This document shows, one piece after another, positions 1-64,000 of a stretch of DNA of 64,000 bases. The position numbers and the translations under genes were made by a program. Each line of letters begins with the position of its first letter. Positions within the stretch are counted from its first letter, which is position 1. Where the stretch lies: assembly GCF_017351175.1 (NCBI RefSeq), contig NZ_JAFMPN010000004.1:1-64000 (forward strand). Reading direction: 5' to 3'. The notes under the pieces were generated by a model, which was not told where the DNA came from, did no database searches, and worked only from the letters and a program-made list of their open reading frames with translations. This DNA comes from Desulfovibrio sp. Huiquan2017. Lineage in GTDB: Bacteria; Desulfobacterota; Desulfovibrionia; Desulfovibrionales; Desulfovibrionaceae.

Positions 1-26
1 ATCTTTGTTGCTCAACTCGCTATTTA

Positions 27-40
27 ATTGTCAAAGACCA
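27..40 (-). promoter_or_regulatory. boxA-like antitermination site of an rRNA leader
   Basis: On the minus strand the sequence reads TGGTCTTTGACAAT, which closely matches the boxA element of rRNA leaders (E. coli TGCTCTTTAACAA). It lies downstream of the promoter array at 90-623 and points off the left edge. The inference is that a 16S rRNA gene begins shortly beyond position 1. No rRNA sequence itself is present in the window. Confidence 0.6.
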
Positions 41-89
41 TATACGTCTTGTTTCTCAAAGAACGTCCCGCCGTCAGGCAGGAAGTGGG

Positions 90-118
90 AAGCTATGCTC
101 TTGGCTTGTTCCCGTCAA
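90..118 (-). promoter_or_regulatory. tandem rRNA promoter, most proximal copy
   Basis: On the minus strand, TTGACG (113-118) and TAGCTT (90-95) are separated by 17 bp, with an A-tract upstream resembling an UP element. This is the diverged copy closest to the boxA-like site. Its downstream hairpin is degenerate. Confidence 0.65.
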
Positions 119-180
119 CACCTTTTTCAACTTTTTTTTCGTCGATCCCGGTGCGGACCCTGCCCGGAGGCAGGAGGGGC

Positions 181-209
181 AAGCTATGCTTTCGTGTTCC
201 CCAAGTCAA
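181..209 (-). promoter_or_regulatory. tandem rRNA promoter copy
   Basis: TTGACT (204-209) and TAGCTT (181-186) are 17 bp apart on the minus strand. A GC-rich discriminator follows, and the UNCG-type hairpin at 159-174 lies just downstream of the expected start point. Confidence 0.65.
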
Positions 210-270
210 CATCTTTTTTCAACTTTTTCCGTTGAGTCCGATGCGGACCCTGCCCGGAGGCAGGAGGGGC

Positions 271-299
271 AAGCTATGCTTTCGTGTTCCCCAAGTCAA
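271..299 (-). promoter_or_regulatory. tandem rRNA promoter copy
   Basis: TTGACT (294-299) and TAGCTT (271-276) have a 17-bp spacer. The copy is essentially identical to its neighbour at 181-209 and is followed by the hairpin at 249-264. Confidence 0.65.
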
Positions 300-360
300 C
301 ATCTTTTTTCAACTTTTTCCGTTGAGTCCGATGCGGACCCTGCCCGGAGGCAGGAGGGGC

Positions 361-389
361 AAGCTATGCTTTCGTGTTCCCCAAGTCAA
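361..389 (-). promoter_or_regulatory. tandem rRNA promoter copy
   Basis: TTGACT (384-389) and TAGCTT (361-366) have a 17-bp spacer. The hairpin at 339-354 follows. Confidence 0.65.
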
Positions 390-450
390 CATCTTTTTTC
401 AACTTTTTCCGTTGAGTCCGATGCGGACCCTGCCCGGAGGCAGGAGGGGC

Positions 451-479
451 AAGCTAAGTGTTTCGCTTCGCCTCGTCAA
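451..479 (-). promoter_or_regulatory. tandem rRNA promoter, most distal repeat copy
   Basis: TTGACG (474-479) and TAGCTT (451-456) have a 17-bp spacer. The spacer sequence differs from that of the inner copies while both hexamers and the spacing are kept, as expected if they are under selection. The hairpin at 429-444 follows. Confidence 0.65.
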
Positions 480-594
480 CACCTTTTTTCAACTTTTTTC
501 CGGTTGATTTGAATGGTGTTAACCGTTCGATATTTCTGAGAAAGAACAAGCTGCCGGGTGACTCCCTCGGGGTGTTCCCCAGCGGCGAAGAGGA

Positions 595-623
595 GTTCTA
601 GGGTAAACCCTCACGAGGGTCAA
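595..623 (-). promoter_or_regulatory. distal rRNA promoter upstream of the repeat array
   Basis: On the minus strand, TTGACC (618-623) and TAGAAC (595-600) are 17 bp apart, with an A/T-rich tract (about 624-645) directly upstream. Its sequence is unrelated to the 90-bp units, so it would be a sixth start site, the furthest from the rRNA genes. Confidence 0.55.
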
Positions 624-784
624 GGGCTTTTTTCAAAAAAATGCGCATTAAAAACTAAAACGTCGAAATATCACACTATTTTTTTGAGTGGTTTAACGAC
701 TGCCCGGGTGGTCCCTTTCATTATATATAGGTGAGTCCCGATGAGCCCTCCCCTCCTCGCCTTAAACGTCCGTTGCCAGCCCCA
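624..784. other. AT-rich intergenic region, no gene seen
   Basis: This stretch is A/T-rich next to the distal rRNA promoter and includes a consensus TATAAT on the minus strand (721-726) without a recognisable -35. No ORF with family resemblance and no clear terminator of the SLC13-type gene was found. Confidence 0.4.
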
Positions 785-2029
785 CTAGTAGAGGCGGGGC
801 AGCACCCAGGAAAGCCAACCGGTCATGAGCAGCGTGCCCAGGATGTTGAGCGCGAGCCCCAGGCCGAGCATGCCCCGGAGGGACGCGCCTTTCATCTCGC
901 CGAACGCCAGGGCGTTGGAAGTGGTGGCGATGGGGGTCATGAAGGCGCAGGTGGAGGCCACGCCCACCGCGATCATCAGCGGCAGCGGGTCCATGCCGTG
1001 TCCCTTGGCCGCGTAGTAGGCGATGGTGAAGAAGGCGGCCACCACGGCGGTATTGGACAAGACCTCCGTCAGGAAGATGACCGCCAGGATGGTCAACAGG
1101 AAGAGCAGGCGCGGGTCCATCTCGCCCTTGAGCAGCCTGCCCGCCAGGACCACGGTTGCCTGATCCAGGCCGGTCCAGTGGACCACCGCCACCAGCACCG
1201 CCAGAACCAGGATGAAAGCCAGTCCCCGGCGCGGCACGGATTTGAGCAGACCGCCCGCCTTCAGCAACGGCCCGGACCGCCCGCCCCCGTCCGGGGCGCG
1301 GCGCACGAAGAGCAGCCAGAGGAAAAGCGCGGCAAAGCCCAGGCTGACCACGGGCGAGATCGCCGCGAACCCCGGCACGTTCTCCCGGGCCACGGCTTCC
1401 GCCACGAAATATCCCATATACAACCAGAACAGGAGCGCCCCGTAGCGTTGGCGGGCGTCCGCCCCGGCCCGGATCGGGCCGGACAGGTCGAGCGTCACGC
1501 CGCGCGCCGCCCGGGGCAGCCCCAGCCCCGCGGCCACGAGCCATGCCGCCAGCACGAATGCGGCCACCAGGGGCACGGACCACAGGAACCAGTTGAAGAA
1601 GGTCAGATGGTCGCGCCCGGCCACCTGAAACAGATCCAGGGCCGCGAAGAGCACGGCGTTGGCGGGCGAACCGATCATGGAACCCATGCCGCCGATGGCC
1701 GCGCCGTAGATGGCCGAACACATGAGCACCGTGGTCATGCCGCGCACGCCCCGGTCGGCGAAGTCGCGGTCCAGCTTCTTCAGCACCGGGACCAGGGTCA
1801 GGACGGTGATGGTATTGGGGATGAAGGACGAGAGCACGGCCGCGGCGGCGATGATGTAGAACAGGACCCGCCGGGGGCGCCCCTTGCTGCGCCGGAGCGC
1901 CCAGGCCACGAACCCGTCGGTGATGCGCGTGGCCGCCATGAGCTGGTACACGAAATACCCGCACACGAAGAGCAGGATGAGGGGCAATCGGCCCCACAGG
2001 TAGGCGGAGATGTCGGTCAATGATTCCAC
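785..2029 (-). CDS. SLC13/DASS-family anion transporter
   Basis: This is a 414-residue polytopic inner-membrane protein. It carries the two Asn-Thr motifs typical of the divalent-anion:sodium symporter and related ArsB/NhaD-like superfamily, FIPNTITV near residue 69 and LSNTAVVAAFF in the C-terminal half. About ten or eleven hydrophobic segments are visible. At 414 residues it is slightly short for the family. Members move dicarboxylates, citrate or sulfate with sodium; the substrate cannot be read from the sequence. The gene diverges from dnaE and has its own promoter at 2059-2087. It reads toward the rRNA promoter array, so read-through into the rRNA leader is conceivable. Confidence 0.8.
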   Translation of the reverse strand: MESLTDISAYLWGRLPLILLFVCGYFVYQLMAATRITDGFVAWALRRSKGRPRRVLFYIIAAAAVLSSFIPNTITVLTLVPVLKKLDRDFADRGVRGMTTVLMCSAIYGAAIGGMGSMIGSPANAVLFAALDLFQVAGRDHLTFFNWFLWSVPLVAAFVLAAWLVAAGLGLPRAARGVTLDLSGPIRAGADARQRYGALLFWLYMGYFVAEAVARENVPGFAAISPVVSLGFAALFLWLLFVRRAPDGGGRSGPLLKAGGLLKSVPRRGLAFILVLAVLVAVVHWTGLDQATVVLAGRLLKGEMDPRLLFLLTILAVIFLTEVLSNTAVVAAFFTIAYYAAKGHGMDPLPLMIAVGVASTCAFMTPIATTSNALAFGEMKGASLRGMLGLGLALNILGTLLMTGWLSWVLPRLY

Positions 2030-2058
2030 AACGGCTCCGGGTCAGGGTTCGTCACTGC

Positions 2059-2087
2059 AATGGACCGTTTTCGCAGGATAATGTCAA
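2059..2087 (-). promoter_or_regulatory. sigma70-like promoter for the SLC13-type transporter
   Basis: On the minus strand there is a perfect TTGACA (2082-2087), a 17-bp spacer and a weak -10, TCCATT (2059-2064). It lies about 30 bp ahead of the ATG at 2029. Confidence 0.4.
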
Positions 2088-2170
2088 CCGTATCTCGGCC
2101 TCCTTTTCCAGGTGGAAGTCCCCCCCGCTTTACGCTATCATCGAAAACTCAGCACAAGGAGTTTAATCAA

Positions 2171-5100
2171 GTGGCCGAATTCGTTCATCTTCACGTTCAT
2201 ACCGAATATAGCCTGCTGGACGGCGCCATCCGCATCGGCGATCTGCTGACACGGACCAAAGACCTGGGCATGCCCGCGGTGGCCATCACCGACCACGGAT
2301 GCATGTTCGGGGCCGTGGTCTTCTACATGGCCGCCAAGGAGCTGGGCATCAAGCCGATCATCGGCTGCGAGGTGTATGTGGCTCCCGGCGACGTGGACGA
2401 GGTGGACGCGCACCACAAGAAGGACCATGGCGGCGGTTACCACCTGATCCTGCTGGCCAAGAACCAACGCGGCTACAAGAACCTGATCAAGATCGTCTCC
2501 GAAGGCTACCTGAACGGTTTCTACTACAAGCCGCGTGTGTGCAAGAACCTGCTGAAGCAACACGCCGACGGGCTCGTCGCCCTGTCCGCCTGCCTGGCGG
2601 GCGAAGTGCCCCGCGCGCTCATGAACGAAGGGCTCGAAGCGGGCGCGGCCATGGCCCGAACCTACGAATCCATCTTTCCGGGCAACTTCTACCTGGAGCT
2701 TCAGGACAACGGCATCGCCAAGCAGACACGGCTCAACGAACTGCTCATCAAGTGCGCCGAGGAGACCGGCCTGCCCCTGGTGGCCACCAACGACTGCCAC
2801 TACCTGACCGCCGAAGACTACGAGGCCCACGACACCCTGTTGTGCATCCAGACCCAGACGACGGTGGACGCGGAAAAACGGTTCCGCATGGAGACCAGGG
2901 AGCTGTATTTCAAGACCCCGGAGGAAATGGAGAAGGCGTTCGCCCACGTGCCCGAGGCCATCGCCAACACCCAGCGCATCGCGGAGATGTGCAATCTCGA
3001 GATCGAGCTGGGCAACTATTACTTCCCGGAATACGAACTGCCCGAAGGCGTGTCCATGAACGAGGAGTTCGACCGCCTGTGCCGCGAGGGCCTCCGGCGC
3101 CGCCTGAACACCATCACCTACGAGGTGGACGAGGAGAAGTACTGGAAGCGGCTGGACTACGAACTGGGGGTCATCAAGGAGATGGGCTTCCCGGCTTACT
3201 TCCTCATCGTCCAGGACTTCATCAACTGGGCCAAGGACAACCGCATCCCGGTGGGGCCGGGCCGAGGCTCGGCCGCCGGTTCCATCGTGGCCTGGTCGCT
3301 CAAGATCACCAACCTCGACCCGCTGCCCTACGATCTGCTGTTCGAACGCTTCCTTAACGTGGAGCGCGTGTCCATGCCCGATATCGACGTGGACTTCTGC
3401 GAGCGCCGCCGGCTGGAGGTGGTCAAGTATTGCGCCGAAAAGTACGGCGTGGACCGGGTGGCCCAGATCACCACCTTCGGGACCATGAAGACCAAGGCGG
3501 TCATCAAGGACGTCGGCCGGGCCCTGGGCATGACCTTCGGCGAGACCGACCGCATCGCCAAGCTCATCCCGGACGACCCGGCGGTCATGGCCAAGCTGCT
3601 CGGCGTGGAAAAGGCCAAGATCACCGTTCCCAACGCCGTCAAGGCCGTGACCGAGCTGGACGACATGGTCGCCACCGACCCCAAGGTCGCCAAGCTCATC
3701 GACATTTCAACGCGCCTCGAAGGCCTGTGCCGACACGCCTCGACCCATGCGGCGGGCGTGGTCATCTCGAACAAGCCCATGATCGAATACCTTCCCCTCT
3801 ACAAAGGGAAGAAGGGTGAAATCGTGACCCAGTTCGACATGAAGAAGGTCGAAAAGGTCGGCCTGATCAAGTTCGACTTCCTGGGACTGCGCACCATGAC
3901 GGTCATCGAGGACTGCCTGGACATCATCCGGGAGCAGGGCAAGCAAGCCCCGAACCTGGAGACCCTGCACCTCGACGACCCGGACACCTTCGCCATCTTC
4001 GCCAAGGGCGACACGGACGGCATCTTCCAGGTGGAGTCGTCGGGCATGCGCAAGTACCTGCGCATGCTCGGCCCGGACTGCTTCGAGGACATCGTGGCCA
4101 TGCTCGCCCTGTACCGGCCGGGCCCCCTGGGCATGATCGGCTCCCACGGCGTGTCCATGGTCGACGAGTTCATCATGCGCAAGCACGGCGAAATCGAAGT
4201 CACCTACCCGCACCCGTCCCTGGAGGAGACCCTGAAGCCCACTTACGGGGTCATGGTCTACCAGGAACAGGTCATGGCCACGGCCATGGTCATCGCCAAC
4301 TACTCGCTGGGCGAAGGCGACCTGCTGCGCCGGGCCATGGGCAAGAAGATCGCCGAGGAGATGGCCAAGCAGCGGTCCCGGTTCCTGGAGGGGTCGCGCG
4401 AGAACAATATCGACGACGCCGTGGCCAACGACATCTTCGACACCATGGAGAAATTCGCGGCCTACGGCTTCAACAAGTCCCACTCGGCCGCCTACGCGCT
4501 CATCTCCTATCACACCGCCTACCTCAAGGCCCATTTCCCGGTGGAATTCATGGCCGCCCTGATGTCCACGGAAATGAACAACACCGACAAGATCATCATG
4601 TACGTCAACGCCTGCCGCGACATGGAGATCACCGTCCGCCAGCCGGACATCAACGCGGGCCAGGCGCGCTTTTCGGTCAAGGACGGGGAGATTCTCTTCG
4701 CCATGGCGGCCATCAAAAACGTGGGCGAGGAAGCCATCAACGAGATCGTGGTCGAGCGCGCCGCAAACGGCCCGTTCTCCAGCATCTTCGACTTCTGCGA
4801 GCGGGTGAACCTGCGGCGGGTGACCAAACGGGTCCTGGAATCGCTCATCAAGGCGGGCGCGCTGGACTGCTTCTCCTGTTCCCGAGCCGCCCTGCTCGAA
4901 GATCTGGACAAGGCCGTGGCGCTCGGCCAGAAAAAGGCCAAGGAGAAGGAATCGGGCATGCTCAACATGCTCGACATGCTCGGCGGCGGCGAGAAAAAGG
5001 ACGCGCCCCACACGCCCACCTGCTCCCTGTGCGAGGAGTTCGAAGACCGCGAAAAGCTTTCGCTGGAAAAAGAGGTCCTCGGCTTCTTCCTGTCCGGCCA

Positions 5101-5725
5101 TCCGCTGCTGGCCTACCGCCACGACATGCAGCGGCTGCGCACCGTGACCCTGGAGGAATGCAAGACCATTCCCAACGGCACCGAGGTCCGCGTGGCCGTG
5201 ATCATCCCGGACTTCAAACAGTTCATCACCCGCAAGGGCGATCCCATGGCGTTCTGCAACGCCGAGGACCTGACCACCTACGGCGAAGTCACCATGCTGC
5301 CCAACGTCTACGCCGAGGCGCGCGAGCTGCTCGACGCGGACCGCCCCCTGCTGATCCAGGGCAAGATCGACCAGCGCGACGACCAGCCCGGTCCCGAGGG
5401 CGCGCCCAAATCCGCCAAGATCCTGGCGGACAAGGTCCAGTTCCTGGCCGACGCGGTCCAGGGCTCGGACCAGCCCGTGTCCCTGTGGATCGGCGAAAAG
5501 CGCGCGGTGGACGCCCACCTCAACGCGCTGAAGGCGATCCTCAAGCGTTACCCCGGCACCACCGGCGTGAACCTGGGCATCATCACCCCCGAGGCCGTCA
5601 TCAACATGCGGCTGGGCAACGGCTGGAAGGTCTTCCCCGGCCGCGACTTCTGGAAGGAGGTCGAAGCCTGGCAAAACGGCGACGCCAAGGCCTACCGAGC
5701 CGAGACCGAGGCCCAGCCCGCCTGA
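2171..5725 (+). CDS. dnaE: DNA polymerase III alpha subunit
   Basis: This is the replicative polymerase catalytic subunit (DnaE type, 1184 residues; E. coli 1160). The PHP domain opens with HVHTEYSLLDG near residue 10. The palm carries PDIDVDF with catalytic Asp404 and Asp406, and a third conserved region, FGTMKTKAV, follows. HhH and OB-fold regions occupy the C-terminal third. The frame stays open to an ATG at 2060, but a GTG at 2171 has AAGGAG nine bases upstream and begins exactly where DnaE homology begins, so I place the start there. TATCAT at 2136-2141 may be its -10 element. A strong terminator follows at 5755. Confidence 0.97.
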   Translation: MAEFVHLHVHTEYSLLDGAIRIGDLLTRTKDLGMPAVAITDHGCMFGAVVFYMAAKELGIKPIIGCEVYVAPGDVDEVDAHHKKDHGGGYHLILLAKNQRGYKNLIKIVSEGYLNGFYYKPRVCKNLLKQHADGLVALSACLAGEVPRALMNEGLEAGAAMARTYESIFPGNFYLELQDNGIAKQTRLNELLIKCAEETGLPLVATNDCHYLTAEDYEAHDTLLCIQTQTTVDAEKRFRMETRELYFKTPEEMEKAFAHVPEAIANTQRIAEMCNLEIELGNYYFPEYELPEGVSMNEEFDRLCREGLRRRLNTITYEVDEEKYWKRLDYELGVIKEMGFPAYFLIVQDFINWAKDNRIPVGPGRGSAAGSIVAWSLKITNLDPLPYDLLFERFLNVERVSMPDIDVDFCERRRLEVVKYCAEKYGVDRVAQITTFGTMKTKAVIKDVGRALGMTFGETDRIAKLIPDDPAVMAKLLGVEKAKITVPNAVKAVTELDDMVATDPKVAKLIDISTRLEGLCRHASTHAAGVVISNKPMIEYLPLYKGKKGEIVTQFDMKKVEKVGLIKFDFLGLRTMTVIEDCLDIIREQGKQAPNLETLHLDDPDTFAIFAKGDTDGIFQVESSGMRKYLRMLGPDCFEDIVAMLALYRPGPLGMIGSHGVSMVDEFIMRKHGEIEVTYPHPSLEETLKPTYGVMVYQEQVMATAMVIANYSLGEGDLLRRAMGKKIAEEMAKQRSRFLEGSRENNIDDAVANDIFDTMEKFAAYGFNKSHSAAYALISYHTAYLKAHFPVEFMAALMSTEMNNTDKIIMYVNACRDMEITVRQPDINAGQARFSVKDGEILFAMAAIKNVGEEAINEIVVERAANGPFSSIFDFCERVNLRRVTKRVLESLIKAGALDCFSCSRAALLEDLDKAVALGQKKAKEKESGMLNMLDMLGGGEKKDAPHTPTCSLCEEFEDREKLSLEKEVLGFFLSGHPLLAYRHDMQRLRTVTLEECKTIPNGTEVRVAVIIPDFKQFITRKGDPMAFCNAEDLTTYGEVTMLPNVYAEARELLDADRPLLIQGKIDQRDDQPGPEGAPKSAKILADKVQFLADAVQGSDQPVSLWIGEKRAVDAHLNALKAILKRYPGTTGVNLGIITPEAVINMRLGNGWKVFPGRDFWKEVEAWQNGDAKAYRAETEAQPA

Positions 5726-5754
5726 GCGGCCCGGCCGCCCTGTCCCGTCCTTTG

Positions 5755-5782
5755 CGGCCCCGCTCCCGGCGGGGCCGTTTTT
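5755..5782 (+). terminator. rho-independent terminator after dnaE
   Basis: The stem is CGGCCCCGC/GCGGGGCCG with loop TCCCG, followed by five T residues. Confidence 0.85.
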
Positions 5783-5787
5783 GTTGG

Positions 5788-5817
5788 TTGACAAACCGGG
5801 CCGCGCTCGCCCACCAT
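5788..5817 (+). promoter_or_regulatory. possible promoter for the 5935-8032 gene run
   Basis: There is a perfect TTGACA (5788-5793), an 18-bp spacer and CACCAT (5812-5817). It lies directly behind the dnaE terminator, where a new transcription unit is expected. The -10 match is weak. Confidence 0.35.
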
Positions 5818-5934
5818 GCCCGAATAACGATTCCCGGGGCGACGCCGCGAAAACGCGGCCGGACACGGGCGCTCCGTCCCGTTCCCCGCCCTGCCCCACG
5901 CCCACATCCAACCCAGCAATTCCCGGAAGGACGC

Positions 5935-6546
5935 ATGACACGAATCAACGAACTGCTGCAGAAGATCGAGGAACTCCAAACCGAACTGGAACAGGAACTC
6001 CGCACCAAACGTGAAGGCATCGAATACACGATCAAGCAACGCAAAGTCCGCTTCAGCCGCGAGGTCAAGGCCCGGCAGCGCGTCTTTCTGAAAAAGTGGC
6101 TGGACTACGTCTACGACTCCGGGCCGCTGATCATCCTGACCGTGCCGATCATCTGGGGAGCGCTCATCCCCTGCTTGATCCTGGATGTGGTGGTCACCAT
6201 CTACCAGTTCCTCTGCTTCCCCATCTACGGTATTCCCTTCGCCCGGCGGCGCGACTACGTGATCATCGACCGCCAGAACCTGGGCTACCTGAATTGGCTC
6301 GAAAAAATGAACTGCATGTACTGCGGCTACTTCAACGGCGTCATCGCCTACGTCCGCGAGGTCGCCGCGCGCACGGAGCAGTACTGGTGCCCCGTGCGCC
6401 ACGCCCGTCCGGTGAAATCCGTGCACGGCCACTACCGGACCTTCTTCGAATACGGTGACGCCAAGGGCTACCGCGAAGGACTGGCCCCGGCCCGCAAGGA
6501 ACTCGCCCGCAAATTGCGCGAGGAGCTGCTGGAGAAACGCAAATAA
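5935..6546 (+). CDS. conserved membrane protein of unknown function
   Basis: This is a 203-residue protein. The first 50 residues are a charged, likely coiled-coil helix rich in Glu, Lys and Arg. Two adjacent hydrophobic segments follow (about residues 60-100). A soluble part follows, with a CMYCGYFNG motif and the stretch RTEQYWCPVRHA; the three Cys could bind metal. I recognise it as a conserved hypothetical type but cannot assign a function. The ATG at 5935 has GGAAGG seven bases upstream. The longer open frame entering from inside dnaE is an artefact of GC-rich sequence. Confidence 0.85.
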   Translation: MTRINELLQKIEELQTELEQELRTKREGIEYTIKQRKVRFSREVKARQRVFLKKWLDYVYDSGPLIILTVPIIWGALIPCLILDVVVTIYQFLCFPIYGIPFARRRDYVIIDRQNLGYLNWLEKMNCMYCGYFNGVIAYVREVAARTEQYWCPVRHARPVKSVHGHYRTFFEYGDAKGYREGLAPARKELARKLREELLEKRK

Positions 6547-6579
6547 CGGGCCGACCCGCGCCCGAAAACGAGAAAACGC

Positions 6580-6939
6580 ATGGACTCACTTGCCGAACTG
6601 AACGAACGCCACCGCCAATTCGTCGCGGACCGCAACTGGCAGAAGCACCAGACGCCCAAGAACCTGGTCATGGCCCTGACCGGCGAGGTCGGGGAGCTGG
6701 TCGAACTGTTCCAGTGGCTGACCCCGGAGGAGAGCCGCGCTGTCTCGGGCGACCGCAAACAGGCCGTGGCCGAGGAAATGGCCGACGTACTCATCTATCT
6801 GGTCAGGCTGGCCGACGAGATGGGCATCGACCTGGTTGCGGCGGCCCACGAAAAATGCGAAATCAACGAGAGAAAGTACCCGGCCGAAGCCTTCCAGGGA
6901 AGCGATCTCCGGCCGCACGAATACAAGGAGTCCAGATAA
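6580..6939 (+). CDS. MazG-like nucleotide pyrophosphohydrolase
   Basis: This is a 119-residue all-alpha NTP pyrophosphohydrolase of the RS21-C6/dCTPase type, which hydrolyses (d)NTPs to the monophosphate and PPi, probably to clean up abnormal nucleotides. The metal-binding pattern GEVGELVELFQW (near residue 31) and EEMADVLIYLVRLAD (near residue 66) supply the two acidic pairs typical of the family. Its stop overlaps the start of queD by one base (TAATG), which indicates translational coupling. Confidence 0.88.
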   Translation: MDSLAELNERHRQFVADRNWQKHQTPKNLVMALTGEVGELVELFQWLTPEESRAVSGDRKQAVAEEMADVLIYLVRLADEMGIDLVAAAHEKCEINERKYPAEAFQGSDLRPHEYKESR

Positions 6940-7319
6940 TGCCCGGCAAATGGAAATTGACCATTACCCAGGAGTTCTCGGCCTCGCACCAACTGCGCAA
7001 CTACGGCGGCAAATGCGAGAACATGCACGGCCACAACTTCGGTGTCGAGGTGGCCGTCGAGGGGGATACCCTGGACCCCAAGGTCCAGTACCTGGTGGAC
7101 TTCAAGGAACTGAAGCGACTGACCCGGACCGTGCTGGACAAGCTCGATCACAAGCACCTGAACGAGGTCGAGTGCTTCACCGAAATCAATCCCTCCTCCG
7201 AAAACCTGGCCATGTTCATCTACCGGAACCTCAAAGCGAACATGCCCGGGAACGTCTCCCTGGTGGAGGTCTCGGTTTCGGAGAACAGTTCGTCCAGGGC
7301 CACCTATTGGGAAGAGTAA
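6939..7319 (+). CDS. queD: 6-carboxy-5,6,7,8-tetrahydropterin synthase
   Basis: This 126-residue protein belongs to the 6-pyruvoyl-tetrahydropterin synthase family and most likely acts in queuosine (preQ0) synthesis. It has the Cys of GGKCENMHGHNF (near residue 25), with the HGH pair as zinc ligands, a first zinc His in ASHQL (near residue 15), and the conserved SSENLA. It overlaps the upstream MazG-like gene by one base and the downstream small ORF likewise. No other queuosine genes are visible in the window, so a tetrahydrobiopterin-like role cannot be excluded. Confidence 0.88.
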   Translation: MPGKWKLTITQEFSASHQLRNYGGKCENMHGHNFGVEVAVEGDTLDPKVQYLVDFKELKRLTRTVLDKLDHKHLNEVECFTEINPSSENLAMFIYRNLKANMPGNVSLVEVSVSENSSSRATYWEE

Positions 7320-7564
7320 TGGAGGACCCCAACGAGAAGCGCGGGACCATCAACGGCATGTCCTACGGGAAGATCATGACATCCCTGCTCATTCCCAAGG
7401 ATTCCCGGACCAACCCCAGGCGCATCCTGAGCGGCATCGCCTTCCTGGCCTTCGTCTGTTTCTTCGTCTTCGGCACCCTGTACCGGGGCTGCGCCCAGGA
7501 GGATTTCTGCCGTCCGCCCGGCGTGGAGCAGTCCGCCCCGCACACCCCGGGCGAAGGGGGCTAG
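7319..7564 (+). CDS. small single-pass membrane protein, unknown function
   Basis: This is an 81-residue protein with one hydrophobic helix (about residues 38-56, GIAFLAFVCFFVFG), a charged N-terminus and a short C-terminal tail with two Cys. Its ATG overlaps the queD stop, and dtd begins three bases after its own stop, so it is embedded in the operon. I do not recognise the family. Confidence 0.65.
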   Translation: MEDPNEKRGTINGMSYGKIMTSLLIPKDSRTNPRRILSGIAFLAFVCFFVFGTLYRGCAQEDFCRPPGVEQSAPHTPGEGG

Positions 7565-7567
7565 CCC

Positions 7568-8032
7568 ATGCGCCTGGTCATTCAACGGGTGTCCGACGCG
7601 CGCGTCCTGGTTCGGGACGCGACGGTCGGCGAGATCGGTACCGGCCTGCTCGTACTTCTGGGCTTCGGCGGCGCGGATCAGCCGGACCTCCCCGAAACCC
7701 CGGTCTGGCGAAAGATGCTCGACAAGCTGTTCAACCTGCGCATCTTCCCGGACGACGCGGCCAAGCTCAACCGATCGCTCTCGGACATCCGGGGCGACCT
7801 GATGCTCGTTTCCCAGTTCACCCTCTACGCGGATTGCCGCAAGGGACGCCGCCCCTCGTTCACCAACGCCTGCCACCCGTACATCGCCGAAGCCCTGTAC
7901 GAGCGGTTCGTTGAGGACGCCCGCAAGCTCGCACCCGGCGGATTCGCCACGGGCCGTTTCGGAGCCGAGATGCACCTGGATTTCACCAATTGGGGCCCGG
8001 TGACCATCATCCTGGATTCCGACGAACTGTAA
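7568..8032 (+). CDS. dtd: D-aminoacyl-tRNA deacylase
   Basis: This is a 154-residue Dtd enzyme that removes D-amino acids (and glycine from tRNA-Ala) mischarged onto tRNA. Hallmarks are MRLVIQRV at the N-terminus, SQFTLYAD near residue 83, the RPSF motif and the C-terminal NWGPVTIILD carrying the Gly-cisPro loop. Full length for the family (about 145-155). It begins three bases after the small membrane protein gene. Confidence 0.95.
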   Translation: MRLVIQRVSDARVLVRDATVGEIGTGLLVLLGFGGADQPDLPETPVWRKMLDKLFNLRIFPDDAAKLNRSLSDIRGDLMLVSQFTLYADCRKGRRPSFTNACHPYIAEALYERFVEDARKLAPGGFATGRFGAEMHLDFTNWGPVTIILDSDEL

Positions 8033-8073
8033 TCGGCTTGCCTCCGGGCAATCCCTCGCCTACATTCCCCACC

Positions 8074-9495
8074 ATGTCCGCCAAGACCAAACTCATCACC
8101 GCCCTGACCCTGATCCTGCTCGTGGCCTTCCTGGCCACCAGCCTGGTCAACTACGCCTTCACCCGGGCCTCGGTCCGGGCCGAACTGCTCCACTCCGCCC
8201 TGCCCCTGACCGGCAGGAACATCTACTCCGAAGTGCAGGCGGACATGCTCCGGCCCATCCTGGCCTCCACCTCCATGGCCAACGACGCCTTCCTCAAGAA
8301 CTGGATCAAGTCCGGTGAAACGGACCTCGGGGCCATCACCCGGTACCTCGCGGACCTGCGGGACAAATACGGTTTCCTGACCACGTTCTTCGTCTCGGCC
8401 AAGAGCGACAACTACTATTGCCAAAATGGCATCCTCAAGAAGATCGGGGCCCGCGACCCCCACGACGTGTGGTATTTCGCCTTCGTGCGCAAGGATGTGG
8501 AGTTCGCCCTGGACGTGGACACCAACCAGGCCGAGAACGGGCAGTTGACCATTTTCGTCAACTTCCGCGTGGAAGACGACAACGGGCGGCTCCTGGGCGT
8601 GGCCGGGGTGGGAGTGAACATCGACCGGGTCACCGGCCTGCTGGAAAAAGCCCGCCGGGACTATCACCGCGAGGTCTATCTGGTGGACCAGGACGGGTTG
8701 GTCCAGGTCCATCGCGACAAGTCCCGCATCGAACGCTACTACATCACCAAGGCCGGCGGCATCCGCGACGTGGCCGAGGCCATCCTCGTGCCCCGTGACG
8801 AAGCGCGCAGCTTCCAGTACGACTGGGACGGCGAGCACTATCTCCTGTCCACCCGGTACATCCCGGAGCTGAAATGGTTCCTGGTCGTGGAGCAGAGCGA
8901 ATCATCGGCCCTGGCCTCGGCCCGCGACAACCTGATACGCACCGTGATCGTCGGCCTGCTGGCCTCCATCCTGATCATCGTCCTCTGCACCCTCACCATC
9001 AATCACTACCAGAGCCGCCTGGAAAAACTGGCCAAGACCGACCCGCTGACCGGAACGGCCAACCGCCGCGCCCTGGACGAGGCCTTCGAGCAATTCGCTT
9101 ACAAGGCCGCCCGCTACGGATCGCCCTTCTCGGTGGTCATCCTCGATCTGGACAAATTCAAGGTCATCAACGACCGGTACGGGCACCTGACCGGGGACAA
9201 CGTGCTCAAGGAAGTGGCCGCCACCACCCGGCGAATCATCCGGCCCACGGATATCCTGGCCCGTTGGGGCGGGGACGAATTTCTCATCCTCCTGGACGGC
9301 GGCAGGGAAGAGGCGGAAGCCCTGGCCCGCCGCGTGGCCAACGCCCTGGCGGAGGAAAAGCGCGGCATCAAGGTGACCTTCAGCCACGGTCTGGCCCGGT
9401 TCCGGACGGGCGATACCCTGGAGTCCATGACCCATCGCGCGGACCAGGCCATGTACCGCGCCAAGCACGACACCTGCCGCGACCAGGCCCTGTAG
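8074..9495 (+). CDS. membrane-bound diguanylate cyclase with Cache sensor
   Basis: This is a 473-residue inner-membrane enzyme that makes c-di-GMP from two GTP. An N-terminal TM helix (about residues 7-27) is followed by a periplasmic dCache-like sensor (about 30-285), a second TM (about 290-310) and a GGDEF domain (about 325-473). The catalytic loop is RWGGDEFLIL. RPTD, five residues ahead of GGDEF, forms an RxxD I-site, so product inhibition is likely. It stands just upstream of glycosyltransferase and flagellar hook genes and about 7 kb from an HD-GYP phosphodiesterase. That placement suggests control of motility by c-di-GMP. Confidence 0.92.
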   Translation: MSAKTKLITALTLILLVAFLATSLVNYAFTRASVRAELLHSALPLTGRNIYSEVQADMLRPILASTSMANDAFLKNWIKSGETDLGAITRYLADLRDKYGFLTTFFVSAKSDNYYCQNGILKKIGARDPHDVWYFAFVRKDVEFALDVDTNQAENGQLTIFVNFRVEDDNGRLLGVAGVGVNIDRVTGLLEKARRDYHREVYLVDQDGLVQVHRDKSRIERYYITKAGGIRDVAEAILVPRDEARSFQYDWDGEHYLLSTRYIPELKWFLVVEQSESSALASARDNLIRTVIVGLLASILIIVLCTLTINHYQSRLEKLAKTDPLTGTANRRALDEAFEQFAYKAARYGSPFSVVILDLDKFKVINDRYGHLTGDNVLKEVAATTRRIIRPTDILARWGGDEFLILLDGGREEAEALARRVANALAEEKRGIKVTFSHGLARFRTGDTLESMTHRADQAMYRAKHDTCRDQAL

Positions 9496-9529
9496 ACAAA
9501 AGCGCACCCGGCCGATAGAAAAGGGAAGC

Positions 9530-10744
9530 ATGCAAGAATCCCCGACCACTTGGCCCAAATTCCGGGGCGCAACCCCGCGCATCCTCCTGCTCACCAGCCA
9601 ATATTTCCTCATCGGCGAGCTTGAGGCCGCCTGCAAACGGCTCGGCGTGGATCACCTGCTCCTGGACTTCGGCACCAGGGAAATGGACCTCGACCAGTTC
9701 GTGGCCGCCATGACCGAAGCCTTCGAGACGTTCCGGCCGGACTTCGTGCTCACGGTCAATCACCTGGGCGTGGACCGTGAAGGTATTCTCGCCGAACTGC
9801 TCAACCGCTACAACCTGCCCCTGGCTTCCTGGTTCGTGGACAACCCGCACCTCATCCTCGGGGTCTACAAGCATCTTTTGGAGCCCCGCGCCGCCCTGTT
9901 CACCTGGGACCTCGACACCGTGGGGCCGCTACGGGAGATGGGCTTCGGCCATGTCTTCCACCTGCCGCTGGGCGCGGACCCCTCCCGGCTCAAACCCCGC
10001 CGGACCGAGCCCGTGGCGGCCTGGCGCGCACCCATCTCCTTCGTGGGCAACTCCATGCTGACCAAGACCCTGATGCGCGCCCAGGCGGCCAACCCGTCGG
10101 AGGCCCTGTTCCGGGCGGGCATGGAAGTGGCCAAGGCCTTCGCCTCGGCCGACGCGCCCCTGGCCGGACCATTCATGACCGAACACTTCCCCGAGGTCCG
10201 GGCCGCATACAAGGCGTTCAACGATCCCGAGCGGGAATTGGCCTTCGAGACTTTCGTCACCTGGCAGGCCACCTTGCTCTACCGGCTGGAGTGCGTCTCG
10301 CGCATCCTGCCGCTTCGGCCCCTCATCGTCGGCGATACCGGCTGGCAGGAATTTTTCTCCGCCCACACCGGCTGGCGCTACCATCCGGAACTTTCCTATT
10401 ACGACGATCTGCCCGATTTCTACCCGGCAAGCGACATCAACTTCAACTGCACCAGCCGCCAGATGACCGGCGCAGTCAACCAACGCGTCTTCGACGTGCC
10501 CTGTTGCGGCGGCTTCCTGCTCACGGACCGCCGCCACCGCATCGAAGACCTGTTCGAGCCCGGCTCCGAGATCGTCTGCTACGCGACCCCCGAGGAAATC
10601 CCCGCTCTGGCCGAACGCTACCTGAACGACCCGGCGGCCCGGAAGAAGGTGGCCGAAGCCGCGCGCAAACGGGTTCTGGCCGAGCACACCTACGACCACC
10701 GCATGCGCTCCATCATGGAGACTATGCGCGCCACCTTCGGATAG
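9530..10744 (+). CDS. CgeB-like glycosyltransferase
   Basis: This 404-residue cytoplasmic glycosyltransferase has an N-terminal DUF3880-like Rossmann part and a C-terminal CgeB/GT1_2-type domain, seen in YPASDINFNCTSRQM, VFDVPCCGGFLLTD and RIEDLFEPGSEIVCY. These match the nucleotide-sugar side of GT-B enzymes. The next gene, a GT9-like enzyme, starts four bases after its stop. Together they precede fliK, which suggests modification of a flagellar or surface component, but no acceptor is identified. Confidence 0.82.
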   Translation: MQESPTTWPKFRGATPRILLLTSQYFLIGELEAACKRLGVDHLLLDFGTREMDLDQFVAAMTEAFETFRPDFVLTVNHLGVDREGILAELLNRYNLPLASWFVDNPHLILGVYKHLLEPRAALFTWDLDTVGPLREMGFGHVFHLPLGADPSRLKPRRTEPVAAWRAPISFVGNSMLTKTLMRAQAANPSEALFRAGMEVAKAFASADAPLAGPFMTEHFPEVRAAYKAFNDPERELAFETFVTWQATLLYRLECVSRILPLRPLIVGDTGWQEFFSAHTGWRYHPELSYYDDLPDFYPASDINFNCTSRQMTGAVNQRVFDVPCCGGFLLTDRRHRIEDLFEPGSEIVCYATPEEIPALAERYLNDPAARKKVAEAARKRVLAEHTYDHRMRSIMETMRATFG

Positions 10745-10747
10745 GCC

Positions 10748-12154
10748 ATGGCGAACAAACCCATCCTCATATTGCAGATGCAGCGCATGGGAGATCTGAT
10801 CCTCTCCTACCCGCTGATGCTCTGGCTGGCCCGCCGTCATCCCGGGCACCCCATCTACGTGGCCGCGGAACAAGCCTTTTACGAACCGCTCATGCGGCTC
10901 TCCCCTCCGGCCACCTATTTCCCGTGGTCCGGAGTCGGCCACCTGGAAACGCTCGACTACGAGCTGGTTCTGAACCTGTCCATCCAGGAAAAGGCCGCCG
11001 TGCTGGCGGGCAAGGTTCGGGCCGAAACCAAACTCGGGCCGGTCCGGACCCCGGACGGCGCCCGGCACGTACTCGGAGACTGGCAACTCTACCGAACCTC
11101 CCTGGTGCGCAACAACCTGTACAACCGTTTCCATTGGGGCGAGCTGAACGGGCTGGACGCCGTGCCCTTCACGGACATCGCCGCCACGGGATTCTCCGGG
11201 CCGCGCACCCTGCCCGGTTCCAACAAGGTCGGGCTGTTTCTCGGGGCCAGCGACGCGGCCAAGCGCCCATCCGCCGGATTCTGGGCCGCCCTGGTGGACG
11301 AACTCCACGAACGCGGCCTGCGCACCGTACTCTTCGGCGGCCCGGCGGAAAAGACACTCGGGGCCGAGGTGATCCGGCTGGCCAAAGGGCCCGCCCTGAA
11401 CCTGTGCGGCACCCTGGCCCTGGACGAATTCGGGGCCGTGGGCCAGACGCTCGGATTGTTCATCACCCCGGACACCGGCCCCATGCACCTGGCCGCCTGG
11501 ACCGGGCTCAAGTGCCTGAACCTGTCCATGGGCAACGTCAACCCGTGGGAGACCGGCCCGCTCCAGCCCGGCCATTACGTGCTCCGCGCCGATCTGCCCT
11601 GCGCCAAGGGATGTTGGCAATGTACCCGGGACGCCCTGTCCTGCCACGAGCCGTTTCGGCCAAGCCGAGTGGCCGGACTGGCCAAGCGGCTGGTCCGATC
11701 CAGCGACAGCGCCCTTTTGGCCCGCATGGACCTGCCGGGCCTGTCCCTGTTCACGACCGGCCGGTCGGCCCTCGGCCTATATCATCTGCAACGGCTCGAC
11801 CAGGCCCCGCCCGACGCCGAACGCCTCGCCTCCCGGTTCTGGCAGCGCCTGTTCGGTGCGCTCTTCGGCCTTTGGGAAGACGACCGGGCCGCCGGGGCGT
11901 GGGCCGACCTCCTCCGGGACGCGCCCGAAGAGGCAGAAAACCTGCTCGCGCACATCCCCGAAATGGGCCGGAGGTTCACGCATGGCCTGCGAGTCGGGAC
12001 CGCCCTGGCCCCGTCGTTTTGGGCCGACAGCCCGGCCATGGCCCGGCCGTTCACCGGGTTCGTACACATGTACCTGGAAAACGGGGACTATTCCCGCAAG
12101 GCCTGGACCCACGCCCTGGCGCTCCTGGAACGGCTGGCCGGAGTCTGCGCCTAG
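10748..12154 (+). CDS. glycosyltransferase family 9 (heptosyltransferase-like)
   Basis: This 468-residue GT-B enzyme resembles ADP-heptose:LPS heptosyltransferases. The N-terminus has ILQMQRMGDLILSYPL (family pattern R-x-GD). The C-terminal donor site has GLFLGAS, LFGGPAEK, LCGTLALDEF and ITPDTGPMHLAAW. About 120 extra C-terminal residues beyond the usual domain are unassigned. Residues near 285-300 contain four Cys (CAKGCWQC...C) that could bind a metal. It is coupled to the upstream CgeB-like gene. Confidence 0.82.
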   Translation: MANKPILILQMQRMGDLILSYPLMLWLARRHPGHPIYVAAEQAFYEPLMRLSPPATYFPWSGVGHLETLDYELVLNLSIQEKAAVLAGKVRAETKLGPVRTPDGARHVLGDWQLYRTSLVRNNLYNRFHWGELNGLDAVPFTDIAATGFSGPRTLPGSNKVGLFLGASDAAKRPSAGFWAALVDELHERGLRTVLFGGPAEKTLGAEVIRLAKGPALNLCGTLALDEFGAVGQTLGLFITPDTGPMHLAAWTGLKCLNLSMGNVNPWETGPLQPGHYVLRADLPCAKGCWQCTRDALSCHEPFRPSRVAGLAKRLVRSSDSALLARMDLPGLSLFTTGRSALGLYHLQRLDQAPPDAERLASRFWQRLFGALFGLWEDDRAAGAWADLLRDAPEEAENLLAHIPEMGRRFTHGLRVGTALAPSFWADSPAMARPFTGFVHMYLENGDYSRKAWTHALALLERLAGVCA

Positions 12155-12239
12155 CGAATACGGCCGCGACACCGCCAAAGTGGTCATTTCTTCCCCTTCG
12201 TAAACGACGTCAATCGCGCGATATAACGCCTTTTTCCTC

Positions 12240-12256
12240 TTGGCACGCCTTTTGAT
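12240..12256 (+). promoter_or_regulatory. sigma-54-like promoter ahead of fliK
   Basis: TTGGCACG (12240-12247), CCTT and TTGATT form a -24/-12 element. The GG-to-GA distance equals the GG-to-GC distance of the sigma-54 consensus; the -12 GC is replaced by GA. The predicted start near 12267 would give a very short leader with GGAGGAG. It fits sigma-54 control of hook genes and the sigma-54 activator encoded at 39843. Confidence 0.55.
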
Positions 12257-12281
12257 TGAAGACGTGTCGGAGGAGAAAAGC

Positions 12282-14042
12282 ATGCAAAATATTCCCGGCA
12301 TCCCCATCGAAACAGCTTCGAAAGCCGTTCAGTTGGTCAAGCTGGCCACTTCGGGCAAGAGCGCGGTCCAGACCGCTCGCGCCGACGCCGAGGGTGACAA
12401 GAGCGCCCTGTTCGCCGAGCTGTTCAACGAACACACCGATATGGTCGAGGAAGAACTGTCCATGGCCCCGGTGGCGCACAAGGAAAAGATGCTCAACTCC
12501 GCCCCCGGCATCGACAAGGAGGACGACGAAAAGAAGACCTCCAGCGCGGCCGGGACCAAGACCCGCAAAGCCGAAGAAAAGGCCGAGGAAAAGAACCTTG
12601 AGAGCCGCATGACCAGCGAAGACCTGGACGCGGTCCGGGACGACCTCAAGAAATACGGCATGTCCGACGAAGAGATTGCGGCCATCGAGAAGCAGGTCGA
12701 ATCCGAGGAAGGCATGACCTGGGGCCAGTTCGTCTCCACCATCGCCAAGAAGGTGGCCGAGAACCGCAAGGCCGAGATGAACGACGAACAGAAGGCCTCC
12801 CTGGCGAGCTTTTTCTCCAAGCTCGGCTTCAATGAAACGGAGTCCGGCAAGCTCATCAAGCAGTTGCAGGACGGACGGACGGACAAGGTTCTCCAACAGG
12901 TGCAGGCCAAGATCGACGCCATGCCCGAGGACCAGCGGATCTTGTTCACCAAGGACGAGGTCGAGGCTTTCATCTCCTCCATGGGGTTGTCCAAGGAATT
13001 CGTCACCCAGGTCCAGGGACTCTTCGCCTCCAACGCCCTGCCCAAGGATATGAAGCAGGCCTTCACGAAGATCAACCAGGAGCTGGCGGGCCTGGACAAG
13101 AAGGACCAGAAGCTGGTCAAGGCCGTGGGCAAGGCGTTTGCCTCGGCCATGGGCGACACGCAAAAGGCGAGTTCGGCCGCCCTCCAGGTGGAGGAAGCCG
13201 TGGACCTCAAGCCGCGCGTGGCCGAGGACCCGTCCGACGCCGCAGTCCGCGAGGAGCTGGCCCAGGCCTTCCGCGACCGCAAGGACGCCCCGTCCGACAA
13301 CGCGGTCCAGCGCCAGGCCCGGCAATCCGTCGCCGACAAGGCGGCGATCTCGCCCGAGGAATCAAGCCGGGACCAGGCCGACGACCGTGACCTGGACCCC
13401 GACGCCGAGCACGACCGCAAGTGGAACAATTTCGTTGACCGGGTGCGCGAGGACGGGACCGGCCGGAGCGACACCGCCGCCAAGGTCTCCGCCGAGGCGA
13501 AGACGGGCGAAACCAAGACCGTCCTCTCCCAGCAGACGACCGTCGCTGGCGGCGCCAAGGCCAAGGCGTGGGAAAAAGTTTCCGCCCCCAAGGTCCTCAA
13601 GCAGGTGGATCAGGCCATGCTCAAGACCCTGCGCAACGGGGCCAAGCAGCTTACCCTGCAACTCACTCCCGAGAACTTGGGCAAGTTGTCCATCGTCCTC
13701 TCGGTCCACGGCAAGGAAGTCAGCGCGACCATCCGCACCGAGAACTCCGATGCCCACAAGATCATCACGGAAAACCTTCACATCATTAAGAATTCTTTAG
13801 AATCACAAGGCCTGAAAGTTGACAAGCTCGACGTCCAGGCAGGGCTCGCCGACAACCAGAATTCCAACAATTGGTTCAGCGAAAGCGAGCACAATCTGTC
13901 CCGGGAACGGGAGGCCATGGTCGCCATGCGCAACCACATGCGGAGCATGCGGTCCCAAGGAATGAACGGCATGGCCCAGGACGTGCAATCCGTCGGTGAA
14001 CGGGTAATTACTTCCGATCAGGGTTTGCACCTTATCGCATAA
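12282..14042 (+). CDS. fliK: flagellar hook-length control protein
   Basis: This 586-residue FliK senses hook length and switches export specificity. The long, low-complexity N-terminal part is rich in Lys, Glu, Asp and Ala, as usual. The conserved C-terminal Flg_hook domain (about residues 445-530) has the signature LTLQLTPENLGKLSIVL followed by VSATIRTENSDAHKII. The start at 12282 follows GGAGGAG. The frame is open to 12240, but that upstream part overlaps the sigma-54 site. flgD follows 12 bases later. Confidence 0.93.
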   Translation: MQNIPGIPIETASKAVQLVKLATSGKSAVQTARADAEGDKSALFAELFNEHTDMVEEELSMAPVAHKEKMLNSAPGIDKEDDEKKTSSAAGTKTRKAEEKAEEKNLESRMTSEDLDAVRDDLKKYGMSDEEIAAIEKQVESEEGMTWGQFVSTIAKKVAENRKAEMNDEQKASLASFFSKLGFNETESGKLIKQLQDGRTDKVLQQVQAKIDAMPEDQRILFTKDEVEAFISSMGLSKEFVTQVQGLFASNALPKDMKQAFTKINQELAGLDKKDQKLVKAVGKAFASAMGDTQKASSAALQVEEAVDLKPRVAEDPSDAAVREELAQAFRDRKDAPSDNAVQRQARQSVADKAAISPEESSRDQADDRDLDPDAEHDRKWNNFVDRVREDGTGRSDTAAKVSAEAKTGETKTVLSQQTTVAGGAKAKAWEKVSAPKVLKQVDQAMLKTLRNGAKQLTLQLTPENLGKLSIVLSVHGKEVSATIRTENSDAHKIITENLHIIKNSLESQGLKVDKLDVQAGLADNQNSNNWFSESEHNLSREREAMVAMRNHMRSMRSQGMNGMAQDVQSVGERVITSDQGLHLIA

Positions 14043-14054
14043 GCGAGGTCCATC

Positions 14055-14843
14055 ATGGGTTACGTAGATACAACAGGCGTCTATCTGGGGCAGCAAGAGG
14101 ACCGACTTGCCGCTTCGAACTCGCCGAAAGAACATAAGACCAGCCTGGACCAGGATGCCTTCCTGAACATCCTGGTGGCTCAGCTCACGCACCAAGATCC
14201 CCTCAATCCCATGGAGGACACCGACATGACCTCCCAGTTGGCCCAATTCTCAAGCCTTGAGCAATTGACCAGCATAAACAAGGGAATCTCCACGCTGAAC
14301 GAGACCATGTCCCAGAACGACATCCTCACGGCGGTCAGCTTCATCGGCAAGGAGATCAAGGCCGAGGGCTACAAGGTCAGCCTGAACGAAGGCAACGCCT
14401 CGACCATCTACTACGGCTTCGGCGAGAGCGTCACCAGCATCATGATGAACATCTACGATTCCGAAGGAGCCATCGTCCGCACCGTGGAGCTCGGCAGCAA
14501 GGAAGCCGGCACCTACCAGTACACCTGGGACGGCAAGAACGAGAACAACGTGCTGCTGCCCGACGGCCAATACGGCGTGGGCATCATCGGCCAGGACATG
14601 GATGGCGGCTACGTCATGGTCCAGACGGAAATCGCCGGCAAGGTGGATGGCGTGGTCACCGAAAACGGCACCCAGTTCCTGCGCCTGGAGGATGGCCGAT
14701 ACGTCAATATGCTCAACGTCAAGGAAGTCGTCGATCCCAGCGCGTCCCCGACGAAAACGGATGACGACAAGGGTGACGACACGGGCAATGACGACGGCAA
14801 GGACGACGACACGGGCGACGGCGACAACAAAGGCGACGCCTAG
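14055..14843 (+). CDS. flgD: flagellar hook assembly scaffold
   Basis: This 262-residue FlgD caps the growing hook. The conserved N-terminus has LDQDAFLNILVAQLTHQDPLNPMEDT near residue 31 and QLAQFSSLEQL; a FlgD Ig/tudor-like region follows, with VRTVELG, GTYQYTWDGKN and LPDGQYGVGI. The last 30 residues or so are an acidic Asp/Gly/Lys/Thr tail that is not usual for FlgD; its role is unknown. It lies between fliK and flgE in a canonical hook cluster. Confidence 0.95.
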   Translation: MGYVDTTGVYLGQQEDRLAASNSPKEHKTSLDQDAFLNILVAQLTHQDPLNPMEDTDMTSQLAQFSSLEQLTSINKGISTLNETMSQNDILTAVSFIGKEIKAEGYKVSLNEGNASTIYYGFGESVTSIMMNIYDSEGAIVRTVELGSKEAGTYQYTWDGKNENNVLLPDGQYGVGIIGQDMDGGYVMVQTEIAGKVDGVVTENGTQFLRLEDGRYVNMLNVKEVVDPSASPTKTDDDKGDDTGNDDGKDDDTGDGDNKGDA

Positions 14844-14914
14844 ACGACGAACGATCATTTCACGCCGGGCCGAAGGCGGTCCGGCGCTCTTGGAGAAGAG
14901 ATTAGGAGGTTATT

Positions 14915-16588
14915 ATGGGTTTAGGAGCATCACTGTATTCGGGCATTTCCGGCCTGACGGTACACTCGGAACGCATGACGGTCATCGGCAACAACCTGGC
15001 CAACGTGAACACCACGGGATTCAAGGGCGCCATGATGCAATTCGAGGACCTCGCCAGCTCGAATTTCTCTACCGTCCACGGCGTGGGCCAGGTCGGACGC
15101 GGCGTGCGCGTCTCCTCCGTCTATTCGGACTGGGGCCAGGGCGCGTTCGAAGCGTCCACCGCGGCCACCGACATGGCCATCTCCGGCGAGGGCCTCTTCA
15201 TGGTTTCCCCCCCGGGCGAGGAGATGAAGTACTACACTCGGGCGGGCAATTTCCGGTTCAACAACGACGGCTACCTGGTCGATCCCCACGGCTACATCCT
15301 CCAGGGATGGCAGGTGGAGCACAATTCCACATCCGTGACCAAAAGTACCTCGAATTCCGAGCCGACGACCAGTTCCGCGCGGATAATCGGAACGCCGACC
15401 GACATCCGCATGGAGAACTTCCAATCCGATCCCAAAGCGACCTCCAGCGTGACCATCATCAGCAACCTGGACCCCTCGGCCTCGGATAAGTCGACCGATT
15501 CGACCAATCCCTACTTCGCCATGTTCAAGAACTGGCACGGCGAGGACGAAACCCCGTTGGAATCCACCCGGTACGGCTACTCGACCACGCTCAAGGTCTA
15601 TGACGAAATAGGCACGGCCCACAACCTGACCGTGTACTTCGACAAGGTGGCCTTGAGCAACGCGGGCGGCGACACGGTGTGGGAGTTCATGGTCACCTGC
15701 GACCCCAACGACGACCATCGCATGCTGTCCGGCGCCAACGGCATACCGTCTACCATAGGCGACGGCAAGACATCGGCCGCGGGCGTGCTCATGATCGGCA
15801 CCCTGACCTTCAGCACCGGCCGCCTGGCGGGCATGAGCGCCTACACGCTCAAGTCCAACGGCAACGGCAACGTCAAGGACCTGAACAACTGGGACCTGGC
15901 GGACTTCTCCACCAGCGGCCTCCCGGTCTGCACGGCCAACTTCCTGGGGAAGTCCAACGCCAGCACGGCCGAATCCGTCAACGCAACGCCCCTCCAGATC
16001 GACTTTGGCATCTCCAACAAAAACCTGTCGAGCAACGGCGGGCCCGGGACCATCGGCTGGGCCGGCGGCCTGGGCACCATCCCCACCACGGCAGCCATGG
16101 TCGGCAACAACATCAGCAACACCAACTACCTGGCCAACTTCAAGGATCCCGCCATCTCGGCCATGGCCACCCAAAGCGTGGAGAGGGGCGGCTTCTCCAC
16201 CCTGTTCCAAAGCCAAAACGGCTACTCCGCAGGTATTCTGCAGAACATCTCGGTCTCCCGCGAGGGCATCATCTCCGGCCACTATTCCAACGGGCAGGTG
16301 CTGGAACTCTACGCAGTGACCCTGGCCACCTTCACCAACCAGCACGGCCTGCGCCGCGAGGGCGGCAACCTGTTCTCCGAAACGCTGGATTCCGGCCCGG
16401 CCCTGACCGGCCAGGCGGGCAGATCCGGCAAGGGCACCATCGACGGCAACCAACTGGAGATGTCCAACGTGGACATGGCCTCCCAATTCGTCAGCATGAT
16501 CACCACCCAACGCGGATTCCAGGCCAACACCAAAATGATCACCACCGTGGATTCCATGCTCGGCGAAGTGATCTCCATGAAGCGGTAA
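14915..16588 (+). CDS. flgE: flagellar hook protein
   Basis: This 557-residue FlgE is the hook subunit. The N-terminal flagellar rod/hook motif is SLYSGISGLTVHSERMTVIGNNLANVNTTGFKG, and the C-terminal domain ends in NVDMASQFVSMITTQRGFQANTKMITTVDSMLGEVI. The long central region (D1-D3) accounts for its length, about 150 residues more than E. coli FlgE. TAGGAGG lies six bases before the ATG. Confidence 0.96.
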   Translation: MGLGASLYSGISGLTVHSERMTVIGNNLANVNTTGFKGAMMQFEDLASSNFSTVHGVGQVGRGVRVSSVYSDWGQGAFEASTAATDMAISGEGLFMVSPPGEEMKYYTRAGNFRFNNDGYLVDPHGYILQGWQVEHNSTSVTKSTSNSEPTTSSARIIGTPTDIRMENFQSDPKATSSVTIISNLDPSASDKSTDSTNPYFAMFKNWHGEDETPLESTRYGYSTTLKVYDEIGTAHNLTVYFDKVALSNAGGDTVWEFMVTCDPNDDHRMLSGANGIPSTIGDGKTSAAGVLMIGTLTFSTGRLAGMSAYTLKSNGNGNVKDLNNWDLADFSTSGLPVCTANFLGKSNASTAESVNATPLQIDFGISNKNLSSNGGPGTIGWAGGLGTIPTTAAMVGNNISNTNYLANFKDPAISAMATQSVERGGFSTLFQSQNGYSAGILQNISVSREGIISGHYSNGQVLELYAVTLATFTNQHGLRREGGNLFSETLDSGPALTGQAGRSGKGTIDGNQLEMSNVDMASQFVSMITTQRGFQANTKMITTVDSMLGEVISMKR

Positions 16589-16675
16589 CCACAAAGGTCT
16601 CAAGTAACCCATACTGATAGACGTCCTTCTCCAAGCGCCCCCAGGCCACCCACCAGGGGGCAACGAAAACCCGGC

Positions 16676-16706
16676 GGCCCCGCGATGCATTGCGCATCGC
16701 GGGGCC
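16676..16706. terminator. bidirectional hairpin between flgE and the HD-GYP gene
   Basis: A 12-bp perfect stem (GGCCCCGCGATG with CATCGCGGGGCC) closes a 7-base loop between two converging genes. On the minus strand it is followed by a modest T run (GGGTTTTCG). On the plus strand there is none. Confidence 0.65.
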
Positions 16707-16758
16707 GTTCGGGTTGTGGCGCGGGAGGGAAACGGGCGGACGACCGCCGCGGCGCCGC

Positions 16759-17769
16759 CTACGAGGTCAGGTCGGCCTTCGCCAGGACCTCGATCAACCG
16801 CCGGAGCATGTCCATGTCGAAGGCGCTGCGCATGGACTTGATCCGCACCAGGGCCTCGAACGGGGTCAACCGCCGCTCCGTGCGGCCGCGCGTGAGATTG
16901 TCGTACTCGTTGCACAGGGCGAGCGCCCTGACGTAGGACGGCAGCATGGCCCCGGTGGATCCCGAAGGATACCCCAGGCCGTCCTCGCGCTCATGGTGGA
17001 AAAGGATGCACTGCAGGGTTTCCTGGGGCAGGGGCAAGGCCGAGCACACGCCCACGCCCAGGGCGGGATGCGACTTGACCAGGTCCTTGTCCGCGCGGCT
17101 CAGCGTTTCGAATTTCTTGGCGAAAATTTCGGGCGGCAGCTCCAACTTCCCGATGTCGTGGAGGAGGGCCCCCATGCCCACGGCCACAATCAGGTCCGAG
17201 TCCTCCTTCATGAACGAGCACAGGGTGGTCACGGTCAGGACCATGACCCCCACGCCGTGCTGGAAGAGTTCCTCGCCTTCGCGGATGAACCGGGCCAACT
17301 CCTTGAGGGCATCCTCGCGCGACAGGAATCTCAATGAATCGGTGATGAGCTTGTGGATGCGCTGGAAGCGACGCTTGTCCACGGGCGCGGGCAGGGAGCG
17401 GTCGAAGGCCTCGCGGGCCAGGGAGGTGGTGGCGTCGCTCCACACCCGGGCGCGCTCGCCTACGGGAATAGACTCGTCGTCCAGAATTTCCAGGATGTTA
17501 TCCTGCAGGTAGCGGGTAAAGAGCGCGTAATCCTCGGTCCGCACATAGAGATGGTCCACGCCGAGCAAGCCCAGCCGCTGTTTGTGCTCCTCGGTGAACA
17601 GCTCGCCTTTTTCCGCGTACAGGACCAGTCGGTCGCCTTGCTTGAGATACAGGGAAAAGCCGCCCACCCGGGAAGGGATGACCATGTAGGGCGAAACCTT
17701 GACCATGGCCCGGGCGCGGCCTCGCTTGCCGTTATGTGCGCCGTTCCCGGCGGGGGGTGGGGTGTCCAT
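16759..17769 (-). CDS. HD-GYP c-di-GMP phosphodiesterase
   Basis: This 336-residue protein should degrade c-di-GMP. Residues about 20-90 resemble the N-terminal DUF3391-type segment found before HD-GYP domains. The HD-GYP domain has LLHDIGK near residue 200 and HHEREDGLGYP near 255, keeping the metal-binding His/Asp and the GYP motif. The ATG at 17769 is preceded by AAGGAG. A longer frame reaches 17832 but would run into the riboswitch aptamer. The gene lies behind a c-di-GMP-I riboswitch (17821-17896), so the enzyme's substrate probably controls its expression. Confidence 0.9.
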   Translation of the reverse strand: MDTPPPAGNGAHNGKRGRARAMVKVSPYMVIPSRVGGFSLYLKQGDRLVLYAEKGELFTEEHKQRLGLLGVDHLYVRTEDYALFTRYLQDNILEILDDESIPVGERARVWSDATTSLAREAFDRSLPAPVDKRRFQRIHKLITDSLRFLSREDALKELARFIREGEELFQHGVGVMVLTVTTLCSFMKEDSDLIVAVGMGALLHDIGKLELPPEIFAKKFETLSRADKDLVKSHPALGVGVCSALPLPQETLQCILFHHEREDGLGYPSGSTGAMLPSYVRALALCNEYDNLTRGRTERRLTPFEALVRIKSMRSAFDMDMLRRLIEVLAKADLTS

Positions 17770-17774
17770 GCATT

Positions 17775-17832
17775 CTCCTTGCCGAGAGCCGGGGGTGCGC
17801 AGGACTCGGAATGTCGATGAGCGCGTCGGCAA
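17775..17832 (-). promoter_or_regulatory. putative riboswitch expression platform over the RBS
   Basis: On the minus strand the 3' strand of the aptamer, TTGCCGA (17826-17832), is perfectly complementary to TCGGCAA (17779-17785). The last two bases of that heptamer are the first two of the AAGGAG ribosome-binding site (17775-17780). Pairing would sequester the site when the aptamer is not folded. Ligand binding would hold TTGCCGA in the aptamer and free the site. The implied direction is activation by c-di-GMP, which is an inference. Confidence 0.55.
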
Positions 17833-17896
17833 CCCGGCCGCCTGCGTGAGGCCCGTGGCTTTCCGTCCCCGTCTCGCGACGGGTTTGGCATTGTCT
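17821..17896 (-). ncRNA. c-di-GMP-I (GEMM) riboswitch aptamer
   Basis: On the minus strand the GEMM-I core is present in order: CAAACC, a CGTC/GACG stem with GNRA loop GCGA (17870-17881), GGGACGGAAAGCC, then a second helix ending in GCCGGGTTGCCGA. The base before CAAACC is C (17888) and the base before AAAGCC is G (17863). In the Vibrio Vc2 aptamer these are G and C, so the change is a compensated pair. The position equivalent to G20 of Vc2 is G (17889) by my alignment, which favours c-di-GMP over the cGAMP-binding variant. It lies in the leader of an HD-GYP gene. Confidence 0.88.
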
Positions 17897-17905
17897 CTAT
17901 TCGCG

Positions 17906-17934
17906 CCTATACGCGCTGCCGCCCGGGCTGTAAA
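17906..17934 (-). promoter_or_regulatory. promoter of the riboswitch-controlled HD-GYP gene
   Basis: On the minus strand, TTTACA (17929-17934), a 17-bp spacer and TATAGG (17906-17911). The predicted start near 17899 falls at the 5' edge of the aptamer, so the leader would consist of the riboswitch. Confidence 0.55.
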
Positions 17935-18269
17935 GGCCGGGCCAAACCGGGGAAGGCCGCAGGTCGGGACAGAGAGTCGGAGATCTCAATCTCGCGGGGT
18001 GATGGACCTCCTCGGCCATGATGGCCGCAAGGGTGGCGGCCAGTCCCGGATCGTTCCGGCGGCCCGCCAGAAGCCTGCCGCAAAAGCCATGGGCCGCGAC
18101 CGCCAGCCGCGCCAGGGGCCCGAGGAGACTGCCTGCGCGCATCCGTCATGATGGGCACAATGGCGGGGAAACGCGCCATCGCCAACCGGGGTATTCCGCC
18201 TCTCGGCCCGGCCCCGATTCGTCACATCTCTGCGCTTGCCTTGGCTTCAGGAATGGTTACTCTCTGCCG
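17935..18269. other. intergenic region upstream of uvrA, no supported gene
   Basis: Open frames exist on both strands, as expected at this GC content, but none shows a recognisable family, a good ribosome-binding site or conserved motifs. A minus-strand frame of 81 codons (17897-18142) overlaps the riboswitch promoter and is doubtful. The region presumably holds the uvrA promoter, which I could not place. Confidence 0.4.
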
Positions 18270-21032
<2,763 letters not shown>

Positions 21033-21052
21033 GCGGCCAAAGGCCCGGGATG

Positions 21053-21079
21053 AAAAAAAGGGGCGCATTGCGCCCCTTT
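21053..21079. terminator. bidirectional terminator between uvrA and azlD
   Basis: The stem GGGGCGC/GCGCCCC with an ATT loop is flanked by seven A on the left (a T run for the minus strand) and TTT on the right. Confidence 0.8.
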
Positions 21080-21120
21080 CGTCGTTCAAGGGAACGCGCA
21101 TGGTCCGCCGCAAACGGAAT

Positions 21121-21444
21121 CTACAGCACGGCCCGCAGGAGCCAGAGCGTGCCCATCCCCCCGAGAAGGGTCCACAGGATGCTGCGCGTTTTCCAGGCCA
21201 CCAGCACGGCGACGGCGGCGGCCACGGGCCGAGCCAGGCCGACGGGGGCCCCGGCCGTGCCGTGCAGAAGAACGGTGGGCACGATGATGGCGGGTAGAAC
21301 CGAAGCCGGAATGAACCGGAGCATGCGCACCACGGCCTCGGGAAAGGTCACCCGGTCCACGACGAGGATAAAGGAGAATCGGATGACGAAGGTGCCCAGC
21401 CCGAGCAGGACGCCCACCAGCCACCAGTTCACGGCATCAGGCAC
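21121..21444 (-). CDS. azlD: AzlD-type branched-chain amino acid exporter subunit
   Basis: This 107-residue protein with four hydrophobic helices matches the small AzlD partner of AzlC-type exporters; IRFSFIL, FIPASVLPAIIVP and the C-terminal LLGGMGTLWLLRAV fit the family. The start is GTG at 21444, overlapping the end of azlC by eight bases. The AzlCD pair exports branched-chain amino acids or analogues such as azaleucine; the substrate here is inferred. Confidence 0.85.
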   Translation of the reverse strand: MPDAVNWWLVGVLLGLGTFVIRFSFILVVDRVTFPEAVVRMLRFIPASVLPAIIVPTVLLHGTAGAPVGLARPVAAAVAVLVAWKTRSILWTLLGGMGTLWLLRAVL

Positions 21445-22132
21445 GGGTCAGCCTCCGTTCGGCCAGATAGCCGAGCAGGATGCCGGTCACGGCCCCGGCC
21501 ATGAGCCCGAGGTTGTAGGGCAGCCCGTCGGCGAAATAGGCCACGGCTCCGGCGGCCAGAGCGGCCAGGGCCGTAGGCCGGTCCTGGATGGCGGGCACGA
21601 CCACGGCGATGAAGGTCAGGGGCACGGCGAAGCCCAGGTCCCAGGCGGGTGGAATGAACGCGCCCACGGACGCTCCGAGCACCGCGCCGATGGAGTAGGA
21701 TCCCCACACGACCACGGCCACGCCGAAGAAGTAGAACGGCTTGTCCACGCTGCCGCCGTCCGGCCGGGTGAAGCGGGCAATGCCCAGGGCGTAGGCCTGG
21801 TCGGAAAGCATGAAGCCGCACACCGCCCGCATGGGCAGGGGGGCGGTTCTGAGGTGCGGGGCGATGGACGCCGAGTACATGAAAAAGCGCAGGTTGATGA
21901 TCAGCCCGGTGAGCACGACCACGGCCAGGGAGGCGTGGTGAGTCATAAGCTGAAGAGCCGCCAGTTGACTGGCCCCGGCGTTGATGGCCCAGGTGAAGCC
22001 CAGGGCGCCCCACAGGGGCATGCCCACGCCCGCGCTGACCGCGCCGCAGATGAGCCCGAAGGGAACCATACCCAAAAGGATGGGGATGCTGTCGCGCATC
22101 CCGGCCAGAAAGGATTGTCGTCTGTCTTTCAT
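21437..22132 (-). CDS. azlC: AzlC-type branched-chain amino acid exporter
   Basis: This 231-residue inner-membrane protein has the AzlC hallmarks PFGLICGAVSAGVG, the NAGASQLAALQLM segment and INLRFFMYSASIAPHL, with about six or seven hydrophobic segments. It overlaps azlD, its obligate partner, by eight bases. No regulator is adjacent. Confidence 0.88.
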   Translation of the reverse strand: MKDRRQSFLAGMRDSIPILLGMVPFGLICGAVSAGVGMPLWGALGFTWAINAGASQLAALQLMTHHASLAVVVLTGLIINLRFFMYSASIAPHLRTAPLPMRAVCGFMLSDQAYALGIARFTRPDGGSVDKPFYFFGVAVVVWGSYSIGAVLGASVGAFIPPAWDLGFAVPLTFIAVVVPAIQDRPTALAALAAGAVAYFADGLPYNLGLMAGAVTGILLGYLAERRLTRA

Positions 22133-22255
22133 ATGTATTGATCCGCCGCCCGGTGGAGTTACTGCCCGGCACGGTCGCCGTCAACGGATTAATTTATCGG
22201 CCGTCCGGTGCGCGGCGCTGGACTTTTGATGACAAATGACGGGATACTCAAGACC

Positions 22256-23578
22256 ATGAAAACCAAAGAAACTTACCGTTGCGCCGCCTGCGGCGCGCAG
22301 GCGCCCCGCTGGCAGGGGCAATGCCCGTCGTGCAAGGAATGGAACACGCTGGAAGCCGTGACCGTGACCAAAAAGGATTCGCGCCCGGTGGGCGCTGCCG
22401 CGGCCCAATCCGCGCCCCAGGTCCTGGAGGACCTGGAAAGCGAGCACCTCGGGGCCCGTTCGTCCGGACTGCCTTCCCTGGACCACCTGCTCGGGGAAGG
22501 GCTGGTGCCGGGCGCGGCCATCCTGCTCGGCGGTGAGCCGGGCATCGGCAAATCCACCCTGCTGCTGCAACTGGCGGGCAGCCAAGCTCGGCTGGGACAC
22601 ACGGCGGTCTACCTGTCCGGCGAGGAATCCCTGCCCCAGCTCAAGGCCAGGGCGGAACGCCTGGGCCTGCTCGGACCGGGCCTGCTGGCCATGGCCACCA
22701 ACAAGGTCGAGGACGGGCTGGCCATCCTCGAAGGGATCAACCCGCCGGAACTGCTCATCGTGGACTCGGTCCAGACCCTGGCCTCGCCCCTCGCCGAGGG
22801 CATCCCGGGTTCGGTGGGCCAGGTGCGCGCCGTGTCGAGCGAACTGGTGGAGAAGACCAAGAAGACCGGGACCACCCTCATCCTGGTGGGCCACGTGACC
22901 AAGGACGGCCAGATAGCCGGGCCCAAGCTCCTGGAGCATATGGTTGATACGGTCCTGTACCTGGAGGGCGACCGCAAGCATTTCTCGCGCATCCTGCGCG
23001 TGCTCAAGAACCGGTTCGGGCCGAGCGACGAGCTGGTCGTCTTCACCATGAAGGAACAGGGCCTCGAAGTGGTCGAGGACCCGGCGACCTTTTTCCTGGG
23101 TGCGCGGGACCCGTCCCTGTCGGGTACGGCCATGGCGTTGGCCGTGGACGGACAGCGGCCCTTTGCCGTGGAGGTCCAGGCCCTGGTCTCCAAATCCTTC
23201 CTGACCATCCCCCGGCGCACGGCGCTGGGCTTCGACACCAACCGACTGAACCTGCTCCTGGCCGTGCTCGAAAAGCGGCTCCGGCTGAACCTGAGCGGAC
23301 ACGACATCTACGCCAAGATCTCCGGCGGGCTGGCCTCGCGCGACCCCGGACTGGACCTGGCCGTGGTGGCCGCGCTCATGTCCTCCTTCTACGATCAGCC
23401 GTTGCCCGAAGCCTCGGTCTTCTGGGGCGAAATCGACCTGAACGGGCAGGTGCGCCCCGTGGCCGCCCACGACGTGCGCCTCAAGCAGGCCGGACGGCTG
23501 GGCCACGGCCCGGTCTGCCACTCGGGCACGGCCCCGACCCTGGCCGACCTGCAACGGCTGCTCTTCGGCAGGCGATAG
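22256..23578 (+). CDS. radA: DNA repair protein RadA
   Basis: This 440-residue RecA-like helicase aids branch migration and recombinational repair. A C4 zinc finger (C9, C12, C23, C26) is followed by Walker A GGEPGIGKST near residue 90, the RadA-specific KNRFG motif near 251 and a C-terminal Lon-protease-like domain. I chose ATG 22256, just before TYRCAACG. The frame is open to 22208, and ATG 22229 is an alternative start. Confidence 0.94.
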   Translation: MKTKETYRCAACGAQAPRWQGQCPSCKEWNTLEAVTVTKKDSRPVGAAAAQSAPQVLEDLESEHLGARSSGLPSLDHLLGEGLVPGAAILLGGEPGIGKSTLLLQLAGSQARLGHTAVYLSGEESLPQLKARAERLGLLGPGLLAMATNKVEDGLAILEGINPPELLIVDSVQTLASPLAEGIPGSVGQVRAVSSELVEKTKKTGTTLILVGHVTKDGQIAGPKLLEHMVDTVLYLEGDRKHFSRILRVLKNRFGPSDELVVFTMKEQGLEVVEDPATFFLGARDPSLSGTAMALAVDGQRPFAVEVQALVSKSFLTIPRRTALGFDTNRLNLLLAVLEKRLRLNLSGHDIYAKISGGLASRDPGLDLAVVAALMSSFYDQPLPEASVFWGEIDLNGQVRPVAAHDVRLKQAGRLGHGPVCHSGTAPTLADLQRLLFGRR

Positions 23579-23706
23579 CGGACCCATGACATTTTCACCA
23601 AAACAGTGATACGCTCACCCCGACCGCGCCGCCCGAGGCGCGGCCAACGGACGCAAGCGCACCGCGCCCCGGCGCGACGAACACCGACCTCAATCCGGAG
23701 GAAGAC

Positions 23707-25047
23707 ATGACCGACATTCTCGATTGGACCAACGCGGACCTGGACCGATTGGACACGGCGACCTATGCGGACAGAGCCGACGACATGGCCGCGCGGCTGC
23801 GCGAGGAAACCGGCGCGGGCAGGCTGCCCTTCCTGACCATGCCCTACGCGACGGAGCTGAAACAGCAGTTGGCCGGCCTCAAGGAGCGCCTCGGCGGATT
23901 CGAGCACATGCTCCTGCTCGGCATCGGAGGTTCGGCCCTGGGCGCGCGCGCCCTGCAAAAAGCCTTTTACCCCGAGCAGGACCGGCCCGGCCACCGGGGC
24001 CGGAGCCTGTGGATCGCGGACAACGTGGACGCCTACGCCCTGGCCGCCTACATGGACAAGCTGCCGCCCGAAAAGACCGTGGTGGTCACGGTGTCCAAGT
24101 CCGGCGGGACCATCGAGACCGTGGGCCAGTATTTCATCGTCAAGGAATGGATGAAGGAACGGCTCGGCGACAAGTGGGCCGACAACATGCTCCTGGTCAC
24201 CGACGCGGAAAAAGGCTTTTTGCGCGGCGAGGCCGATACCTACGGCATCACGGCCCTGCCCGTGCCCGACAATCTCGGCGGGCGCTACTCCGTGCTCTCG
24301 GCCGTGGGCCTGATCCCGGCCCTGTTTCTGGGCATGGACATCGACGCCCTCATGGCCGGGGCGCGCGAGGTGGCCGACGTCCTGGCCGCCCCGTCCCTGA
24401 CCGGCGCAACCCTGGCCCGGACCCAGGCCTTCCGCCTGGCCGCCTGGGGCGCGGCCCTCATGGACAAGGGCTTTACGGAGATGATCTTTTTCGCCTATAT
24501 CCCCTTGTGGGCCAGCTTCGGGGACTGGTTCGCCCAGTTGTGGGCCGAGTCCCTGGGCAAGGAAGGCCGAGGCAGCCAGCCCGTGCCCGCCGTGGGCGTG
24601 ACCGACCAGCACTCGGTCAACCAGATGTTCATGGACGGCGTGCGCAACAAGGCGTGCCTCTTCCTGACCTGCCCGGCCCTGCCCGACGGGCCGAGCTTTC
24701 CGGCGGATCTGCCCGACCAGTTCGCCTACGTTCGGGGCAAACCCTTCGGGGAATTGATCCGGGCCGAGGGACTGGGCACACGCATGGCCCTGTCGAAAAA
24801 CGGCGTGCCCCTGGTGGAAATCCAGGTGGGAGAGGACGGCCCCCGGCAGGCGGGCAAGCTCATCGGGATGCTCGGCGCGGCCACCATCCTGACCGGCTGG
24901 CTCATGGGCATCAACCCCCTGGACCAGCCCGCCGTGGAGCTGGGCAAACGGCTGGCCAAGGCGCGCATGGACGCCGACGGACTGGCGGAGGAAAAGGCGG
25001 ACCTGAACGCCTTCCTGAACGCCGAACGAGACATACGGGAGTTCTGA
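23707..25047 (+). CDS. pgi: glucose-6-phosphate isomerase
   Basis: This 446-residue PGI interconverts glucose-6-P and fructose-6-P. Sugar-phosphate binding motifs LGIGGSALGARAL (near residue 75) and VSKSGGTIETVGQY (near 130) are clear, along with the later SVNQMFMDG segment. The length fits the shorter bacterial form rather than the roughly 550-residue E. coli type. GGAGGAAG precedes the ATG. The histidine kinase gene starts four bases after its stop, so the two are probably cotranscribed. Confidence 0.94.
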   Translation: MTDILDWTNADLDRLDTATYADRADDMAARLREETGAGRLPFLTMPYATELKQQLAGLKERLGGFEHMLLLGIGGSALGARALQKAFYPEQDRPGHRGRSLWIADNVDAYALAAYMDKLPPEKTVVVTVSKSGGTIETVGQYFIVKEWMKERLGDKWADNMLLVTDAEKGFLRGEADTYGITALPVPDNLGGRYSVLSAVGLIPALFLGMDIDALMAGAREVADVLAAPSLTGATLARTQAFRLAAWGAALMDKGFTEMIFFAYIPLWASFGDWFAQLWAESLGKEGRGSQPVPAVGVTDQHSVNQMFMDGVRNKACLFLTCPALPDGPSFPADLPDQFAYVRGKPFGELIRAEGLGTRMALSKNGVPLVEIQVGEDGPRQAGKLIGMLGAATILTGWLMGINPLDQPAVELGKRLAKARMDADGLAEEKADLNAFLNAERDIREF

Positions 25048-25051
25048 GCCA

Positions 25052-26473
25052 TTGCTGAATAATCGAGAGGAAAGCGGCAGCCCGCTCCAGTTCGTCCGGG
25101 TCATCTCCTGGTCGCTGCTGGTCATCATTCTGAGCTTCAGTCTGCTGTTGTCGCTCTTCATCTCCAAATATGCGGAGCAGACCCTGCTCGAAAAGCAGGA
25201 GGCCTTCGCCCTGCTCCTGGCCGAAAACGTCAGCCACCAACTGTTCACCCGCTTCGTCATCCCCACGGTGCTGAAGTTCGGGGCCATCCGGCTGCGCAAT
25301 GAGGACCAGGCCAACGCCATGGACAAGGTGGTCCGCTCGACCATCCACAGCTTCCACGTCTCATCCCTGCGCATCTACGACCACGAGGGGAACATTACCT
25401 ATTCCCTGAACAAGGACGAGATCGGCAGCGACGGCAATGCCGACTACATGGTCAGGAAGACCTGGGACACCGAGGACTTCAGCGCGGAAATCCTGTCCAA
25501 GGTCTCCAAGATTGCCTCCCTGTTCCGGGTCAGCCTCGATCCCGGCTCCATGGTCCTGCGCGCCTACTACCCCCTGCGGGTCGAGCGCAGCCTGACCGAC
25601 ATCGAGTCCAACCCGATCATGGGCATCCTGGAATTCCAGCAGGACATCACCGCCGACTACCTGGCCACCCTCAACTTCGAGCGCTTGATCATCGCCTTCT
25701 CCCTGATCACCTCGCTGGTTCTCTTCTTCCTGGTCCTGACCGTGCTGCGCCGGGCCGAGCGGCTGAGCAACAAGCAATTGCGCGAACAGGAGCGGCTCAT
25801 CTTCGAGCTGCAACAACAGGAGAAGCTGGCGGGCATGGGCCGCATGGTCGCGGGCGTGGCCCACGAAATCCGCAATCCGCTGGGGATCATCTGCTCCAGC
25901 TCCGAACTGATCCTCAAGAAAGCCAGAAAGGAAAACAGTTCGCACGTGCGCATCCTCGAAGCCCTGCACGAGGAGGCCAAACGGCTGTCGCGCACGGTCA
26001 CGGAATTTCTGGACTACGCCCGACCCAAGAAACCGACCCTGCACGACGTGGACGTCAAGTCCATCCTCGAACAGGTGGTGGTCTTCATGGAGCCCGAGTG
26101 CGAGAAACTCGGCGTGACCGTGGACCGCGATTACGACGGCGACATGACGACCCGGGGCGACAAGGACCTGCTCTACCGCGCCTTCTACAACCTGGTGGCC
26201 AACGCGCTCCAGGCCATGAACGGCCCGGGCGAACTGTCCATCAGCGCGGCCAGGGGCGAAGAGGGGCTGCACGTAACCCTGGTCGATTCCGGCCCGGGCT
26301 TCGCCCCCGAGCACCTGGAGCGGGTGCGCGACCCGTTCTTCACCACCAAGGACACCGGGACCGGCCTGGGGCTGGCCCTGGTCTCGACCATCTTCGAGAG
26401 CCACGGCGCGGAAATGGCCCTGAGCAACGCCGAAGAGGGCGGCGCCCGGGTGGACGTCATCTTCCCCGCCTAA
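25052..26473 (+). CDS. membrane sensor histidine kinase (NtrB-like)
   Basis: This 473-residue kinase has TM1 (about residues 15-37), an extracytoplasmic sensor (about 38-205), TM2 (about 210-232), a short coiled coil, the phosphoacceptor box VAHEIRNPLG (His near 271) and an HATPase domain with DSGPGF and GTGLGLAL. Its start appears to be TTG at 25052 with GGAG ten bases upstream. Later ATGs would remove TM1. No response regulator is adjacent, so it is an orphan here. The HisKA type suits partners with sigma-54 output domains, and such a regulator is encoded at 39843, but its receiver cannot be phosphorylated. Confidence 0.88.
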   Translation: MLNNREESGSPLQFVRVISWSLLVIILSFSLLLSLFISKYAEQTLLEKQEAFALLLAENVSHQLFTRFVIPTVLKFGAIRLRNEDQANAMDKVVRSTIHSFHVSSLRIYDHEGNITYSLNKDEIGSDGNADYMVRKTWDTEDFSAEILSKVSKIASLFRVSLDPGSMVLRAYYPLRVERSLTDIESNPIMGILEFQQDITADYLATLNFERLIIAFSLITSLVLFFLVLTVLRRAERLSNKQLREQERLIFELQQQEKLAGMGRMVAGVAHEIRNPLGIICSSSELILKKARKENSSHVRILEALHEEAKRLSRTVTEFLDYARPKKPTLHDVDVKSILEQVVVFMEPECEKLGVTVDRDYDGDMTTRGDKDLLYRAFYNLVANALQAMNGPGELSISAARGEEGLHVTLVDSGPGFAPEHLERVRDPFFTTKDTGTGLGLALVSTIFESHGAEMALSNAEEGGARVDVIFPA

Positions 26474-26499
26474 GTCCGCAACCAGGAGAGATACATAAC

Positions 26500-27270
26500 A
26501 TGTCCAAAGCATGGATACAGGCCAAGCACTCGGAATTCGTCCGGGACCTGTTCAAATTCTTCTGCCAGGCGTGCGACCAGTTGGAACGGCAGTTCATCCG
26601 CTTCGACGAGGACGGCACGGTGGAATTCGACGTCCTCAAGGACCTGGTCGGCGACGAGATGAACAAGGGACTGCTCTGGCGCATGAAGGACACGGCCCAC
26701 CACGTTTTCCGCAACGACCCCCACGCCCAGTTGGGCGGGCAGTTCCTGGACTGGGCCCTGGGCTACATCTTCCACGAGACCCTGAAGCTCAAGGAGGACG
26801 CCTACCAGAAACAGAATTACGCGCCCTGGTTCCACCGTCTTTACGAAGGCGACCTGAACACCTCGGAAAAGGACGTCACCCAACAGCTCTTCCAGGTCCT
26901 CAACCAGACCGAGGAGTCCATGCGCCGCGAGATCGACCGCATCCGGTTCATCATCGCCAAAGGCCGCCAGTTGCTGCCCTACTACCTGCACCGCTACAGC
27001 GACAACATGCTGCTCGCCCGCTACATCTTCTCGCAGAACGAACTGGTCCGATCCGTGTTCGCCGACGAATACGACGGCCTGATCGCCGCCATCTACGGGG
27101 ACGAGCCCGAACGCATGTACATCCTGGCCAGCCAGTCCCTGCGGCTGGGCGGATGGGTGGAGGAAGCGGCCCAGGCCGTGGATGAAGCCGTCCGGGAGAA
27201 TCCGACCAGCAAAATGGTGTTGCAAGAAAAGAAAATTATTGATAATTGGTCCGATAGAACAACTACATGA
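26500..27270 (+). CDS. conserved hypothetical cytoplasmic protein
   Basis: This 256-residue protein has no signal peptide or TM segment. It is rich in aromatic and charged residues and predicted mostly helical. The last 60 residues (ERMYILASQSLRLGGWVEEAAQAVDEAVRENP) resemble a TPR-like helical hairpin. AGGAGA precedes the ATG by nine bases. It stands between a histidine kinase and a LysM lipoprotein. I do not recognise the family and assign no function. Confidence 0.75.
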   Translation: MSKAWIQAKHSEFVRDLFKFFCQACDQLERQFIRFDEDGTVEFDVLKDLVGDEMNKGLLWRMKDTAHHVFRNDPHAQLGGQFLDWALGYIFHETLKLKEDAYQKQNYAPWFHRLYEGDLNTSEKDVTQQLFQVLNQTEESMRREIDRIRFIIAKGRQLLPYYLHRYSDNMLLARYIFSQNELVRSVFADEYDGLIAAIYGDEPERMYILASQSLRLGGWVEEAAQAVDEAVRENPTSKMVLQEKKIIDNWSDRTTT

Positions 27271-27322
27271 CCCGGTCTTTCGCCGGGAAATGTGAACCGT
27301 GATTCATATGAGGAGGCCGTGA

Positions 27323-27799
27323 ATGAAAAAGCTGTTTTTACTGGCAATTGCCCTGTGCGTCGTGTTCGCCTGGGGCTGTTCCAAAAAAGTTCAGACCGAA
27401 CCCGAAGTGGTTGTGGTCGAAGAAACGGAAGTCGTCGTCGAGCAGCCCGCACCCGCGCCCGTGGTTGATCCCATGGCCGTGTACAAGGCCGAATACGATG
27501 CCCTGCCCGTGACCCACACTGTGACCAAGGGCGAGTGCCTGTGGTGGATTTCCGAGTACAAGCATGTGTACAACGATCCCTTCATGTGGCCCTTGATCTA
27601 CAAGGCCAACCGCGACAAGATCAAGAATCCCGACCTGATCTACCCCGGCCAGCAGTTTGATGTGCCCCGCTACGGGTTCGACCTTGAAGAAGTGAAGGCC
27701 TCCCGCAAGCAGGCCGGTGCCCCCTGGCAGGCTCTTGAGCCCGGACAGGACGCCGTCATTCCTGCGGAGATGCGCGCCGCGCTCGGCTACAGCTTCTAA
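27323..27799 (+). CDS. LysM-domain lipoprotein
   Basis: This 158-residue exported lipoprotein has a signal peptide ending in a lipobox-like FAWGC (Cys19), a Val/Glu/Pro-rich linker (about 25-48) and a LysM peptidoglycan-binding domain (about 63-113: HTVTKGECLWWISEYKHVY...NPDLIYPGQQFDVP). It probably tethers to or senses the cell wall in the periplasm. GAGGAGG lies before the ATG, and a strong terminator follows the gene. Confidence 0.9.
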   Translation: MKKLFLLAIALCVVFAWGCSKKVQTEPEVVVVEETEVVVEQPAPAPVVDPMAVYKAEYDALPVTHTVTKGECLWWISEYKHVYNDPFMWPLIYKANRDKIKNPDLIYPGQQFDVPRYGFDLEEVKASRKQAGAPWQALEPGQDAVIPAEMRAALGYSF

Positions 27800-27824
27800 C
27801 GGCCCGCCTCACCAGCCATACAGA

Positions 27825-27855
27825 CCCGCCCGTCCCTTCCGGACGGGCGGGTTTT
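27825..27855 (+). terminator. strong rho-independent terminator after the LysM lipoprotein
   Basis: An 11-bp perfect stem CCCGCCCGTCC/GGACGGGCGGG with loop CTTCC is followed by TTTT. Confidence 0.92.
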
Positions 27856-27936
27856 CTGTTGGCGGGCGGGGCGGTTTCCGATTGCAACGCAAGAAACGGA
27901 TGGTTAGGTGTACGGGCCTGGGGTATTCAAGACCCC

Positions 27937-28305
27937 ATGCGTACCGAGACAGCCATCAGCCCAATGCACCCCGGTGACCGGGCCCTGCTCCCAACCCTCT
28001 CCGCCATCTGGGGCGGGTCGTTCTCTCTGAACGCCATAGCCCTGCGCGGCCTGGCCGCCCTGACCGCCGCGTTGCATCGGGCCGTCCGGCCCCACTTGCG
28101 TAGCCAGCCACAGTTCCCGATCCTCGGTAGCGAAGCGACCAACGCCAGCCTAGTCACGCTGTTCATTCCGTTCAGCGCCACAGCCCTGGGTATTGTCTTC
28201 CCGGGCGCCCCCTTCACCCCTTGCCTTTTTTTCGGCATACTCATCGTGTCCGGGGCCGCCCTGCTCATCGACGGGCGTCTCCGGCCGTCCCGGAGGCAAT
28301 CATGA
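27937..28305 (+). pseudogene. internally deleted EamA/DMT transporter remnant
   Basis: This open frame of 122 codons joins two separated parts of an EamA (drug/metabolite transporter) protein. The N-terminal LLPTLSAIWGGSFSLNAIAL matches the first helix of the family. After an unrelated Arg/His-rich stretch of about 25 residues, LGSEATNASLVTLFIPFSA to the end matches the last two helices. Functional proteins are about 290-300 residues, so most of the ten helices are missing while the frame stays open. The stop overlaps the ada ATG (ATGA), showing that the gene was once coupled to ada. A stable product would probably be inactive. Confidence 0.75.
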
Positions 28306-29411
28306 CCCGTTACACCGACCGCGACGCCCGTTTACGGGCCGTGCTCCAACGCGACCGCGAGGCCGCCGACGCCTTCCGCTACGCCGTGCGCACCACCGGC
28401 GTCTACTGCCGTCCCGGCTGCCCGTCACGGACGCCCCGTCCCGAAAACATCGAATTTTTCGACACCCCGTCCCAGGCCGAGACCGCCGGATATCGCCCCT
28501 GCAAACGCTGCCGCCCTGACGACCCCGTCCACCGCGACATCGACTCCGACCGCGTGGTCCAGGCCTGCCGGGCCATGGAACGGACCCTCGACGAAGGCGG
28601 CGAGCCGCCCTCCCTGGGCGACCTGGCCCGAAACGCGGGTTTAAGTCCCGCCCACTTCCAACGCCTGTTCAAGGCCCGCGCGGGGGTCTCTCCCAAGGAG
28701 TACGCCCTGGCCCTGCGCGATGATCGCGTACGCGCCGCCCTGACCCGAGGTCTGTCCGTGACCGAGGCCATTTTTGAGGCGGGCTTCGGCTCGGCCAGCC
28801 GCTTCTATGAGCGCGCCGAGCGGACCTTGGGCATGTCCCCGTCCGTCTACCGCAAGGGCGGCCGTGGCCTGGTCATCCGCCATGCCGTGGCCGAATCCTT
28901 CCTCGGCCCGATCCTGGCCGGGGTCACCGACCGGGGCGTCTGCGCCATCGAGTTCGGCGAGACCGCCGAAGCCCTGGTCCAAGCCCTGCGCGACCGTTTT
29001 CCCGAGGCCGAACTGCGCGACGCCCGGACCGAGCTGACCCCGCTTCTGGCTGAGGTGGCCGACTTCATCGGCTGTCCCGGCCAGGGATTGGACCTGCCGT
29101 TGGACATTCTGGGCACCGCCTTCCAACAGCGCGTCTGGCGGGAATTGGCCCGCATCCCGGCGGGCGAGACCCGCACCTATGCCGACGTGGCCCGCGCCCT
29201 GGGCCAACCCAAGGGTGCCCGGGCCGTGGCTGCGGCCTGCGCCGCCAACCCCCTGGCTGTGGCCGTCCCCTGCCATCGCGTCCTGCGCAAATCCGGCGAA
29301 CTGGCCGGATACCGATGGGGGGTGGAACGGAAGCAGGCCCTGCTCGACAGGGAACGGGAGGAAGCCTCTCCGGCAACCGGGAGCGGGGAAGGAAAAAACG
29401 CGGAGAAGTAA
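28302..29411 (+). CDS. ada: bifunctional Ada: methyl phosphotriester sensor, AraC regulator and O6-methylguanine methyltransferase
   Basis: This 369-residue protein combines all Ada modules. The N-terminal zinc domain holds four Cys (C36, C40, C67, C70), C36 being the methyl acceptor for phosphotriesters. An AraC-type helix-turn-helix (about 100-190) carries GVSPKEYALALR and MSPSVYRKG. The C-terminal methyltransferase has VAVPCHRVLR with the acceptor Cys near 324. It repairs methylated DNA and, when self-methylated, should activate its own transcription. It is preceded by and overlaps the EamA remnant. Confidence 0.95.
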   Translation: MTRYTDRDARLRAVLQRDREAADAFRYAVRTTGVYCRPGCPSRTPRPENIEFFDTPSQAETAGYRPCKRCRPDDPVHRDIDSDRVVQACRAMERTLDEGGEPPSLGDLARNAGLSPAHFQRLFKARAGVSPKEYALALRDDRVRAALTRGLSVTEAIFEAGFGSASRFYERAERTLGMSPSVYRKGGRGLVIRHAVAESFLGPILAGVTDRGVCAIEFGETAEALVQALRDRFPEAELRDARTELTPLLAEVADFIGCPGQGLDLPLDILGTAFQQRVWRELARIPAGETRTYADVARALGQPKGARAVAAACAANPLAVAVPCHRVLRKSGELAGYRWGVERKQALLDREREEASPATGSGEGKNAEK

Positions 29412-29450
29412 CCGCCGCTCCCCGGTGAACGTCAGGTGGTTCCCCCCACG

Positions 29451-29481
29451 AAAAAAGGCCCCGCCGAATCCCGGCAGGGCC
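29451..29481 (-). terminator. terminator of the STAS/SpoIIE operon
   Basis: On the minus strand, an imperfect stem GGCCCTGCCG/CGGCGGGGCC is followed by TTTTTT. It lies about 180 bp past the STAS gene. Between them (29491-29664) I see no gene. Confidence 0.75.
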
Positions 29482-29664
29482 GCAAAAAACCTTTCTTCCT
29501 ATCTGGAACGGGCGGCTCCCCCGCCGCGCCTGCACTCCCCGGAGCTTTCGAGAATGGGGCAGCCGCGCATCTCCTCCAGAGGGGCTCTCATCCTCACGCA
29601 GGCGGCTAGGCTGCGATGAAAGCATCCCGGGAGAAATATGCGGATGGCCCGCTCTCGAAAACCG

Positions 29665-29997
29665 CTACACCGCGCCCAAAGCCTCGGTGCGGGTGGGGTA
29701 GAGGGGAAAGATCTTGTCGTAGCCGGAGACCTCGAAGACCTCCTGGATGTAGTCCTTCACGCCGCAGATGGCCACCGTGCCCGAGTTCTTCTTGAGCCGC
29801 TGATAGGCCAAAACCAGGACGCGCAGGCCCGAACTGTTGATGTAGTCCAAGCCGGAAAAGTCGAACAGCAGCTTGGTGGTGCCGTCCTCCAGCAAACCCA
29901 CGACCGTGTCCTCCAGGGTCTGGGTTCCCTCGCCGTCGAGATTGCCGTCCACGGCGAGGATGACCACTCCACCCTCTTCGATCTGATTCAATGCCAT
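29665..29997 (-). CDS. STAS-domain anti-anti-sigma-like factor
   Basis: This 110-residue single STAS domain is of the SpoIIAA/RsbV type. The phosphorylatable serine sits in DYINSSGLRVLV near residue 55. It would switch between phosphorylated and free forms to bind a kinase/anti-sigma partner. The gene directly follows the SpoIIE phosphatase/HATPase fusion (18-bp gap), with a good TGGAGGGAG site before the ATG. The two form a two-gene partner-switching unit, and the final target is not in view. Confidence 0.92.
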   Translation of the reverse strand: MALNQIEEGGVVILAVDGNLDGEGTQTLEDTVVGLLEDGTTKLLFDFSGLDYINSSGLRVLVLAYQRLKKNSGTVAICGVKDYIQEVFEVSGYDKIFPLYPTRTEALGAV

Positions 29998-30015
29998 GCT
30001 CTCCCTCCAAAAGCC

Positions 30016-32616
30016 CTAGCCCTGCATCGGGCAATGGGTCTTGCTGATGTCCATGCCCTTGCGCAGCGTCAGGACGTTCTTGCCGTTTTCCCGTTTGTAT
30101 TGGATGCCGTGCACCATGTTCTTGACCAGGTGGATGCCCAGGCCGCCCACGGGCTTGGTGCGATCTTCCAGGGGTATATCCAGTTCGGGAGGCGGGGCCT
30201 CCAGGATGTTGAAGGGCTCGGCGTCGTCCTCCACCCGGATGGTCAGTTGATCGCCTTCAAGGGCGATGGTCGCGTCGATGGGGTGCTCGTCGAAGTCGGC
30301 GTATCCGTAAGAAATGATGTTGGTGATCAATTCGTCCAGGACCAGGGTCAGGTGAAAGATAATCTTGGGGTGCAGACCATGTTCCATCCCGAAGGCCTCC
30401 ACCTTGGGCTGGAAGCACTTGAAGCAATTTTCCTTGTTGGTCATGCGGAAGGATATGGAATGCCGCGCCATGGGCTTGCCGCTTGCTCCCTTCTTGACCA
30501 CGACGACGGCGATGTCGTCCTCCTGGCCGTTGCCCTGAAAGGATTTCACCGCGGCCATCATGGCCAGACGAATATCCTCGGCTCTTTTATGGGCGTTCTC
30601 CCTGATGATGGCAAGCATTCTCTGCTTGCCGAACATCTGGCCGGTCGCGCTCCGGGCTTCCCAAACCCCGTCCGTGGCCATGACCAGGACCTCGCCCTCT
30701 TCGAGAGAAGTCTCGTTGGTCTCATAGGTGTAGTCCTCAATCACGCCCAACGGGAGGCCCTCGCCGTGCAGCTCGCCGAATTCGTCCGTGGCCGGGTTGT
30801 AGCGAATGGCCGGGTCATGTCCGGCCCGGACCCAGCGCACCCGATTCGAGCCCGCCGTGAGCTGGAGGTAGAACAGGGTCAGGAACCGGCCGGTGCCGTC
30901 CAGGTCGCGGCTGAGCACCCGGTTGATGGTCCCCACCCGCTGGTGCGGACTCATCTCGATGTCCGTCAGGGTGTGCAGTTGCCCCCTCGCCGTGGCCATG
31001 ACCAGGGCCGAGGGCACGCCGTGGCCGGACACGTCACCGAGGACCACGGCCAGGCACGGCGGCTCATGGCCCGGGCAGACCTTGAGAAAATCGTAGTAGT
31101 CGCCGCCGGTCTTGTCGCAGTAGAGAATGCCGCCCGAGATGTCGAACCCGTCCAACTCCGGTTCCGCACCGGGCAGCAGCAGCCGCTGGACCTCCTGGGC
31201 CACTTCCATGATCCGGTTGAGATGCATGAGTTCCTTGAGCTGGGGCCCCATCTCGTTGATGGAGTTGATCAGGTCGTCGCGCTCGTCCCCGGTGTAGTGG
31301 TCAATGCGCGCGCCGAAGTCGCCCCGTGTCAGCTTCCGCGCCACTTCGACGATGGCGAAGATAGGCCTGGTGATGGCCCGCGAGCCAAACCAGGCGATGA
31401 GCCCGGTGATGAGCAGCATGACGCCGGAGATCACCGAGGACAGGGCGCGCACTTCGTCGAACAGCCCTTGCAGGGTGGCGTTCACTTCGTTGGGCAGCTT
31501 GGCCACCACGGCCTTGGGCGCGATGACCAAAAATGAAAAGGACTCGGCGGAAGCGAAGGCGCACAGCGAGGGTTTGCCCCGAAAGGTGACATCCACCACG
31601 CCCGAGTCGCGGGTGTCCATGGCATGCAGCAGGATTGCGTAGCCCACGGGCTCGTCAAAGGTCAGCCATTCCTGCTCCACAGCGCTCATCCAGTGGCGGC
31701 GGCCCTGCTCGTTGGGCTCCATCTGGACCAGGATGGGCAACCCCTTGTCCGTGGGCAGTCCCTCGGCGAGACGCTCCACCAGGAAGGTGCGCACCTTGCC
31801 CCCCCAGCGGGCTTCAAGCTGGTGGTCCGGCATCATGGCGTGGGCCGGGATATCGATGGACACGGCCCCGAGGAAGCGCCCGGTCGCGTCGCGCAAGGGA
31901 TAGGCCACCGTATTGACAATGTACCGGGAGGCCGGGTCCACTCTGTGAAACCACTCGCACTTGTGCGACCCGCGGGCCCCGGCGTACCACTCCTGCGTCC
32001 TGGCGTCGTACATGGCGGGCAACCGGCCGTGTCCCGGGTAGGTCATCATCACGCCTGACTCCATGGCCACGTTGATCCAGAACGGGGCCGGGGGCAGATT
32101 TTGGAAGATGGTCCGGATAGCGGGCGCGGCCTTGAGCAAACGGCGCATCTCGGGCTCCACGGCCCGCTCGTCGACCGTCTGCGGCAGATGAAAGGTGGGG
32201 TGGTCGAAGCTGACCTGGATGAATTGCTGACCTTGGCCCATGGTCCGTCGGGCATACCCCTGGCGCCGGGCCGCATCGGGCGGCGTCAGGTCCGGGTCGC
32301 CGAAGTCGTTGGCCAAAAAGAGCGGTGAATCGTCCCCGGCCGGGCTCACGGACAAAGTGCCGTCCACCTCGCGGGCCACGCCGATGACCGCCAGACGCAT
32401 GACCTCGGAACTCCGCTCCAGCAGGGTGAGCAGCGAGGAGGCCGTATATTTGAACTCGTCGGACATGATGCCCAGCAGTTCTTGCCGGGTCTGGTCCCCG
32501 GTTTTCTTCAGGACGTCCTGGGAGGCCTGGCTCATGAGCGTACGCGAAATGGCGATAGGCCCCAGGCTGAAGGCCAGGAGGACCACGAAGAATTTGACTC
32601 GAAGGGATATCTTCAT
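30016..32616 (-). CDS. membrane SpoIIE-type phosphatase fused to an RsbW-like HATPase
   Basis: This 866-residue sensor protein has TM1 (about residues 7-26), a periplasmic dCache-like sensor (about 30-385), TM2 (about 392-410), HAMP (about 410-465) and a PP2C/SpoIIE serine phosphatase domain (about 485-700) with GGDYYDFL and GDVSGHGVPSALVMA. A C-terminal GHKL ATPase domain (about 725-866) has DELITNIISYGY and GGLGIHLVKNMVHG. The fusion places opposing activities, dephosphorylation and possible phosphorylation of the neighbouring STAS protein, in one chain under a periplasmic signal. The upstream ribosome-binding site is weak. Confidence 0.92.
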   Translation of the reverse strand: MKISLRVKFFVVLLAFSLGPIAISRTLMSQASQDVLKKTGDQTRQELLGIMSDEFKYTASSLLTLLERSSEVMRLAVIGVAREVDGTLSVSPAGDDSPLFLANDFGDPDLTPPDAARRQGYARRTMGQGQQFIQVSFDHPTFHLPQTVDERAVEPEMRRLLKAAPAIRTIFQNLPPAPFWINVAMESGVMMTYPGHGRLPAMYDARTQEWYAGARGSHKCEWFHRVDPASRYIVNTVAYPLRDATGRFLGAVSIDIPAHAMMPDHQLEARWGGKVRTFLVERLAEGLPTDKGLPILVQMEPNEQGRRHWMSAVEQEWLTFDEPVGYAILLHAMDTRDSGVVDVTFRGKPSLCAFASAESFSFLVIAPKAVVAKLPNEVNATLQGLFDEVRALSSVISGVMLLITGLIAWFGSRAITRPIFAIVEVARKLTRGDFGARIDHYTGDERDDLINSINEMGPQLKELMHLNRIMEVAQEVQRLLLPGAEPELDGFDISGGILYCDKTGGDYYDFLKVCPGHEPPCLAVVLGDVSGHGVPSALVMATARGQLHTLTDIEMSPHQRVGTINRVLSRDLDGTGRFLTLFYLQLTAGSNRVRWVRAGHDPAIRYNPATDEFGELHGEGLPLGVIEDYTYETNETSLEEGEVLVMATDGVWEARSATGQMFGKQRMLAIIRENAHKRAEDIRLAMMAAVKSFQGNGQEDDIAVVVVKKGASGKPMARHSISFRMTNKENCFKCFQPKVEAFGMEHGLHPKIIFHLTLVLDELITNIISYGYADFDEHPIDATIALEGDQLTIRVEDDAEPFNILEAPPPELDIPLEDRTKPVGGLGIHLVKNMVHGIQYKRENGKNVLTLRKGMDISKTHCPMQG

Positions 32617-32780
32617 ACGTTTTCCGGACTGCTTCGCCGCCGTTGCGTCCCGCTTGCAGTTTGAGCACAGATGCGGGGAGAATGTCCACCGCCCGGGCCC
32701 CCATTTCCATTATAATGCTTGGAAAAGCCAACCGGAGCGTTTATACCCAAGCTATTGCGAACCCCAAAAACGGATGGGCC

Positions 32781-35309
32781 ATGCCTCACCCCAACGACCA
32801 AAAACGCATCACCAAAACCTCCCTTTATTCCTGGGTGTTGTACAAGAGCATCCCGTTGCAGTTGGCCGTGGTGGGCATCATCGTGATCACCGTGGCCATG
32901 CGCGTGTTCCCGCTGGAAATGCAGAAGCGGATCATCAACCAGGCCATCGGCATGAAGGACGTCCCGGCCCTGTGGCGCTACTGCGCCCTGTACATCGGGT
33001 CCGTGACCCTGGCCGGAGTGCTCAAGTTCGCCATCAATCTGATGCAGGTCCATATCGGGGAGCGGGCGCTGAAGACCATCCGCGAACGGCTCTACGAACA
33101 CCTTCTGTCCCTGCCCGTGCAATTCTATCGCCGCACCTCGCCCGGCAACGTCATCTCCTACCTGATCACCGAGTTCATCCCGGTAGCCAGCTTCATCGGC
33201 CAGGCCGTGGCCGTGCCCGCGGTGAACATCCTGACCTTCCTGGCCATGGCCGGATACATGATCAACCTGAACCCGACCATCGGGGTGATCTCCATCTCCA
33301 TCTACCCGGTGGAGCTCTTCGTCCTGCCGCGCATCCAGAAGTATTTCCGCCGGGCCAACCGCCGCCGCATCAAACATACCCAGGCCCTTTCCGGGCTGGT
33401 GGGCGAGGCGGTCTCCGGCGTGCACGAGGTCCACTCCAATGCCTCCATTCCACTGGAGAAACAACGCTTTTCCAGAGTCCTGAACAAGCTTTACAGGGAC
33501 ACGGTGCTCCAGAACGGAATCAAGTTCGCCATCAAGTTCGTGAACAACTTTTTCATGAGCCTGGGCCCGTTCGTCCTCTTCCTCATCGGCGGCTGGTATG
33601 CCATCCAGGGCCGCTTCGACGTGGGCGCCATCGTGGCCTTCCTGTCGGCCTACGAGAAGCTCTACGATCCGTGGAAGGAGCTCATGGAGTTCTGGCAGGT
33701 CTACCAGGACAGCTCGGTCCGCTATCAGCAGATCATGCGCGCTTTCGACCACGCGCCCGAGTTCAAGCAGGTCACCGAAGGACGCGACCCCTACCACCTG
33801 GACAACGACGTGGAGATCCGCAACCTGTCCTTCGTGATCGGCGGCAACGTCCGGCTCCTGGACAACGTATCCCTGTCGGTCAAGGGCGGCGAGCACGTGG
33901 CCCTGGTCGGCTTTTCCGGCTCGGGCAAATCCACCCTGGCCCTGTGCGTGGCCCAGCTCTACAAATACACGGGCGGCTCGGTTCTGCTCGGCGGCCGCGA
34001 AGTTTCGGAACTGACCAAGCAGGACATCTCCTACAACCTCGGCATGGTCGCCCAGCACCCGTTCATCTTCGACGGCTCGGTCAAGGAGAACCTGCTCTAC
34101 TCCTGCCGCTCCCTGGCCATGCAGGGCGGGCACTGTCCGGGCGGCGACGAGCCGAGCCTGGACGACCTGATCAAGATAACCCAACAGGTGGGGCTATTCA
34201 CCGACGTGCTGGCCTTCGCCCTGCGCTCCCGCCTGGCCCCCGAAATGGACAGCGAAGCCCTCAAGGAGGCCATCCTGGCCTCGCGCAAGGAGTTCCAGGA
34301 AGGCGAGGCGGGCATGTACGCGGACGTGGCCGAGCACATCGAGATCTTCGACACCGACTCCTATTCCCGGTACATGACCGTGGCCGAAAACATCGCCTTC
34401 GGCGCGTCCAACGCCGAGCCTTTCGACCAGGAGCACCTGCACATTCACTGGGAATTTTTGGAATTTCTTGAGAGACACGGGCTGATGGCCCACCTGACCG
34501 TAATGGGCGAAACCCTGGCCAGGGTGATCACGGACGAACTCGGCCCGGAGCCCGATCACGAGGCCTTCCAGACCAGCCCCATCCCCGAGGCCGAGTACGG
34601 CGACTACCTGAAGGTGGCCAACCGGCTGGATTCGGGCGAACCCCTGTCCGAGGAGGAAAAGGGGCTGATCCTCAAGCTGGCCCTGGGCTACACCCCGGGC
34701 ATCCACAAGGGGGTCCCCCTGGACAAGGGCTTCGTCAACCGCGTGGTCCGCTCCCGCGAGGATTTCATGACCCTGGTCACCGAACGCTACCCCGGAGCAT
34801 TCACCTTCTTCACCCACGACAAGTACATCGATGCCCTGAACATCCAGGACAACATCCTGTTCGGCCGCGTGCGCACCGATGCCCAGGGAGCCGAGGAGGA
34901 GATCAACCACCGGATCATGCAGGCGCTGATCATGCAGGGGGCCCTGGAACCCGTGGTCGAGATGGGCCTCAACTTCCAGGTGGGGTCCATGGGCGACCGG
35001 CTGTCCGGTGGCCAGCGCCAGAAGGTGGCCCTGGCCCGAACCTTCCTCAAGGCGCCGCCCGTGCTCATCCTGGACGAGGCCACGGCCGCCCTGGACAATA
35101 AATCCCAGGCCCGGGTGCAGAATATCCTGACCTCCAACTGGAAGGGCAAGTCCACGGTCCTGGCGGTCATCCACCGGCTGGACATGCTGCCCTACTACGA
35201 CAAGGTGGTGGTCCTCAAGGCGGGCCGCATCGTGGAACAAGGCGAGTATCAGGAGCTTCTTGACAAGAAGGGCGCGCTGTACGCCCTGATCCACGGCAGG
35301 GAAGAGTAA
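32781..35309 (+). CDS. ABC transporter, permease-ATPase fusion with a large NBD insertion
   Basis: This 842-residue half-transporter has an exporter-type membrane domain with about six TM helices (about residues 25-330) followed by an ATPase domain. Walker A GFSGSGKST lies near residue 376, and the Q-loop NLGMVAQHPFIF is normal. The LSGGQRQ signature, however, is near 740, about 365 residues from Walker A, whereas the usual distance is about 110. The 250-residue insertion contains two further copies of the post-Q-loop helix pattern (TVAENIAFG, NIQDNILFG; original SVKENLLYS). Walker B (VLILDEATAALD) and the H-loop His (VIHRLD) are present. The frame opens at 32643; ATG 32781 is my choice. Substrate unknown. 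Confidence 0.88.
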   Translation: MPHPNDQKRITKTSLYSWVLYKSIPLQLAVVGIIVITVAMRVFPLEMQKRIINQAIGMKDVPALWRYCALYIGSVTLAGVLKFAINLMQVHIGERALKTIRERLYEHLLSLPVQFYRRTSPGNVISYLITEFIPVASFIGQAVAVPAVNILTFLAMAGYMINLNPTIGVISISIYPVELFVLPRIQKYFRRANRRRIKHTQALSGLVGEAVSGVHEVHSNASIPLEKQRFSRVLNKLYRDTVLQNGIKFAIKFVNNFFMSLGPFVLFLIGGWYAIQGRFDVGAIVAFLSAYEKLYDPWKELMEFWQVYQDSSVRYQQIMRAFDHAPEFKQVTEGRDPYHLDNDVEIRNLSFVIGGNVRLLDNVSLSVKGGEHVALVGFSGSGKSTLALCVAQLYKYTGGSVLLGGREVSELTKQDISYNLGMVAQHPFIFDGSVKENLLYSCRSLAMQGGHCPGGDEPSLDDLIKITQQVGLFTDVLAFALRSRLAPEMDSEALKEAILASRKEFQEGEAGMYADVAEHIEIFDTDSYSRYMTVAENIAFGASNAEPFDQEHLHIHWEFLEFLERHGLMAHLTVMGETLARVITDELGPEPDHEAFQTSPIPEAEYGDYLKVANRLDSGEPLSEEEKGLILKLALGYTPGIHKGVPLDKGFVNRVVRSREDFMTLVTERYPGAFTFFTHDKYIDALNIQDNILFGRVRTDAQGAEEEINHRIMQALIMQGALEPVVEMGLNFQVGSMGDRLSGGQRQKVALARTFLKAPPVLILDEATAALDNKSQARVQNILTSNWKGKSTVLAVIHRLDMLPYYDKVVVLKAGRIVEQGEYQELLDKKGALYALIHGREE

Positions 35310-35595
35310 CCGACGTTGTGCCCGAAGGGCCTCGCCCCACGCATCCCGTTATTGCTCCATGGGCGCGGTCTTGCCCGCCACGGGCCTGCGGTAACGCGCG
35401 GAATAGGTTGCTCATTTGTCAAAAACAGCAATGGAATTCTTCAGAAGTGAAATTTTTTTCTCTCTTTTTCCACTTTACAGGTCGTTTTTTTGAATGTACC
35501 CCAAGGGCAACCCAATCGGGACTCTCTCCCTCTCATAGGCCCGGTCCAGGAGAACGTCTCCTGGACCGGACTCTACTTACCAAGGAGACATAGCG
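35310..35595 (+). other. leader and intergenic region before the CMD-family gene
   Basis: No coding sequence is seen. The middle part is T-rich and of lower GC than its surroundings (about 35410-35500). Just ahead of the ribosome-binding site is a perfect 13-bp stem (35541-35553 with 35557-35569) with an ACG loop and no T run; it may stabilise the mRNA or regulate translation. Confidence 0.55.
35541..35569 (+). promoter_or_regulatory. 13-bp leader hairpin ahead of the CMD-family gene
   Basis: CCGGTCCAGGAGA and TCTCCTGGACCGG form a perfect stem around ACG, ending 26 bp before the ATG and 14 bp before the AAGGAG site. The absence of a T run argues against a terminator. Confidence 0.5.
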
Positions 35596-35925
35596 ATGCC
35601 GGAACCTGCTGAGAAAGCAACCGAACTTTTCCGTCAAATGAACAAGAACCGCCGGAACGTCTTCAAGGCGTACCAGGGGTTCACCGCCGCCATCAAGAAA
35701 GGCAGCGCCATCGAGGACAAATACCAGTCCCTGATCCTGATCGCCTGTTCCATCCTGACCCAATGCGACATGTGTATTTCGCTCCACGTGCAGAACGCGG
35801 TAACCTGCGGGGCCACCAAGGACGAAATCATCGATGCCGGACTCCTGGCCGTGGCCATGGGCGGCTCCCCCAAGATGATGCACATGCGCTACGTCTACGA
35901 AGAGCTCGACAAGCTCTACGAATAG
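35596..35925 (+). CDS. carboxymuconolactone decarboxylase (AhpD-like) family protein
   Basis: This 109-residue helical protein belongs to the CMD/AhpD superfamily. The redox-type motif CDMC (near residue 58) is followed by the conserved His of SLHVQNAV, the arrangement of AhpD-like disulfide reductases and peroxidase partners. Family members act as alkylhydroperoxidases, as decarboxylases, or in unknown roles. It is monocistronic, with its own leader hairpin and a strong terminator. In an anaerobe an antioxidant role is plausible but inferred. Confidence 0.9.
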   Translation: MPEPAEKATELFRQMNKNRRNVFKAYQGFTAAIKKGSAIEDKYQSLILIACSILTQCDMCISLHVQNAVTCGATKDEIIDAGLLAVAMGGSPKMMHMRYVYEELDKLYE

Positions 35926-35950
35926 AAGGCGAATCCGCACGCGACGAAAC

Positions 35951-35986
35951 GGCGCGCCATGCTCGGGCATGGCGCGCCGTTTTTTT
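35951..35986. terminator. bidirectional terminator
   Basis: A 12-bp perfect stem GGCGCGCCATGC/GCATGGCGCGCC with loop TCGG is followed by seven T on the plus strand. It separates the CMD gene from the converging glycosyltransferase gene and also gives GTTTCG on the minus strand. Confidence 0.92.
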
Positions 35987-36002
35987 ATTGTCCACCGCGT
36001 CC

Positions 36003-37568
36003 CTACAGGGTGTCCAGAAATTCGAGCTTTGCGAGAAGGTCGGCCTCGAGCAGGGCCTGTTCGGCCGCCAGGGAGGCGGCGATGTCGGCGCGGGAGTGCA
36101 TGACCTGCATCTTGTACTTGTTCCCCAAGGCGTTGCCGAGTTCCGGGGCCGAGACCAGGGAGGCCGCGCCGGTGCGCTTCCGGTGGCGCACGGCCAGGTG
36201 TCCCTGGCAAACCGGGAAACGGCCCGCCTCGCACAGGCGCAAATCGTGCTCCATGTCGTCATATTGGGATGGGGAGAGATGAAGGGCGAAATCCCCGGAA
36301 TCGAGGAGCGTCCGCGTGCGGAAAAGATGGCAGCACCCCGTGACCGAGGCACCGGGGCGCAGGAAGTCGAAGTCCCCGGCGTCCAAGGTCTGGACATGCA
36401 GGCCGCTCAGACTGAAGGGATTGGGGTCCAACCGGGTCAGATCAACGCGGGCCTCGGGGGCCATGACCAAATGGCTGTCAGCGCTCTGGATGCACAGGGG
36501 GTTGGCGTGATCCACCACCTTGCAGCCCCACACGCCCGCCTCGGGATAGCGCGCAACCGCCGCGCCGAGCCGTTCCAGCCAGTCCGGCGGCAGGGCCACA
36601 TCGTCGTCCAGGTAGCAGACAAACTCGTACGCCCGGACCGCGTCCAGGTGGAACAGCCAATTGCGCGCGGCCGCCGCGCCCACGTTCACGGGCAGAGAAA
36701 CGACGGTCAGGCGCCCTGTGCCGAGCCGGTCTACGAATGCCCTCTCCCGGCGGGCCAGGACCTCGGCGGTGCCGTCCGTGGAGCCGTTGTTCAGGACAAA
36801 GACGTCGGCTCCGGCCAGATCGGCGTCGAGCAGGGAAGCCAGGGTGGCGTCGAGCTCCTCCGCCTTGTTCCAGGAATAGAGCAGCACGGCGACGCGCCCG
36901 GGCAGGCGCACGCGCAAGGAGGCCACGCCGTCGAGGGCGTCGAAGGCGCGCAGGATCAGGTTGGCGTTCCACGGAGTCCGGCGGGCGGCCGCCAGAAGCG
37001 CCTCGGGCGACGGCTCGGGCCGGGAAAAAAGGGTCCGAACGCGGGCCGAGGCGGCGTCGAGGGATGGCCGGACGGCCTCGGGGGCAGCGGCTTCCAGGCA
37101 GCGGAAGACGAAATCCGGGTCATTATCCACCGAGCCGACGGTCACGGCCTGCTCGCGCCAGAACAGGTTGCCGGGTTCGCCGGCCACGGCCTTTTCCAGG
37201 AAATTACGGGTTCGGACAAAGTCGCGGGCCCCCAGCAGCCCGAGAAACGGTGTGGCGTCGGCGGGACGGCGCCAATGGGCGGACAGGACGCGCAGCCGGG
37301 CCACCGCTTCCGGGGTGAGGAGCGCGGCGGCGGGCGCCGAACCGAGGATCTCGGCGGCCAGTCCGCCATCCAGGGGATGCTCCCCGGCCAGGACGCACAA
37401 GGCGTCGCGGGCCACGGGAGCCAGTTCGGCCCGACCGGTACGCAGGCAGTGCCCGGCCACGTCGAGCAGATGGGACTTGCCCACGAATCCCAGGCGCAAC
37501 AGCGCCTTGAGGTCGTCGGGCAGGCCGCGCCAGAAGGCGGTCGATGAATCAGTGCGCCTCGTGCTCAT
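36003..37568 (-). CDS. family 2 glycosyltransferase with helical N-terminal extension
   Basis: This 521-residue protein has an N-terminal region (about 1-225) without a recognised fold, which looks helical with repeated Ala/Leu/Arg segments and may be TPR-like. A GT2 domain follows (about 228-500): VAVLLYSWNKAEELDATLASLL, VLNNGSTDGT and the metal-binding CYLDDDVALPPDW. Its ATG (37568) overlaps the end of the deacetylase/glycosyltransferase gene by 20 bases and has GAGGAG upstream, so the two are translationally coupled. It probably adds a sugar to a surface glycan. Confidence 0.85.
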   Translation of the reverse strand: MSTRRTDSSTAFWRGLPDDLKALLRLGFVGKSHLLDVAGHCLRTGRAELAPVARDALCVLAGEHPLDGGLAAEILGSAPAAALLTPEAVARLRVLSAHWRRPADATPFLGLLGARDFVRTRNFLEKAVAGEPGNLFWREQAVTVGSVDNDPDFVFRCLEAAAPEAVRPSLDAASARVRTLFSRPEPSPEALLAAARRTPWNANLILRAFDALDGVASLRVRLPGRVAVLLYSWNKAEELDATLASLLDADLAGADVFVLNNGSTDGTAEVLARRERAFVDRLGTGRLTVVSLPVNVGAAAARNWLFHLDAVRAYEFVCYLDDDVALPPDWLERLGAAVARYPEAGVWGCKVVDHANPLCIQSADSHLVMAPEARVDLTRLDPNPFSLSGLHVQTLDAGDFDFLRPGASVTGCCHLFRTRTLLDSGDFALHLSPSQYDDMEHDLRLCEAGRFPVCQGHLAVRHRKRTGAASLVSAPELGNALGNKYKMQVMHSRADIAASLAAEQALLEADLLAKLEFLDTL

Positions 37569-39657
37569 AAGGATGCTCCTCGATGTCGGCGGGCCCGGGC
37601 ACGGCCGCTTCCTCCACGGCCAGAGGCTCGTACAGGCGCTCGCCCATATAGATGCGCATAAGGTTGCGTCCCTTGGCCTCGGGCGTAAGCAGCGTGCGCA
37701 CCACCCGGCGGCCCGCCAGCCCCATGGTGTAGCGTTTGAGCGGGTCCTCGGCCAGCAGGCGCATCTTTTCGGCCAGGCAGTCCGCATCCTCGGAGGCGCA
37801 GAGAAAACCGTTGACCCCGTCACGGACCACCTCGGGGATGCCGCCCACCGATGTGCACACGGCGGGCAGGCCGAGATCGAACCCTTCCAGCAGCGAATTG
37901 GGCAGGCTCTCCATGCGCGAGGAGATCACCTGAACATCGGCGAAGCGCAATTCGTCCAGGACTTCGCCATGACCGAGCTTGCCCGTATTGCGGTAGCGCT
38001 CCGCGACCCGCGGGGTAAGCACGTCCGCGAATCCCCGGAGCTGGACGTCGGTCACGCCCACGCCCACGAACTCCAGGTCGCGCGCGCCCTCCTCGCAAAG
38101 ACGGTCGGCGGCCTTCAGGAAGACGTCGAAGCCCTTGATGGCCGCTCCGTTGCCCACATAGACATACCGCGTGCCACGCTTCTTGCGCGGCTTGGGCTCG
38201 CCAAAATCCGGCCCGGCGTAGGCGTTGTAGACCACGTTCAGGAGCTTGCCGCGCACCCAATGGCGACGCAGGATCTCGGCGCAACGGGCCGAATTGGCGA
38301 TGACCCCGTCGGACAACGCGGTCCACAGGAAAAATACGGCATTGGGCCGGGATATGACGCCCCGGTTGATGAACAGCTTGAACTTCGCGCCCAGGAGCCG
38401 TGCCAGCACGCCCATCTTGTACGCCCGGTTGTGGAAGGTGTGGACCACGTCGATGGATTTGTCCCGGACCAGTTCCTTGAGGAACTTCCCGGCCTTGGCG
38501 TATTGTTGGAAACCGTCGAAGCGAATGACCTCCACGTCCAGCCCGTCAAGGGCCCCATTGATGGCCGAATCCGGGGTCACCAGGGCATAGACCTTCACGC
38601 CCATGCCTGCCATGGCCTCGATGTTGTTGACCATCTGGCGGCTGCCCCCGGACAGCTTGGTGGAGTCCGTGGCATAGAGCACGGAATCGACTTCCGGCTT
38701 CTTGCGGAATTTCTTGAAAAAGATGCGCGCCGACACGGTGCCCGAGTACATGCGCAACCGGTTTTGGACCCAACGGCCGTCCTTGTGGGCGGCCACCCCC
38801 AGACGGTTGAGCCGGAATGGATCCGTGCCCCGGGCGTTGGGCCCGCGCTCCAAAGTGAAGGCCCCGACGTACCCGGCCGCCTTCAACTCGGACTCGGAAA
38901 CCGGGTCGAACTGTCCCCACGGCCAGCAAAAAAGCTGCTCGTCCCAGCCGTTCAGTTCACGGATGCGCTCCAGGCTCTTGCGCAGATCCCGGCGGCAGAA
39001 CTGGCGGCGTTCCTCCTCGGAGCGCTTGACGAAACGCGGCCCGCCGGTCCCGTCGAACCTCGGCCAGAATCCGTCATAGACATAGGCGCTGCCCGGGCTG
39101 AAGGTCGGCCATTCGTCATTATAGCCGGGGTAAATGGCCCAGCCGCCCCAGTGCGTTATCCCGTCCCCGAGCCGTCCGTCCGGCTCCAGGCTCCGGTACG
39201 CGGCCTGGTGGCGGCAGCCGTGCGCGAAGACCTCCATGCCCTTGCCGAGCATGGCCCCAATCTCGGCCTCGTTGAGGAACTGCGAAAGATCGCCGTCCCG
39301 GAAGGCGGTTAGGAAGGCCTCCCGCATGCGCAGCATCGTGGGCGCCGTCTTCGCGTCACGGACGACACCCGGCAAGGTAAAGTCCGTGAGGGCGAAAAAC
39401 GTCCCGGTCATGCCCCGCTTCTCAAGCTCGGGGACCACGGTGATCCAGTTGGATACATGGCCGTCGTCGAAGGTCAGGACCAGGGACCGCTTCGGGGGGC
39501 GCATCTCGCCGCGCGTCACGGCCAACAGATCACGGGCCGAGATGGTCCGCCAGCCCGCGTCGAGCATGGCGTCGAGATGCTCGCGAAACATTTCGGGCGT
39601 ATGCCCGTTCACGTCGGACACGTTGTGATAGCAAAGGACAGGTATGGATATGCTCAT
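37549..39657 (-). CDS. polysaccharide deacetylase fused to a GT4-type glycosyltransferase
   Basis: This 702-residue protein joins a NodB-type deacetylase (about residues 1-300) to a GT-B glycosyltransferase (about 345-680). The deacetylase shows LVLTFDDG (metal-binding Asp pair), AHGCRHQA (an HxxxH pair) and CWPWGQFDP. The transferase shows GGSRQMVNNIEAM, a VYVGNGAAIKGFD donor region and LLEGFDLGLPAVCTSVGGIPEVV. No signal peptide is seen, so the deacetylase would act in the cytoplasm, on a precursor rather than on exported polymer. The ATG is at 39657; the open frame extends to 39852. It is coupled to the GT2 gene. Confidence 0.9.
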   Translation of the reverse strand: MSISIPVLCYHNVSDVNGHTPEMFREHLDAMLDAGWRTISARDLLAVTRGEMRPPKRSLVLTFDDGHVSNWITVVPELEKRGMTGTFFALTDFTLPGVVRDAKTAPTMLRMREAFLTAFRDGDLSQFLNEAEIGAMLGKGMEVFAHGCRHQAAYRSLEPDGRLGDGITHWGGWAIYPGYNDEWPTFSPGSAYVYDGFWPRFDGTGGPRFVKRSEEERRQFCRRDLRKSLERIRELNGWDEQLFCWPWGQFDPVSESELKAAGYVGAFTLERGPNARGTDPFRLNRLGVAAHKDGRWVQNRLRMYSGTVSARIFFKKFRKKPEVDSVLYATDSTKLSGGSRQMVNNIEAMAGMGVKVYALVTPDSAINGALDGLDVEVIRFDGFQQYAKAGKFLKELVRDKSIDVVHTFHNRAYKMGVLARLLGAKFKLFINRGVISRPNAVFFLWTALSDGVIANSARCAEILRRHWVRGKLLNVVYNAYAGPDFGEPKPRKKRGTRYVYVGNGAAIKGFDVFLKAADRLCEEGARDLEFVGVGVTDVQLRGFADVLTPRVAERYRNTGKLGHGEVLDELRFADVQVISSRMESLPNSLLEGFDLGLPAVCTSVGGIPEVVRDGVNGFLCASEDADCLAEKMRLLAEDPLKRYTMGLAGRRVVRTLLTPEAKGRNLMRIYMGERLYEPLAVEEAAVPGPADIEEHPYEHEAH

Positions 39658-39842
39658 CGTTCTCTTATCTCGTTTGCGCTCAAGCCCCCGAGAAGTAGCA
39701 GATGGGCGGGACCGGGGCAAGAAAGGAAGAGCGGGCGCGGACAGCGGCCAGGGCGTGTCTGGCGGCCCCCCCCAAGCCCGGTTTGGGGACAACCACGCGA
39801 ACCTCTTGTAAACTTTCCAACTTGCCGATAATAGGAATGACC

Positions 39843-41279
<1,437 letters not shown>

Positions 41280-41352
41280 GCCGACGGCCGAAGCCGCCCC
41301 GGATGCTGGGCAACGGGCCTTGTCCGCGCCTGCACCGGGCTGTCCGCTCCGC

Positions 41353-41384
41353 GCAAAAAAGGCCGCCCCGAGGGACGGCCTTGC
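41353..41384 (-). terminator. terminator of the aminotransferase gene
   Basis: On the minus strand, AAGGCCGTCCC/GGGCGGCCTT closes a short loop and is followed by TTTTTT. Confidence 0.85.
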
Positions 41385-41417
41385 AGATTCGTTTCCGATT
41401 CCCGGAAGCGGACCGGG

Positions 41418-42590
41418 CTATTTGCCCAACAGAACCGAGCCGACCTTGTCCAGAGCCGACTTCAGGACTTCGTCGTCCACGGCGTAGGAGAAGCGGATGC
41501 ACTTGTCGTCGCCGAAGGCCGAGCCGGGCACCAGGGCCACGCCCACCTTTTCGAGAATCCGGGTACACATGGCCGCCGAGTCCGGCATCTCCTCGGTGTA
41601 GAACTTGTCCAGCACCGGGAAGAGATAAAACGCTCCGTCGGGCTTGGGGCAGGGCGCCCCCCAGCCGGTGATGATCTCGTAGGCCATGTCGCGGCGGCGG
41701 ACAAAGGACTTCTTCATCTCGTCCACCACCTCCCACGGACCGGTCAGGGCGGCCAGGGCCGCGCGCTGGGTAATGGAGTTGATGTTGGACGTGGACTGGC
41801 CCTGAATCTTGGTCATGGCCTTGATCAGGTCCTCGTGGGCCAGGGCCTGGCCCACGCGCCAGCCGGTCATGCAGAACGACTTGGACAGCGCGCCCACGAT
41901 GGCGATGGTCTCGGGATACGCCTCCCAGGTCTTGGCCAGGGAGACGGGTTCGAACGGAGCGTAGACCAGCCGGTCGTAGACCTCGTCGGAAATGATGAAG
42001 ATGCCGTTCTTGCGCGCCCACTCGGCGATGGCCTCCAGTTGGGCCTGGGTGTAGCAGCAGCCCGTGGGATTGGACGGCGAGTTGAGGATGAGCACCCGGG
42101 TCCTGTCCGTGCGGACGGCCTCCAGCCCTTCCAGGGTGACCAGGTAGCCGTCTTCGGCCGTGGTCGGCGCGAACACGGACACACCGTCGGCCAATTGAAC
42201 CATGGCCGGATAGCTGACCCAGTAGGGGGCCGGGATGATCACCTCGTCGCCGGGGTTCACCAGGGCCATGAGCAGGTTGTACAGGACCTGCTTGCCGCCG
42301 TTGCTGACGATGGTGTTGGCCGCTTCGGCCCGGGCGCCGTAGAACCGGCCGTAATACCCGGCCACGGCCTCGCGCAGTTCGGGAATGCCGGGCACCGCCG
42401 TGTACCGGGTGAAGCCTTCGTCCAAAGCCGCCTTGGCCGCCTCGCAGACGTGGGCCGGCGTACGGAAATCAGGCTGCCCCACGGCCAGGCTGATGATCTC
42501 GCGCCCCTGGGCCTGGAGCTCCTGAGCCTTGGTGTTCACTGCCAATGTGGCGGACGGCTTGATCCTTGCCAGACGTTCGGAAATTCGCAT
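41418..42590 (-). CDS. aspC: aspartate aminotransferase family enzyme (class I, PLP)
   Basis: This 390-residue PLP enzyme is of the Thermus-type (I-gamma) aspartate aminotransferase group, transferring amino groups between aspartate and 2-oxoglutarate. Conserved features are SLAVGQPDFRTP, GGKQVLYN, NSPSNPTG, SDEVYDRLVY and the PLP-binding Lys in SKSFCMTGWRVG (near residue 236), plus the C-terminal IRFSYA with the substrate carboxylate Arg. It is a single gene with its own terminator, divergent from the nrdJ leader. Specificity for prephenate or other acids cannot be excluded. Confidence 0.92.
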   Translation of the reverse strand: MRISERLARIKPSATLAVNTKAQELQAQGREIISLAVGQPDFRTPAHVCEAAKAALDEGFTRYTAVPGIPELREAVAGYYGRFYGARAEAANTIVSNGGKQVLYNLLMALVNPGDEVIIPAPYWVSYPAMVQLADGVSVFAPTTAEDGYLVTLEGLEAVRTDRTRVLILNSPSNPTGCCYTQAQLEAIAEWARKNGIFIISDEVYDRLVYAPFEPVSLAKTWEAYPETIAIVGALSKSFCMTGWRVGQALAHEDLIKAMTKIQGQSTSNINSITQRAALAALTGPWEVVDEMKKSFVRRRDMAYEIITGWGAPCPKPDGAFYLFPVLDKFYTEEMPDSAAMCTRILEKVGVALVPGSAFGDDKCIRFSYAVDDEVLKSALDKVGSVLLGK

Positions 42591-42694
42591 GGGAAAGCTC
42601 ACTTTAAGTATGATTGATGTACGGGGTCGATGGCTTGCCAATAGACAAAAACCCATCGAAGGTAAATCGGGTTTTCCCACATCGGCGAAAAAAG

Positions 42695-42722
42695 TTGCCG
42701 CGACGCTTGACCTGTCTATAGG
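42695..42722 (+). promoter_or_regulatory. possible promoter of the nrdJ leader or upstream small ORF
   Basis: TTGCCG (42695-42700), a 16-bp spacer and TATAGG (42717-42722). It is a moderate match, placed 50 bp upstream of a small ORF that ends at an attenuator-like structure. Confidence 0.35.
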
Positions 42723-42773
42723 TTCACAGGGCAGCCATGGTCACGCAATCCCAAACGCAAAAGAGAAAAAACC

Positions 42774-42995
42774 ATGGCGGCATTCTCCCCCGAACGGCTG
42801 ACGGTATCGGCCGAAATGCGTTTCGCCCGCCCGGCGGAAGTCATTTGGCCCCCGCTCCGCCGGGAAATGGGCATCCATCGACGTCTCCCCGGATTCTACG
42901 GATGCGAATTCCACGCCTTCCCCAAAGAGCAACCCTCCCGGCCTTCCGGCAACGGAATCGCCGCCCCGAATCGACGCGAGACAAAACAAGACTAA
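42774..42995 (+). CDS. possible small ORF upstream of nrdJ
   Basis: This frame of 73 codons (MAAFSPERLTVSAEM start) lies between a candidate promoter and a terminator hairpin, which is why I list it. The protein is Arg/Pro-rich with no recognised motif, and the ribosome-binding site is poor (AAGAGAAAAAACC). The transcript may instead be a leader RNA. The rest of the region 42591-43184 shows no other gene. Confidence 0.3.
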   Translation: MAAFSPERLTVSAEMRFARPAEVIWPPLRREMGIHRRLPGFYGCEFHAFPKEQPSRPSGNGIAAPNRRETKQD

Positions 42996-43013
42996 TTATC
43001 ACCTGGCGTTTGC

Positions 43014-43050
43014 CCGGGAGCTCCCGGTGCGTGCGGGCTCCCGGTTTTTT
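43014..43050 (+). terminator. terminator with competing hairpin in the nrdJ leader
   Basis: CCGGGAGC (43014-43021) can pair with GCTCCCGG (43037-43044), followed by six T, giving a terminator. The same segment is half of the perfect palindrome CCGGGAGCTCCCGG (43014-43027), which would form a competing small hairpin. It lies 135 bp before nrdJ, so it either ends a small upstream transcript or attenuates nrdJ. Confidence 0.7.
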
Positions 43051-43184
43051 GTCCGGCAAAACGAATTTTGACTGGCGTTTCCAGACCTGTTTCTGTAGTC
43101 TAGATATTCTCTAGCGCCAATATATTTCGTCATTGCGCTTTTCAATAATTCCAAAGAATTTCAAACAGTTACAAAGGTTTTCGA

Positions 43185-45437
43185 ATGTCAGAATTCAAAA
43201 TGCCCGCCCATCTTCCAGACCCGATCATCAATGAAAACGCAAAGATAGTTTTGCAACGCCGGTACCAGCGCAAGGACACGGAAGGCGTGGTCTACGAGAC
43301 GGTCAAGGAGTTGTTCTGGAGAGTGGCCTCGGCCATCGCCGCCGAGGAGGCCAAGTACGAGAATTCCACCACCAAGCCCGCCAAGCTGGCCCGGGATTTC
43401 TACGACTTGATGACCTCCTACCGCTTCCTGCCCAACTCCCCCACCCTGATGAACGCGGGCACCGACCTGGGCCAATTGGCGGCCTGCTTCGTCCTGCCCG
43501 TGGAAGACGACATCGAGGGCATTTTCGACGCGGTCAAGCACGCGGCCATGATCCATAAGTCCGGCGGCGGCACGGGCTTCGCCTTCTCCCGCCTGCGGGC
43601 CAAGGATTCGGTGGTCGGCTCCACCGGCGGCGTGGCCTCCGGCCCCTTGTCCTTCCTCAAGATATTCAACTGCGCCACCGAGCAGATCAAGCAGGGCGGC
43701 ACCCGGCGCGGAGCCAACATGGGCATCCTGCGCATCGACCACCCGGACATCATGGAGTTCATCAAGGCCAAGGAGCGCGACGGCGAGTTGAACAACTTCA
43801 ACCTGTCCGTCGGCCTGACCGAACCCTTCATGCAGGCCGTGCAGGAAAAGGCCGACTACAATCTGATCGCGCCCAACTCCGGCGAGATCGTGGGCACCCT
43901 GAACGCCCGCGAGGTCTTCAACATCCTGGTCCAGAAGGCCTGGGAGTCCGGCGACCCGGGCATCGTTTTCCTGGACCGCATCAACCGCGACAATCCGACC
44001 CCGGCGCTGGGCGAGATCGAGTCCACCAACCCGTGCGGCGAACAGCCCCTGCTGCCCTACGAGGCGTGCAACCTCGGCTCCATCAACCTGGGCAAATGCT
44101 TCGCCAAGGGCAAAAACGGCAAGGATTCGGAGATTGACTGGGACGAGCTCAAGCGCATCATCCACCTGTCCGTACGCTTCCTGGACAACGTCATCGACGC
44201 CTCGGTCTATCCCCTGCCGCAGATCACCGAAATGGTCGGCAAGAACCGCAAGATCGGCTTGGGCGTCATGGGCTGGGCCGACCTGCTCTACCAATTGCAG
44301 ATTCCCTACAATTCCCAGACCGCCGTGGACATGGCCGAGCGGGTCATGAAATTCGTCCAGACCGAATCGCGCAGCGCCTCCAAGCAGTTGGCGGCCGAGC
44401 GCGGCCAGTTCCCGGCCTACCCCGAATCCACCTTCGGCCAGGTCAACCTCGGGCCGTACCGCAACGCCACGACCACGACCATCGCGCCCACCGGCACCCT
44501 GTCGATCATCGCGGGCTGCTCGTCCGGCGTGGAACCGCTCTTCGCCCTGTCCTTCGTGCGCAACGTCATGGACAACGACAAGCTGGTCGAGACCAACCCG
44601 TACTTCGAGGCCGCCCTGAAGGCCGCCGATGCCTATTCCGGCAAGCTCATGGAGGAAATAGCCAAGGTCGGCTCCATCAAGAAGATGGACCACCTGCCCG
44701 AGCACTTGCGCCAGGTCTACGTGACCTCCATGGACATCGAGCCCATCTGGCACCTCAAGATGCAGGCCGCTTTCCAGAAATACACGGACAACGCGGTCTC
44801 CAAGACCGTCAACCTGCCCAATTCCGCCACCAAGGAAGACATCTGGGATATCTACTGGAAGGCCTATGAATACGGCTGCAAGGGAGTGACCGTGTACCGC
44901 GACGGCTCCAAGACCTCCCAGGTCCTGTGCACCGGCGACGGCGACAAGAAAAAGGAACAGACCGCGCTGAAGAGCCGCTCCATCGTCAAAGACCGCCCGG
45001 ACGTCATCTACGGGTTCACCCAGAAGATCCCCACCGGCCTGGGCATGCTCTTCCTGACCGTCAACGAGGTGGACAACAAGCCCTTCGAGGTCTTCGCCAC
45101 CATCGGCAAATCCGGCGGGTCCATCACCGCCAAGGCCGAGGCCATCGGCCGCCTGGTCTCCCTGGCCCTGCGCTCCGGCGTGGAGGTCCGCGAGATCGTC
45201 GAGCAGCTCAAGGGCATCGGCGGCGAGAATCCGAAATTCATGAAGAAGCACCTGGTCAAGTCCATCCCGGACGCCATCGCCTACGTGTTCGAATCCCGCT
45301 ACCTGAGCGGCGACCACGTGGACGGCCAGGTCGCCTCCCTCAACCGGGAACTCTGCCCCGAATGCGGCGAACCCCTGGTCTTCGAGGAAGGCTGCCACAT
45401 CTGCAAATCCTGCGCGTACACCAAGTGCGGCGGCTAA
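43185..45437 (+). CDS. nrdJ: vitamin B12-dependent (class II) ribonucleotide reductase
   Basis: This 750-residue NrdJ reduces ribonucleotides using adenosylcobalamin. It shows FLPNSPTLMNAG, KSGGGTGFAFSRLR, the central ESTNPCGEQPLLPYEACNLGSINL with active-site Cys, Asn and Glu, and a C-terminal zinc/redox tail (LCPECGEPL, CHICKSCAYTKCGG). It supplies dNTPs independent of oxygen, as suits an anaerobe. The ATG follows AAAGG. Upstream are an attenuator-like structure and two imperfect NrdR-like boxes (about 43097-43112 and 43115-43130). The boxes are only 18 bp apart, unlike the usual spacing, so I treat them as weak. Confidence 0.96.
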   Translation: MSEFKMPAHLPDPIINENAKIVLQRRYQRKDTEGVVYETVKELFWRVASAIAAEEAKYENSTTKPAKLARDFYDLMTSYRFLPNSPTLMNAGTDLGQLAACFVLPVEDDIEGIFDAVKHAAMIHKSGGGTGFAFSRLRAKDSVVGSTGGVASGPLSFLKIFNCATEQIKQGGTRRGANMGILRIDHPDIMEFIKAKERDGELNNFNLSVGLTEPFMQAVQEKADYNLIAPNSGEIVGTLNAREVFNILVQKAWESGDPGIVFLDRINRDNPTPALGEIESTNPCGEQPLLPYEACNLGSINLGKCFAKGKNGKDSEIDWDELKRIIHLSVRFLDNVIDASVYPLPQITEMVGKNRKIGLGVMGWADLLYQLQIPYNSQTAVDMAERVMKFVQTESRSASKQLAAERGQFPAYPESTFGQVNLGPYRNATTTTIAPTGTLSIIAGCSSGVEPLFALSFVRNVMDNDKLVETNPYFEAALKAADAYSGKLMEEIAKVGSIKKMDHLPEHLRQVYVTSMDIEPIWHLKMQAAFQKYTDNAVSKTVNLPNSATKEDIWDIYWKAYEYGCKGVTVYRDGSKTSQVLCTGDGDKKKEQTALKSRSIVKDRPDVIYGFTQKIPTGLGMLFLTVNEVDNKPFEVFATIGKSGGSITAKAEAIGRLVSLALRSGVEVREIVEQLKGIGGENPKFMKKHLVKSIPDAIAYVFESRYLSGDHVDGQVASLNRELCPECGEPLVFEEGCHICKSCAYTKCGG

Positions 45438-45518
45438 TGCCGACGCTTGGAAAGCTGAGGAGAGGCCTTACAAAGCGGCATCATGCAGGAACCGCACAAG
45501 GCTCATTTTGATGATAGA

Positions 45519-45546
45519 CCATGCCCCCATCTCGATGGGGGCATGG
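45519..45546 (+). terminator. hairpin after nrdJ
   Basis: A 12-bp perfect stem CCATGCCCCCAT/ATGGGGGCATGG has a CTCG loop; only a weak CTATTAAA tail follows. It lies 80 bp after the nrdJ stop. Confidence 0.6.
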
Positions 45547-46016
45547 CTATTAAAACGCGCAAGCTGTCTTGTACTGGACGTTCATGTGCCGCATGAGCGG
45601 CAAAGTCGGCATACCCTCGACGGCATTGCCAAGACGACGAACCCGATCAGGATTTTCTTCAGGGGCAGACTGTTTCCTGGTTTGTAGGCAGTTGGGTGAA
45701 TCAACACACCCCAACGTGGGACACGCAGGTTCCTCCTCGGTCTCGGGCCGCCGCAGCTCCCGCAACTTGACGCAAATCCTTTGGTCATTCCCCGCGACTT
45801 CCGGAAGGGGTATTTTGCGTGTCCGCGCTTCGAGCGGAAAATGTTGATTATGCCTGTGGTCACCGAGAGACTTTGCTGACTCTTACACGGCGCGACTCCA
45901 TGGAAAAGTCAATAAGGGCAAGCCACTGCCGCAATATCCCAAAACCCCGGTGAAGAGTTTATCTTTTCTTTTTCCCGTGGTCGTCGGTATCAAAGGGGAC
46001 CATGCACATATCCACT
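45547..46016. other. lower-GC region, possible mobile-element remnant
   Basis: GC content is visibly lower than in the surrounding genes. Several short frames overlap on both strands and none is intact. A minus-strand stretch (about 45550-45780) encodes CPTLGCVDSPNC, reminiscent of the Cys-rich N-terminus of some transposases, but the frame is broken and I cannot name the family. It adjoins the atypical DHFR/TetR gene pair. Confidence 0.3.
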
Positions 46017-46550
46017 TTACCGCTTGCGCCTATAGTGGGACTGAACGAGATTTTTCAACAGCACTTCACTGCTGATCAGTTCAAATTGCATGTGATCGGG
46101 AAGGTCTCCAAACAAAAGGGTGCCACCTCCTATCAATATGGGGACTTGGGTCACGATCAGTTCGTCAATCATGTCTTCGGCCAAAAAATTTTGAATGAGC
46201 TTCCCCCCGTCGATGTAGATGTCTGTGAAACCCTGATCGTTTAATCTTTCCACTACGCCGTGAATATCTCCTGAGACTATCTCGGCTTTACCGGCCAAAG
46301 AGCCGGGGAGTGCCGAGATCGACGAACTCAGCACAAAAACAGGTTTTGAATATGGCCATGGACCATCGAATCCAAGGACGACATCCATTGTCTTTCGTCC
46401 CATCAAAATCGCATCCACGCTCTCCATGAACGGGACAAAACCAAGATCATGGCCTTCACGGTTCGGAACGGTTTCAAGAAATTCAAGACCGCCGTTGCGA
46501 TCTGCTATGTATCCATCCATGCTGGTTCCGACAAAGACTTTGTTCGACAC
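46017..46550 (-). CDS. dihydrofolate reductase-like (RibD C-terminal) protein
   Basis: This 177-residue protein has the RibD_C/DHFR-like fold and probably an NAD(P)H-dependent reductase activity of unknown substrate. Motifs are VFVGTSMDGYIADRNGGLEFL at the N-terminus, ILMGRKTMDVV near residue 50, IYIDGGKLIQNFL and PILIGGGTLLFG. It starts at GTG 46550 with GGAAGG upstream. Base composition is closer to 50 percent GC than in neighbouring operons, which suggests acquisition. It diverges from a TetR gene across a palindrome, so it is probably that regulator's target. Confidence 0.85.
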   Translation of the reverse strand: MSNKVFVGTSMDGYIADRNGGLEFLETVPNREGHDLGFVPFMESVDAILMGRKTMDVVLGFDGPWPYSKPVFVLSSSISALPGSLAGKAEIVSGDIHGVVERLNDQGFTDIYIDGGKLIQNFLAEDMIDELIVTQVPILIGGGTLLFGDLPDHMQFELISSEVLLKNLVQSHYRRKR

Positions 46551-46628
46551 GATACTGCCTTCCTGAGAAGGGGATAGCCGTCAAAAGCTGCGGCTTTCGC
46601 CTTGATTGTTGGTATGGTTTACGCTTAT

Positions 46629-46643
46629 TTCTACTATGTAGAA
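46629..46643. promoter_or_regulatory. palindromic operator between the DHFR-like gene and tetR
   Basis: TTCTAC-TAT-GTAGAA is a perfect 15-bp inverted repeat in the 119-bp divergent intergenic region, about 27 bp before the TetR start. The size and position fit an autoregulatory TetR operator. Confidence 0.6.
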
Positions 46644-46669
46644 TATGATCCCGAAACCAAGGAGTCAAC

Positions 46670-47236
46670 GTGTCAAAAGCAAGAAGAAGGGGACGCCCGA
46701 AGCTGGGCCAACAAAAATTATCTGCGCAAGCGATCTTGTTTAGCGCACAGGATCTTCTCCAGAACAGCGGGAAGGTTCCAAGCATCCGTATGATCGCTGA
46801 CGACCTGAACGTGGACCCCATGGCTATTTATCACTATTTTCCCAATAAATCCGCCTTGCTTGAAGGCGTGACGGTCAATCTAATGGAAAGCATTTACTCC
46901 CCACGCCCGGATGGGGAATGGAAAGAGGAATTGGTGCTGCTCTGTCAAAGCTATGTGAGCCTGCTGATACGATATTCCGGGTTGCTCGAAACCGTATTGT
47001 CCATGACCAACACTGGACCAGCCGATGTGTTCATTGCCAGGTTCAACACCATCACAGCCACTCTTACTCTGCCAAAAGAGAGCAAGAAGGACAGTTTGGA
47101 TTTGTTGGCTGATTATCTGCACGGCTTCACCCTGTCTGCTCACTGTGCTCCCATGGAAGCATCATTGAGCATGGATATGCTGGATGGACCTTTGCGGTTT
47201 TATATCAAGGCGTTGGCCACGTGCCAAAACCTGTGA
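46670..47236 (+). CDS. TetR-family transcriptional regulator
   Basis: This 188-residue regulator has an N-terminal TetR helix-turn-helix (about 15-62: PSIRMIADDLNVDPMAIYHYFPNKSALLEGV) and a C-terminal ligand domain. The start is GTG 46670 with AAGGAG five bases upstream. It likely represses itself and the divergent DHFR-like reductase through the palindrome at 46629-46643. The effector is unknown. Composition is again AT-richer than in the flanks. Confidence 0.9.
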   Translation: MSKARRRGRPKLGQQKLSAQAILFSAQDLLQNSGKVPSIRMIADDLNVDPMAIYHYFPNKSALLEGVTVNLMESIYSPRPDGEWKEELVLLCQSYVSLLIRYSGLLETVLSMTNTGPADVFIARFNTITATLTLPKESKKDSLDLLADYLHGFTLSAHCAPMEASLSMDMLDGPLRFYIKALATCQNL

Positions 47237-47451
47237 CAAAAAATCGACCTGGCAAGCTGACTACCGCTTGATTTTCTTTGATTTGTGCATTCCCGACATA
47301 CTGTCGTTACAAAGGGTTTCCCCTCCCCTTCTTCCGCCCCCCGGGCGTTTCCTCCTTCGGGCACCTGATTCCGCATGGAGGCCTCCCCAATCTCAAAATT
47401 ACCGAATCTTCGGTTGCATAATCATCGTTGCAATACGTATTCTCTTTCCGG

Positions 47452-47483
47452 GGGATGCCCTTCGGCTAAACGCCGGGCATCCC
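47452..47483 (+). promoter_or_regulatory. leader hairpin before the choloylglycine hydrolase-like gene
   Basis: GGGATGCCC and GGGCATCCC form a perfect 9-bp stem with a 14-base loop, about 50 bp upstream of the ATG. It may be a terminator of upstream transcription or a leader structure. The remaining sequence from 47237 to 47532 holds no gene I can support. Confidence 0.4.
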
Positions 47484-47532
47484 TTGTACGTTTATGCGTT
47501 TTTCACCACGGAACATGAAAGGAGTTAATACA

Positions 47533-48618
47533 ATGCATCACCTGACAATCCTGGGAATCCTGGCGGGGCTGATCCTCTTTGCCGCCGTCTCGGTGGTCCA
47601 CCCCCGCGAGGCTTCGGCCTGTAGCCGGGCCACCTATCTCGGACCCGAAGACATCGTCATCACCACGCGCTCAAACGACTGGCTGGGCTCCCAGCACTCG
47701 AACATCTGGATCTATCCCAAAGGACTCGAACGGGACGGCAACGCCGGCGCCGATTCGCTGCAATGGACGTCGAAGTACGGCAGCGTGACGGTGGGGGGTT
47801 GGGATGCGACCACCATCGACGGCATGAACGAGGCGGGCCTGGTGGCCAACGTCCTCTATCTGACCGAATCCGATTACGGAAGCCCCGTCCCCGGCAAAAA
47901 GGCCCTCTCCCTGTCCGCCTGGGGCCAATACGTGCTGGACAACTTCGCCACCACGAAAGAGGCGGTGGAGGCCATGAAGAAGTCCCCGTTTTACATTGTC
48001 GCGCCCAGCACCCCCGACGGCCAGGCCGGGACGGCGCACCTGTCGATATCCGACCCGAGCGGGGACTCCGCCATATTCGAGTACCTCGACGGCCGCATGG
48101 TCATCCACCACGGCCGCAAGTTCCAGGTCATGACGAACTCCCCGACCTACGACCAGCAGCTGGCTCTGACCGCTTACTGGGACAACATCGGCGGAACCAC
48201 CATGCTTCCCGGCACCAACCGGGCGAGCGACCGGTTCGTCCGCGCCTCCTTCTACGTGAAGGCGATTCCGCAAACCACCGACATCAACGAGGCGCTGGCC
48301 AGCGCATTCGGCGTGATCCGCAACGTCTCCGTTCCCCTGGGTATCTCCACGCCGGGCCAGCCCAACATCAGTTCGACCCAATGGCGCACGGTTTCCGACC
48401 AGAAAAACAAGGTCTATTACTTCGAATCGCCGCGCAGCCCGTACATCTTCTGGATTCCGTTGGACGAACTCGATTTCTCGGCGAAAGCCCCGGTGCGGAC
48501 GATCCGCCTCACCGCAGGGTCCGTGCTGCTGGTTGACGGCAAGCCGTTCGCCGGAAACGCCGCCGGCCTTGGCGAAGTGGCGAAACCGTTTCCGTTCCTG
48601 AAGGCCGAGGCGAAATAG
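47533..48618 (+). CDS. exported choloylglycine hydrolase-family (linear amide) hydrolase
   Basis: This 361-residue Ntn-hydrolase belongs to the penicillin V acylase/bile salt hydrolase family. A signal peptide ends at ASA, placing Cys30 (ACSRAT) as the exposed N-terminal nucleophile. TTRSNDW carries the conserved Arg and Asp, DGMNEAGL is typical, and VMTNSPTYDQQL contains the conserved Asn-Ser-Pro segment. It would act in the periplasm on a linear amide. Gram-negative relatives include acyl-homoserine lactone acylases, so a quorum-quenching or cell-wall role is possible; the substrate is not determined. GGAG precedes the ATG. Confidence 0.92.
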   Translation: MHHLTILGILAGLILFAAVSVVHPREASACSRATYLGPEDIVITTRSNDWLGSQHSNIWIYPKGLERDGNAGADSLQWTSKYGSVTVGGWDATTIDGMNEAGLVANVLYLTESDYGSPVPGKKALSLSAWGQYVLDNFATTKEAVEAMKKSPFYIVAPSTPDGQAGTAHLSISDPSGDSAIFEYLDGRMVIHHGRKFQVMTNSPTYDQQLALTAYWDNIGGTTMLPGTNRASDRFVRASFYVKAIPQTTDINEALASAFGVIRNVSVPLGISTPGQPNISSTQWRTVSDQKNKVYYFESPRSPYIFWIPLDELDFSAKAPVRTIRLTAGSVLLVDGKPFAGNAAGLGEVAKPFPFLKAEAK

Positions 48619-48642
48619 GCCCTCTCGACCCGCGCCTCACGA

Positions 48643-48681
48643 CCGGGAAGGCGGGGCATCAACAACGCCCCACCTTCCCGG
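48643..48681 (+). terminator. terminator-like hairpin after the choloylglycine hydrolase-like gene
   Basis: CCGGGAAGGCGGGGC pairs with GCCCCACCTTCCCGG (one mismatch) around a 9-base loop, followed by AATTTCC. Confidence 0.7.
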
Positions 48682-48712
48682 AATTTCCACCGATTCAGGC
48701 GACAACCCGCCA

Positions 48713-48738
48713 CAAAAAAAGGGAGCCGAAAGGCTCCC
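48713..48738 (-). terminator. terminator of the M48 protease gene
   Basis: On the minus strand, GGGAGCC-TTTC-GGCTCCC is followed by seven T. Confidence 0.9.
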
Positions 48739-48777
48739 TCTCCGCTCCCTCTGCGGACGGTGACGTCCGCCCCCGGA

Positions 48778-50109
48778 TTATTGCGCATAGCCCCACTCGA
48801 CCAGGCGATTGTAGGCGTGCTGGGCCTGGCTGCCCGAGTTCACCTGCCGGAGGAACTTGTAGTAGGCCTGGGCCGCCTCCCGGCGATGACCCATGCCCTC
48901 CTGGGCGAAGCCCATGTAGAAGCCCGCGTAGGGGTTGCCGGGCAAGGCCTTGTCGTAGGCCTCGAAGCTGGCGTAGGCCTTGTCGTATTGCTTGGCCTTG
49001 AGCTGGAGCACGCCCGCTACCTGACTGGCCTGAGCCTCCCCGGGATAGACCTCCCGGGCATGTTCGGCATAGGGCATGGCTGCACTATATTTCTCCTGTG
49101 CTATCAACAGCTTGGACATGATCAGGAGGCCCGTATAATCATTGGGGGCCAGCCCCAGGGCCCGATCCATCTTTTTCTCGGCTTCACCGTATTTCTTCTC
49201 GCCGCCGAGTTTTTCCGCATCCTGCATGTCCCGGATGGCCGGACCGAGCTTGCGCAGGTCTACGGTATTGTCCATGTACCGTTCGCGGTAGAAAGCGTAC
49301 TTCTTGGCCCCGTAATATTTCTTGCTCACGGCCTGACGCGCCGTGGCCAACCGTTCGGAACTCATGGGGTGGGTGGCGAACATGACCTCCAGGGCGCTCG
49401 GCTCGCGGGAATGCTGTTCGTTGAGCATCTCCATGAGCCCGACCATGCCCTCGGGGTTGTAACCGGCGCGGGTCATGTACTCCAGCCCCAGGGCGTCGGC
49501 CTGCCGCTCGTCGTCGCGGCTGTAGGAGGCCAGGAGCAGCCCGGCCCCGAGCCCGCCCAGACCGCCAGCCAGGGACCCCAAGGTCCCGCCGTACTTGGCC
49601 CCGATGGCCGCCCCGCCCAGGGAAGCCAGCCCGCCCACGACCATCTGCGAACTCATGCGCGAGGCCGTGTGCCGGGCGTTGACGTGCCCGATCTCGTGCC
49701 CGAGCAGCCCGGCCATCTCGGCCTCGTTGTCCACGTTGAGCAGGATGCCGCGCGTGCAGGCCACGGTCCCGCCGGGGAAGGCGTAGGCATTGACGTAGTT
49801 GGCGTTGACCACGTGAAAATTGTACGGCATCTGCGGTCGGTGGGAGACCCCGGCCAAGGACCGGCCCACCCCGGACACGTAGTCGTTCAGCGAGGTGTCC
49901 ATGGTGGTGCCGTAGTCGTTGGACAATTGCTGCGGCGAGGCCTGGCGATCCATCCGGATCTCCTGGTCCTCGCTGACCAGCATGAACTGGCTCTGGCCCG
50001 TGACCGGATTCTTGGCACACCCCGTCACCCCCAAAGCGGCCGCAGTCATGGCCCCGGCCTTGAGGAACTCCCGCCGGGACATCCCGGTACGTCGTTTAAT
50101 CGATTGCAT
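48778..50109 (-). CDS. Tat-exported lipoprotein M48 metalloprotease (BepA/YfgC-like)
   Basis: This 443-residue periplasmic zinc protease has a Tat signal (SRREFLK, residues 11-17) combined with a lipobox (VTGC, Cys31). The HEXXH motif is LLGHEIGHVNARH (near residue 137), and the third ligand Glu/Asp lies in DDERQADALGLEYM. The C-terminal 150 residues are TPR-like. BepA and LoiP relatives degrade misassembled outer-membrane proteins such as LptD, so an outer-membrane quality-control role is likely. The ATG at 50109 follows GGGAGA. Tat export of a lipoprotein is uncommon but known. Confidence 0.93.
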   Translation of the reverse strand: MQSIKRRTGMSRREFLKAGAMTAAALGVTGCAKNPVTGQSQFMLVSEDQEIRMDRQASPQQLSNDYGTTMDTSLNDYVSGVGRSLAGVSHRPQMPYNFHVVNANYVNAYAFPGGTVACTRGILLNVDNEAEMAGLLGHEIGHVNARHTASRMSSQMVVGGLASLGGAAIGAKYGGTLGSLAGGLGGLGAGLLLASYSRDDERQADALGLEYMTRAGYNPEGMVGLMEMLNEQHSREPSALEVMFATHPMSSERLATARQAVSKKYYGAKKYAFYRERYMDNTVDLRKLGPAIRDMQDAEKLGGEKKYGEAEKKMDRALGLAPNDYTGLLIMSKLLIAQEKYSAAMPYAEHAREVYPGEAQASQVAGVLQLKAKQYDKAYASFEAYDKALPGNPYAGFYMGFAQEGMGHRREAAQAYYKFLRQVNSGSQAQHAYNRLVEWGYAQ

Positions 50110-50273
50110 TCGCGTCTCCCGATGCTTTGCCCTGTCTGTAGCGCAGGTACGGCCCCGAGTTCAACCCCGCGCCGCCCCGGCCGTCGCCCGGCGGGGGGGG
50201 CGGTTGACAACCTGTCCCCCTTATGACAACATTCCATAATACATTAACTTAACTACATTTTTGCAGGACAAAT

Positions 50274-50990
50274 ATGGCAAAAATACTGATCGTGAAGACG
50301 GGTGGGACCTTTGCGGAGTATGCGGCATCCCATGGCGACTTTGAGAACTGGACCGCCACAGGCATGGGCCTTGCGCCCGACCAATGGGAATGCGTCAATG
50401 TCCAGGCTGGGAGAACCCTGCCCGCCCCGAACGGCTATGCCGGGGCCGTCATCACGGGCTCCCACGACATGGTCACGGACAGGCTGGACTGGATGCGGGA
50501 CACAGAGGCATGGATTCGCCGGGCCGTGGAGGCGGGACTGCCCATGCTCGGCATCTGCTTCGGCCACCAGATCCTGGCCACCGCCCTGGGCGGCGAGTCG
50601 GGCTTCCACCCCAACGGCCTGGAGATGGGCGTGGTGGACATCGCCGTGACCGAGGCGGGCCGCGAAGATGTACTCCTCGGACCGCTGGCCCCGTCCTTCA
50701 AAGGCAATATGGCGCACTCCCAGACCGTGCTGCGGCTCCCGGAAAATGCGACCCTGCTGGCCACGGGAAGCCACGAGCCGCACCAATCCTACCGCGTCGG
50801 CAAACATGTGTGGGGGGTCCAATTCCATCCCGAGTTCAACGCCGACGTGATCCGCCTGTACCGCCGGGACCAGCGCGACAAGGCCATAGCCGAAGGCCGG
50901 AACCCGGAGGCCCTGCGCATCGAGGCGGCCGACACACCAAAGTCGGCCACGCTGCTCAAGCGTTTCGCGGCCTATTGCCTGACCCGCTGA
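50274..50990 (+). CDS. class I glutamine amidotransferase-like protein
   Basis: This 238-residue GATase1 protein resembles the glutaminase domain of GMP synthase and stand-alone relatives. The catalytic triad is visible: Cys in MLGICFGHQIL (near residue 94) and His/Glu in VQFHPEF (near 184). GSHDMVTD supplies the oxyanion-side loop. No synthetase domain is present, so it is a free-standing enzyme of unknown acceptor, for example a gamma-glutamyl hydrolase. AGGA precedes the ATG. Confidence 0.9.
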   Translation: MAKILIVKTGGTFAEYAASHGDFENWTATGMGLAPDQWECVNVQAGRTLPAPNGYAGAVITGSHDMVTDRLDWMRDTEAWIRRAVEAGLPMLGICFGHQILATALGGESGFHPNGLEMGVVDIAVTEAGREDVLLGPLAPSFKGNMAHSQTVLRLPENATLLATGSHEPHQSYRVGKHVWGVQFHPEFNADVIRLYRRDQRDKAIAEGRNPEALRIEAADTPKSATLLKRFAAYCLTR

Positions 50991-51000
50991 TGCGAAGGCG

Positions 51001-51783
51001 TCAGGGCGTGGCCTGCGTCTCGGCGGCCCTTTCATCGTCGTGCCAGCCGCCCTCGGCATGCAGTTCGCGCAACGCTTTTTCGAGCAGCGGCACTATGTCC
51101 GCGTTCTTCCTGTTGACGTAGTGGTAGAAAGGCGTCTGATACGCGGCTGGAACCATCATGCGAATGGAGCCGTAGCGCGCCCGGTCGTCGCGCAGGACCC
51201 CCTCGGCGCTTGACCGGCTGCCCAGAGCCAAGTCAATGCGTCCCGCCAGGAGCATGTCGAACAGCGTCTCATAATTATTGACTTTTTCCATAGGGCGATC
51301 ACCCATGAGCTTTTCGGCCCAAAGGACTCCGCGCACCGCGCCCACGCGTAGGGAATCGAGCAAGGCCACCCGGTAGTCGCCGAAATCCTGGCCCCGGACC
51401 ACGTAGGCCGCGCCGGTCAAATCCAGGAGCTTGACATCCACCCGAACCAGAGATGGATATGTCTCCTCCAGGCCCGGGATGCGCCCGACGTCGCCGTCGA
51501 GAAGGCCGTCCACGGCCAGGAGCAGGGAACGTTTCTGGGGCAGAGGCACGAACTCCACGGGCAGTCCGGCCCGTTTGTAGACCGCTTCGAGCCGAGTCCG
51601 AGCCTCCTGATGGATGCGCGCGTTCTGGGCGAAGCCGATACGGTACGGCTCCCGGGCCATGCCCGGGGCGGCCCACAGCAGGCAGAAGACGAAACAAAGA
51701 AGAAAGGACGCGTCAAAACGCGGAAATCGGCAGACCTGGGCATGGCTGAAAGCCCGTCCGAGGCGGAAAGCGGCGTTGATCAC
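51001..51783 (-). CDS. periplasmic solute-binding protein (family 3-like)
   Basis: This protein of about 260 residues has a hydrophobic signal segment (SFLLCFVFCLLWAAPGMA, about residues 25-43) followed by a periplasmic binding fold: EPYRIGFAQNARIHQEA, KRSLLLAVDGLLDGDVGRIP, VRGQDFGDYRVALL, LLAGRIDLALGSR. No permease genes are adjacent, so it may act as a sensor or enzyme rather than a transporter subunit. The start is uncertain: no ATG precedes the signal peptide, and I use GTG 51783; an earlier GTG is possible. It resembles in type the protein starting at 63312. Confidence 0.75.
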   Translation of the reverse strand: MINAAFRLGRAFSHAQVCRFPRFDASFLLCFVFCLLWAAPGMAREPYRIGFAQNARIHQEARTRLEAVYKRAGLPVEFVPLPQKRSLLLAVDGLLDGDVGRIPGLEETYPSLVRVDVKLLDLTGAAYVVRGQDFGDYRVALLDSLRVGAVRGVLWAEKLMGDRPMEKVNNYETLFDMLLAGRIDLALGSRSSAEGVLRDDRARYGSIRMMVPAAYQTPFYHYVNRKNADIVPLLEKALRELHAEGGWHDDERAAETQATP

Positions 51784-51903
51784 CTTGGAAACATACCACA
51801 CCGAAGGCCGAACGCGCAAAGAGAACCTTGGGGCCGTGGCCCGCTCTCCCGCGCAAACCTGGCCGACTTGCCCATCCGCTCCCATCCGGGTAGAAAGAAA
51901 CGA

Positions 51904-52296
51904 ATGAAGCGAGTTCTCATCCCCCTGTTCGCCGCCTGCCTGCTCATCCTGCTCGGCTACGCCATGATCCGCCCCAACCGGGTGTTCTGGGACAGCATGG
52001 AGGTCACGGTCACGGCCTACAACTCCACCCGCGCCCAGACCGACGGCACCCCGCACCGCGCGGCCTGGAACAATCGCCTCAAACCCGGCATGAAGGCGGT
52101 GGCCGTCTCCCGCGATCTGCTCAAGCTCGGCCTGGACAACGGAACCGAAGTCTGGATCGAGGGATTCGACAGCCCCTACCGGGTCATGGACAAGATGAAC
52201 CGACGATACGAACGGCGCATCGATGTCTATTTCGGCAAGGACGTCAAGGCCGCCCGCGAATTCGGCCACCGCAAGGCGCGGATATACTGGCGCTGA
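51904..52296 (+). CDS. 3D-domain (MltA C-terminal-like) membrane-anchored protein
   Basis: This 130-residue protein has an N-terminal TM or uncleaved signal (about residues 4-22) and a 3D domain (about 32-130) with VTVTAYNSTRAQTDGTP, AVSRDLLKLGLDNGTEV and the Asp-rich VMDKMNRRYERRIDVYFG. The three conserved Asp occur in MltA lytic transglycosylases and Rpf-type proteins. It is probably a small peptidoglycan-active or wall-binding protein in the periplasm. Confidence 0.88.
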   Translation: MKRVLIPLFAACLLILLGYAMIRPNRVFWDSMEVTVTAYNSTRAQTDGTPHRAAWNNRLKPGMKAVAVSRDLLKLGLDNGTEVWIEGFDSPYRVMDKMNRRYERRIDVYFGKDVKAAREFGHRKARIYWR

Positions 52297-52363
52297 CGAC
52301 CGCCGCCCGGACGGCCGCTGAAAACGCATTTGCCTTTTCGCCCGACGAAGGCTAGACAGCCCC

Positions 52364-52648
52364 ATGGCATCCCCATCCCGTCGAAAACCCCGAAAACGGG
52401 TCTGCCCCCCCGCCCCCGCGTGGTCCGAGCGGACCTACGTGCGCATCGCCCCCTCGGACATCGGACTCTTCCGCTTTCTCCTGGAAGGATACGACAACCT
52501 CGGCGTATTCACCGTGGTCAACAAATTCAAGGGGATACTGCTGCTGCGCTACAGCCCGCACCTGGGACGCGAAATGCGGACATTCCTCAAGGCCGCGGCC
52601 ACGGAAATGAACGTGGACGTCCTGCCCTCTCCGCGCAAGGCCTCCTGA
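52364..52648 (+). CDS. DUF4911-domain protein
   Basis: This small 94-residue protein matches the DUF4911 pattern: TYVRIAPSDIGLFRFLLEGYDNLGVFTVV, then LLLRYSPHLGREMRTFL. Such proteins are typical of Desulfovibrio-type bacteria; no function is known to me. It begins 67 bp after the 3D-domain gene and converges on the PqqD-like gene. Confidence 0.8.
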   Translation: MASPSRRKPRKRVCPPAPAWSERTYVRIAPSDIGLFRFLLEGYDNLGVFTVVNKFKGILLLRYSPHLGREMRTFLKAAATEMNVDVLPSPRKAS

Positions 52649-52675
52649 TGCGGCCCCGCGCCGGATACGACGCGC

Positions 52676-53053
52676 TCACTTCAAGCCGATGATACCGCGC
52701 TGGCCGATGGTTTTGATGAAGGCGGTCACCGCCAATTCGGCCTCACGCAACTGAACCTGGTAGGCCTCGGTAAATTCCCGGGCGATGTCGCCGACCGAGC
52801 GCTCGCCGTCGATGCGTCGCCAGACGAAGGCGCCCATTTCGTCCAGATCCACCCGCTTGATCATGGGTTTGCCGTCCCACAGCCCCACCCGGTCGGCCAA
52901 CCGTCCGAACCACGGCTTGACCGCCAGGGGATAGGCCAGCCGCACCAGCCCGTCGGCCTGCCCGGTTTCCTCCACGGCCCGATTGCGCACCGGAACCATA
53001 TTCAAGGCCTCGGCGCGGGATATGACCGGCTCAGGCCGCTTCTTCCGGAACAA
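52676..53053 (-). CDS. PqqD-like peptide chaperone domain protein
   Basis: This 125-residue protein has EALNMVPVRNRAVEE (near 16-30) and DLDEMGAFVWRRIDGERSVGDIAREFTEAYQVQLREAE, the pattern of the PqqD/RRE fold that binds precursor peptides for radical-SAM maturases. I start it at TTG 53053, which has GGGAG eight bases upstream and overlaps the end of the upstream gene by 23 bases; ATG 52999 would cut into the conserved N-terminus. No radical-SAM enzyme or obvious precursor peptide is seen nearby, so its partner is unknown. Confidence 0.75.
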   Translation of the reverse strand: MFRKKRPEPVISRAEALNMVPVRNRAVEETGQADGLVRLAYPLAVKPWFGRLADRVGLWDGKPMIKRVDLDEMGAFVWRRIDGERSVGDIAREFTEAYQVQLREAELAVTAFIKTIGQRGIIGLK

Positions 53054-53960
53054 GGGCGAAACTCCCGCAGATATCGTTGAAGATGGACGGGTCAAGGGAC
53101 GCGATGCCCGTGGCCGTGACCGCCAGCAGCGCATTGCCCGCATCCGTGAGCCATGCCCGGCCGCAGGTGCGGACCTCCCGACGCAGGGACCGGCGCAACA
53201 GCGAGGTCCTGGCCGCACCGCGCCAGGAAACAACACCCGGCCCATTCTCCGCGGGGACGCGGGCGGGCGGGGCATGAGCCAGGCGTTCGCGGCACCAGTC
53301 CTCCAGGGTCGTGCCCTTGAGCAGGGCCGAGGCCGGGGCGAAGCGTTCGAAATCGAGATGCGCGCCCGGCCCTTTGCCCAGGGGGGCGCGTCCGGGATTC
53401 CTGCCCGAGGCGGGCCGCCAGTAGGCCACCCGGTAATGCCCGGGGCGGAAAGAAAAGGTGTCCAGCAGGAAATCCGAGGGGACGCGCGCGGTCAGGCCGA
53501 ACAAGGTCCAGGGCGCGGTCTTGCCGCCGGTGTGGTCGCGCAGGGTGGCCAGGATCTCGGCGGCCACGGGCTCGTCGTCTTCCCGGCGGATGAAGAACTG
53601 GACCAGACAGGCCAGCCCCGTGCCCGGATGATGCAAAGCCGCGCCCAGACCGCGATGGCCGTCGGCCCGCCAGAGAAAGCTTTTGGACCGCAGGCCAGCC
53701 TCGGCCAGCCGGGCCATGGCTCCGGCCCAGGCGGGCGGGGTCTCCGCGTCGTCCACGCCCCGGACCTCGGCGGACTTGTTGCCACGGGTCAACTTCCCGA
53801 TATGCTTGTCAAAGGAGAAGGTTCCCCGGACGCGGTTCCACTTGAGTTCGCAGACCGGGCCGTCCGCGTCGGCCAGCAGGAGACCGTCCCGCTCCACGGC
53901 CGAAGGCTCCCAACCGGAGGGCGCGACCAGTCCGATGCCGTTCCAAGCGATGGAGGTCAT
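53031..53960 (-). CDS. hypothetical protein coupled to the PqqD-like gene
   Basis: This 309-residue soluble protein begins MTSIAWNGIGLVAPSGWEP and continues with alternating beta-rich segments (LLLADADGPVCELKWNRVRGTFSFDKHIGKL). It has no signal peptide, TM segment or catalytic motif I recognise. Its 3' end overlaps the PqqD-like start, and its ATG lies two bases after the stop of the periplasmic gene upstream. The three genes therefore form one minus-strand operon. The combination with a PqqD-like domain hints at peptide or protein modification, which is inference only. Confidence 0.75.
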   Translation of the reverse strand: MTSIAWNGIGLVAPSGWEPSAVERDGLLLADADGPVCELKWNRVRGTFSFDKHIGKLTRGNKSAEVRGVDDAETPPAWAGAMARLAEAGLRSKSFLWRADGHRGLGAALHHPGTGLACLVQFFIRREDDEPVAAEILATLRDHTGGKTAPWTLFGLTARVPSDFLLDTFSFRPGHYRVAYWRPASGRNPGRAPLGKGPGAHLDFERFAPASALLKGTTLEDWCRERLAHAPPARVPAENGPGVVSWRGAARTSLLRRSLRREVRTCGRAWLTDAGNALLAVTATGIASLDPSIFNDICGSFALVPEEAA

Positions 53961-53962
53961 GG

Positions 53963-54568
53963 CTAATGCGGCATATAGGCGTCCAGGGAATGAATCTTGG
54001 TCATGCCCCTGCCCATGCCGCCTCCCTGCTCGGAGGCTTTGTAGCACGCGTATTCCTCGTCCAGGAGGGTCTCCTGGGTCATTTTGATGGAAACTCCGGG
54101 CCGTATTTCCCTGTCCCGGCTCCACATGAGCACCAGCGAGACGCGCCCGCCCTTGCCGTCTTCGAAGGACCACTGCCAGGCGATGACGTTGCGGAAGGCG
54201 TCGCCCTCGTATTTGTCGGGCTTGCCGAAGGCGGCCTCATAACGGTCGTAGAGCTTGTTGAAGAGCCCCTGGCCCCGGTCGTGAAACTTGAGCTTGATGC
54301 GCACCAGCCGTCCTTCACTCTTGCAGTTGCCGAAGGCCAGGCTGCCGCCGCGCACCCCGGGCAGGGCGTCGGGCTTGAGCTGGGCCTCGGACAGAAACGG
54401 CGCGTCGGACACGGAGACGGCCCGCTCCATGCGGCAGTAGCTCTTATAGTGTTCCACGGGCTCGCCCAGGGTGAACCCGGCCAGAGTGGAGGGGAATCCC
54501 TCGGCGGCCTGGGCGGGCATCGAAAACAGGACCGTCAGGGTCATGATCAGGAAAACGATTCTTCGCAT
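53963..54568 (-). CDS. hypothetical periplasmic protein
   Basis: This 201-residue protein has a clear signal peptide (MRRIVFLIMTLTVLFSMPAQA, cleavage after AQA). The mature part contains paired Cys (YCRMER, FGNCKSEG, EYACYKA) and a region KLYDRYEAAFGKPDKYEGDAF seen in small periplasmic hypothetical proteins. It is the first gene of a three-gene operon with a soluble hypothetical protein and a PqqD-like protein. Function unknown. Confidence 0.8.
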   Translation of the reverse strand: MRRIVFLIMTLTVLFSMPAQAAEGFPSTLAGFTLGEPVEHYKSYCRMERAVSVSDAPFLSEAQLKPDALPGVRGGSLAFGNCKSEGRLVRIKLKFHDRGQGLFNKLYDRYEAAFGKPDKYEGDAFRNVIAWQWSFEDGKGGRVSLVLMWSRDREIRPGVSIKMTQETLLDEEYACYKASEQGGGMGRGMTKIHSLDAYMPH

Positions 54569-54991
54569 AGATACGTCGCTTTGCTTGGATTAAGGCTTGT
54601 CCGCAAAATGGACACTCCTTATGATTAAACAAGATCGCTCCTCTAGGCAACCGCAAGAGGCGAAGGCGAACCGGACATGACCGCAAAGCGCCCCTTTTCC
54701 CACTGTGGCCGCACGGGGCGAAAGAGCGTCATGCGGGAGCCGGGCTCCTCTCCCTTTGCGGGCAACACCGGCGGCCACGGCCGGCCCGTGGGTCGAGCTT
54801 GATTCCAACCGCATCTTCTCCTGTTCCCGACCGCCGAGCTCCCTTCGTCCAGGGCGGGCTGGCTCCGGCCGCAGCGTTGCGACAACGGTGTTATTTCCGT
54901 CCACAGATTCTTCTTTCCGCTTGTTTCCGACAGCCCGAAACAGTATGCTGAGAATGAACGAATCCAGCCAGTTCGAACACAAAGGACGTCA
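54569..54991. other. divergent intergenic region, no supported gene
   Basis: Frames exist on both strands, but none has a good start site or family resemblance. The right end carries a plausible promoter for the FtsX/ATPase operon (54921-54949). The left end presumably holds the promoter of the 54568 gene. Some local inverted repeats (around 54740-54790) are short and GC-driven. Confidence 0.45.
54921..54949 (+). promoter_or_regulatory. promoter of the FtsX/ATPase/M28-like operon
   Basis: TTGTTT (54921-54926), a 17-bp spacer and TATGCT (54944-54949), about 43 bp ahead of the first ATG. Confidence 0.45.
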
Positions 54992-55651
54992 ATGAGCAAA
55001 CCGGGACGACTCATCTCGCTGCCATTCTCGAAATCCGTCGAGATCAGTTACAAGAGCCTGAAGGTGCGCTTTTTCCGTTCCATGATCACGGTCTCAAGCC
55101 TGGTTCTGGCCGTGTCGTTCCTGAGCTTCGTCCTGGTCAACCTGAACATCGCGGAAGGCATACTCCTGCATGGCGGCCGGGATGCGGCCCGGGCCCTGTC
55201 CCAGGCGGGCTTCGACGTGGACCTGGCCCAGGGGGCCGTGGCCATGTCGGCCAAGGAACGCTGGATCGTCATCCTGTCCCTGCTGGTCTGCGCCGTGGGC
55301 ATCGTCAACGCCCAGCTCATGTCCGTGACCGAACGGTTCTCGGAAATCGGGGTCATGAAGTGCCTGGGTGCGCTGGATTCCATGATCCTGCGCCTCTTCC
55401 TGCTGGAGGCGGGCATGCAGGGCCTGGCCGGGGCCTTTGCGGGGGCGCTGCTCGGCTGCCTGTTTTCCCTGTTGGCCGGAGTCGTGCGCTTCGGCTTCGC
55501 GGCCCTTTCGAGCCTGCCGCTCCCGTCCATGCTCGGTTCCCTGGGGCTGGCCACCCTGGCGGGCTGCGGCCTGAGCCTGCTGGGCGTGCTCTACCCGGCT
55601 TGGCTGGCGGCGCGCATGGACCCCATCAAGGCCATCCGGGCGGAACATTGA
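54992..55651 (+). CDS. short FtsX/MacB-type ABC permease
   Basis: This 219-residue FtsX-fold protein has four TM helices (about 31-50, 91-112, 135-165 and 180-205) and a very short extracytoplasmic loop (about 51-90) in place of the usual large MacB domain. Typical core motifs are SVTERFSEIGVMKCLGA (family pattern ERxxEIGxxxAxGA) and the C-terminal YPAWLAARMDPIKAIRAEH (family pattern YPAxxAxxxxPxxAL). AAAGGA lies before the ATG. The ATPase gene follows nine bases later. It probably pairs with the giant FtsX-containing protein to make an asymmetric transporter. Confidence 0.9.
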   Translation: MSKPGRLISLPFSKSVEISYKSLKVRFFRSMITVSSLVLAVSFLSFVLVNLNIAEGILLHGGRDAARALSQAGFDVDLAQGAVAMSAKERWIVILSLLVCAVGIVNAQLMSVTERFSEIGVMKCLGALDSMILRLFLLEAGMQGLAGAFAGALLGCLFSLLAGVVRFGFAALSSLPLPSMLGSLGLATLAGCGLSLLGVLYPAWLAARMDPIKAIRAEH

Positions 55652-55660
55652 GGATATCTT

Positions 55661-56425
<765 letters not shown>

Positions 56426-56428
56426 TTC

Positions 56429-59400
56429 ATGACCCGGCGCGGCCCGCAACTCTTCACCGCCCTCCTGGCCGTTTTCCTGGTCGCGGCGTCCGTGCGCCCG
56501 GCCCTGGCCGACGGTGCCGACTTCCTGCGCCGCCTGAGCGCGCTGGGCGACCGATCGCCGGGCAGCACGGGCGTGGCCCGGGCCGCGGACATGGTCGAGG
56601 CCGAATTCGCACGCCTGTTTCCGGACGGAACCTTGGGGCGCCAATCCTTCCACCTGCCCGTGCAGGTCCAGGAGGGAGCGACCCTGACCGTCAAGGCCAC
56701 AGGCGCGGTCGAGTCCCTGCGCCAATTGCGGGCCAACGCCCTGTCCCCCGGCGCCGTGGCCCCGCCCGGCATCGACGGCCCCCTGCTCTACGCGGGCCCG
56801 GGAACCGTGGCCGACTTCGACGGTCTGAACGTGGAGGGGGCCCTGGTCCTCATGGACATGGACTCGGGCAAGAACTGGAACAACGCGGCCATGCTCGGCG
56901 CACGCGGGTTGATTTTCGTGGGCGAGGGCGGGGACGGCGGCGCGGCCCCCAGGCCTCGCTTCAGTTCCAAATTCGAGCTCACCCCGGTGGACTTTCCCGT
57001 GTTCTGGCTCGCCCGCGAACGGGCCGAAGCCCTGTTCGGGCGAGACCTCACGACCAGGGGGCCCCACGAACTCGGCCAGGGCAGGCTGACCTCCCGGGGC
57101 AAGTGGCGCAACGAACGGTTGCAGAACGTCTATTGCCGCATCCCCGGCACCGACCCGGAACTCTCCGGGCAGACCGTAATCCTGGAGGCGTTCTACGACT
57201 CCACAGCCCTGGTGGAAGGGCATTCCCCGGGCGCGGACGAGGGCGCCTCCATCGTCGCCCTCATGGACCTGGCCGCCGACCTGGCCGCACACCGCCCCAA
57301 ACGCTCGGTCCTGTTCCTGGCCACGGCGGGCAAGTCCTCGGCCCAGGCGGGCATGCGCGAATTCACCTGGGCCCTGGTGACCAAGGGCAAGGCCCTCAAG
57401 GCGCGGCGCGACGGGCTTCGAGAGCGGGTGACCGGCACGGAGCGCACCCTGGCCCTGCTCCGCTCGCCCCAGCCCCTGGCCCCGGCCAACCTGGCGGACC
57501 CGAACGACGCGGCCCGGCTCAAGCGGGCGCTCAAGGCCGTGGTCCGCAACCGCGAGGACGACATCACCGGCGAACTCATGCGCCTGCGCCTCCTGGCCGG
57601 AGAAGAAGCCGCCGACCAACAACGCATCCAGACCCTGGCCGACGAGCGCATCAAGCTCAAACGGCTGACCTGGATCAGCTCCACGGTGGACGACTACCCC
57701 TTGCCCGAAGCCGAACGGACGGCGCTGAAGCGGTTTTTCCAGCCCGCCGCGACACTTCAGACCGCCATCCTGGCCGACGCTTCCGGCCAGCTCGAAGACA
57801 TCGCCTCGGCCCGGGCCGTGCGCGACGCCTTGGGCGAGACCGCCATCGCGGCCCATGTTTCCCTGTACCTTTCCTCCCATGGCGACGGGCTGGGCGGATT
57901 CGACCAGGGTTGGCTCATCGACCTCAAGCCCGACGTCAACCGGACCGGTTTCTTCCGCCCACTGGACACGGTCATGAAGGGCGCGGTGGAACGGCTGAAG
58001 GGCACCGATCCCGAAACCGCGCGCCTGTTCCACGACACGCTCCGGCCCGGCAAGCGCGCCTGGCAAAGCTATCTGCCCGACCGGCCAGACCTCGGCGGCG
58101 AACCCATGGCCCTGGCCGGGCTGCCCGGTTTTACCCTGGCCACGGTCCACGACGTGCGCCCGGCCTGGGGCACTCCCTACGACCGGTCCGGCCGCGTGAA
58201 TTTTCCCTTTCTGAAGAGACAGTCCCGGTTGGTCAGGGCCCTGGTCGGCGCCCTGACGAACGAGCCCCTGGCCGACGCGGGCAAGCGGGCCAAGAACGAT
58301 TTCGTCACCGTGGAAGGCCGCGCCAACCTGTTGCGCAAGGGCGAGATCTTCCCGGACCGGCCCGGAACCGGCACCGTGATCCTGGCCTTCCAGTGGCAGA
58401 CGCGCAACTACGGCATGGTCGATACCCAGGGCAATTTCCGCATTCCCGGCCTGGCGGGCAAGAAGGTCAGCTATCACAAGGCCGTGCTGGAGGCGTTCAG
58501 GTTCAACGACGAGACCGGCTTGGCCGACTGGGCCATCGACAAACCCAAGACCGGTCGGGACATCTACCGGCTGAAGCTCTCCCGCGCCGTGCAGGCCACC
58601 GATCTGGTCCTGTTCGCCTGCACCCAGACCACCCTCTTCGACATGTTCGATCCCCGGACCTTCAAGTACCTGTACCGGCCCACGCTCATCGACGGCCGCA
58701 CCGAGGCCCCGCCCGTGAGCTACTGGTACAGCCGTCTGGACACCCGCTCGTCCACGCTGGGGACCATCTTCCTGGAGCCGGACACCCCGATCAAACTGAC
58801 CCTGTCCGATACCGTTCTGGAAAAGAAGGTCCTGCTGCTCAACGCCGACCCCGAACATCCGCAGGGGCGGGGCTACGTCGCCCGCCGCTGGCCGGTCATC
58901 CCCCTGACCGAATTCCGGGCGGCCCGGGACATGTGGACCCTGCTCGGCCCGCGCATCGACAACCTTGAGGAAAAGGGCATCGTCAATGACCGCATCCGCC
59001 TGCTGCGAAAGGAGGGGGACGCCCAACTGGCCGAGGCCGAACGATTCCGGGAAACCCGGCAATGGGACAAATTCATCGAGGCCTCCCGCGCGTCCCTGTC
59101 CAAGGCGAGCCGGGTTTACAACGACGTGGACAAAACCCAGCGCGACGTGCTTTTCGGGGTGCTCTTCTACGTGGCCCTGTTCGTGCCCTTCGCCTACTGC
59201 ATGGAACGGCTCTTTTTCTCCTTTGTGGACATCCGGAAACGGATTCTCGCCTTCCTCGGCTTCCTGGTCCTGATCATCGGAGTCATCTACCTGGTCCATC
59301 CCGCTTTCCAACTGACCTATTCGCCGCTGGTGGTCATCCTGGCCTTCTTCATCCTGGCCCTGTCGCTGCTCGTCTCCCTGATCATCTTCTTCCGTTTCGA

Positions 59401-61312
59401 GCGCGAGATGGTCGAACTGCAGAAACGGTCCTCCCACGTCAAGCTGACCGGAATCAGCCCCATGGCGGCCTTCGCCGCCGCCTTCGCGCTCGGCGTGGGC
59501 AATCTCAAGCGGCGGCCCGTACGCACCTTCCTGACCTTTGCCACCCTGGTCATTCTGACCTTCACCATCATGAACTTCACCACGGTCAAGTCCGTGCGCC
59601 AGGCCGGATGGGCCCGGTTCAACGACCACGCATCCTATGACGGGCTGATGGCCAAGTACATCAACTGGCAGGATATTCCGGTGGAGGCCCTGGCGGTCAT
59701 GCGCAACGCCTTCTCCGGCTCCGGAGTGGTCGCCCCGCGTGTCTGGTACGACACCGGGCTTACCTCGGACAAATCCCGCGCCCCGCTCATCCCCGTGGTC
59801 CGCAACGGCAAAGAGGCCCAGGGACGCGGCCTCATCGGGCTGTCCTGGCGCGAACCGCAGGTCAGCGGGCTCGACCGCATCCTGATCAAGGGCCGCTGGT
59901 TCAAGGAGGGCGAACGCGAGGCGGTCATGCTGCCCAAACGCATGGCCGAGCGCATCGGGGCCGACCCGGACGATCCCACGCGCAACAAGGTGGTCCTCTG
60001 GGGCCTGCCCCTGACCCTGGTGGGCGTATTCAGCGACGATGGGCTACGCGACAACCCGGACCTGGACGGCGAGCCGGTCACGCCCATCGTCTTCCCCAAC
60101 CAAGCGGCGACCCAGATGTCCGAGGTGGAGGCCGAGGCCATTGAAAACGGCGACGACGTCATGGCCGCCGAGTCCCGCTACCAGCACATTCCCGGCTTCG
60201 AGACCGTCATCATGCCCGCCGAAATCCTGCTTTCCCTGTCCGCAGGCCGCCTCAAGGGCATCGCCGTTCACCCCGACACCGGCCAGAAGGTGGACGACGA
60301 CCTGGGCGACCGCTTCGGCCTGCTCCTGTTCAAGGGCGGGCCCGAAGGCACGTCGTTGTACTACGCCTCGGACGCGGTCAACTATTCTGGTATGGCCAAC
60401 ATCCTGATACCCCTGGCCATCTCCATCCTGATCGTGCTCAACACCATGATCGGATCGGTCTACGAGCGCCGCCCGGAGATCGCGGTCTACACCTCGGTGG
60501 GCCTGGCCCCGCCCCACGTGGCCTTCCTGTTCATCGCCGAATCCCTGGCCTTCGCGGTCATCTCCGTGGTGATCGGCTACGTCCTGGCCCAGACGTCCAG
60601 CGCGTTCCTGGCCGGGACGCCCCTGTGGGCGGGCATGACCGCCAACTATTCGTCCACCGCGGGCGTGGCCGCCATGGTCCTGGTCATCGGCGTGGTCCTG
60701 GTCTCGGCCATCTACCCGGCCCGGGTGGCGGCCAACATCGCCATCCCGGACGTGAACAAATCCTGGACCATGCCCGAGGCCGAAGGCGACCGCATGACCG
60801 TCATCCTGCCCTTCCTGATCAAGATGAACGAAATGGCCTCGGCGGGCGGCTTCCTGCGCCGTTACTACCTGGCCCACCACGACGTCTCCCACGGGGCCTT
60901 CTGCACCGACGACATGCGCTGCAATTTCCTGGATCTGGAACAACGGGAGCAGTCCACCGGCCTGTTCTCCGGCGCGGACCGGGACATCCCCCTGCCCGAC
61001 GACCTGTGCTTCTCCATGGACCTGCGCGTCTGGCTGGCCCCCTTCGATTTCGGCGTGCGCCAGAAGGTCCGGCTGGTCTTCTGCCCGTCGGACATCTATG
61101 CGGGCTTCCGGCAGATCAAGGTGCTCATCGACCGCGAGGCAGGCGAATTCACGGCCTGGAAAAATCTCAACCGCAATTTTATCAACGACCTGCGCAAGCA
61201 ATTGCTGGCCTGGCGCTCCCTGGACGACGAGGCCGTGGTCCACTACGCCGACGACCTTGATGCCGAACGGTTGCGGCAAGAAGCCGGGCAGGACGCGGAG
61301 GAAGAGGCATGA
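56429..61312 (+). CDS. giant pseudo-M28 peptidase/FtsX permease fusion
   Basis: This 1627-residue protein has a signal peptide (1-27) and a long periplasmic part (28-905). Residues about 30-320 follow the PA-domain/M28 aminopeptidase layout. The active site is lost: the His of H-Y-D-S is Phe255, the bridging Asp of the G-A-N-D-N-A-S motif is Glu271, and the catalytic Glu pair is replaced by Lys-Ser in ATAGKSS (near 300). Three TM helices (about 907-990) and a further one (about 1030-1052) precede a MacB-like periplasmic domain and three FtsX helices (about 1320-1435; VYERRPEIAVYTSVGL, YPARVAANIAIPDV). A soluble domain of about 180 residues ends the chain. The downstream gene overlaps its stop (ATGA). 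Confidence 0.88.
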   Translation: MTRRGPQLFTALLAVFLVAASVRPALADGADFLRRLSALGDRSPGSTGVARAADMVEAEFARLFPDGTLGRQSFHLPVQVQEGATLTVKATGAVESLRQLRANALSPGAVAPPGIDGPLLYAGPGTVADFDGLNVEGALVLMDMDSGKNWNNAAMLGARGLIFVGEGGDGGAAPRPRFSSKFELTPVDFPVFWLARERAEALFGRDLTTRGPHELGQGRLTSRGKWRNERLQNVYCRIPGTDPELSGQTVILEAFYDSTALVEGHSPGADEGASIVALMDLAADLAAHRPKRSVLFLATAGKSSAQAGMREFTWALVTKGKALKARRDGLRERVTGTERTLALLRSPQPLAPANLADPNDAARLKRALKAVVRNREDDITGELMRLRLLAGEEAADQQRIQTLADERIKLKRLTWISSTVDDYPLPEAERTALKRFFQPAATLQTAILADASGQLEDIASARAVRDALGETAIAAHVSLYLSSHGDGLGGFDQGWLIDLKPDVNRTGFFRPLDTVMKGAVERLKGTDPETARLFHDTLRPGKRAWQSYLPDRPDLGGEPMALAGLPGFTLATVHDVRPAWGTPYDRSGRVNFPFLKRQSRLVRALVGALTNEPLADAGKRAKNDFVTVEGRANLLRKGEIFPDRPGTGTVILAFQWQTRNYGMVDTQGNFRIPGLAGKKVSYHKAVLEAFRFNDETGLADWAIDKPKTGRDIYRLKLSRAVQATDLVLFACTQTTLFDMFDPRTFKYLYRPTLIDGRTEAPPVSYWYSRLDTRSSTLGTIFLEPDTPIKLTLSDTVLEKKVLLLNADPEHPQGRGYVARRWPVIPLTEFRAARDMWTLLGPRIDNLEEKGIVNDRIRLLRKEGDAQLAEAERFRETRQWDKFIEASRASLSKASRVYNDVDKTQRDVLFGVLFYVALFVPFAYCMERLFFSFVDIRKRILAFLGFLVLIIGVIYLVHPAFQLTYSPLVVILAFFILALSLLVSLIIFFRFEREMVELQKRSSHVKLTGISPMAAFAAAFALGVGNLKRRPVRTFLTFATLVILTFTIMNFTTVKSVRQAGWARFNDHASYDGLMAKYINWQDIPVEALAVMRNAFSGSGVVAPRVWYDTGLTSDKSRAPLIPVVRNGKEAQGRGLIGLSWREPQVSGLDRILIKGRWFKEGEREAVMLPKRMAERIGADPDDPTRNKVVLWGLPLTLVGVFSDDGLRDNPDLDGEPVTPIVFPNQAATQMSEVEAEAIENGDDVMAAESRYQHIPGFETVIMPAEILLSLSAGRLKGIAVHPDTGQKVDDDLGDRFGLLLFKGGPEGTSLYYASDAVNYSGMANILIPLAISILIVLNTMIGSVYERRPEIAVYTSVGLAPPHVAFLFIAESLAFAVISVVIGYVLAQTSSAFLAGTPLWAGMTANYSSTAGVAAMVLVIGVVLVSAIYPARVAANIAIPDVNKSWTMPEAEGDRMTVILPFLIKMNEMASAGGFLRRYYLAHHDVSHGAFCTDDMRCNFLDLEQREQSTGLFSGADRDIPLPDDLCFSMDLRVWLAPFDFGVRQKVRLVFCPSDIYAGFRQIKVLIDREAGEFTAWKNLNRNFINDLRKQLLAWRSLDDEAVVHYADDLDAERLRQEAGQDAEEEA

Positions 61313-63309
61313 ACGGACGACTGCGGCCGCGCGCGCTGCTCACCGGGCTTCTCCTCGGCCTGGTCCTGTGCGTCTACACCCCCTACAACAACGCGGTCCT
61401 GGGCGGCGTGCCCCTTGGCGGCGGCCACTTCCCCCTGGCCCCGTTCTTCATCCTGGCCTGGCTTTTCGTCCTCGACGCCGGGGTCGCGCGCCTGACCCGC
61501 AAGCCGCCCGTCCTCTCCGGAGTGGAGCTCCTGGTCGTCTGGCTGATGATGACCCTGTTTTCGGCCATCGGCTACGCCGGGCTGAGCGAGACCTTCCTCG
61601 TCAACGTCACCGCGCCCCAGCGCTACGCCCGGGACGCCTACCGCTGGGCCGAGGTCCTCGGCCCGCTGTTGCCCGACGCCTGGTTCCCCCACTCGGCCGA
61701 GGCCGTGCGCCAGCTTTTCCAGGGAATCAAGGGCGGCCGGGACATGTCCGTGTTCCAAATCCTGTCGGCCATCCCGTGGGGCGTGTGGCTGCCGCCGCTG
61801 ATCGTCTGGTCCCTGTTCATCCTGGGCGCGTATTTCGTCATGGTCTGCCTGACCGTCCTGTTCGGCCGCCAGTGGGTGGTCAACGAGCGGGTCAATTTCC
61901 CGCTGTTGCGCGTGCCTCTGCTCATGGGCGAGGCGCTGGACCAGCGGCAACTCTCCTCCTGGTGGACCGACCGCTTCCTGCTCATCGGCCTGGTCCTGGC
62001 CGGGGCCCTGCACCTGCTCAACGGCCTGCACTTCTACTACCCATCCGTTCCGCAACTGCCGACGCTCGTTCTGGCCGGGTCCTATTTCCCCAAGTTCGGG
62101 CTGTTCTCCGGGTTCTACAAGCTGAAGCTCTATTTCATCCCGGCCTTCGTCGGCTTCGCCTTCCTGACCACCCGGCAAATCTCCTTTTCCATGTGGTTCT
62201 TCCACCTGGCCGCCGGGCTGCTCTTCGGCCTGCTCTACGTGCTCGGCTGGCAACTGCCCGAGGCCGCGCTCGGCACCACGCTCGGGCCCGATCTGGCCCG
62301 GCCCGAGGGCGCGCAGACCATCGGGGCCTATGCCGTCTTCTTCGTCTTCCTGCTCTGGCTGGCCCGGTATCACCTGAAGGAAACCTTCGGCCGCCTCGTC
62401 CGGCCGTTCCACCGGGGCGACGAGTCCCCGCACGGGACGCCGCCACGGGAGTGGGGACCGCCCGTCTGGCCGCTGGCCGGACTCGTCCTCGGAATGGTCT
62501 TCCTCACGGTCTGGTGCCGCTGGTTCGGGCTGCCCTGGCTCGGGGCCGTCCTCCTGCCCATGGCCTTCATGCTGGTCATGCTGGTGGTCAGCCGGCTGGT
62601 CTGCCAGGGCGGTCTGCCGTATTTCACCCTGACCGCCGCTCCGTCCGACGGGATCGTGGGGCTGTTCGGCACGGGTGTCCTCGGCTCGGCGGGCGTGGCC
62701 GCCACCGCGATCATGCAAAAAGTCCTGTTCCTGGACGTGCGCGAGGCCGTGGCTCCAACCCTGTTCCACGGAGCCAAGATCCGCGAATCCGCCAGGCCGG
62801 ACCGGCGCAACCTGGTGCTCGTGGCCATCGGCCTCTCCCTGGTCCTGGCCCTGGCCGCGGCCTTCGCCACCATGCTCTACCTGGGCCACCGCTACGGGCT
62901 GCGGGAATTACGCCTGGACTGGGCCACCCAAACCGTGCTGGCCAACTTCGAAAACGCCCAACGGCTGGTGGACCAGCCCGTGGGTCCCAACCGCTGGTTG
63001 ATGACCTATGCGGGCTTCGGGGCCCTGGTCATGTTCGCGCTCATCTACTGCTACTACAAGCTGCCCTGGTGGCCCCTGCATCCGCTGGGTTACCTGGCGG
63101 CCTACTCCGCGGGCATGAAGATCCTGTGGTACCCCTTCTTCCTGGGCTGGCTGTGCAACCATCTGGTCCTGCATTACGGCGGCACCCGGCTCTACAACAA
63201 GGTCCGCTTCCTGTTCATCGGCCTGATCCTCGGCGACTTCCTCATGGGCGGCATCTATGCCGTCATCGGCATGTTCTCCAGCCAGGCGTATGCGGTCTTT
63301 CCCCTGTAA
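61309..63309 (+). CDS. large polytopic membrane protein (DUF6785-like)
   Basis: This 666-residue protein has about 12-14 hydrophobic helices and few long soluble loops. Recognisable segments include YTPYNNAVLGGVPLGGGHFPL at the N-terminus, LSGVELLVVWLMM near 80, NERVNFPLLRVPL and RLVCQGGLPYFTL. It appears to be a DUF6785-type protein, a family without known function; I am moderately sure of that match. It is translationally coupled by ATGA to the giant FtsX fusion, so it likely works with that transporter as a channel, acceptor or enzyme on its substrate. Confidence 0.8.
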   Translation: MNGRLRPRALLTGLLLGLVLCVYTPYNNAVLGGVPLGGGHFPLAPFFILAWLFVLDAGVARLTRKPPVLSGVELLVVWLMMTLFSAIGYAGLSETFLVNVTAPQRYARDAYRWAEVLGPLLPDAWFPHSAEAVRQLFQGIKGGRDMSVFQILSAIPWGVWLPPLIVWSLFILGAYFVMVCLTVLFGRQWVVNERVNFPLLRVPLLMGEALDQRQLSSWWTDRFLLIGLVLAGALHLLNGLHFYYPSVPQLPTLVLAGSYFPKFGLFSGFYKLKLYFIPAFVGFAFLTTRQISFSMWFFHLAAGLLFGLLYVLGWQLPEAALGTTLGPDLARPEGAQTIGAYAVFFVFLLWLARYHLKETFGRLVRPFHRGDESPHGTPPREWGPPVWPLAGLVLGMVFLTVWCRWFGLPWLGAVLLPMAFMLVMLVVSRLVCQGGLPYFTLTAAPSDGIVGLFGTGVLGSAGVAATAIMQKVLFLDVREAVAPTLFHGAKIRESARPDRRNLVLVAIGLSLVLALAAAFATMLYLGHRYGLRELRLDWATQTVLANFENAQRLVDQPVGPNRWLMTYAGFGALVMFALIYCYYKLPWWPLHPLGYLAAYSAGMKILWYPFFLGWLCNHLVLHYGGTRLYNKVRFLFIGLILGDFLMGGIYAVIGMFSSQAYAVFPL

Positions 63310-63311
63310 TC

Positions 63312-64000
63312 ATGAGAATGCCCATGCGATTTCTCTTCAAAATACTCCAACTTTCCTTCCTCTTGCTGCTCGTCGAGAGCGCGGGCTCTCCCGGCCTGGC
63401 CGCCGAACTGCCCAAGACCGCCGAACTGGTCATGTTCATCGCCCACGCGGATGTGCCGCCCTATTACCTGAACACCGCCCAGGCGCGAGGCAACGGCATC
63501 CTCATGGACGTGCTCCGGGCCGTGGTCAAACCGCTGGGCTACACGGCCACTCCCCGGCTGTTGCCCGACAGACGCGGCTGGCGCATGCTTGAACACGGCG
63601 GCGTGGACATCTACGCCACGGCAAAGGAATGGGTCGCCGCTCCGGAACGCTTCCTGTGGACGGACGCCTTCATGCCCAACGAGGACGTGCTCCTCTATCC
63701 CGCGACGAGCACCCTGCGCTACACCGGGCCGAAATCCCTGTACGGCAAGACCGTGGCGGGCATCCGGGGATTCTTCTATCCCGCCCTGGCAGGACACTTC
63801 GGTCCAGGCGGGATCACGAGGCTGGACACCACCTCGCCCCAGGCCCTGCTCGAACTCCTGCGGCTGGGACGGGCGGACGCCGCTCTGGTCAACCGTACGG
63901 AAATACTGTGGATGTTCCGCAACCTCCCGAATCTGCAACCGACCCTTTTCCGCATTGATGAAACCCCCGTGGGCACGGCGGAATTCCGCTTCCTCTTTCC
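63312..64000 (+). CDS. periplasmic solute-binding-like protein, truncated by the window edge
   Basis: The frame runs from ATG 63312 to the right end without a stop, giving at least 229 residues. A signal peptide (about residues 8-31, FKILQLSFLLLLVESAGSPGLAA) is followed by a family 3 solute-binding fold: ADVPPYYLN, GNGILMDVLRAV, RRGWRMLEHGGVDIYATA, SLYGKTVAGIRGFFYP, LLELLRLGRADAALVNR. ATGs at 63318 and 63324 are alternative starts. It starts two bases after the polytopic protein gene and is probably the operon's fifth gene, perhaps a ligand sensor. Confidence 0.85.
   Translation, partial: MRMPMRFLFKILQLSFLLLLVESAGSPGLAAELPKTAELVMFIAHADVPPYYLNTAQARGNGILMDVLRAVVKPLGYTATPRLLPDRRGWRMLEHGGVDIYATAKEWVAAPERFLWTDAFMPNEDVLLYPATSTLRYTGPKSLYGKTVAGIRGFFYPALAGHFGPGGITRLDTTSPQALLELLRLGRADAALVNRTEILWMFRNLPNLQPTLFRIDETPVGTAEFRFLF

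Follow-up and report, generated by a model that had tools for sequence, protein, structure and literature searches.

A genus-wide c-di-GMP-I riboswitch before a predicted HD-GYP phosphodiesterase gene, with a candidate platform for repression

GEMM elements precede both diguanylate cyclase and phosphodiesterase genes, as a review describes (PMC3971182). The element analyzed here lies on the minus strand of a 64,000-nucleotide stretch of DNA from Desulfovibrio sp. Huiquan2017, referred to as the window. It likewise sits on a gene for a probable ligand-turnover enzyme and, because GEMM elements before phosphodiesterase genes have already been reviewed, its switch is of a known kind (PMC3971182). 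Vc2 and Vc1 of Vibrio cholerae share with the window a two-stem aptamer, the bases G20, A47 and C92, and a position in the 5' leader of the controlled gene (PMC4744006). From this class (RF01051) the window aptamer departs at the core pair, which is C21-G46 and not G21-C46; its P2 is capped by a GCGA loop, its P3 is short and its P1 very weak. Its expression platform is also unlike that of Vc1, in which c-di-GMP raises expression (PMC4744006). Bc1 of Bacillus thuringiensis is another class I aptamer; its expression platform is debated and acts through two intrinsic terminators (PMC11218506), whereas none was found in the window leader. By the rule of the scan, the minus strand holds no intrinsic terminator between 17824 and 17769, i.e. 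between the aptamer and the ATG, and this type of output was rejected.

The useful parts of the present case are the attachment of the riboswitch across a genus and the sign of the switch. No account of one HD-GYP gene carrying such a riboswitch throughout Pseudodesulfovibrio was found in the open-licence literature. A c-di-GMP sensor on the gene of a probable c-di-GMP degrader makes a feedback loop of one gene, and the sign of this loop decides between homeostasis and commitment to a sessile state. Within the genus some 33 natural versions exist, with near-identical aptamer and promoter and fast-changing platforms, a set suited to measuring the evolution of expression platforms and to fixing the sign in sulfate reducers.

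Aptamer, promoter and ligand

A single place in the whole window, 17898-17824 on the minus strand, matches Rfam at gathering threshold (cmscan). RF03167 (c-di-GMP-I-GGC) scores 68.7 bits there (E 3.9e-14, gathering 59), and RF01051 (c-di-GMP-I), the model named for checking in an earlier note on this DNA, scores 65.4 bits at 17899-17825 on the same strand (gathering 35). The RF03167 alignment places G20 at 17889, A47 at 17862 and C92 at 17829, with the core pair formed by C21 (17888) opposite G46 (17863). These three bases are the ligand contacts of c-di-GMP-I according to two sources (PMC4744006, PMC3764141), and the window aptamer carries the canonical set. RF03167 gives the better score of the two models, yet its consensus has G at position 47 where the window has A (17862), and for this reason the aptamer is assigned to the canonical class. 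Its P1 is weak, with one standard and two non-standard pairs among its three consensus pairs. The 3' strand GCCGGGTTGCC (17828-17838, minus), which includes C92, comprises the end of P3 and the junction to P1.

The promoter-like sequence consists of a -35 hexamer TTTACA (17929-17934, minus) and a -10 hexamer TATAGG (17906-17911, minus) separated by a 17-nt spacer. TTTACA is kept in all 40 ortholog leaders read and the loose -35/-10 pattern in 38 of them, counts in which 7 of the 40 leaders repeat others. A stricter consensus scanner called no promoter at the window leader. A transcription start near 17899, as the earlier note had placed it, is plausible from these motifs. The same note had described a complete GEMM-I aptamer between this promoter and the HD-GYP gene, and the Rfam match and the contact bases confirm it. 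Judged by score and contact bases, the element is a genuine c-di-GMP-I aptamer with predicted ligand binding, and it is very probable that such an aptamer controls the HD-GYP gene in cis.

The swapped pair at 21-46, together with G20, had been put forward as evidence for c-di-GMP. The bases are as stated, but the swap gives no support for the ligand: C21, G46 and A47 occur in 39 of 40 ortholog leaders (7 of the 40 repeat others; the script left the remaining one unread). In 33 GEMM-I loci, taken from the window's genome and from relatives as distant as the same order, the pair is C21-G46 in 24 and G21-C46 in 9, standard every time (the script read 26, 18 and 8; the other seven were read by eye, 6 and 1). 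Neither 21 nor 46 is on the list of highly conserved positions in PMC3764141. Being lineage-wide and outside that list, the swap is no test of ligand identity; on sequence comparison it reflects natural covariation that has become fixed in the lineage, and says little about the ligand.

That the ligand is a different cyclic dinucleotide (cGAMP), or that the element is a GGC-type ligand variant, is very improbable. The higher score to RF03167 (68.7 vs 65.4) speaks for such a reading, as does a 3'3'-cGAMP phosphodiesterase among the PDB relatives of the HD-GYP protein. A change of G20 to A is the mark of cGAMP sensors, and the window has G at position 20; it also has A at 47 against the G of the RF03167 consensus, and C21, G46 and A47 recur in all leaders but the one not read. 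"GGC" in the RF03167 name denotes bases 20/47/92; the GGC variant was rejected on base 47, which is A.

The HD-GYP gene and its leader across the genus

The controlled gene (16759-17769, minus) encodes 336 amino acids from an ATG at 17769, with a Shine-Dalgarno (SD) sequence AAGGAG (17775-17780, minus) 5 nt before it, as seen in the sequence and the leader alignment. The protein matches Pfam HD_5 (PF13487, E 1.4e-22), and its translation contains HDIGK and HHEREDGLGYP; HD and HHExxDGxGYP are the motif set of an HD-GYP phosphodiesterase. Its PDB relatives include 4r8z, a cyclic di-GMP phosphodiesterase, and 5z7c, a cGAMP phosphodiesterase, while the longest match is to 3tm8 (Bd1817), which is reportedly inactive on c-di-GMP. 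The enzyme is predicted, and probably serves, to destroy c-di-GMP.

Several features of the gene and its surroundings were noticed in passing. Its frame has no stop codon as far back as a TTG at 17832, within the aptamer; read from there it would give 357 aa, and automatic annotation could put the gene start at this TTG and so mask the riboswitch. At codons 6-10 (about 17750-17730, minus) an A-G-N-G stretch is kept in most homologs printed, in an N-terminus that is otherwise variable; these codons, GCCGGNAACGGC, could form a GNRA-type hairpin right after the start. Adjoining the end of the gene is a convergent run of open reading frames (12240-16588, plus), flagellar-hook-like by eye, and such neighbors would suit a role in motility.

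All 36 searched genomes of the genus have an HD-GYP homolog at E <= 1e-30, and in 33 of the 36 a GEMM-I match on the same strand immediately precedes the best homolog. The homologs in six genomes (G024, G009, G021, G017, G014 and G032) show only 47-51% identity and are perhaps not strict orthologs. Two genomes (G001, G012) are without a GEMM-I match near the homolog; in a third (G020) the homolog that scores best is partial and sits on another contig, and this genome is not counted among the 33. In the family, 75 of 247 genomes have a GEMM-I match of any kind. The genus is taken to be Pseudodesulfovibrio because the named loci, reached through the HD-GYP protein alignment, are mostly of that genus (six from Pseudodesulfovibrio, the seventh an unplaced Desulfovibrionaceae record); these seven loci repeat leaders already in the set. 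One genome (G026:C1:2296041-2297192, plus, L065) has the sole leader seen with A rather than G at position 20; here the HD-GYP homolog comes as two overlapping pieces that lie in different stretches. Joint decay of sensor and enzyme, or a change of ligand, may explain this, and a sequencing error is also possible.

Expression platform and direction of control

The proposed mechanism begins with a c-di-GMP-I riboswitch that starts almost at the transcription start and would control synthesis of the HD-GYP phosphodiesterase in cis, probably at translation initiation. Bound ligand would keep the aptamer 3' strand (17838-17828) within the aptamer. A pre-SD element (17798-17788) would then be free to form the 5' side of a hairpin that covers the SD and the start codon, and c-di-GMP would thereby lower enzyme synthesis. 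In the absence of ligand the element could base-pair with the 3' strand of the aptamer instead, leaving the SD open. The proposal that a Pseudodesulfovibrio c-di-GMP riboswitch represses a c-di-GMP phosphodiesterase through these three strands (aptamer 3' strand, pre-SD element, SD/AUG) is tentative, at a probability of roughly 0.3; that c-di-GMP acts as an OFF signal here is a light lean, at a little short of an even chance. If this repression is true, c-di-GMP would protect itself, a positive feedback and possibly a bistable commitment switch.

These ideas were examined on the leaders of the genus. The core pattern missed four leaders (G001, G012, G026, G020a) and one had no start (G020b), which left 32 for the tests of tail helix, SD-opening cost, 3'-strand complement and complement position; a later comparison of SD cost in locked and free aptamers used 25 of the 32. 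The 3'-strand complement and position tests were judged on 21 representatives, hand-picked with one per look-alike group, and the background consisted of 84 leaders from the window's genome only. The leader statistics treat the leaders as independent although they are related. The seven nearest leaders are those of G000 (the window), G002, G028, G013, G007, G010 and G033; in the alignment G002 and G013 are truncated at the 5' side, and their linker columns are complete.

In the consensus fold of these seven leaders the SD and AUG lie inside a predicted hairpin (17766-17794 in the window, minus), with 7 of 9 pairs formed in the window and 56 of 63 cells paired over the seven. The fold has an unfavorable covariation term of +1.93, and no two-sided change occurs in the hairpin. 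The candidate pre-SD element, which ends in CCCGGC (17788-17798, minus), could supply the 5' arm of this hairpin or, alternatively, form 9 of 10 pairs with the aptamer 3' strand. In the order of the leaders given above, the pairs of 10 with that invariant strand number 9, 9, 9, 8, 10, 10 and 6 (61 of 69 cells). By this count the element would be better kept than the heptamer discussed below, as a candidate. In the window itself the predicted probability of pairing 17838-17833 with 17793-17788 is 0.013-0.014, and forcing the core of the pairing costs 3.8 kcal/mol (-56.6 vs -60.4).

The wider set of leaders gives a mixed picture. Of the 21 representatives, 5 have a 3'-strand complement that beats shuffled linkers at p <= 0.05 (median p 0.42 over the set, Fisher 0.008). 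The p value is 0.003 in G011, 0.027 in G004, 0.040 in G022 and 0.050 in G016, with 0.060 in the window; measured against the 84 natural leaders, 1 of 21 reaches 0.05 (Fisher 0.087). In 9 of 21 representatives, vs 12 of 84 background leaders, the complement has its 3' end 15-18 nt ahead of the start; this range was picked after looking, and with it control aptamer strands gave 0 to 7 of 21. The SD-opening cost, free minus locked, is below -0.5 kcal/mol in 17 of 32 leaders and above +0.5 in 3, where shuffled controls give about 13 of 32 below -0.5 anyway. Its mean is -1.29 vs -0.56 (sd 0.11) with shuffled linkers, i.e. opening is dearer when the aptamer is locked. In the 25-leader comparison 5 leaders lean to OFF at p <= 0.1 (Fisher 0.014), and G018 (p 0.98), G032 (0.93) and G030 (0.88) lean the other way. 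Modeling the release of just the last 5 or 8 tail bases gave no consistent change of SD cost over the leaders. A helix of the 14-nt tail with the linker, shared by all leaders, was rejected: of the 32 leaders, which are related, 8 reach p <= 0.05, and the median p is 0.30; the results are suggestive of such a helix in some lineages and not in general.

The earlier note had assigned the opposite sign. In its account an unliganded aptamer heptamer blocks the SD through TCGGCAA and ligand recaptures it, so that c-di-GMP raises its own degrader, a negative feedback that is readily rationalized. The heptamers TTGCCGA (17826-17832, minus) and TCGGCAA (17779-17785, minus) are indeed exact complements over 7 bp, matched by 63 of 5000 shuffled linkers with at least 7 pairs (1.3%; tail and SD fixed, in a test framed after the feature was known), but their overlap with the SD AAGGAG (17780-17775) is limited to its first two A. 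Counted out of 7, the heptamer pairs number 7 in G000, 5 in G002, 4 in G028, 5 in G013, 6 in G007, 7 in G010 (one of them G-U) and 4 in G033. The high counts in G010 and G007 favor the account, as does an independent 7-nt complement in G017 (TTGCCAA/TTGGCAA, ending 10 nt before the start); against it, the second heptamer is not kept in four of the six nearest relatives, which retain at most 5 of 7 pairs. As a conserved switch for the group of leaders the heptamer was rejected on these lost pairs. For the window, the predicted ensemble gives the heptamer pairing a probability of 0.0, a fold forced to contain it has -50.3 kcal/mol where the unforced one has -60.4 (a cost of about 10 kcal/mol), and the whole-tail duplex test returns p 0.60. 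The readable translational switch through the heptamers is thus not supported. The claim that ligand turns synthesis on fared no better, since the SD-opening cost in the window, free minus locked, is -0.44 kcal/mol in the 32-leader test and -0.08 (p 0.72) in the 25-leader test, about zero or slightly of the other sign; with 5 or 8 tail bases released the difference is -0.24 or -0.12 kcal/mol. The folding model predicts almost no switch for the window, and any sign would be opposite to ON. Overall, an ON switch of this form appears rather unlikely. Also unlikely, and somewhat more so, is that the switch acts on transcription or on RNA stability and that the SD structure is secondary; Rho could, for example, terminate transcription in the C-rich linker. 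YC steps abound in many of the linkers. Among the 84 background leaders the window linker stands at the 95th percentile for YC and the 92nd for C minus G, and G002, G028, G013 and G033 reach the 99th-100th percentile for both measures; however, G007, G016, G019 and G031 are ordinary, and linkers rich in C and poor in G may merely be unstructured leaders.

Other GEMM-I loci

The window's genome has further GEMM-I loci. L001 (G000:C13:42783-42857) and L002 (G000:C2:249280-249354) are strong aptamers (67.5 and 67.4 bits), and the starts of the genes that follow them resemble two-partner-secretion transporters by eye. L004 (G000:C4:189520-189616, plus) is a marginal match at 35.7 bits (cut-off 35); its relatives L074-L078 score 32.5-36.1 bits, and the locus is strongly conserved in six genomes of the genus. 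It has a short P2 with an AYGGAC loop that is not GNRA, and its contact bases look kept. By eye, its aptamer 3' strand could fold into a GGCCG...CGGCC stem with a run of seven T behind it, which would be a terminator-like platform ahead of a small gene to which no function is assigned.
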